Shown here in pieces: positions 1 to 30,371 of a DNA stretch of 30,371 nucleotides. Positions within the stretch are counted from its first letter, which is position 1, and the number at the start of each line of letters is the position of its first letter. The translations under genes and the position numbers were made by a program. The notes below the pieces were generated by a model, which was not told the DNA's origin, did no database searches, and saw nothing but the letters and a program-made list of their open reading frames with translations. The DNA comes from a virus: IMG/VR virus record IMGVR_UViG_3300033233_000130, positions 1 to 30,371 of that record; one strand, written 5' to 3'.

Positions 1-771
1 TGAAATACCGCTCCCTGCAGATGCAGTGGTTCCAAATCCAACATTAGATGCTGATCCTACTCTGAAGTTAAAAAATGAGGATAAAGCTGGATTGTAGTTC
101 GCTGGGAAAATAGTCCCAGCAGTGGAAACTCTATTTGTAATTTTAACATCAATAGTGCTAAATCCAATTCCAGTAATAATTCCTTGAAGGTAACCATTAA
201 GAACTGATGTTGTTCCTACTCCAGCGAGAACTGCTCCAGATGGAAATGCTTGAGTGACTGCAAATCCAACTGTAATCGCTCCTGTGGCAGCAGCACCAAC
301 CGTTAAGATTTGATCTGCGGCATTATCTATTACGCAGACTTTTAAGTCATTTGCCCATGTTCCAGGATTTCTGGCAGCATAAGAAAATGTTGTATTAGTA
401 TTGAAATTGTCAGTAAAATCATCATCATTTTTAATTTTTAAAGTTGTTAAAAAATTAGTTGCTCCTAGTCCCGTAGTATTGGCGTTTCTCAAATCTTTAT
501 CGTCACATCTAACAATTTTCAATCTTCCTCCATAAGAAAGAAAACTAGAAGCTGTAAACCAATATTCAAACTCTCCGTTTGTTGATCTTGGTTTTCCATA
601 ATATTTAATTAAATCATTTTCACTTCTTACTTCATAAATTTTCTCAATTGGTCCCTTTTCTGCGGGCATTCCCAGAATACCAACGTTGTCAATTTCAGCA
701 GTAATGCCTCCTCTAGTAAGATCAACTTCTCTAACTAGTACTCCTGGAGATACCAATCCTAAGTTAGCCAT
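1..771 (-). CDS. gp18: Tail sheath protein gp18, N-terminal part (C-terminus beyond window)
   Basis: This gene should encode the contractile sheath subunit that surrounds the tail tube and shortens during DNA injection. It is open from the ATG at 771 to the window edge (257 codons, no stop), so only the N-terminal part is visible. The start MANLGLVSPGVLVREVDLTR matches the 'LLSPGIEL+E' opening of T4-family sheath proteins. Further on come GILGMPAEKGP and a YAARNPGTWANDLKV stretch typical of marine T4-like sheaths. It follows gp17, as in T4. The start is well supported by a strong AAGGAG ribosome site six bases upstream and by a late-promoter box at 808-815. The region around residues 150-250 is Gly/Ala/Thr-rich and carries two GxGTT motifs, which recur in other structural proteins of this window. 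Identity is by motif and position; no alignment was run. Confidence 0.9.
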   Translation of the reverse strand, partial: MANLGLVSPGVLVREVDLTRGGITAEIDNVGILGMPAEKGPIEKIYEVRSENDLIKYYGKPRSTNGEFEYWFTASSFLSYGGRLKIVRCDDKDLRNANTTGLGATNFLTTLKIKNDDDFTDNFNTNTTFSYAARNPGTWANDLKVCVIDNAADQILTVGAAATGAITVGFAVTQAFPSGAVLAGVGTTSVLNGYLQGIITGIGFSTIDVKITNRVSTAGTIFPANYNPALSSFFNFRVGSASNVGFGTTASAGSGIS

Positions 772-777
772 TTAATT

Positions 778-783
778 CTCCTT
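778..783 (-). promoter_or_regulatory. Ribosome binding site of gp18
   Basis: On the minus strand AAGGAG lies six bases before the gp18 ATG at 771. It is the strongest Shine-Dalgarno match in the window and fixes the gp18 start. Most other genes here have weak sites or none and lie so close to the previous gene that coupling is likely. High independent initiation suits a sheath protein, which is needed in many copies per virion. Confidence 0.8.
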
Positions 784-807
784 CCGGTAATCTCATGTTT
801 CTAAAAT

Positions 808-815
808 TATTTATA
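808..815 (-). promoter_or_regulatory. T4-type late promoter box (TATAAATA) before gp18
   Basis: The minus strand reads exactly TATAAATA, the T4 late -10 box recognised by gp55-programmed host RNA polymerase with the sliding clamp. T4 late promoters need no -35 element. The box sits in the 65-base gap between gp17 and gp18, and its 3' edge is 36 bases from the gp18 ATG, leaving room for a short leader that contains the AAGGAG site. In an AT-rich genome an 8-mer can occur by chance, but the intergenic position, orientation and downstream ribosome site make it credible. Confidence 0.7.
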
Positions 816-836
816 AAAAACCGATTTTTACCTTGA

Positions 837-2510
837 TTATTGATACTCCCACATGTAACTCATATCTCCATATTCATCGGTATACCATCTATCTCCTTGG
901 TCATCGACAAATGATGTTTCCCCCACTCCATCATCAATAAAACCAAAAGGAGCCATGTCTTGTTCTAATTGATTTCTTTGTTCTTCATACAATCTTTTTC
1001 TAACATCCTGATCAGTAAGTTCTTTAAAATAATCTTGTGCAACCAACCAAGCATAAATTACCATGCACATTGCTAGATCATCGTTGCATCCTTCTTCAGC
1101 TTCAAATGAATTATTTTTTTGAATAAAGGTTGTCAGTTCACTAATAATGTTATAATCTTTGAATACTACTTTATCCTCTTCTACCAAAGTTTTTAGATTA
1201 GAGCATCCAACTTTTTTAACAGTCTTGGACATTTTAACCCCAAGTTGAGTTTTCTTACCAGAAAAACCCTGCCCTACTACCTGTCCTGCTCTACCTCTCA
1301 TGGAACACATAAGAACATTTGAATATTCCAAATCATAATTCAAAATTGATGCAACTTGATCTCCAATATCGTTGACTTCACATAAAATGTATGAATTATT
1401 ATATGCTTTTGCCATTTCATAGATGACACTTGGAAATAGCATTGGTTTGATTTCATTATTTCTATATTTTGCTACAACTTGATGAGGAAATGTTGTTATG
1501 TCAATGACAACAAATGCAGAATAATCAATTCCCACTCCACGAGCAACATCAACAGTAATCAAATAATCATGATCATCATTTGGATCTACAAACACATCCA
1601 TTCCTTCTCCATTTGTTTTAGGATCATCGTAAACTAAACTGTTCAGTTTACTTGGAGAAATTAAAGTATCAACTGATCCTAAAAATTCAGTTTCAAATTC
1701 TACTTTAAATTGTTGTTCAGATGTGTTGGCAATTGTTTGTTTCTTCCATGCAGTATCTCTTCCAGGAACTTCTGACCAATGAACTTGTGTTGTCGCATAC
1801 TCATTTTTTCCACGCTCAGCATCATGCCACATGCGATAAAAATGATTCATCCCGTGTGGAGTTGAAACTATAATAACTTTAGTTTTTTTACCTGATGAAA
1901 TTGTAGGATATACTGAAGCAAAAAATTGATCTGCAATGTTGTTTGGAATGAATGCAAATTCATCTAGAAAAATAACATTATATGAACCACCACGAACTGC
2001 AGAACTGGACGTTGAGTTTGCAGAAATTTTAGAACCGTTTTCAAGTTCTAATGATAACCTATTCCAATTTACAACACCTTGCTGCATCCATTTTGGAAGA
2101 TTCTCGTAAGCAAGTTGCAATCTTCCAAGAAGATCCTTTGCAGTGCTTGCTTTGTTTGCTAGAATTGCAATGTTGACATTATCATTAAAAACTGCATAAT
2201 GTAAAAGATATGAAACTACTGTAGTACTTTTCCCCGTCTGACGAGGCATCTTACAAATATTAAAGCGATTATCATGAAATTTTTGAATCATTTTTTCTTG
2301 AAAAGGATACATATCAAAATTGATAAGACCCTCATCAAGTGATACAATTTTTACATAATTTTTTGCAAAATAAACGGGATCATTTTTACAATGAATAAAT
2401 TCTTTAATTTGATCTTGAGTAAATTCTACTGCAACGTTTGCTTTCTTAAGATTTGGATTAGATAAGTAAGAATTATTAGATTGTAATTGAAAATCTTCAA
2501 TAGGTTTCAT
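837..2510 (-). CDS. gp17: Terminase large subunit gp17 (DNA-packaging ATPase and nuclease)
   Basis: This is the packaging motor protein: it cuts concatemeric DNA and pumps it into the prohead through the portal using ATP. At 557 residues it is slightly shorter than T4 gp17 (610). Visible motifs are Walker A MPRQTGKST (about 88-96), Walker B NVIFLDEF (178-185, with D183 and E184), the coupling motif VSTPHG (215-220), and a C-terminal RNase H-like nuclease with acidic residues at VDVARG (D321), LCEVND (E378) and NDDLAM (D477/D478). All expected catalytic residues are present, so the enzyme looks intact. The start ATG overlaps the stop of the 55-aa gene upstream (ATGA), and no Shine-Dalgarno is evident, so translation is probably coupled. 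Unlike T4, gp16 is not adjacent but four genes upstream. The C-terminus is acidic and Tyr/Trp-rich. Confidence 0.97.
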   Translation of the reverse strand: MKPIEDFQLQSNNSYLSNPNLKKANVAVEFTQDQIKEFIHCKNDPVYFAKNYVKIVSLDEGLINFDMYPFQEKMIQKFHDNRFNICKMPRQTGKSTTVVSYLLHYAVFNDNVNIAILANKASTAKDLLGRLQLAYENLPKWMQQGVVNWNRLSLELENGSKISANSTSSSAVRGGSYNVIFLDEFAFIPNNIADQFFASVYPTISSGKKTKVIIVSTPHGMNHFYRMWHDAERGKNEYATTQVHWSEVPGRDTAWKKQTIANTSEQQFKVEFETEFLGSVDTLISPSKLNSLVYDDPKTNGEGMDVFVDPNDDHDYLITVDVARGVGIDYSAFVVIDITTFPHQVVAKYRNNEIKPMLFPSVIYEMAKAYNNSYILCEVNDIGDQVASILNYDLEYSNVLMCSMRGRAGQVVGQGFSGKKTQLGVKMSKTVKKVGCSNLKTLVEEDKVVFKDYNIISELTTFIQKNNSFEAEEGCNDDLAMCMVIYAWLVAQDYFKELTDQDVRKRLYEEQRNQLEQDMAPFGFIDDGVGETSFVDDQGDRWYTDEYGDMSYMWEYQ

Positions 2511-2674
2511 AACTTAATTAATGCAATAACTTCTTGCTGCTTTAAATATAATTTAAGATATGCTTTTGCAAAGTCTTTTGCCTGCTCTTCATTTAAGTTA
2601 TCTATCATCCTTGCAAATTTTTCATATTCAAACATTTTATTAATACTTTCAAGTTCAATTTCAGATGGATCCAT
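2507..2674 (-). CDS. 55-aa helical protein upstream of gp17, NblA-like in pattern
   Basis: A 55-residue, probably all-helical protein starting MDPSEIELESINKMFEYEKF and containing NLNEEQAKDFAKAY followed by LYLKQQEVIALIKL. Size, helix pattern and the 'EQAKDF...LY' signature resemble NblA, the small adaptor that targets phycobilisomes for proteolysis in cyanobacteria; some cyanophages carry nblA. This is pattern resemblance only. Small proteins of this kind, as I recall, occur beside gp17 in marine T4-like phages, so a packaging or unknown role is equally possible. A GTG at 2689 in the same frame would add five residues, but it overlaps the 649-aa gene. The ATG at 2674 lies two bases after that gene's stop and is preferred. 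Its TGA overlaps the gp17 ATG by four bases (ATGA), implying coupled translation. Confidence 0.7.
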   Translation of the reverse strand: MDPSEIELESINKMFEYEKFARMIDNLNEEQAKDFAKAYLKLYLKQQEVIALIKL

Positions 2675-2676
2675 AA

Positions 2677-4626
2677 TTAACAATTCCACTTTTTAAGTGC
2701 TAATGCTTTTCTAGTTGGTCTACCCTTTTCGTCCTTCATTGGACCTTCAACTCCTCCCATACGAGCACAGAAGGACTTTCTACGATTCGCTGACTTTGAT
2801 CCTGGTTTTAATTTTGAGGGAGGAGTAGTAACTGCCATAGAAAGTTTTGAACCTGGGTTTTCTCTTCTATAAGATTCAATACCTTTTTTATTTAACCCTC
2901 CACTAGGATTTTTACCTTCCTTACGTTGCCACGCTGCCACTTCACTAATGTCTAAATCTTCTTTGAATTTGCCAGAAACTTCTCCTTTCTCATAACCTTT
3001 TCCATCGCCATCATCATCCCACCAGCGTTTTGGTTTACCTCTTCTCTCTTGGTGTTCTGCTCTACGAGATCTTTGTTGCCCACCACCTAATGCAAGAGCA
3101 CCACTTGGATTATCATATCTCGCAAGTCTTGCTGCGGATCTTTTATAATCTGGAAGTTTCTTATCTGATTTACCTTCGTCTAGTTCTTTTTCTTCTTTTG
3201 CAAAAACAATAGTAGGATCTACCGGATCGTTTTCTCTTGGTTCAAACTGAAGCAACATTGCACCAGGATAAATTTTATTTAATTGTGATTTAATTTCTTC
3301 AGCACTTGGTCTTTTGAGTGATGGAATAAAGATTTGAACTTTGTACATCAAACCTCTCCAGGTAAATCTGATTACATAAGTTTGTCCATACTCATTGTAC
3401 CTCATAAGGTTTGATTCCTCCTTCATTGCCTTCTCTGCTTTTAATGCAAGAGTATCTTTTTTTTGTCCTGGTTTTAATTTACGTACATCTGCTTTTGGAG
3501 TTGCAAAATTTGTAGATTTTTTAGGAGATGACTTTCCTTTTTCTAATGCTTGCATATCGGAAAGTATCTCTTCTGCCTTACTTTTTAATGCTCTACTCTT
3601 CTCCTGAGACTTCTTTGTGCTAGTAGTTGCCATTCGTGCCATTCTTTCTTCTCTAGAACGAAGTGCTTCGCTAAGTCTCATCTCTTCATTTGTTGGATGA
3701 ACTTTTGCAATAGAATATTTTTCCCACAATGAAGGTCCAAAACTACATTCGGATTTAGTTTCATTTTTTTTACATAAAGGACAGTATCTCATCTCTTTCG
3801 ATTCCTTTACACAATTGTTATAAGTTTTGCCAAACATCTTTTTAGTCCCTTTTTTCTTATAACCTGGCCAGCACTTCTGTGCCTCATCAATCACTGTCTC
3901 CTCTGATTTAGTTCCCCAGTTATCAGCACCAACCTTGCGGCATTTTACAAGTGCTCCTGAGGCATAGGCAGAGGGCCAAACATCATAACGAGATTTAACT
4001 TTACTATAACAAGCATCCTTTTTTCCACTTCCCTTTGTTGGTTTATCTTTTACTTCATTTATAAATTCATCTGCCAGTGGCAGAGAAGGACCAGGAAGTT
4101 TTTTTAGAGCAGAAGACTTTTCGTTAGGATTGGTATTTCCTGTAGAAAGATTTCTGATTTTTTGCTGTCTTTGTGCAGTTCTATGTGCTGTAGAATCTAT
4201 TGAAAAACTCTGCTCATTCATTTTTTCTTTTACCAACCTATTATATTTATTCAATAAACTTTCTGTCTTGACATTAGTTGGTTTTGCTGCCCCAGTTTTT
4301 TGTGGTTGATTTGGATCTAAACGATTTTTTCTTACTTGAGACCTTTCTTCTTCTTCTGCTGATAAATTTGCTGCCATTTTAGAACTTCCGCATTTTGGTG
4401 TAGATGTTTGTCCAGATTGACGAGCGCAGGGTTTGCCCGCATATTTGCCTCCAAGTTGAACCCACCCTTTTTTACCATCGGAAGATTTTGACTTATTAAA
4501 CCAATCATGAAGACCTCCATCTCCGGACCTAGTTTCTTCTTTGACATTCTTTTTGGCATCAGACTCCATACGATGTTTCTTTGAAATTTGATTATCTGAT
4601 TTGTGCGATTTAAACTGTTCTTGCAT
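2677..4626 (-). CDS. 649-aa mosaic Lys/Cys-rich protein (DUF5872- and DUF6321-like segments)
   Basis: A basic multi-segment protein of unknown function, probably a virion or prohead component given its place among late genes. Segments in order: GDGGLHDWFNKSK with a Cys pair PCARQ...TPKCG (35-84); a charged linker; DACYSKVKSRYDVWPSAYAS and ALVKCRKVGADNWG (204-238), resembling DUF5872; CWPGYKKKG...NNCVKE (252-275); a possible zinc knuckle YCPLCKKN...SEC (281-294); an Ala/Lys-rich helix (315-365); YGQTYVIRFTWRGLMYKVQI (413-432), a small globular domain; a low-complexity GGGQQRSRR stretch; and a C-terminal GGLNKKG...SANRRKSFCARMGG...RPTRKALALKKWNC (576-649) resembling DUF6321. Several of these occur as separate small proteins in marine T4-like phages, as I recall. 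No Shine-Dalgarno precedes the ATG; an alternative Met lies at residue 20. The coding frame is continuous. Confidence 0.85.
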   Translation of the reverse strand: MQEQFKSHKSDNQISKKHRMESDAKKNVKEETRSGDGGLHDWFNKSKSSDGKKGWVQLGGKYAGKPCARQSGQTSTPKCGSSKMAANLSAEEEERSQVRKNRLDPNQPQKTGAAKPTNVKTESLLNKYNRLVKEKMNEQSFSIDSTAHRTAQRQQKIRNLSTGNTNPNEKSSALKKLPGPSLPLADEFINEVKDKPTKGSGKKDACYSKVKSRYDVWPSAYASGALVKCRKVGADNWGTKSEETVIDEAQKCWPGYKKKGTKKMFGKTYNNCVKESKEMRYCPLCKKNETKSECSFGPSLWEKYSIAKVHPTNEEMRLSEALRSREERMARMATTSTKKSQEKSRALKSKAEEILSDMQALEKGKSSPKKSTNFATPKADVRKLKPGQKKDTLALKAEKAMKEESNLMRYNEYGQTYVIRFTWRGLMYKVQIFIPSLKRPSAEEIKSQLNKIYPGAMLLQFEPRENDPVDPTIVFAKEEKELDEGKSDKKLPDYKRSAARLARYDNPSGALALGGGQQRSRRAEHQERRGKPKRWWDDDGDGKGYEKGEVSGKFKEDLDISEVAAWQRKEGKNPSGGLNKKGIESYRRENPGSKLSMAVTTPPSKLKPGSKSANRRKSFCARMGGVEGPMKDEKGRPTRKALALKKWNC

Positions 4627-4648
4627 AATTTTAAATTAATAGGAGTTA

Positions 4649-4975
4649 TTATCCAAGAATAAAACTTGTGGATCCAATTCCAACTGCAGTAAAAGTAAGA
4701 ATTCCATTTGAAATAGAAATTTTGACAGGTGATGTATTTGCAACACTAATAAATCCACCAATGGAAGTTACAATACCAGATACATTAACAGATTGTGCTG
4801 TAAATTGTGTTGATGAGGTAATTCCTAATGTAGAAATTCCAGAAGAATTTAAATTTGTTACTGAAGCAATACCACCTACTACGTCTGTAGATACCCCTGC
4901 AGTGTCTGCGTATGATGTGATACCTGCTCTTGTAGCGTAAATTGTTGTTGCTGTTGTTACTACTTTATAACTCAT
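4649..4975 (-). CDS. 108-aa Thr/Ser/Gly-rich beta protein, fibre-like
   Basis: A small protein dominated by Thr, Ser, Gly, Ile and Val, with repeats of the type YADTAGVST and GGIASVTNLNSSGISTLG, ending in PVKISISNGILTFTAVGIGS. Such sequence is typical of stalk or tip segments in fibre-like proteins of marine myoviruses, and it carries the GIGST motif seen in many other virion proteins here. It has no Cys, signal peptide or membrane segment. The ATG overlaps the TAA of the 109-aa gene by one base (TAATG), so the pair is probably translated together and may act together. A role as a small virion decoration or fibre accessory is inference; I cannot name it. Confidence 0.75.
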   Translation of the reverse strand: MSYKVVTTATTIYATRAGITSYADTAGVSTDVVGGIASVTNLNSSGISTLGITSSTQFTAQSVNVSGIVTSIGGFISVANTSPVKISISNGILTFTAVGIGSTSFILG

Positions 4976-5304
4976 TAGATTGATTGGGATGAGATTACCA
5001 TAACCATTCCTTCTACTATCTTTGTTTTTTTAGATTCCGGAGAAAATATTAATACATCATAATAGTATCTTCCTGGAGATAAGTTGCTAGTAATAGTATT
5101 GCCCATGGAAATAGCAACCTTGCCAGCAGCAGAATTTATTCCAACAGAAAATGATGTTGAAGTCGAAGATTCAGGAAATCTTTTAAGTTTTGAGACCGCA
5201 GAAAAACCAGTCAGAGGGACTGTGGATCCATCAGGATTTGAAACATCAAATGACTCTTCGAAATCAGTTCCTTTATCAATAATTAAATTAACTACTGCAG
5301 ACAT
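4975..5304 (-). CDS. 109-aa beta-sandwich virion protein, BppU-N-like fold
   Basis: The sequence begins MSAVVNLIIDKGTDFEESFD and continues GSTVPLTGFSAVSKLKR, then LSPGRYYYDVLIFSPE and a VEGMVMV end. This pattern (strand, 'KG..F', 'LTGF.A..K.R', 'L.PG.Y.YD') is a compact immunoglobulin-like or baseplate-upper-protein N-domain type found in small phage structural proteins, including those of marine T4-like phages. It likely sits on the virion, but its position there is unknown. A short purine stretch (AAAGAAAG) just before the ATG may serve as a weak ribosome site. It is followed without a gap by the 108-aa gene (TAATG overlap). Confidence 0.78.
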   Translation of the reverse strand: MSAVVNLIIDKGTDFEESFDVSNPDGSTVPLTGFSAVSKLKRFPESSTSTSFSVGINSAAGKVAISMGNTITSNLSPGRYYYDVLIFSPESKKTKIVEGMVMVISSQSI

Positions 5305-5318
5305 CTTTCTTTTTTATT

Positions 5319-5762
5319 CTATTTATGATTTAGATCTTGAGTTTTTAAAATCTTAGACAATTCTGTCGTTGATCCAATGAACAGTGCATTTGTAACATTG
5401 GTAGGACCTTTTTGTGAATTATCTCCCAAATCTTTCATTTTTTTCTGCAAATCAATTACTTTATCTGTGGTATCTGCAACACTTTTAATCAATTGTCCTG
5501 CAACTTCATAAGCTCTTGGACTATCGCTTTCTTGTGCTAATTCCAAAATTCCATTAATTGCTTCTTGCCCTTTTTCTATTAAGGAATATAAATTTCCTCT
5601 TGTATACTCATAGTCTTTTTTTATTTGATTTATTTTAGATTCTGAATTATTTACTTCGATAACATCCGGGATATTTAATGAATCTGTAGACACTACTGTA
5701 GATTCTATTTCCAAAGATTGACCAATTGGATCTGATGCTTTTTTAGATTTGGGATTTGTCAT
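5319..5762 (-). CDS. gp16: Terminase small subunit gp16
   Basis: The small terminase forms a ring that recognises DNA and stimulates the gp17 ATPase and nuclease at packaging initiation. At 147 residues it is close to T4 gp16 (164). The central helical region (about 50-112) contains SPRAYEVAGQLIKSV and LQKKMKDL, matching the 'DSPRH.EV...M' and 'LHKDMKD' core of T4 gp16. The C-terminal NVTNALFIGSTTELSKIL matches T4 'NIQNATVFMGSPTELM'. The N-terminal 40 residues are variable and probably disordered. It starts two bases after the gp15 stop, keeping the T4 gp15-gp16 order, but is separated from gp17 by four genes. No Shine-Dalgarno is seen, so coupling to gp15 is likely. Confidence 0.92.
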   Translation of the reverse strand: MTNPKSKKASDPIGQSLEIESTVVSTDSLNIPDVIEVNNSESKINQIKKDYEYTRGNLYSLIEKGQEAINGILELAQESDSPRAYEVAGQLIKSVADTTDKVIDLQKKMKDLGDNSQKGPTNVTNALFIGSTTELSKILKTQDLNHK

Positions 5763-5764
5763 TT

Positions 5765-6796
5765 TTAAATTGATGTAAAGTTTCCGCCAATGTCATAAAA
5801 GATTTTCTCATCATTAAATCCAAAATCATCTTCGGGTTTAATCAATAAATCATCTTCAGAATTAATTACGTCAATTGATGCATCATGTAAGTGCAAGGTT
5901 CTTATCGTATTATCATAACCTCTAGTAACCTGTAAAACATTTTGGTCCACCGAATTAATTTTCATGTTTTCTTCATCAATTCTAATGATTGTGCCTACAG
6001 TGAGAGATGATGCATCAGAAACAACAATTTTGCCAATAACGTCATTAATCTCTCCATTTAGTGTAGATGTATCATCGTTGTTATAATCTTTTATAGCCCT
6101 TGGAGTTGTAGTGTACCTTACTGCCCTTTGTGCTGTGCTAACATTCGTATCCTGATAATAATCAACAATAACTTTCTTAATAAGACCATCTGTAGTATCC
6201 GCAACTGGACCAAACAAGTGTGTTTTTGCAGTAAATCTTAATGTGTGAATTATAGTTCTTCTGGAATTAAAATCACTCTCATAATCATCACTTTGATTAA
6301 TGCTCTCCAGTACAATTGGAACATCTTTTTTTTCTCCAATAGATGATACCAAATCAATAGTAACATTTAATGCTGGTTGAAAAAATGGTAAAATCTGTTC
6401 TAAAATTTGCAAAGAGTCATCATTTAATTTTGACAGAACATTAAGTTCAAATGAAAGGTTATAAGGAACTGGAAGATATACTTTCCTCAAACTTTTTCCA
6501 TCAGAGGATGAAATCGCTTTGAATGATTGTGTTACACCAGATTTTCTTGATGGATCATAACTTATTCCCATCATCTCAAACGACATTCTTGGAAGAGAAG
6601 TTTGAACTTTAGTATTTAAATCTGGTTGCCGCGCTCTCTGTAATAATTTTTGTGCAGGTGCATACGATAAAGGCACTCTTATTGCACTTACATTATTATC
6701 ATTTTCGTCCGTATGTCTCACTTCAATATTATTGAATAAGGTTCCAAATCCAATGACAGTTTTTCTAATAATTTGGTGATAAAAATATGTGTCCAT
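5765..6796 (-). CDS. gp15: Tail sheath stabilizer / tail completion protein gp15
   Basis: Gp15 forms the terminator ring that caps the sheath and tube and joins the tail to the neck. The N-terminus MDTYFYHQIIRKTVIGFGTL, then IRVPLSYAP, LPRMSFEMMGISYD, ILEQILPFFQPALNVTIDL and FGPVADTTDGLIKKVIVDYY match T4 gp15 segments ('RVPITYA', 'LPRI', 'IVEQILPYFQPHFNTT', 'PPVDDAEGLI'). The protein is 343 residues against 272 in T4. The excess is a module at about 240-315 containing GTIIRIDEENMKI, VLQVTRGYDNT and LHLHDASIDV. This module type is shared with other proteins in this window and looks inserted near the C-terminus. It lies between gp14 and gp16 as in T4. A perfect 8-bp inverted repeat precedes its ATG. 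Confidence 0.93.
   Translation of the reverse strand: MDTYFYHQIIRKTVIGFGTLFNNIEVRHTDENDNNVSAIRVPLSYAPAQKLLQRARQPDLNTKVQTSLPRMSFEMMGISYDPSRKSGVTQSFKAISSSDGKSLRKVYLPVPYNLSFELNVLSKLNDDSLQILEQILPFFQPALNVTIDLVSSIGEKKDVPIVLESINQSDDYESDFNSRRTIIHTLRFTAKTHLFGPVADTTDGLIKKVIVDYYQDTNVSTAQRAVRYTTTPRAIKDYNNDDTSTLNGEINDVIGKIVVSDASSLTVGTIIRIDEENMKINSVDQNVLQVTRGYDNTIRTLHLHDASIDVINSEDDLLIKPEDDFGFNDEKIFYDIGGNFTSI
5852..6079 (-). repeat. Protein-level repeat: 'IDxExM...V.RGY..T...H' module inserted in gp15
   Basis: This segment of gp15 (residues about 240-315) has no counterpart in T4 gp15. Its pattern, a Gly turn, IRIDEENMKI, a strand, VTRGYDNT, then a His and a second strand, also appears in the 1490-aa protein (FFAGDLLKVDNEYMRV...VDRGWLNSEFDSHS), the 2540-aa protein (GYVFIDGEIISYTG...GITRGIDSS) and the gp7-like protein (GRLFLGGKEVVSYT). 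It is a degenerate amino-acid repeat, not a DNA repeat. Confidence 0.55.
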
Positions 6797-6800
6797 TTCA

Positions 6801-6819
6801 AAATAGTTTTTAACTATTT
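6801..6819 (-). other. Perfect 8-bp inverted repeat just before the gp15 start
   Basis: On the minus strand AAATAGTT, a three-base AAA loop, then AACTATTT. The stem is AT-rich with a single G-C pair, so it is weak. It covers the gap between the gp14 stop (6818-6820) and the gp15 ATG (6796), ending four bases from the ATG where a ribosome site would normally be. There is no following T-run, so it is not a standard terminator. It may modulate gp15 initiation or be a chance palindrome. Confidence 0.4.
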
Positions 6820-8182
6820 AGTATGTTCCAAAGGGACTAGTTTCATTAAAATCTAAAATTTGATCTGCTTCTACTTCAATCTCATCATTATCATCGTTTT
6901 CTGTATTGTTATAATCAATGCTCTTAATTATATATTGAGATCCTGACTTATCGCCAGTTACAATCTCACCGATTTTGAATTTATGATCACTCACCATACT
7001 TATTTCTAGAATTGCTGATGATTTTGTCCAAGTTTTTACTCTTGCAGTAACTCCTGAATTTTGTGCAGTAATTTGTTCATTATTTAAAAATGTACCAATA
7101 CCTAATGTTGATGCAGCACCAATTGTGATTGTTGGTGGCATTGTATATCCTAAACCAGAGTTTGCAATTCTAATCTGTCTTATAGTTCCAGCAGAACTTA
7201 CTATTGCCTCTCCAGTTGCAGTAATTCCCCATCCAACATTAGGAGATGAAAATGTTACTGTAGGAATTGTTACATATTTACTTCCACCTGATGATATAGT
7301 CACAACACCAACTGATCCCTGCGTTGAAATACCTGCTGTAACTATGCCAACACCAGAAATAGTTATTGTTGGAATTCCCACGTATCCTCTACCTGGGTTT
7401 ATTAACAAAACTTTTTGAATTGACGATGATGTAGTAATCCCCGATTTTGATGTTAAAATTCCAACCCCTGTGGCAGTAATTCCTCCTGCAGGAGCAGTAC
7501 TAATAGAAACATTAGGTGGATTTTTATATCCATACCCAGGATACTCTACAAATAAAGTTCTAATTGCACCATCAACTAGTCCTGTAAATGCCGTTGCAGT
7601 ACTACCAATACCAGATAGAGTCAATGTTACAATGTGTCCATCATTTTGAAGAACGGTATCTATTTCTTCATTTCCAACGTCAATTAGTTCATCCTCATAC
7701 TCAAAGAGTTCGCATTTGAGTTCATAGGTATAGAGTTTTCCTAACTGATAAAAAGGTTTTTCGTGCTCTACGAATTTAATTTCGAAAAAATTCTTTGATA
7801 AAGGAAAATAAATTATGTCACCTTCCTTCGGTCTGTTGCGAACATATTTATCAATAGTTTCATCTAAAAATGGTCCAACAACAATTTCAAATCTCTCTCT
7901 AGAAATGGTTAATACTAATTCATCTTTTTGAAATAATCCAAACTTGGAAAGAATGTCACCTTGACCAGAAAATCCATCAAAAGTATTTACATAAGCTTCT
8001 AGTGGAAAAGATTGTTCAAATGAAGATTGAATAACTTCTTCTATTATTTTTTTTGTTGTTAGGAATTTTCTCGGAATGTATATACACTCAATTCCGAACA
8101 TTTTAATTTGTTCGTTAACGAGATCTTGAATCAAACCTTGTTCTGTTTGAGTTGCTTGATTGAAAAATGGATTTAATGCCAC
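6818..8182 (-). CDS. gp14: Neck protein gp14 with inserted GxGY repeats
   Basis: Gp14 is a head-to-tail connector protein acting with gp13 at the neck. The N-terminal about 165 residues match T4 gp14: LVNEQIKMFGIECIYIPRKF, LEAYVNTFDGF, LSKFGLFQKDEL, EGDIIYFPLSKNFFEI and EKPFYQLGKLYTYEL. The C-terminus LDFNETSPFGTY resembles the 'ESSPFDN' tail of T4 gp14. Between them T4 has a short linker, whereas this 454-residue protein (T4 about 256) carries at least four beta repeats with GYGYKNPPNVSI, GRGYVGIPTITI, SKYVTIPTVTF and GLGYTMPPTITI (about 201-360). The start is GTG, four bases after the gp13 stop; a TAGG about eight bases upstream may act as ribosome site. No in-frame ATG lies between the gp13 stop and this GTG. 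Confidence 0.93.
   Translation of the reverse strand: MALNPFFNQATQTEQGLIQDLVNEQIKMFGIECIYIPRKFLTTKKIIEEVIQSSFEQSFPLEAYVNTFDGFSGQGDILSKFGLFQKDELVLTISRERFEIVVGPFLDETIDKYVRNRPKEGDIIYFPLSKNFFEIKFVEHEKPFYQLGKLYTYELKCELFEYEDELIDVGNEEIDTVLQNDGHIVTLTLSGIGSTATAFTGLVDGAIRTLFVEYPGYGYKNPPNVSISTAPAGGITATGVGILTSKSGITTSSSIQKVLLINPGRGYVGIPTITISGVGIVTAGISTQGSVGVVTISSGGSKYVTIPTVTFSSPNVGWGITATGEAIVSSAGTIRQIRIANSGLGYTMPPTITIGAASTLGIGTFLNNEQITAQNSGVTARVKTWTKSSAILEISMVSDHKFKIGEIVTGDKSGSQYIIKSIDYNNTENDDNDEIEVEADQILDFNETSPFGTY
7103..7582 (-). repeat. Four tandem GxGY...PPxxxI beta repeats within gp14
   Basis: Residues about 201-360 of gp14 contain four diverged copies of a roughly 35-45 residue unit: strand, Gly-x-Gly-Tyr turn, (P)P-x-(V/I)-x-(I/F), then a GIG/TATG-type segment. 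The copies are degenerate at DNA level. The same unit is present in gp8, the 1490-aa protein, the 2540-aa protein and the gp7-like protein. Confidence 0.8.
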
Positions 8183-8186
8183 AATT

Positions 8187-9020
8187 TTAACCTATACAAT
8201 CAAGAGGTGGTAGTTCATAAGTAGAAGACATTTTTTCCATCAATGCATCAAGTTCTCTTTGACCATCTTCATAAATTTGTCTACCATTTAATGAAATTCC
8301 TCCTGGAAGAGTAACGTTATTAAACTTAATTAAATTTTGTCCCCACTGTTTTTTTGATAACGCAGTTAGGTATTTTTTAAGAAAAGAATCATTAAAAACT
8401 CTTGCAAAATCTGCCGGATCCAAAACTCGATAGCACTCTATTACTAAATAATCGCCTGCCTTCAGTCTTTGCCAATCAGTATCGATATATAATCTATCTT
8501 GTCTCTTATTAAATCTAATTTGCTTCTCTGGAGTAAGTAAAAATTCAATGTCAGACAAATATGTTTTTACCATTGTATAGTGTAGAAGATCTACTGAACT
8601 AAAATAATAGAGATCATTTAAAAATAATTGATAACGTATATTGAATAGACCATCAGATACAGTGCTAGTATCTACTTTAAAAATTCTATTAATTCCTATA
8701 ACTGATGGAGGAATTTCTATATAATTTGAATTTTCTTGAAAAGAAAAAGTTGTAGCAGTTCCTACAATATTTGATGTTGCTGTAGTTGTAGTAATTCCCG
8801 CATTTCCAGATCCTCTTCCTCGGGTGATGTCCCCCTCAGTTAGAACATGTTTAAGATACATTAATTCAACACCATCAAAGTGTCTTTCTTGGAAGAACTG
8901 AATAGCATCATCCAATAAATCATCGAATTGCTCGTCTGCAACGTTGATTTCCAAAACCGGATAACCAAGTTGTCTTTTAACGTAATCTATGAGACTTGAT
9001 CTGCTACTTGGTTGTGCCAT
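8187..9020 (-). CDS. gp13: Neck protein gp13
   Basis: Gp13 joins gp14 to complete the filled head and form the neck to which the tail docks. The N-terminus SLIDYVKRQLGYPVLEINVADEQ and FDDLLDDAIQFFQERHFDG match T4 gp13 ('LTDYCLRKLGHPVLEINVA..QLED.LDEAL....EFHYDG'). The 277-residue length is close to T4 gp13 (309). The C-terminal part has FLLTPEKQIRFNKRQDRLYI, YLVIECYRVLDP and a KKYLTALSKKQWGQNL stretch typical of the family. Residues about 65-90 form a small Gly/Thr-rich loop. The gene lies ten bases after the 88-aa gene and four bases before gp14. Confidence 0.94.
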   Translation of the reverse strand: MAQPSSRSSLIDYVKRQLGYPVLEINVADEQFDDLLDDAIQFFQERHFDGVELMYLKHVLTEGDITRGRGSGNAGITTTTATSNIVGTATTFSFQENSNYIEIPPSVIGINRIFKVDTSTVSDGLFNIRYQLFLNDLYYFSSVDLLHYTMVKTYLSDIEFLLTPEKQIRFNKRQDRLYIDTDWQRLKAGDYLVIECYRVLDPADFARVFNDSFLKKYLTALSKKQWGQNLIKFNNVTLPGGISLNGRQIYEDGQRELDALMEKMSSTYELPPLDCIG

Positions 9021-9030
9021 GTTTTTTTAA

Positions 9031-9297
9031 TTATTTAGATTGTTGGATCAATTCCTTAAGTAATGATTTAATTTCACATAACTCATCTTTAATCCCATCT
9101 ACTTCACTTTTTACATTTTCAATCTCAGTAGTAACATTTTTGATGTTTTCATCTTTTTTTGATATGATGTTTCTTCTTCTGACATATTCTTCATATGCAC
9201 TATTATTAGTATTAACAATGGATGAGTTTTCAGAATTTCTAAAAACTCCAATTTTTCCTTCAACTGGGATTAGTTCCCTATCATATGTGTTATTCAT
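9031..9297 (-). CDS. 88-aa coiled-coil protein before gp13
   Basis: A small hydrophilic protein with a compact N-terminal part (LIPVEGKIGVFRNSENSSIV, then YEEYVRRRN) and a C-terminal predicted coiled coil (about 46-86: KKDENIKNVTTEIENVKSEV and DELCEIKSLLKELI) with Leu/Ile/Val heptad spacing. Similar small proteins next to gp13 occur, as I recall, in marine T4-like phages and are of unknown function. Its ATG overlaps the TAA of the 2540-aa gene by one base (TAATG), indicating coupled translation. In T4 this slot just before gp13 holds wac (fibritin), itself a coiled-coil collar protein, but no sequence relation is visible. A neck or collar accessory role is therefore speculation. Confidence 0.82.
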   Translation of the reverse strand: MNNTYDRELIPVEGKIGVFRNSENSSIVNTNNSAYEEYVRRRNIISKKDENIKNVTTEIENVKSEVDGIKDELCEIKSLLKELIQQSK

Positions 9298-12200
9298 TAT
9301 GCTAATACAATTGCTCTTAAGTCTTTAATTTTTGGAGGCGATGCCTGATTAGTTCCGGTCATGTCAATTTTAATTTGATATTTTGTAAATGCAGGAAGTG
9401 GATTTGCGGTATAAGAATAGTCTCTATAAACGTTATTTTGCAACCCAAGAGTTGTCTTTGTATCAGGTAATCCATCGCACCTATCAATCTGATCTATATT
9501 ACCATCTGGATCGAGATTATCATATCCAGGGAATAATCGGAAAGTTTCTTTATTGATGTCGGTGTTAGATCCTAATCTAATGATTTTGTACATCACTCTA
9601 ATATCACTTGTGCCAGGACAAATAGCAGACATAATTACTTTTAATGATGTTGCTGGATTTTGTATCTCAATTACTTTACTTACATAAGTTGCGATACAAG
9701 GATCTTGACCAGTAAGAGAAGTTAATGGGTTAGAAACCCAATCCTCGATGGGGTTATTTAACCTATTTGTCGTTGTTACAACACTAACTCTATCTAAATC
9801 TATAACTGGAGAAATGTTTTGATTATCAGAACTCATAATAACTTCAAGAGTCATTGATTTATTTGCAGGAAGTGATGTTAGATGAAAATCTTCATTTACT
9901 TTAGATGCAATCATTCTAGGAGTATTGAAATGATTTTGAGATGAAAGATCAATTACTTGGAAACCTTCATCTACAAATGATTCTTCAATTCCGTCAATAC
10001 TCGTTGCACTTATTGTTCTAACTCTACCAGAAATAGATGTGCCAGAGGGAAGCATAGTTTGAATATTTGGTGTAAGTGTTTCAAACTGCATGTTTTGAGA
10101 GGCATAAGTACCATCTCCTCCACCAGATGCTCTGTTTTTAAAGAACAATTTAGGAAAACCCACTCCACTGGATCTATTAGTACCGTTCGCACTCATATCA
10201 ACTTTTACATGATAGTAATCGAGATCATTTGCATCAGGAACTGATACTGTGGTTAGGTTATGAGTTTTGTTAATTCTCCTCAAAGACACTCCTTTAAACT
10301 CATATTTAAACACAGTTGAATTTAATTCTTGTGTTGATTTAATTGAAGAATCAATACCTCTCGTAATTCCAGTTAAAGTAGTTGCTGTTGTTCCAGTGTA
10401 ACTAATAATTTCACCATCAATAAAAACATAACCAGGATTAGTTACTCCGACACCAATTCCTTCAAAGGTTGTGAAATTGGAATTGGATGTAATGTTAATT
10501 GATCCTGTAGAATTAATTCCATAATCTTGTGTTATTCTTGTTGAAGGAACATCAGAATCAACACTAGAAATTTCTACAAGATTTGCAAATGAATGCATAG
10601 CGTGTGCTCTATGGTTAACTTTAAAATGCAAACCATCTGAATATGTATTATAATTAATTGATTGAATTAAACAGTTTGTTGTAACTGCAGAACTTACAAG
10701 AGTATCTGGATCAGTGAATGAAACTGTGTTTATGCCTACGTTAAATTCTCCTTGAATGTCTTTTAAAATTAAAGAATTTCTTGCTGAAATAATCCCAACA
10801 GAGAATCTGGCACCTAACCCATTACCATCTCCGATTGTGGAAATTCCTACTAAATCTCCAACAGTAAAGTTTTTACCACCTTCGGTAACAACAACACCCG
10901 TAACAGCACCATTAGTAACAGTTACTATTCCAACTAGATCGGATCCTCTTTCTGCTGGTTCATTTGTGGCAGTAATTGCAATAAGAGATACATTATTATA
11001 TGTTTGAGTTCCTGAGGAAGGAGTAAATCCAATACCAGCTTTAGTGATAATTATAGATGATGAACCTGCAGCAACTGGACCAGCAGTTGATATTAAAATT
11101 CCTGTTGCTGAAGTGTTCCCTTGCTGTGATACAGTTACACCAGGAACCAAATCTGAGTTAGTAAATGTAGTTCCTAATCCTACAATTGCCCTTCTAGATA
11201 ATGTTTCAATTGCATTTTTTTCTAATTTAATTAATTGTTTATTTCCTTTGTGAAGTTCTGGATTATAGAATCTGACTATTCCTGGATCTTTTACAAATTT
11301 TGCTTTGTAAATTGTCAGTTTCAAGTCTTCTAATTGACTTGGATCCCAAGTCGATCCATTTTGCGACTTAAATAAAGATCCAAGATAGGGTTGCTGCGAA
11401 ATTACAACTTGCTGTCTATTTGGAAGATTTAAAGTTGAAATATCAATTTCTCCCATTCTAGAAATCCAAGCTTCATATTTGTCAGATACTGACACTAATA
11501 CTACAGCATATTCCACATTTGGTCCTCTCAGATAAACTGGAGATGGAAATGTGAATTTAGTGGCCACCCTTGCGTCCTCTGATACGTTTATCTTATTTGG
11601 AGATAATGGCACCACAGAAAATGGTAAAATTGTAGTAGTTGGCAAACCACCTTTCATTTCTCTAATTTGTAGTGAAACTGGAAGACTGGTGTCTTTTGTT
11701 CTAAAGTACACGTCTACTGAAGTAATAAAAACTCCAGTTTTCTCATCAACCGCAAATGATTGTGCTAATGGATCGTAATAAGTTGTTGAAGATTGAGAAA
11801 TTAATACATCTCTTTCAACTTTTTTATCTGTAGTGGTAACAGTTCTTTGATCACTTCTAGGATTATATTCTACAATTGGCATTTTTACACTCAATGTAGT
11901 TCCTTGAACAGTATCCAATTCACCTTGAGAATAATAAGTTGCTTCCGCAGAACTTTGAACAATTCCACCAACTTTTGAATTAGTTGGACTTGTGGTGAAT
12001 CTTACTGTTTTTGAACCAGTTTCCCATCTTGGATTTGCTGCTGGAGTTGGATCTGGAATAAACAAGGATCCATAAAGATCTCCAACATCATCAGAAACTA
12101 ATCTTAAATCTCTTAGAGTAGCTTCAGCACCACTCGTTTTTCCTCTAATTCTAATTCCTTTTTGTAAATATCCACTAAATTCCGTTATTTGTGCAGAAAG

Positions 12201-15200
12201 ACTAAAAAGATCAATGTTTAAAATATTAGAGGTAGAGGTATAAACATTGCCTAAAGGAGTTCCATCTCTATAAGGATTTTCTCCAACAAAGTCGGTTGGT
12301 GAATTATAACGACCTTCTAAATGTTGAGGATGAGCAATTCTACAAGTCATAAGATCTAATTTTTTATCTCCATCAATGTCAAGTCTTGCCTCCATAATCT
12401 CTCCAATTCTAAAGGGAACACTTCCACTTCTCATTTGTATTTCCAAAAATTTTGGACTACAATATTTTGTAACATCAATACCATCAAAAAATACATAAAA
12501 CTGAGTAGATGGCTTTAATCTATTAATTCTAAATTCAACATTTCTAGACCTCATGTAAGGAATAATTTCCCTGCTTACAATTCTATCTCCAAGGTTTATG
12601 TTTTCAATAGATGGCGTTACTTGTGCTTGAATACCATCCCTTGACTGTCTTTGTGTAGTTGTAGTTGTAGTTTCATAATCAGCTCTTACAGTTTTTATTT
12701 CAGTTTCTCCAGTTCTGCTGCCTGAGGAATCAAAAGTATTTGAAGAAATTGGCGAAAGTCTACCAATATTTTCAAGAACTTCAACCGCATCTTCTGCTTG
12801 CTCTTTGGTGCGCCATCTGGACCCAGGCTTATTATTGGGATTAACTGTGACGCCAGCATTAACAAAATTTGGATCTCTACTATTCCACCAACTTACAGTG
12901 TCTGTGACTGTTTCTTTGGATCCAGGAACTTCTCTTGGTGCTGTTGCTGATGATGATGTATGATATGTTTCCCACGAACCCCATTGAGTTGGTGCAAATC
13001 CTGTTTGTGTATTAACTCCTAACTCTTTGATTTTGTCATCATAAAATTTATTTAATTGAGGGTTAAGTCCAGTAATTCTCTTTGTATCAATCCAAACATC
13101 AGATTGAGGACTTAATTCTAAAGTTCCGTTGTAAAAAACGATTAAAAACGGATTAACATTCTCAACTCTAGAAGCAAATGGTTGCGTAATAAGAGGAACT
13201 TGTTCATATGTTAGAGTTAGAATTCTGCCAGATTTTTTAACGTTAACTCCATCAATGTCAGTAATAAAATTAGCATCGACATCTGGATTTGCTGTACTAC
13301 CAATTCCAATTAATGATTCGGAACCGATCATCAAATCAATTGCTGTAGTGTAATGTGAGGGTCTCAGTTCTCCTTTAGCAGTATCAATAGATGCTTCAAA
13401 ATCTGGATGCTTTATGTCATGACTTGTATGTGATTTGAAATTGTCTACAAAAAAACCACATTTAAATCTATCTAATCCTGCAGCATCAGTTACCTTTAGA
13501 TTGGCAGTTTCTGTTTCTAACAAAGATAGTTGAGTATAATACTCGATGTTATAAATTCTATCCTCTAGTTTTGCAATATCCGTCATTCTATATCGCTTGT
13601 GTGTAGTTTTTTCTACAGTTACATCACTAGAAGAAAATGTATAAGCTGGAATGTTAAGTGTTGCTAGATGCAATGCTTGATCTAAAGACCTAGGTTGTGA
13701 AGGATTTGTATCCGGTGACCCTTGTTGATGTATAAATTTACCATCTTTATCAATATACACTTTATCAATTCTTGGAAGATAGTAGTCATAATCCACAATT
13801 AAATATTCATCATTTGATAATGGATCCGAAACACTTGCTCCCGGAGAAGTAAACGTTCTCCCATCAAAATCAAATGGAGAATATGTTGATGATAGCAGAT
13901 AGTTAGAAACTCTCGGTCTAATGTCTATCAAAGAATCCTGCTTTCTAGTAACTCCAGATTGTACTTTTAAATATTTTCTATCACTCTCATCATAACTTGA
14001 TGCTGTGAAAAAATCACCATTATCCGACTCTTGAACTGCAAAATGACTAAAGACTATTTTCAATCTACGAGATGGAGCAGGAGCAGTTTTTGATCTAGTT
14101 AAATAACTGTAATCATAAAAAGTAGGATCTACGCCATCATTCAATGCATAATAGTCTGTTAAATTCTTATCTCCCTTTGAACAAGAAGACACCAAAGCAT
14201 TGATCCCGGAGTTTTCAAAAGTTACTTTTTCCCCTACTTTGAAAAAATTATCGTTCATAAAAACAAATCTAACAGAAGTACTACTTGGTTTTTCTGCTAC
14301 AACTGCTACAGCATCACTTTCTTCTCCTATAATTTTTTCACCAATTATAATGCCGCTAGTGTTTGATGTTGGTCCAGTGAAAGATGTTAATACGCATCCA
14401 GGAAGATCTGGATTTGAATTACTATCAGATTCAAAAACACCTAATAAATCTACTGCATCACAAACATTTAAACTAATTTTTTGATCTTGAACCCTTGTTC
14501 CATGAATTCTACTAAAAGTTAATCCGTCTACAGAATTTTTTGATGATGTTGAGTTTGACCTTGATAAAGTTAGTACTGATGCTTTTTGAAGTCTTTTTTC
14601 TTTAATTGTAACTTTTGTTTTTAATAGTGTTGTAAGTAAATCTGCTTTTCCTGAAGATTTTGATAATCCCCTAAAAGTAACAGTTTTTTTATTTGCAGAA
14701 ATTGAAAATTTATCTCTAGTTAATCTTTCTATAGTTCCGTCATCATATGTAATAATGTATCTTTCTAGATTAAATGGTTGGAACAGAAGATCAGTTCCGG
14801 CTGATGGCGTTGTTACTTGCCCAGAAGAAATTATTAAATTATCAAATCTTTTTCTTATCTGAAGATTTGCCGAAGTTATATTTACTGATTTTATATTTGT
14901 ATGTATTAATGGTGTAGTTAAACTATTATCTTGACTTCTAACGGGATTTGTTCTTAACAACAAAGTATTTAAAGTTCCTGCCGTAACTGCGCCGTCGCAG
15001 ATAGTCGGTACAGTAGAAACACCAGCAACTGAAATTGTATCTCCATCGGTGGAAATTCCAGTAACAACATTGTATGTTGGAACTCTCGATCCAGAGGTTG
15101 AATATGATAAAATATTACCTGTGGTAACTATACCTGCAAAATTTCGAAGAGATGATGTTATAATTCCGGAATTACTTCCAGTTTTTGATAAGAAATATGG

Positions 15201-16919
15201 AGATGATGATTGATTATTTAAAGAAATTACTTGGTCTAATGAAAGATCTGCAGAAAATGTTATAATTCCTACAGAACTTCTTAGAGATTTGACATCATTA
15301 ATATTGTAATCAATTACTTTTGTTACAATCCTGCCATTATCAATTCCATTTATTGAAATTTGTTCATTTCTGAAAAATTCTCCAACAGTGCTTACCAATT
15401 TAACTGTTTTTGAATTACTGGTTGAAGATACGACATATCCACTAGATCCGCTTCTTTTTCCCTCAACGTAATCAGATTCTGTGAAAGAAAAAGTAGCATT
15501 CAATTCCAATTCTGTATATGTTTCAATATCAAATAACGAAATTATAAAAGGAGTACTTTGATTTAAATAAGAAACTCCATCTAAGTTAAAATCATAAACT
15601 CTAGCTTGACCAATTGAAACACCAGTAGAATGATAAGAAGGACCCGTCATTCTATTGTTTAATAATTCTATGGTTGCCGTGGTTCCAATTCCAATTGGAG
15701 CCGATCCATAGACATTATCCAGAGGAATTTGAGTTCCTGCATTAAATGATACGACTAAATCTTTTACTAATTTGGTTGTTCTTGCCTTAGGTACATCTAA
15801 AGTAGATGAAGAAATTTTTTCTATATCATACCCCTTTACATAAGCTTTTCCTGAAGAAATTTCTAAGGCAAGTAGATCATCAGAGGGTGTGTTACCTTGA
15901 TCAGTTTTTTGATTAGGTAAAAATATTCCTTTATTCCCTTCTCTATCGTTTAAAGATTCCTTAACAAAAACATCAAAAGGTTTTACATAATAATCTCCAG
16001 ATTCTTCAAATGTTCTTTTTGCTAACTCGTCTCTGATCAAACTATATTGGGTATCTTTTTTAAATTCTTGAAGAATTCCATCTTCTACTCTAGCAATCTC
16101 TGCAAAATTTTTATCTTCAAATTTGTCAAGAGGTCTTTTTGATAGTGTAAGAGTAATTTTTAATCTATCAGCACCAGGAGCTGTATAATTTGAAAAACCT
16201 TGTGCATTATCGTTTAATCGAGGATCTTCATCTGCTGTTACTATTGTTTCAATAATGTCAAATCCGATTCTAAAGGATGGATTTGGTTTATATTGCTCTA
16301 AAATGAGAGTTTGCTTCTGTACCTCTACAAAAGTTCCTCTAACAAAATACACACCATCACCAACTGACATTGCAGATCCAGTTGATGTTGCATTTCTAGA
16401 GATAGATGTTGCAAAAGGTTGATTTGTAGGAATAGTTCTAGGACCAAATCTAATTAAAGATGTAGTAACAAATTGCTCTGCACTAGAAAATTCCTTTGTA
16501 GAAAGATTAGAACTATTTGAAGATTGATATTTAATATATAATGTATTTGTACCTCTTTCTGATTCTGCAGAAAATAAAACTTTTTTGACAACTGCAGTAA
16601 CCCCAGAACTTAAACCTCTTATTGTTTTTCCGACTAACTGATTTAAATATAATTCAACATCAATACCTGAGAAAGTTGGTTCAATTTCAACCGCATCAAA
16701 ATCATTATCATAAGTCAGATTTCCTGGAATTACTTTTGAACCTTCTTTAAAAAAATGCTTTCCAAACTGTTCAATTTGGTTTTGGAGAATTGATTGAAGA
16801 TTCGTTAACTCTCTAGATTGTACTGGAATACCTGGTTTAAAAAGAACTCTGTAGTATTCATTATCACGATTAAAATCGTCAAAATAAGGACTATTATTGA
16901 GATTAGTTTCCTGTGGCAT
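9297..16919 (-). CDS. 2540-aa baseplate/tail structural protein with DUF4815-type N-terminus
   Basis: One of the largest proteins here, very likely a baseplate-associated or host-contact component. The N-terminus SPYFDDFNRDNEYYRVLFKP, then VQSRELTNLQSILQNQIEQF and HFFKEGSKVIPGN, is the signature opening of DUF4815 phage proteins. A conserved stretch around 1088-1180 (YRMTDIAKLEDRIYNIEYYT, AAGLDRFKCGFFVDNFKSH) belongs to the same family. Later come FYVFFDGIDVTKYC (1474-1487), DPLAQSFAV (1716-1724) with a lectin/galactose-binding-like beta region, GxGY-type repeats (1950-2045), an IDGE...TRG module (2141-2205) and a C-terminal beta region. It lies between gp8 and gp13, the slot of genes 9-12 and wac in T4, so it may replace some of those functions. 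A six-Thr run is at 1417-1422. It begins six bases after the gp8 stop with no clear Shine-Dalgarno. Confidence 0.88.
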   Translation of the reverse strand: MPQETNLNNSPYFDDFNRDNEYYRVLFKPGIPVQSRELTNLQSILQNQIEQFGKHFFKEGSKVIPGNLTYDNDFDAVEIEPTFSGIDVELYLNQLVGKTIRGLSSGVTAVVKKVLFSAESERGTNTLYIKYQSSNSSNLSTKEFSSAEQFVTTSLIRFGPRTIPTNQPFATSISRNATSTGSAMSVGDGVYFVRGTFVEVQKQTLILEQYKPNPSFRIGFDIIETIVTADEDPRLNDNAQGFSNYTAPGADRLKITLTLSKRPLDKFEDKNFAEIARVEDGILQEFKKDTQYSLIRDELAKRTFEESGDYYVKPFDVFVKESLNDREGNKGIFLPNQKTDQGNTPSDDLLALEISSGKAYVKGYDIEKISSSTLDVPKARTTKLVKDLVVSFNAGTQIPLDNVYGSAPIGIGTTATIELLNNRMTGPSYHSTGVSIGQARVYDFNLDGVSYLNQSTPFIISLFDIETYTELELNATFSFTESDYVEGKRSGSSGYVVSSTSNSKTVKLVSTVGEFFRNEQISINGIDNGRIVTKVIDYNINDVKSLRSSVGIITFSADLSLDQVISLNNQSSSPYFLSKTGSNSGIITSSLRNFAGIVTTGNILSYSTSGSRVPTYNVVTGISTDGDTISVAGVSTVPTICDGAVTAGTLNTLLLRTNPVRSQDNSLTTPLIHTNIKSVNITSANLQIRKRFDNLIISSGQVTTPSAGTDLLFQPFNLERYIITYDDGTIERLTRDKFSISANKKTVTFRGLSKSSGKADLLTTLLKTKVTIKEKRLQKASVLTLSRSNSTSSKNSVDGLTFSRIHGTRVQDQKISLNVCDAVDLLGVFESDSNSNPDLPGCVLTSFTGPTSNTSGIIIGEKIIGEESDAVAVVAEKPSSTSVRFVFMNDNFFKVGEKVTFENSGINALVSSCSKGDKNLTDYYALNDGVDPTFYDYSYLTRSKTAPAPSRRLKIVFSHFAVQESDNGDFFTASSYDESDRKYLKVQSGVTRKQDSLIDIRPRVSNYLLSSTYSPFDFDGRTFTSPGASVSDPLSNDEYLIVDYDYYLPRIDKVYIDKDGKFIHQQGSPDTNPSQPRSLDQALHLATLNIPAYTFSSSDVTVEKTTHKRYRMTDIAKLEDRIYNIEYYTQLSLLETETANLKVTDAAGLDRFKCGFFVDNFKSHTSHDIKHPDFEASIDTAKGELRPSHYTTAIDLMIGSESLIGIGSTANPDVDANFITDIDGVNVKKSGRILTLTYEQVPLITQPFASRVENVNPFLIVFYNGTLELSPQSDVWIDTKRITGLNPQLNKFYDDKIKELGVNTQTGFAPTQWGSWETYHTSSSATAPREVPGSKETVTDTVSWWNSRDPNFVNAGVTVNPNNKPGSRWRTKEQAEDAVEVLENIGRLSPISSNTFDSSGSRTGETEIKTVRADYETTTTTTQRQSRDGIQAQVTPSIENINLGDRIVSREIIPYMRSRNVEFRINRLKPSTQFYVFFDGIDVTKYCSPKFLEIQMRSGSVPFRIGEIMEARLDIDGDKKLDLMTCRIAHPQHLEGRYNSPTDFVGENPYRDGTPLGNVYTSTSNILNIDLFSLSAQITEFSGYLQKGIRIRGKTSGAEATLRDLRLVSDDVGDLYGSLFIPDPTPAANPRWETGSKTVRFTTSPTNSKVGGIVQSSAEATYYSQGELDTVQGTTLSVKMPIVEYNPRSDQRTVTTTDKKVERDVLISQSSTTYYDPLAQSFAVDEKTGVFITSVDVYFRTKDTSLPVSLQIREMKGGLPTTTILPFSVVPLSPNKINVSEDARVATKFTFPSPVYLRGPNVEYAVVLVSVSDKYEAWISRMGEIDISTLNLPNRQQVVISQQPYLGSLFKSQNGSTWDPSQLEDLKLTIYKAKFVKDPGIVRFYNPELHKGNKQLIKLEKNAIETLSRRAIVGLGTTFTNSDLVPGVTVSQQGNTSATGILISTAGPVAAGSSSIIITKAGIGFTPSSGTQTYNNVSLIAITATNEPAERGSDLVGIVTVTNGAVTGVVVTEGGKNFTVGDLVGISTIGDGNGLGARFSVGIISARNSLILKDIQGEFNVGINTVSFTDPDTLVSSAVTTNCLIQSINYNTYSDGLHFKVNHRAHAMHSFANLVEISSVDSDVPSTRITQDYGINSTGSINITSNSNFTTFEGIGVGVTNPGYVFIDGEIISYTGTTATTLTGITRGIDSSIKSTQELNSTVFKYEFKGVSLRRINKTHNLTTVSVPDANDLDYYHVKVDMSANGTNRSSGVGFPKLFFKNRASGGGDGTYASQNMQFETLTPNIQTMLPSGTSISGRVRTISATSIDGIEESFVDEGFQVIDLSSQNHFNTPRMIASKVNEDFHLTSLPANKSMTLEVIMSSDNQNISPVIDLDRVSVVTTTNRLNNPIEDWVSNPLTSLTGQDPCIATYVSKVIEIQNPATSLKVIMSAICPGTSDIRVMYKIIRLGSNTDINKETFRLFPGYDNLDPDGNIDQIDRCDGLPDTKTTLGLQNNVYRDYSYTANPLPAFTKYQIKIDMTGTNQASPPKIKDLRAIVLA
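10785..11072 (-). repeat. GxGF/GGxxF beta repeats in the 2540-aa protein
   Basis: Residues about 1950-2045 contain IIITKAGIGFTPSSGTQTY and VTEGGKNFTVGDLVGIST, two diverged units of the same GxGY-type module seen in gp14 and the wedge proteins. They lie in the C-terminal third, well after the DUF4815-type region. Confidence 0.55.
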
Positions 16920-16925
16920 GGTAGT

Positions 16926-18482
16926 TTAAAATTCCAATACAATTTTGATGTCTTCTTTTTGAGTGGATGATCTAGTTATTGCTGCACGATTGTCAACGTA
17001 AACAATTTCTCCACTATACTTTTTAACTTCTGGATTTGCAAGTCCATTAATAAACTGTTGACCCAAATAGTATGTCTTACTATTTATTGTTGTTTTAATA
17101 CCCGGTTCTGACGTTGATCCAAAGTTAGTGTCAATAGTTAAACTACCAGATCCCCCCAAAATTTCAGTATTACCTCCAGTTATTGGTGATGAAGAAAATC
17201 TATTAAGTTTATATCCGTAAGTGGCACTATTGCCAGTTGCTAATGATTTATCTTGCCAGTATTTAAGAACTCCATTGGTTGGAGTCCACGAAACAACTCT
17301 ACCAACTGCTGTTACTCCTGTTCCAATTGTTTGACGAACATAAGCATCTTGAGTAAATGTAGTTGTAGTTACATTTGATCCTGATAATTTTAGTGCATAA
17401 ACTGAACTTGCTTTTGATAATCTAAGAAGTTCTGTAGAATCTGCTGCGACTGGATTTTTGACAATTCCAACTCTTGAAAATTGATTTCCAACAATAAAGT
17501 CAGGATTTAAAGAATCATTTTCAAATCTAGAGTAGAGCAAAACTCTGTACGCACCCAATTCTTTATGAATGTCATAACCATGCCCTCCAGATGGGGGAAT
17601 AATAACTTCTAAATTTGCTTCTGTTGCCCCAGTATTTTCAATACCTGCAGATTCTAAATCTACAGTTCCGAAAGTATAGTTTGACCCCCCATTTGTCAAT
17701 TCAACGGCATCTACGGTCCCTGTACTATTTACAATTACTGAACATGTAGCATCTTTTCCATCTCCGTTAATTTGAACATTATTGTATGTTGCTGCTGTTC
17801 CATATCCGACTCCGCGATTTTTAATCGTAACAATTTTAATTTGACCGCTTTGTACTGCATTATTTCTAACTGCTTGATAAGATGCTCCGGTTTCCCAATC
17901 ATTTGGAACTGGCATAAAATTAGTGGAATCAAACTTTATAATTTCATTTGGTTTGATTGTGTATAAAAATTTCCAAATGTATCCATCTCCACTTGTTCCT
18001 GCAGATCTTGGTTCTAAGTCGGTGAATGTGGGTTCGTCTAGAGATGGTCTTCCAGAAGGATTTTCTGGATCAGTTCCATTTTGAAGACAAATATAGACTC
18101 TGTAATCCGAGTTTACCACATAATAATTTGAATCATATAAATTTGTTGATGATGTCACATTTGATAAATTTGTTCTACTGTAATCATGTCGATAGAAGTC
18201 ATAAAATGTCCCCGACCTCCACTCAACTTTTCTAACTACTCGAACTACGTCATCTGCATTAATTTTTTTCATTGCGATCATTGTGTCCCAATAATCGTTT
18301 TCTTCAACAAAAGCATCTTTTGGTGTAGGGGGATTATCATCCCAAGTTGCTGAAAGTTCGTTAGAATTTGGTAAACCAATCCAAAGATAATAATTATTTG
18401 TAGTAGAACCTATTCCAGTGACACCTGAAACAAAAGATTCGGCACTTTTTATACGAAATTGATCAGTTATAATCGCAGGCAT
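16926..18482 (-). CDS. gp8: Baseplate wedge protein gp8 with internal insertions
   Basis: Gp8 is a structural subunit of the baseplate wedge that binds gp7 and gp10 in T4. The end of this protein, KKYSGEIVYVDNRAAITRSS plus EDIKIVLEF, matches the T4 gp8 C-terminus ('HSGEMIYMENRPPI...EEINILFTF'). The front matches too: ITDQFRIKSAESF, YYLWIGLPN, DYWDTMIAMKKI, DYRVYICLQNG, GDGYIWKFLYTI and FMPVPNDWE. T4 gp8 has 334 residues; this has 518. The extra length lies in a GxGY-repeat segment (about 213-300: NRGVGYGTAATYNNVQI, TNGGSNYTFGTVDL) and a second Gly/Thr/Ser-rich segment (about 345-465). A CATAAATA box lies 20 bases before the ATG. No Shine-Dalgarno is evident. Confidence 0.92.
   Translation of the reverse strand: MPAIITDQFRIKSAESFVSGVTGIGSTTNNYYLWIGLPNSNELSATWDDNPPTPKDAFVEENDYWDTMIAMKKINADDVVRVVRKVEWRSGTFYDFYRHDYSRTNLSNVTSSTNLYDSNYYVVNSDYRVYICLQNGTDPENPSGRPSLDEPTFTDLEPRSAGTSGDGYIWKFLYTIKPNEIIKFDSTNFMPVPNDWETGASYQAVRNNAVQSGQIKIVTIKNRGVGYGTAATYNNVQINGDGKDATCSVIVNSTGTVDAVELTNGGSNYTFGTVDLESAGIENTGATEANLEVIIPPSGGHGYDIHKELGAYRVLLYSRFENDSLNPDFIVGNQFSRVGIVKNPVAADSTELLRLSKASSVYALKLSGSNVTTTTFTQDAYVRQTIGTGVTAVGRVVSWTPTNGVLKYWQDKSLATGNSATYGYKLNRFSSSPITGGNTEILGGSGSLTIDTNFGSTSEPGIKTTINSKTYYLGQQFINGLANPEVKKYSGEIVYVDNRAAITRSSTQKEDIKIVLEF
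17583..17846 (-). repeat. GxGY repeat insertion in gp8
   Basis: Residues about 213-300 contain two units (IKNRGVGYGTAATYNNVQI and LTNGGSNYTFGTVDL) absent from T4 gp8. They fall between the conserved N-terminal part ending near MPVPNDWETG and the part resuming at GYDIHKELGAYRVLLYSRF. Confidence 0.65.
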
Positions 18483-18502
18483 TTTAACGTTACTTTTTGT
18501 TT

Positions 18503-18510
18503 TATTTATG
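18503..18510 (-). promoter_or_regulatory. Probable late promoter box (CATAAATA) before gp8
   Basis: The minus strand reads CATAAATA, a 7/8 match to the T4 late consensus TATAAATA. It lies in the 33-base gap between the 1490-aa gene and gp8, 20 bases from the gp8 ATG. The position and orientation are right for a late promoter, but AT-richness raises the chance of a random match. Confidence 0.45.
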
Positions 18511-18515
18511 CACTA

Positions 18516-21500
18516 TCAATAGAGACTATAAGTATCTAACAATTCTAAAGATCTTATTAATAATGGCCCTGTTTCTATACCAATGGACCCATCAGTATTA
18601 TTTGCTGTAAAAGATTTTGGATTTTCTCTCTTAAAATCAAAAATCTTACCCCAAGAATAATTGCCAAAAAATTCACTACTTCCTGTTGAAATAGAACTGT
18701 TACTATTAACACTAACAGTAACTCTTGTTAAAAGAGTGGATCCGATTCCAATTGCGTTACCAATTATTGTAGATACTCCGACAACTCTATAAATGTTATC
18801 AATAAATGTTGTTCCAACTCCGACAACAGAAGATGTAGAACCAGAAGCAGATGAATATGAAATGTTTGGACTCCCAACATTTGATTCAGTAATTACGAAA
18901 TAGTATCCAGTTTTAATACCACTATGTGTAATGGCATTACTCATTAAAGTAGAATCTCTTAATGGAGATTCTACTGGAATAAACAAGTCAAAATTAATGC
19001 CAGTTGTTGCAACTCCAACAATTGATGTCGATGCAATTCCTGTAATAATTCCAAAATCTCCTTCATAACTTACGTTTATAATTGTTTCTGAAGAATGAGG
19101 TTCTGGTTCAATAAGAACTGATGGTGGATTTGATTGTGAGTATCCAAGACCTCCATTAAGAATTTGAACCGATGAAACTGTTCCTAATCCAGAGATGTTT
19201 GCGATTACAGATGCATTTGAAGTATAAACTACAATCCCATCATTAATAGTTCCTATTCTAGATGTTGCTGCGATAGAAACCACTGGAGAAGTATTAAATC
19301 CGACTCCACCATCACTAATGACAATAGAAGAAATAGAACCTATTCCAGAAACAATTGCTGTTGAAATTGCCCCTGCTTTTTCTTGTTGATTAATTATTTT
19401 AATTTTTGATAAAGATTTTGGAAAATCATCATACTCATTAAATAATGGCACAAGATAGTTTACATAAATTTCAGTGGATGATGTACTTACATTGTTTAAC
19501 AAATAACAAATTGGCGAAATTCTTGATGATAACAAAGGTCTATCTTTTGAAAACTCAAGTCCATCAATAATTAAATCTGACGTTTGCTTTATAAGTGAAA
19601 GTGGTCTTAAATAATCTTTTGTAGTTGAAATACCATTTCCTTCGTATGTATTGGTTAGAATGTAATTTGTAGTTCTGGTTTCAATACCTACCATGGTTCT
19701 TTCTGATTGACTGTCTTCCGTATCATTTTTTTCTGGAAAATTTAAAATTTGAACTCCATCACCAACATTAAACGGCGAAATAATTCTTTTTGTTCTGACA
19801 TCTGCAGATGAACCTATGTAGAAATAAATTTCACATTTGTCTTCTGGCATAGGTGCCTCAGTAAATTTTATTAATCCGCCCACAACACGATAACTTTCAA
19901 CTGGTATTTGTAAAACATCATTTATAAAAACTAAGAAGTTATAATTTATTAAAATTTGAGATCCCTTAGTTGCAGCATATGGAAAGGGTACTTCATCATC
20001 TATCGTTATTTTGAAAACCTTTTCAAATCCGTCAAATTGATCTTTAATAGAATCTAATCTAATTATTTCCCCAATAGAAAACCCAGAAAAACTGTCATCA
20101 TAAGTTCTTGTTATTGTTAGTCTAAATGAAGTAAATCCAGCACCAACTGTAGGATCAGTTGGAACTCCGACAGATCCTCCGGATGCAATTGTTAGTTTAT
20201 CTCCAACTTTATAATTGTTTCCATTTTTTGTAATTTCGAAATTGATTACACTAAGTCCAGATCCAACAATAATTGAAACTGACGCACCAATTCCGGTTAA
20301 ACTTCCAATCAAGGGTAAATTTTCATAGGGAAGAGGATCATCAAATACAATTTTTGGAGGATTAGAAGAAGTATATCCACCACCAACGTTCGTAACTGTA
20401 ACTGATGTTACAATACCTGCAGTTACATTTGCACGTCCAATAGTAGTAATACCTGAATTTGTTATAACTTTTACTGAAATGTTTGTCTGAATACCTATTC
20501 TATATCCAGATCCACTATTTCCAATGGAAATTGATGAAATTGATCCTAAACCTGAAATAACTGCCGTCCCACCTGCAGAAACTAATGGTTGATATCCATA
20601 AGAGGTACTGCCAGCAACAGAAACAATAACTCCTCCTTTAGGAATATTTCCAGTATTTACGTCATAGTTTGTTGAAGCAGCAGTTCCAACAAAAGTTATC
20701 GTAGTAATTCCTGCTTTTTCTTCAAGTACATAATTATCTGTTATGTGTTGAGGTACTTGATTGATTAGAAAAATGCTATTGTATGTAGAGATACCAGTTA
20801 AATTTATACCCTCTTCTGATAAACTAAAAGATTTTGTAATGCCATTAAATTGTTCTGCAATATTATCAAAAAGATGATTTTCTAAATATGTTTGATTTGA
20901 TGAATCTGAGTCACCATTTCTCAAAAAGACTCTGCCAACAAATGATGATGATGTTTGAATTCCAGGATAACCTTTTAAACCTCTAGGTGGTTCTGTAAAT
21001 GAAATTTTTTCATTTTCAATAGTAAAATCACCAATGTACTTGGTTACAGTTGATCCAATTGAATGTGAATCAAATTCAGAATTTAACCAACCCCTATCAA
21101 CATTGACTAAATTGTCTGAAATTGTTTTCACTCTCATATATTCATTGTCAACCTTCAATAAATCTCCGGCAAAAAAGGAAACAATGCCGACAACACTAAA
21201 TGAAGGTTGAAAATCTGTAATGTTCTCTGCTAACTCAAATAGTAAGTTTGTTTTTGTTAGAGGAGATTGAATTGTGTTATCGAGACAAATAATTGATTTT
21301 GTTAATGGATTTACTCTACTTTTGAATGAATGAGATAACTCTGTAAGTGGGGCTAGAGTTGTTATGTTTAATGGAACTGCAGGAACTGATAACGCATCTT
21401 CTGCAGTTTGAGCAACTTTTAATTTAGTTTCAGAGACCTTGATCGCAAAAAGATTTGATGGGAGTTTATCAGTAGTTCCTATACCAACAATAGAAGTAGT

Positions 21501-22988
21501 TGCGATTCCAATCCTACTTTCATCCAAAATTACTGCGGTAGTAGCATCTTTTGCTGAGGTGTATAAAATAGGTTCTCCAGTAGTGAAAAAGTGGTTTTTA
21601 ATTACGAATACATCATTTATTGTATCTACAACTGTGGAACTAGATCCCACAAACTCTTTATAGAACAAAGGATCACCTTTATGCTTTAAGTCAAATGTTC
21701 TTGAAGTGTCTTCAGATGATGCGAGATACGTTGCATTATAATTTTCAATTTGATTATTTTGTAAAGAAGAAATTCCAACTGGAGTAGATCCATTAGGAAG
21801 ATTTAATAAAATAACCTTTGCCTCAATAGATTTATTTGCCGGTGGAATGAATAATAATTCAACTTCAGATCCATTAAATTGAGATGAAAATGATCCAATC
21901 CCAGAAGAAGTTGATACTGATGCAAATTCATTAATAAAAGTATCTACATTATTATGAAGAATTAATATTTGAGACGTTTCAATTTTATTGTCAGTTGTAT
22001 TTTTAATTTCGACAAAACAATCTGCAGCATTATATATATTACTACTAAATCCTATTATTCTTGTAGATAATGGAGAAGATGTTGATGCAATAGATGTGTA
22101 TGATGTTAAGAATTTTGCAGCACCTATTGGCAAACTACCTATTCCTGTTGTTGAAATTCCAATAGAGGTTTGAAATATAGATACACTTAGATTTCTTGAG
22201 GGTATTGGAGTAAATTTTAAAAATATGTCACTTCCAGAAATAGAAGATCCAAACGTTCCTAATCCGCTAGACGCAGAATCAAACAGAGGATTGTCGGTTG
22301 TAATTGTTCCATAATCTAAATCATGAAGTATTGATGATACTCCATCTTGTATTAAAATAAATTCATTAAATTGTTTAATTGTGGTGTTATCAGTATCTAC
22401 TACTTGAATTGAAAATTTAGAAGAAGAATACTCTGCTGTAGTAAATGAAACAATTCCAACAGCAGATGGAGTGATTGATGACGTAATTCCAATATTAGTA
22501 GATTGAATACTGAACGCACTGCCAACTAAAATACCAGTAGTTCCTACTCCCACGTTATTGAAAAATGGAATTTTAATTGCACGAATAGAATAGCTACTAA
22601 AAATTGGATTTGCTGGATAAAATAACAAATTAGCAGTATTTACTTCTGTTTGAGAAACTTCGTAGTCAAAATACCCAAGATCATAAAGAGATTCTACTCT
22701 TCCAAACGGAACGAGAAATCCATTTGATCCATCGTGAGTAAAATTTAATTGAATTAACTGACTTTCTCCAGTAAATCTTACATTGTAAATATAAAAATAA
22801 TACTTGATAGATCCAAAAGAATTTAAATCTATAGTGTCAATTATGGAATAATTGACACTTCGTGCTTCATCCCTAAAATTTGAACTTATATCATCAATAG
22901 GAATAACTCTATTGCTGACACATTCTATGTAATCACTTGTAAATTTATTTTCCAAATAAATTTCATTTGAAATTTTTTTAGACTGCAT
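18516..22988 (-). CDS. 1490-aa modular baseplate/virion structural protein
   Basis: A large beta-rich protein between the gp7-like and gp8 genes, so probably part of the baseplate wedge or its periphery. The function is unassigned. The N-terminal region has NFRDEARSVNYSIIDTIDLN and then three related domains at about 60-145, 186-280 and 314-398, sharing 'FILIQDG'/'ILILHNN', a 'GSFSS.xSGS/NGS.V.L.F.P' core and a final strand. Then come a FTTGEPILYTS...FAIKVSETKLKVA module (about 455-545), an AGDLLKVDNEYMRV...VDRGW module (605-650), two 'FLINQVPQ'/'FINDVLQIP' modules (708-772 and 984-1060), and GxGY repeats (GSGYRIG, GGGYTSSNPPKIVF, GLGYSQSNPPSVLI). The ATG at 22988 has GGAG nine bases upstream and follows the 46-aa gene by 14 bases. 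Confidence 0.85.
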   Translation of the reverse strand: MQSKKISNEIYLENKFTSDYIECVSNRVIPIDDISSNFRDEARSVNYSIIDTIDLNSFGSIKYYFYIYNVRFTGESQLIQLNFTHDGSNGFLVPFGRVESLYDLGYFDYEVSQTEVNTANLLFYPANPIFSSYSIRAIKIPFFNNVGVGTTGILVGSAFSIQSTNIGITSSITPSAVGIVSFTTAEYSSSKFSIQVVDTDNTTIKQFNEFILIQDGVSSILHDLDYGTITTDNPLFDSASSGLGTFGSSISGSDIFLKFTPIPSRNLSVSIFQTSIGISTTGIGSLPIGAAKFLTSYTSIASTSSPLSTRIIGFSSNIYNAADCFVEIKNTTDNKIETSQILILHNNVDTFINEFASVSTSSGIGSFSSQFNGSEVELLFIPPANKSIEAKVILLNLPNGSTPVGISSLQNNQIENYNATYLASSEDTSRTFDLKHKGDPLFYKEFVGSSSTVVDTINDVFVIKNHFFTTGEPILYTSAKDATTAVILDESRIGIATTSIVGIGTTDKLPSNLFAIKVSETKLKVAQTAEDALSVPAVPLNITTLAPLTELSHSFKSRVNPLTKSIICLDNTIQSPLTKTNLLFELAENITDFQPSFSVVGIVSFFAGDLLKVDNEYMRVKTISDNLVNVDRGWLNSEFDSHSIGSTVTKYIGDFTIENEKISFTEPPRGLKGYPGIQTSSSFVGRVFLRNGDSDSSNQTYLENHLFDNIAEQFNGITKSFSLSEEGINLTGISTYNSIFLINQVPQHITDNYVLEEKAGITTITFVGTAASTNYDVNTGNIPKGGVIVSVAGSTSYGYQPLVSAGGTAVISGLGSISSISIGNSGSGYRIGIQTNISVKVITNSGITTIGRANVTAGIVTSVTVTNVGGGYTSSNPPKIVFDDPLPYENLPLIGSLTGIGASVSIIVGSGLSVINFEITKNGNNYKVGDKLTIASGGSVGVPTDPTVGAGFTSFRLTITRTYDDSFSGFSIGEIIRLDSIKDQFDGFEKVFKITIDDEVPFPYAATKGSQILINYNFLVFINDVLQIPVESYRVVGGLIKFTEAPMPEDKCEIYFYIGSSADVRTKRIISPFNVGDGVQILNFPEKNDTEDSQSERTMVGIETRTTNYILTNTYEGNGISTTKDYLRPLSLIKQTSDLIIDGLEFSKDRPLLSSRISPICYLLNNVSTSSTEIYVNYLVPLFNEYDDFPKSLSKIKIINQQEKAGAISTAIVSGIGSISSIVISDGGVGFNTSPVVSIAATSRIGTINDGIVVYTSNASVIANISGLGTVSSVQILNGGLGYSQSNPPSVLIEPEPHSSETIINVSYEGDFGIITGIASTSIVGVATTGINFDLFIPVESPLRDSTLMSNAITHSGIKTGYYFVITESNVGSPNISYSSASGSTSSVVGVGTTFIDNIYRVVGVSTIIGNAIGIGSTLLTRVTVSVNSNSSISTGSSEFFGNYSWGKIFDFKRENPKSFTANNTDGSIGIETGPLLIRSLELLDTYSLY
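19089..19376 (-). repeat. GxGY repeats, C-terminal cluster in the 1490-aa protein
   Basis: Residues about 1205-1300 hold two units: SGIGSISSIVISDGGVGFNT with SPVVSI, and SGLGTVSSVQILNGGLGYSQ with NPPSVLI. The two copies are strikingly alike (SG-G--SS--I--GG-G), suggesting fairly recent internal duplication at the protein level. Confidence 0.8.
20109..20591 (-). repeat. GxGY repeats, central cluster in the 1490-aa protein
   Basis: Residues about 800-960 contain three or four units: SGLGSISSISIGNSGSGYRI, GIVTSVTVTNVGGGYTSSNP with PKIVF, and VINFEITKNGNNYKVGDKLT. The SGLGSISSI phrase also occurs in the C-terminal cluster of the same protein. Confidence 0.8.
21795..22811 (-). repeat. Three related N-terminal domains in the 1490-aa protein
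   Basis: Copies at about 22811-22554, 22433-22149 and 22049-21795 (residues 60-145, 186-280 and 314-398). Shared features are an opening strand (KYYFYIYN, KFSIQVVD, DCFVEIKN), a central 'LI--DGV/NNV' strand, and a closing segment GLGTFGSSISGSDIFLKFTP or GIGSFSSQFNGSEVELLFIP. The first copy is the most diverged. Confidence 0.6.
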
Positions 22989-22997
22989 TAGATATTA

Positions 22998-23001
22998 CTC
23001 C
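22998..23001 (-). promoter_or_regulatory. Ribosome binding site of the 1490-aa gene
   Basis: GGAG on the minus strand lies nine bases before the ATG at 22988. It directly follows the stop codon of the 46-aa ORF and supports both that start and the tight coupling of the two genes. Confidence 0.6.
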
Positions 23002-23002
23002 A

Positions 23003-23143
23003 CTAATTGTTTGTCAAGATGTTTATCATATTTTCACTACACAAATCAAAATCAACTTTTCTATAAACTGAAACAGTTTCAACAACATCAAGTTTATTTG
23101 TAATTTGGGTATTTTCTTCAATTATAAGAATTTCTTCTTCCAT
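23003..23143 (-). CDS. 46-aa acidic hypothetical protein
   Basis: A short ORF filling the gap between the gp7-like gene and the 1490-aa gene. It starts MEEEILIIEENTQITNKLDV and ends LCSENMINILTNN, with a TAG at 23003-23005. The N-terminal half is acidic, followed by VVETVSVYRKVDFD. No membrane segment or known motif is seen. Its support comes from fitting the intergenic space (32 bases after the upstream stop and 14 bases before the next ATG) on the same strand, and from a late-promoter-like box 21 bases upstream. No clear Shine-Dalgarno is present. The function is unknown. Confidence 0.6.
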   Translation of the reverse strand: MEEEILIIEENTQITNKLDVVETVSVYRKVDFDLCSENMINILTNN

Positions 23144-23164
23144 TTATTTGGTATAAATTTTAAT

Positions 23165-23172
23165 TATTTATT
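23165..23172 (-). promoter_or_regulatory. Possible late promoter box (AATAAATA) before the 46-aa ORF
   Basis: The minus strand reads AATAAATA, a 7/8 match to the T4 late consensus, in the 32-base gap after the gp7-like gene. The spacing to the ATG (21 bases) is almost the same as that of the CATAAATA box before gp8 (20 bases). The surrounding DNA is nearly all A/T, so the call is tentative. Confidence 0.35.
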
Positions 23173-23175
23173 TGC

Positions 23176-26100
23176 TCAAATATTTGTTCTAAATGTAGAC
23201 ACAATCAATGCAGATTTGACTGTTGCTTTATTTTCTGGAATGGAAATAATTTGAAGATCTGCAAAATTTTTGAATCCAACAGAATGTGTAGAGGCATCTA
23301 CAATATTTTGCCATTTTACTCTAGGAATTTCACTTTTAATTGAGTATGAAAATAATTGATAGTAATCACTGTCATGAATTTTTTGAGTTTCGTCACTTAA
23401 TTTTCCGGTTTGTTTTTGCCAACCATCTACAGTCAGAGATGACGATCTAACTTTGAAGAATGATTCTACAAAATTAGTATCCTTTACAATTGCAGATGAT
23501 TTTGAAGATTGTCCGACTAAGACATCACCTGGTTTTAAATAATCAATTTCTGCAATTACTTTTGCTATTTTGTTATTCTCGTCGATTGAGATTATTTCCC
23601 CGTAGTTAGAGGATCCAACATAAAATTTTTCGTTTTTATTAAATTTCGTTGGTTCCATCAATGGAACAAAAATTGGCAAATCTGTATTCAGAATTACTTT
23701 TCCAGAAGAAGATGTTTTGTTAAAATTTCCAGGATTTTTTGAATTAATAGTATAAACAATTTGACTGTTTGCTGTATTTACCCCAACAACCGTAAAATAT
23801 TCATATCTATAATTTGATGAATTAAACCCATCTCCAGTAGAAACAATTCCAATGTTTTCTACAAATATTTTATTACCTATTGTAAATGGAAAATTATTAG
23901 AAGTGAATGTCCTATTTAATTTTAGAGTAACTTGATTTGTAGAAGAATTAAATGATACAGTTTGAATTCCAACACCGTTTGAATTATTTGTAGCAATAAT
24001 TTTTGGTAAAATTGAAAACAAAGTCTGTGGTATTTGCAAAACATTTGCATTAGCAATAGAAGTTCCTCTCAATCTAGTATCGAGTAAAAATCCAGAAATT
24101 TCTTCATTAGTAATTGCGTCAACTACAATTAAATTTGGAGGAACTGTATATTTTTTTCCTCCCGTAACTACTGTAATTCCAACCAACTTAGATAATGATT
24201 CTAATCGTACAGTTTGAGGGAAAATAGCAAAAGGTCTTAATGTTAAATCAGACGAATAGTTGAAACCAACACTCTTTAATGTATGTTTTTTTAATATACC
24301 AATTGATGATCCATACAGTCTAATAAGAGATGATGAATTGTTAGAAGTTCCTGCGGAAACAACAACAGGAGGATATGAATATCCATTTCCGGAAGATAAG
24401 ATTTGTATATTTCCAATCGGACCCTTTACGTTTGGAGATGATGATGAAAATTTAATAACAGTAGCATCATTGGCAGTGTATACATTTTTTTCTGGCTCTA
24501 ATTCTAGATTAACTTTAAATGAAGTTGATCCAACACTAATAACATTTGTTGTAGTATTATATAAACTAGTTTGCTTACTTTGAAGACTTGAATAATTTAT
24601 TACTTCAGTATCAATAATTGGAGATTTGAAAAAATCTTGTATTAAATTTGTTGATTTTGGTTCCAACCTATAAAAAAGTTGCTCTGGAGTACTATCCGTA
24701 ATTTCAAGTTGAACTTTGCCGCTACCAATACCAACTTGTCCTATTTTTTTAACATTAAATTTATTGGATTTTTCATTAATAAAATATGGAATTGTAAAAT
24801 TTCTGTCTTTGTATATGTTAAAATCAAAAACTTCTATTTTTTTGCCAGAAATTGACTGACTTAAAGAAGAGTCTGATAAATCAAATACTACAGTATAACC
24901 CTTAGTTGCAGTAACTTGTGGATTTATTTTGGATAAAGTTTGAGTCACTCCACCAGAAGAAGATAAGTTAATGAATTCTGGAGACGGTTTTGTTGCCTTA
25001 TAAAAACTTTCTGCTAATCTAAAAGTATTTTTATCAATACGAATTATAAAATAAGATCTTTTTGTAAACAAAGGAGATGCTGGATTTGTACTTGAATATA
25101 ATACTTTATCTCCTGTTGCAAAGTTGTGATTAGGAACTATAATTTTACTTGTATTAGGGTTTACATTAGTGGATGCAATTCCAACTCCTCCTAATAGAGT
25201 TAATTTGGTATTTATATCATATTTAATTGAAACCGTAGTTGTTATCCCTGGTGTTAATGAAATTTTAACTTCATCGTTTAGAGAAAGATTGTGATCATTT
25301 TCACAAACTATTGTAGCAATTATTTTTTCAACAGTTCCCTTAAATTCTGGTTTTTGTGGAGTAAAGCTATGATAAGAACCAGATCCATAGGAAATAAATG
25401 ATAATTGCTTTCCTGGAACTCCAATTCCTTCAGGAAATCCAGAAGATCCAATGCCAACAGCAGTAGTTGAAATTCCTAATAAATCAGAACTTACTTTAAT
25501 TGCATAAACTGTCGAACTATCATCTAAAGAAAATGTTGTTGATTGATTTGAAACTACAATTGATGACGATGATCCATTTGAATATGTCAATGGTTGTCCA
25601 GTAACAAAATTATGATTTTCTAGATAGATGGATCTAGTTGGAATTAATTTATTAGTTGGAACATTATTTGGAACATTAATAGTATATGTTATAGTTGATC
25701 CAATTCCAACTCCAAAGGATGTTCCTAAAGCAACGGATTGTGTTGGGTTGAAATAATATGGAATATTTTTAAAAGTTTCTATGTTAGTGCTAATACCTAA
25801 ACTAAAATTAATTTTTTTTGTTAAAGTTGTTAATTTATTACCAGCAGAAATACTACTTCCACCAGTTCCAGAATATCTTCTTAAAACTCTGAGTTTTGTA
25901 TTTGCAGCGTCAACATTTAATACTAAAAATTGTTCGCTGCCAAAAGACAGAATATCATTTGGAGCAATATTTTCTAGATTTGTAATATCAGGTCCTACGA
26001 CAGAAATTGAAGTTACAATCCCAGTTTGTCCTGTTGTTCCAATACCAGTTGATAAAGAATAAACTGGTTCAAAAATTGTAATTCTATGCTGACCATTTAA

Positions 26101-29100
26101 TGGATTTAAAGAATCTGTAGTGATTCCACTGACAGTAATTAAATCTCCCTCTAGTAAATTGTGTGGAGATGGAGAGTGCCCGATCACATTGCTAGTAGAA
26201 CTATTATATGTAAAAACTACATTCTCCGTTTCAGTTACTGTGTATCCTATAGATACCACATTTGGTCCATTAACTTGAGAAACTCTTGCAGAAAATCCAG
26301 ATCCTCCCTTTATACTTTTCTCATCTAAAACTAGTCTATCATCTACTTGATAATTTTGACCTTCATTCTCAATTACAAATTTATCAATTTTTCCTAAAGA
26401 TGTAAAATTAATCTCAGATTCTTCTTCTAAATTATTTTGATAAATTCCATCGTATGAAGTAAACTTGTCTCCGACTTTATATGAATATGTGTTTCTATGA
26501 TAAGATTCGTTATTAATATTTGAATTTTGAGAATTTGTTCCTAATAAATTATACTCGTCTGGATTTGCTGCGTAGTAAGATCCAATTAGGTAAGGATACT
26601 TTGGTTCTCTGTAGTTTTTAAATGTTCCCTTTGTACCTATAGATTCATTTATTGTTGTAAAATAAGCATAAACTCCATTTGGAAAATCTGGAGTAACGCA
26701 AAATCTCCCATTTTTTTCGTCAAGATCTCCATTATTTAAATATTCATAATCTTCTACAAAAAATCCAAGAGGAAATGCAGAAGTTGGAGGACCACCAACT
26801 CTTGAAGATTTTTGAGAATATCCAGGAGACATAATCTTGATAGGTCCTCCGTTTTTATTTTTATACCCATAAGGTCCATAAATTGGATTTCCATCATATG
26901 CCCAACCTATAATAGGAGAGTGTGAGTTAGATAGATTTTCAATATTTCTTTTAAAAATCAAATCATTTTGTGCGTAGTTAATACTTCCATCACTATTTTT
27001 TTGTTTTAAATTCTTTCTAAGTTCTCTTGGAGCATACAATGCTGATAATTTTAATCCTCTTCCAGAATCCCCATCAACTAAGAATAGGTCATCTTCAGTA
27101 AAACTGTTTTCGTATCTTTTAACATCATTTACTGTCCATTCAGTTAAATTGGCAAGAAATTTAGCACCAAATCCAGGAAGATTTTCTTGAATAACCAAAT
27201 TTGATGTTGAATATCCAACGCCTCCATTTTTAATTTTTACCGAAGTAATACTACTTCCAGCAGAAATTGCTACAAGATCTGCACCAATTCCATCTCCAAA
27301 AACTTGAAGTTGTGGTGGAGAAATATATCCAGCACCCTTTTGTGTGATAATAACGTCTACAATTGAACCATTTTTATTCAAAACTGCTTTGTATGAACTT
27401 TGAGTATCTGCTGCGGATACTCTCACATTTACAACTTTTGAATTGTTTAAAATTGTATTATATCCATATTCTCTTCCAGAATTTTCTAGGTTAATTGAAG
27501 TTATAGATCCACCAAAAACAGGTCTTATTTTTGCAGTGTAATCTTCTATGGAAGATTTTTTAATTCCAATTTGTCCACTTAAAGAAACTAAAATTGACGG
27601 GTAATTAAAAATGTGAGATCCAGACCCAATAGAATTAATTCCAACGTACTGTCCAGTTCTATAATTAGTATCGGAAACTGTAAATTGATTAGATCCTGCA
27701 AACGATAATCTAAATCTATTATCATCTAATCTTATAACGTAATAAAAATTATTATCAATAAGACCTCCAATTGAAATATTACTGCTTGTATATTTGATTA
27801 AATCACCGTCATTAAAATCGTGATTTTTATATTCGATAATACTTGTAGTAGTAATAATACCGACAGATGGAATCAATCTTTTCTTGTTAGAATATCCACT
27901 TCCAGGATTTGTTACTATAATCTCTCCTATTCTTTTTTTCAAAGATACACTGTCAAATCTTTGAATTCCTGATCCTAATGTAGATAAATCAATTAAATTT
28001 ACTTGATTTATCGCATCAACTCGACTATTTGCCAAAGAAATACTACTTGGACCTATTCGAGAAACAAAGTATACTGTGTTATTGATTAGTGTTCCTGTTG
28101 TTCCAATGCCAATTTGGGATTGTCCAAAGGATTTATAAATTACATCTTCGCCATTTTCAAATCTATGAAAAGTAGAAAATCCAATCAAATTATTTGTGAG
28201 ATCAATTTTTGATGAATTGAATGTGATTGAATGAGAAAATGATTCCATTCGCACTTCGGCAGTTGCTCCACGCCCATTTCCACCAGTAATGGATACTCTT
28301 GGATCTGTGACATAATCAAATCCAGGATCAATTATTTCTATTGATTTTAACGATCCTTCTACAGATGCAATAGCTGTAGCACTCGTTCCATTTTCACTTT
28401 CGAAAATAACTCTAGGTGGGTTGATAACATCATAATTTTGCCCTCCACCTAAAACTTCAACATCTTGTATGGCACCGAAATAAACTTTATCTCCAGATTT
28501 ATAATTTTGTATTTCTACTCCATTAACTAAAATACCTATATTTCCTGGAGAGGTCTCATAAGTTCCTCCATCAAAATTTGGTTTTTTTGAAATTCTTTTG
28601 AGTAATTTTTGTGTCTCCACAACTTTACCTGAAAAATTTGGAAGTTCAATTCTAAATCTACCTGTGCCTGATACACTTATGAATCTACTGTTAGCCAAAT
28701 CAACAAGACTGTTAGATAAATTAATTACATTTGAAGTAACTCTTTTTACATAGTAATTTTTGTTATTGATTAAACCACTTAAAGAACCTGAAAGAGTTTT
28801 GAATTTTACAATTTCTCCACTGTAAAATCCATGATCTACAGGTCCTGAAGTTACTTGAATGTTAATTCCAATAGTTGTTCCTGACCAAGTAACTGATCTA
28901 TCAGTTAAAGTAATATTTTTTCCACCTAAAAATGGAATTGATCCGGAAGCAACATAGGCATCCCCACTTCTATCGTAGACATTTTGCACATCAGTGCTAT
29001 ATTTCTTAATACTTTCGTGAACATCACTATTTCCAAATAAAGTTTTTCTTCTAATACCTAAAATAATGTTTAAGTCTAAAGATCCAGCGTTGGAAATAAT

Positions 29101-30371
29101 AATAGTATTAGAGTCTGTAATCGAATTTATGATACATGATACTGAAGAAAGATCATTGTAAATAATTTCTGCAGTATCCTTTTCTGTGAAAATATGACTT
29201 GAATTTGTAACAATACGATACGTTCCAAAAGTGGTAGTTGAAGAAATTTCTTTAATTTTGAAGTTGACACTAGTATTCATCAACCAACTATTAAACAATG
29301 CATCATTCTCATTTTTAATGATACCTGGAGCACCTGCTTTGATTACATCACCAGATCTTAATAAATTATAATCATTTGGTATGTCAAAATCTGATAAAAC
29401 TCCTGTGATGTGAAGATCTACTTTTAATTCTGAATCATCTATAGCATATGCATAGGTATTAATTATTTCTGATACTTCTTCGCCATAAGTATATGTTTGA
29501 GAAAATGAACTTACATTTAAGAATTGATTAAATGTTTTATCTGTGTAAGATACAACTTCTTTTCCTCCTAAAAATAATCTACCACTTCGTGGAAATGGCA
29601 GTGTTGAGTCAACTGTGATTGTTTTTGATCCAGATGATAGAGAATTGGTAAGTCTTGTTTTCTTGGTAATTTGAAACCGATTGATTTCTACATCATCTGG
29701 TATCGAAAGTAAATAATAACTTTCATTATTGTATCTAAACTCATCTACTCTCGAAACAGGTGCAGATGTTCTTGGAGACGATTGAACAATTTCTGATCCT
29801 TCTATTCTTTTTACATCAGGAACGTTTGCAAATTCTCTGGCCCCTCTATTTCTGAAAAGAGGGTTTGAGTGTTGCACTACCATCTTTTTGGATTTTAAAT
29901 AATCCGCATCGGATGTTTTAAATAAAAATTCTTGAGGTTTAATTACATCAGATTCTTGGCCATAAAGAACTCTGAATAAAATTTTAATTGATTCATCTGT
30001 TCCTTTTGATGAATAAAAATCCTTTAGTTGTTTAATGAATTGTACTGAATTTAGATTTGGATCAAAGTCAACTCCTTCAAAATCTGGGGCATACAGTCCT
30101 TTAAGTTTTTTAAAAAACTCTCTAGCAAATAAACTACTTAAATTTTGTACAATAGAATTTCTTTTGTGAGATTGTGCTGAAGTCTTTGAAAATGATAATG
30201 TTTCTGGAACATTAATTCTTGATAATTTTTCAATGCCACTAAACCCTCTAACACATCCAGTAAAAGTATTTTTTCTTAATTTTTCTATTTGCAAAGAAGA
30301 ATCAGAAAATATATTTGAAATAATGTCTGTATAGATGTATAATGTGCTTGGAGAAGATTCTGAAACTACTA
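23176..30371 (-). CDS. Giant baseplate wedge protein, gp7-like at both ends (N-terminus beyond window)
   Basis: The frame stays open from the stop at 23176 to the right edge (25 further codons upstream of a TTG at 30294), so the true start is outside the window. Numbering from that TTG, residues 40-130 (NSIVQNLSSLFAREFFKKLK, KDFYSSKGTDESIKILFRVL YG) match the 'FYSTKGIEASYKFLFKVLYNEE' region of T4 gp7. The end (YYQLFSYSIKSEIPRVKW ... THSVGF, about 2311-2340) matches 'SYYVMKIKSNLPSSRWK...HPVGF'. About 2,150 residues of beta modules lie between: GxGY repeats (608-680, 930-1050, 1955-2060), 'GDxVxY...YYV' modules (482-552, 685-785, 816-900, 1715-1800), and a YHYH-type domain with IIGWAYDGNPIYGPYGY (1128-1144). 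T4 gp7 (1032 aa) is a major wedge protein. The gp7 assignment rests on recalled T4 sequence and gene order. Confidence 0.85.
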   Translation of the reverse strand, partial: VVSESSPSTLYIYTDIISNIFSDSSLQIEKLRKNTFTGCVRGFSGIEKLSRINVPETLSFSKTSAQSHKRNSIVQNLSSLFAREFFKKLKGLYAPDFEGVDFDPNLNSVQFIKQLKDFYSSKGTDESIKILFRVLYGQESDVIKPQEFLFKTSDADYLKSKKMVVQHSNPLFRNRGAREFANVPDVKRIEGSEIVQSSPRTSAPVSRVDEFRYNNESYYLLSIPDDVEINRFQITKKTRLTNSLSSGSKTITVDSTLPFPRSGRLFLGGKEVVSYTDKTFNQFLNVSSFSQTYTYGEEVSEIINTYAYAIDDSELKVDLHITGVLSDFDIPNDYNLLRSGDVIKAGAPGIIKNENDALFNSWLMNTSVNFKIKEISSTTTFGTYRIVTNSSHIFTEKDTAEIIYNDLSSVSCIINSITDSNTIIISNAGSLDLNIILGIRRKTLFGNSDVHESIKKYSTDVQNVYDRSGDAYVASGSIPFLGGKNITLTDRSVTWSGTTIGINIQVTSGPVDHGFYSGEIVKFKTLSGSLSGLINNKNYYVKRVTSNVINLSNSLVDLANSRFISVSGTGRFRIELPNFSGKVVETQKLLKRISKKPNFDGGTYETSPGNIGILVNGVEIQNYKSGDKVYFGAIQDVEVLGGGQNYDVINPPRVIFESENGTSATAIASVEGSLKSIEIIDPGFDYVTDPRVSITGGNGRGATAEVRMESFSHSITFNSSKIDLTNNLIGFSTFHRFENGEDVIYKSFGQSQIGIGTTGTLINNTVYFVSRIGPSSISLANSRVDAINQVNLIDLSTLGSGIQRFDSVSLKKRIGEIIVTNPGSGYSNKKRLIPSVGIITTTSIIEYKNHDFNDGDLIKYTSSNISIGGLIDNNFYYVIRLDDNRFRLSFAGSNQFTVSDTNYRTGQYVGINSIGSGSHIFNYPSILVSLSGQIGIKKSSIEDYTAKIRPVFGGSITSINLENSGREYGYNTILNNSKVVNVRVSAADTQSSYKAVLNKNGSIVDVIITQKGAGYISPPQLQVFGDGIGADLVAISAGSSITSVKIKNGGVGYSTSNLVIQENLPGFGAKFLANLTEWTVNDVKRYENSFTEDDLFLVDGDSGRGLKLSALYAPRELRKNLKQKNSDGSINYAQNDLIFKRNIENLSNSHSPIIGWAYDGNPIYGPYGYKNKNGGPIKIMSPGYSQKSSRVGGPPTSAFPLGFFVEDYEYLNNGDLDEKNGRFCVTPDFPNGVYAYFTTINESIGTKGTFKNYREPKYPYLIGSYYAANPDEYNLLGTNSQNSNINNESYHRNTYSYKVGDKFTSYDGIYQNNLEEESEINFTSLGKIDKFVIENEGQNYQVDDRLVLDEKSIKGGSGFSARVSQVNGPNVVSIGYTVTETENVVFTYNSSTSNVIGHSPSPHNLLEGDLITVSGITTDSLNPLNGQHRITIFEPVYSLSTGIGTTGQTGIVTSISVVGPDITNLENIAPNDILSFGSEQFLVLNVDAANTKLRVLRRYSGTGGSSISAGNKLTTLTKKINFSLGISTNIETFKNIPYYFNPTQSVALGTSFGVGIGSTITYTINVPNNVPTNKLIPTRSIYLENHNFVTGQPLTYSNGSSSSIVVSNQSTTFSLDDSSTVYAIKVSSDLLGISTTAVGIGSSGFPEGIGVPGKQLSFISYGSGSYHSFTPQKPEFKGTVEKIIATIVCENDHNLSLNDEVKISLTPGITTTVSIKYDINTKLTLLGGVGIASTNVNPNTSKIIVPNHNFATGDKVLYSSTNPASPLFTKRSYFIIRIDKNTFRLAESFYKATKPSPEFINLSSSGGVTQTLSKINPQVTATKGYTVVFDLSDSSLSQSISGKKIEVFDFNIYKDRNFTIPYFINEKSNKFNVKKIGQVGIGSGKVQLEITDSTPEQLFYRLEPKSTNLIQDFFKSPIIDTEVINYSSLQSKQTSLYNTTTNVISVGSTSFKVNLELEPEKNVYTANDATVIKFSSSSPNVKGPIGNIQILSSGNGYSYPPVVVSAGTSNNSSSLIRLYGSSIGILKKHTLKSVGFNYSSDLTLRPFAIFPQTVRLESLSKLVGITVVTGGKKYTVPPNLIVVDAITNEEISGFLLDTRLRGTSIANANVLQIPQTLFSILPKIIATNNSNGVGIQTVSFNSSTNQVTLKLNRTFTSNNFPFTIGNKIFVENIGIVSTGDGFNSSNYRYEYFTVVGVNTANSQIVYTINSKNPGNFNKTSSSGKVILNTDLPIFVPLMEPTKFNKNEKFYVGSSNYGEIISIDENNKIAKVIAEIDYLKPGDVLVGQSSKSSAIVKDTNFVESFFKVRSSSLTVDGWQKQTGKLSDETQKIHDSDYYQLFSYSIKSEIPRVKWQNIVDASTHSVGFKNFADLQIISIPENKATVKSALIVSTFRTNI
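24115..24432 (-). repeat. GxGY repeats near the C-terminus of the gp7-like protein
   Basis: Residues about 1955-2060 contain IGNIQILSSGNGYSYPPVVV, TLKSVGFNYSSDLTL and ITVVTGGKKYTVPPNLIVV, three units of the Gly-x-Gly-Tyr/PP module. They lie some 250 residues before the gp7-like C-terminal segment. Confidence 0.75.
26652..26937 (-). other. YHYH-type domain region within the gp7-like protein
   Basis: Residues about 1120-1215 include IIGWAYDGNPIYGPYGY, then GGPIKIMSPGYSQKSSR, FFVEDYEYLNNGDLDEKNGR and FPNGVYAYFTTI. The DGxPIYGPYG and 'LD-NGR----P--P-G-YAY' elements are typical of the YHYH domain family, known from bacterial secreted proteins and from marine phage virion proteins. A literal YHYH tetrapeptide is not present. 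The function in the virion is unknown. Confidence 0.65.
27145..27507 (-). repeat. GxGY repeats in the central gp7-like region
   Basis: Residues about 930-1050 contain ITSINLENSGREYGYNTIL, VDVIITQKGAGYISPPQLQV and ITSVKIKNGGVGYSTSNLVI. They lie directly before the YHYH-type domain. Confidence 0.75.
27595..28851 (-). repeat. Three 'GDxVxY...YYV' modules in the gp7-like protein
   Basis: Units at residues about 482-552 (HGFYSGEIVKFKT, NNKNYYVKRVTSNVINLSNS), 685-785 (FENGEDVIYKSFG, NNTVYFVSRIGPSSISLANS) and 816-900 (HDFNDGDLIKYTS, DNNFYYVIRLDDNRFRLSFA). Each has a His/Phe-x-x-Gly-(D/E) turn, a tyrosine-rich strand and a closing 'I-L(A/S)-S' strand. Further copies occur at about 25632-25480 and 25152-24895 of this gene and at 21626-21354 in the 1490-aa gene. 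A GxGY pair (608-680) is interleaved. Confidence 0.7.

Follow-up and report, generated by a model that had tools for sequence, protein, structure and literature searches.

The window, the whole analysed stretch of viral DNA (30,371 nucleotides), contains, on its minus strand between positions 2677 and 4626, a single ATG-started reading frame that codes for 649 aa; the plus strand over the same interval is rich in stops. The five sequence motifs quoted in an earlier note on this DNA, which gave no strand, are all found in this minus-strand translation. The source phage is T4-like and akin to marine cyanophages. The gene is located beside the terminase genes, as the note had claimed, with two small ORFs separating it from TerS and one from TerL (Table 1). 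Among ORFs that join modules M1 and M2 (n = 169), TerS is found in the same locus for 145 and TerL for 108, the loci being often truncated. In the portions of the literature on which this work draws (PMC9602691, PMC3037559, PMC10665884, PMC3012670, PMC5694885, PMC9026906, PMC5512222, PMC12085832), the interval between gp16 and gp17 is described as a hotspot of variable genes (PMC3037559), and position alone is therefore weak evidence.

The protein contains 139 Lys and Arg residues versus 83 Asp and Glu, giving a net charge of +56 and a pI of 9.8 (the strong positive charge noted earlier is thus real), and 11 Cys residues. The phrog_727 profile spans aa 9-649; its library entry gives the function as unknown, with no mention of processing or targeting. 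With the protein as tblastn query (E <= 1e-5), relatives were found in 525 of 50,697 phage records, none of them covering 80% of the whole protein, which places the gene far beyond chance.

Table 1. Positions in the window of the 649-aa gene, its modules and putative cut sites, and the terminase genes (a slash marks the cut point)
Feature	Position	Strand	Basis
Terminase small subunit, TerS (gp16), context	5319..5762	-	phrog_445, 1.2e-50
649-aa modular precursor, phrog_727 family; predicted internal-head polyprotein	2677..4626	-	translation; phrog_727, 3.5e-99; architecture survey
Predicted prohead-protease site VKE30/E, before M1	4537..4545	-	motif near aligned column in 16/26 relatives with residues there
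Module M1, aa 36-122, DUF5872-like, Cys 67 and 79	4261..4521	-	grown profile; solo relatives match PF19197
Possible site VKE134/K, after M1	4225..4233	-	9/21 relatives
Predicted site INE191/V, before M2	4054..4062	-	motif near aligned column in 55/60 relatives
Module M2, aa 200-242, DACYSKVKSRYDVWPSAYASGALVKCRKVG, Cys 206 and 229	3901..4029	-	366/50,697 phage records; solo genes
Predicted site IDE248/A, before M3	3883..3891	-	39/55 relatives
Module M3, aa 250-275, CWPGYKKKG...NNCVK	3802..3879	-	profile; model shows two strands
Possible site VKE275/S, M3/M3b joint	3802..3810	-	4/53 relatives; weak
Module M3b, aa 278-306, RYCPLCKK...SEC; Cys motif, putative metal binding	3709..3795	-	profile
Possible site LSE320/A, M3b/helical linker joint	3667..3675	-	2/10 relatives; weak
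Predicted site MKE403/E, before M4	3418..3426	-	34/52 relatives
Module M4, aa 413-463	3238..3390	-	AF2: beta-beta-alpha-beta, pLDDT about 86-96
Predicted site LDE484/G, M4/M5 joint	3175..3183	-	20/42 relatives
Segment M5, aa 496-552, RRGKPKRWWDDDGDG	2971..3141	-	7 matches in 6 ORFs, window ORF included
Predicted site ISE562/V, before M6	2941..2949	-	19/47 relatives by aligned column
Module M6, aa 564-649, DUF6321, C-terminal Cys	2680..2937	-	PF19846, 8.2e-22; AF2 pLDDT 90.5
Terminase large subunit, TerL (gp17), context	837..2510	-	phrog_2, 1.9e-74

Modules of the protein and their solo counterparts

The 649-aa frame is a mosaic. The proposal that it joins independent small proteins is supported by other loci, where the modules are distinct, adjacent small genes; in one of them (L279) M2 (57 aa), M1 (93 aa), and M6 (105 aa) adjoin as separate genes. 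The single-module search of the 50,697 phage records (E <= 0.01), which took M1, M2, M4, and M6, gave matches in 355, 366, 50, and 544 records, respectively. M5 is rare among the relatives (Table 1). A scan of a genome collection with M2 gave 29 loci, all with MAG titles and with M2 identities of 51-92%; as phage queries matched terminase or capsid genes at 7 of the 29, a cellular origin is not claimed.

The solo genes occupy varied surroundings. In Roseobacter CRP-7, solo M6 and M2 genes lie near the terminase, as does M6 in Venkman; elsewhere solo M6 genes are located between scaffold and capsid genes, or in stretches with no annotated terminase. Ferritin-like, cytidyltransferase, GroEL or DNA ligase genes are among the neighbours of solo M6 (one ferritin match in Pfam), and the comparison of 20 neighbours with PHROGs in uncultivated virus contigs gave no common theme. 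One locus (L288) shows a C-terminal 'FAARHNC' module that may be remotely related to M6.

Only the C-terminal DUF6321, which is M6, is recognised by Pfam in the 649-aa protein (PF19846; 78.1 bits against a gathering cut-off of 28.5, aa 571-647). Of the two families named in the earlier note this one is therefore present, as one module among several; it is a domain of unknown function in Pfam and goes unmentioned in the literature searched. The other, DUF5872 (PF19197), gives no match to the 649-aa protein at E <= 10, and the link to it runs through solo relatives of M1: two stand-alone genes match it at 1.3e-15 and 7.2e-15 and are recovered by the M1 profile at 2.5e-6 and 4.6e-5. Conservation of the Cys residues, also proposed earlier, is seen in a 64-row alignment, where the Cys pairs of M1 and M2 are invariant and Cys 620 and 649 of M6 are at least 90% conserved. 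The zinc-knuckle-like reading of the CPLCKKN stretch found no such backing, the only match among the Pfam zinc families being the PaaD zinc ribbon (PF23451), which scores 9 bits where the cut-off is 27.

In respect to solved structures, the sequence search with the 649-aa protein gave nothing at E <= 10, and the M6 profile gave a single match (LHD101A54, 0.11). The fold search with the full model found no PDB match at E <= 0.001; for the M6 model there was no Foldseek match in the PDB at E <= 10, and comparison with 2 chains brought up nothing at Z 2. Likeness of the M4 region to chains such as the T7 Gp2 complex, phi29 p6, RB69 Dmd, and ribosomal LX (Z up to 5.2) was rejected as too weak. The best BFVD match is an S-SCSM1 'Virion protein' (8e-26), which indicates a homologue, not a function.

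Protease-like motifs at the module joints

The linkers of the protein carry motifs similar to the published gp21 motif of T4, L/I-X-E (PMC9026906), upstream of M1, M2, M3, M4, M5, and M6, with V or M replacing L/I in two cases; such motifs at the joints are the new point of this analysis. The strict T4 motif fits five of the eight joint sites (INE, IDE, LSE, LDE, and ISE). The sites at VKE275 and LSE320 are unconserved (Table 1), and for M6 a count by window gives the motif at 61 of 87 boundaries. We infer from sequence that the sites are gp21 cut points.

Across 132 non-redundant relatives, 418 of 493 module boundaries (85%, versus 27% in linker-preserving shuffles) have [LIVM]xE in the 12 aa that precede them, a count made in the same data in which the motif was first spotted by eye and the [LIVM] width was picked. 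The strict [LI]xE is found at 226 of the 493 boundaries (46% versus 16% shuffled), and the control motifs [LI]xD, [LI]xK, [ND]xE, and [AG]xE each fall below their own shuffles. When only dissimilar contexts are considered (M1, M2, M3, M4, and M6), the motif is present at 133 of 165 boundaries, with a null mean of 44 and a maximum of 65 in 1000 shuffles. The proteolytic processing between segments that was earlier envisaged is thus supported indirectly.

The fused gene also co-occurs with the gp21-type protease (PF03420), which was found in 21 of 25 chosen fused-gene records and in none of a further 10 phages that have the modules solo (Fisher p 5e-6). The former set consists of 21 contigs, long or from close kin, chosen from roughly 245 fused loci, together with four cyanophage isolates; the latter comprises all ten isolates with solo modules whose records had been collected. 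The protease is present in all four complete isolates with a fused gene, and was not found in 4 of the 21 metagenomic contigs. The fused forms within this set include M4-M6 (S-CREM2) and M3-M4-M6 (L031), and two relatives with the architecture of the window protein (L163 and L164) both carry PF03420. Among contigs with solo M6, with or without a targeting sequence and mostly short, PF03420 was found in 3 of 25 and the gp23 family (PF07068) in 4 of 25. The end of the window falls within the gene that follows TerL, short of the place that gp21 and gp23 occupy in relatives, and a protease gene of this phage would lie beyond that end.

Capsid-targeting sequences and virion evidence in relatives

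The capsid-targeting sequence (CTS) is made of 10 residues, of which positions 4 and 7 serve targeting and 8 and 10 processing (PMC9026906). The pattern searched for at the N-terminus required aromatic residues at 4 and 7, I/L at 8, and E at 10. IPII and IPIII of T4 start with MKTYQEFIAE/A (NC_000866), and solo M4 ORFs hold, for example, MKSFQQFISE/S or MKSYSEFLSE/S. The pattern starts at Met in 52 of 56 solo M4 ORFs, 15 of 58 solo M6 ORFs, and 51 of 21,582 unlabelled ORFs, and in none of the ORFs labelled as TerL (157), TerS (171), gp13 (132), gp14 (152), gp15 (167), or sheath (95).

The 649-aa protein starts with MQEQFKSHKS, in which the pattern is absent; this counts against the internal-head reading proposed below. 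Most fused relatives also begin without a CTS, the pattern being present in only two M1+M2 ORFs. On the minus strand of the window it occurs twice (197 and 7512), both times out of frame with the listed ORFs. Inside fused proteins a CTS-like aromatic pattern occurs 13 times, where shuffling predicts 10.9, so it was discarded as a general trait of the linkers; 6 of the 13 lie directly upstream of M6.

Homologues are listed as virion components in two phages. For gp137 of S-CREM2, the mass spectrometry (MS) table gives 4 unique peptides and 4.1% coverage. SSCSM1_29 of S-SCSM1 is tagged 'virion protein', and TerS and TerL of that phage are untagged; its record holds 48 tagged genes against the 45 MS-detected proteins of the paper, so tag and detection mismatch slightly. 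Syn9 gp114 and SSM1_115 of S-SM1 carry no virion label in the GenBank features, and proteomics existed for both phages.

In S-CREM2, five genes start with the CTS pattern and four of them are in the MS proteome, compared with 52 of about 219 CDS overall (p 0.012); the fifth, gp175, is missing from the MS table. In S-SCSM1 the tagged NMNAT starts with MKSFLQFLKE/A, and a solo M4 with the targeting sequence MKTFKQFMSE is untagged. Targeting by the CTS appears functional in these phages. In the literature searched, cyanophage and 'capsid targeting sequence' occur together only through a cyanophage in the title of a reference.

The gene as a predicted internal-head precursor

For this T4-like myophage, the gene product is probably an internal-head precursor that gp21 cuts into small head peptides. 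The precursor would enter the prohead core, where the gp21-type serine protease of the phage would cut after [LIVM]-x-E just upstream of each module, releasing about eight peptides of 3-11 kDa, mostly basic. Five of these pieces (with M1, M2, M3, M3b, and M6) would hold 2-3 Cys residues, and the M4 piece a compact fold. The peptides would remain inside the head alongside the packaged DNA, and they may pass with it into the next cell; our guess is that they either neutralise or organise the DNA or, like T4 IPI, act on the newly infected host. An internal head protein had been suggested before, and the CTS of solo copies, the virion listing in S-CREM2, and the S-SCSM1 tag speak for it indirectly; the earlier interpretation as a whole is partly supported. 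The single enzyme family outside the virion, which it named as the contrary outcome, was not encountered, as Pfam finds no enzyme domains in the protein.

An unlikely alternative is a core or scaffold protein of the T4 gp22, gp67, and gp68 type, which gp21 would cut at many points and which would largely leave the head, so that single modules have no function in the mature head. Those T4 proteins share with the present one several predicted gp21 sites per chain, are fragmented and mostly removed (PMC9026906), and the scaffolds of S-SCSM1 and Syn9 are LxE-rich too; removal would fit the low peptide coverage in S-CREM2 and the absence of labels in Syn9 and S-SM1. However, scaffold helices would not require the strong conservation of the modules (such as that of M2 across the genome-collection loci), the pieces between the sites are Cys-rich or compactly folded, and solo genes exist, including in the ten phages that gave no PF03420 match. 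It is rather improbable that the protein stays unprocessed, as a multi-domain DNA-binding or tail/neck-associated structural protein in which LxE reflects acidic linker composition: the excess of the motif over linker-preserving shuffles, the depletion of the control motifs, the textbook CTS on solo M4 ORFs, and the co-occurrence of protease and fused gene weigh against it, even if the gene stands among neck and terminase genes and E and K abound in its product. A packaging-motor accessory acting with gp16 and gp17 in the infected cell, its virion presence being contamination, is very improbable, because the position between TerS and TerL and the solo genes near terminase (M6 and M2 in Roseobacter CRP-7, M6 in Venkman) are offset by the variable-gene nature of this interval (PMC3037559), by solo M6 genes in other surroundings, and by the S-SCSM1 terminases, which are untagged while the homologue is tagged.

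The predicted internal-head precursor resembles T4 IPI, IPII, and IPIII in that these are small, basic, and cut by gp21 after L/I-x-E (as predicted here), with a 10-residue CTS in the same register as on solo M4 and some solo M6 relatives; the likeness is drawn from the CTS and cleavage motif. The T4 proteins are single, each with its own CTS, whereas here seven modules form one chain with no N-terminal CTS. Polyvalent proteins (PMC5512222, in whose text 'cyanophage' and 'marine' are absent) likewise unite numerous disparate domains in a single chain associated with the virion, with possible release by proteolysis; in contrast to the present protein, enzymatic domains make up a large share of theirs, and peptidase domains come up as well.

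With the precursor reading, a large and widespread gene of endlessly variable make-up, so far unexplained, acquires a function that can be tested. The peptides, if they enter the host, would be candidates for a role in early infection or against host defences in abundant marine hosts. A broader reading, for and against which we are evenly balanced, is that T4-like phages of the cyanophage kind build a head-cargo polyprotein from circulating modules, cut by the prohead protease, and that a working CTS explains enzymes in the virion. The modules would then roam as independent genes among unrelated phages (DUF5872 is also reported in an algal giant virus, PMC12085832), and the enzymes so explained in cyanophage virions would be NMNAT/cytidylyltransferase and SAM hydrolase. 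Two cyanophage papers suggested virion carriage of enzymes, with the targeting signal unnamed in the portions used here. The sequence rule of CTS plus [LIVM]xE would predict head-packed proteins of these phages, and it picks the four S-CREM2 virion proteins and the S-SCSM1 NMNAT.

Module composition of the window protein

The mosaic gene encodes a strongly basic protein, with a net charge of +56, a pI of 9.8 and 11 Cys residues as computed from the sequence. Transcriptionally upstream of it are homologues of gp13, gp14, gp15 and the terminase small subunit (TerS), along with two small ORFs, and downstream are a 60-aa ORF, the terminase large subunit (TerL) and an ORF that corresponds by position to the tail sheath gene. 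Its relatives place the 30,371-base virus record among T4-like phages of the marine cyanophage or pelagiphage type. From the N to the C terminus, the modules are M1 (DUF5872-like), M2, M3, M3b, M4, the segment M5, and M6 (DUF6321).

Profiles built on the window protein were used to survey the fetched loci, to which later scans added more. M1 and M2 are both present in 249 ORFs (the window's included), in 35 architectures. M1 precedes M2 in all 249, and M6 is the final module in 207/207 of the M1+M2 ORFs that have it; the outer order is therefore fixed and the content variable. M4 may lie within the chain, follow it as a gene of its own immediately downstream, or do both. For the 169 M1+M2 ORFs of the first survey, the same locus holds a homologue of TerS in 145 cases and of TerL in 108, the loci being often truncated.

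In other viruses the modules are separate small genes, often adjacent; the window protein thus fuses such parts, as the earlier note claimed in calling it a mosaic of independent small proteins. At least two modules lie on separate ORFs, without the M1-M2 fusion, in 35 of 369 loci (these include truncated fused genes adjoining an M4 gene, L005 and L006, and partial fusions, e.g., M2-M3). Locus L279 has consecutive genes for M2 (57 aa), M1 (93 aa) and M6 (105 aa), Roseobacter phage CRP-7 has separate M6 and M2 genes a little upstream of TerL, and in L269, L271 and L277 M6 and M2 are close to an HTVC023P-like capsid gene. Among annotated isolates, solo M6 is located between scaffold and capsid in HTVC031P, between head assembly and the major head protein in S-CBP4, two genes before terminase in Venkman, three genes after capsid in HTVC023P, near endolysin in HTVC010P, and among tail and lysis genes in Planktothrix phage Pag-Yong1.

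DUF6321 sequences show an invariant Cys at the C-terminal end or a few residues before it. The second half of the domain occurs in several versions (KGMKKKLTS..., GVEGPMKDEKGRPTRK..., QQDMHNIDCSK...) on differing first halves; as read from these sequences, such half-swapping is mosaicism within a single domain.

Coordinates of the mosaic gene and of other features observed in the window and the compared loci
Sequence	Coordinates	Strand	Feature	Observation
Window	2677-4626	minus	mosaic gene	one uninterrupted frame, 649 aa
Window	4975-5304		small ORF between TerS and mosaic gene	matches phrog_3304 (2e-24), annotated L-shaped tail fibre assembly
Window	6818-8182		gp14 homologue, 454 aa	first part matches head-closure families; remainder matches large fibre, baseplate and virion-protein families, as if repeat-extended
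L288, WOR-3 MAG chromosome	5782-7005		independent fusion	M2, M1-like segment, additional Cys module
L290, Gemmatimonadota MAG chromosome (4.7-Mb contig)	5848-6339		164-aa ORF	M2 and a DUF5872 match (3.3e-8)
L039, uncultivated virus contig	4878-5694		solo M6 with targeting sequence	ferritin-like gene (PF00210, 3.7e-22) immediately downstream

Protease-type motifs at the module joints

T4 gp21, the prohead protease, is reported to cleave after L/I-X-E (PMC9026906). A [hydrophobic]-x-E motif was first spotted by eye upstream of the modules and counted afterwards. The count covered 493 module starts in 132 non-redundant fused relatives: 418 have [LIVM]xE in the 12 residues before them, versus 27% in in-place shuffles of the linkers, and 226 have the strict T4 form [LI]xE, versus 16%. 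Four similarly shaped control motifs are rarer at the joints than in their own shuffles. Restriction to dissimilar contexts, which lowers the weight of shared descent, leaves the motif in 133 of 165 (null mean 44, maximum 65 in 1000 rounds). The residue following the Glu is most commonly A, E, V or G.

The predicted joint sites of the window protein are VKE30/E, INE191/V, IDE248/A, VKE275/S, LSE320/A, MKE403/E, LDE484/G and ISE562/V (a slash marks the predicted cut point), five of which satisfy the strict motif. Cutting at these sites would give pieces of 3-11 kDa with pI mostly above 9, the exceptions being an acidic M4 piece (5.2) and a near-neutral M3b piece (7.7). The AlphaFold2 model of the whole protein (64-row alignment) consists of confident module-sized stretches and low-confidence linkers (mean pLDDT 69, pTM 0.28). 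M6 modelled alone (70 rows) reaches a pLDDT of 90.5 and a pTM of 0.72, and Foldseek (E <= 10) returned no solved structure resembling it. The M4 model is beta-beta-alpha-beta, with weak resemblances to solved folds.

Capsid targeting and virion data

Solo M4 ORFs contain MKSFQQFISE/S, MKSFKEFISE/S or MKTYRQFLSE/N, in the exact register of the T4 internal head proteins IPII/IPIII (MKTYQEFIAE/A). This 10-residue targeting pattern is present at a Met in 52/56 solo M4 ORFs, 15/58 solo M6 ORFs and 51 of 21,582 unlabelled ORFs; the same scan found none in labelled core genes. Of 25 chosen fused-gene records, 21 have a match to the gp21 family (PF03420): 17/21 metagenomic contigs and 4/4 complete isolates. 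Among these records are S-CREM2, whose fused gene is the short M4-M6 version, and L031 (M3-M4-M6). In the isolates that have solo modules and belong to other phage types, PF03420 was found in 0/10.

The homologue in S-SCSM1, SSCSM1_29 (M1-M2-M3-M3b-M4-M6), is labelled 'virion protein' in its record; TerS and TerL of this phage are without the label. We counted 48 tagged genes, versus the 45 MS-detected proteins given in PMC9602691, and since the three enzymes named there as detected are all tagged, the label likely means MS detection. The S-CREM2 homologue gp137 (M4 and M6 only) appears in the published virion table (PMC10665884), where its coverage is 4.1%, from 4 unique peptides. The records of Syn9 gp114 and S-SM1 SSM1_115 have no virion label.

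The suggestion that the protein is perhaps an internal head protein is probably right, given the joint motifs, the solo targeting sequences, the co-occurrence with gp21 and the virion-listed homologues. The best reading of the window protein is an internal-head polyprotein cut by gp21, with the cleavage predicted. It would work like the T4 internal proteins but, unlike IPII/IPIII, is without an N-terminal targeting sequence; for this reason, and with its cleavage a prediction, we do not file it as a member of that group.

Targeting sequences on other cyanophage genes

Five annotated genes of S-CREM2 (OR473000) start with the pattern: gp6 (SAM hydrolase), gp13 (78 aa), gp14 (APH/ChoK-like kinase, GTG start), gp154 (cytidylyltransferase) and gp175. 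All except gp175 are in the MS virion proteome of Table 3 in PMC10665884, i.e., 4/5 against a background of 52 of about 219 CDS (221 features minus two tRNAs seen; p 0.012). The MS table also includes gp136 (MQTFSMFFSE/D), a looser match. Candidate packed effectors are gp6, gp13 and gp14.

The sole annotated S-SCSM1 gene starting with the pattern is NMNAT, which is tagged as a virion protein; the solo M4 of this phage (MKTFKQFMSE, Met at position 8) has no tag. The cytidylyltransferase/NMNAT genes start with MKNFSSFLTE/A in S-CREM2, MKSFLQFLKE/A in S-SCSM1, MKKFSAFLNE/A in S-SM1 and MKKFSAFLSE/A in Syn9. Those of HTVC008M and S-PM2 fail to match this register, and PMC3037559 lists the S-PM2 enzyme among the proteins not detected in that phage's virion. 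A cytidylyltransferase is reported there in the S-SM1 virion, presumably the product of the gene starting with MKKFSAFLNE/A. A T4-type targeting sequence at the start would explain the virion detection of the enzymes that carry it.

The further Cys module of the WOR-3 fusion (KVNYGD...FAARHNC...YWACR) occurs in 20 phage records, e.g., adjoining the cytidyltransferase gene of HTVC008M.
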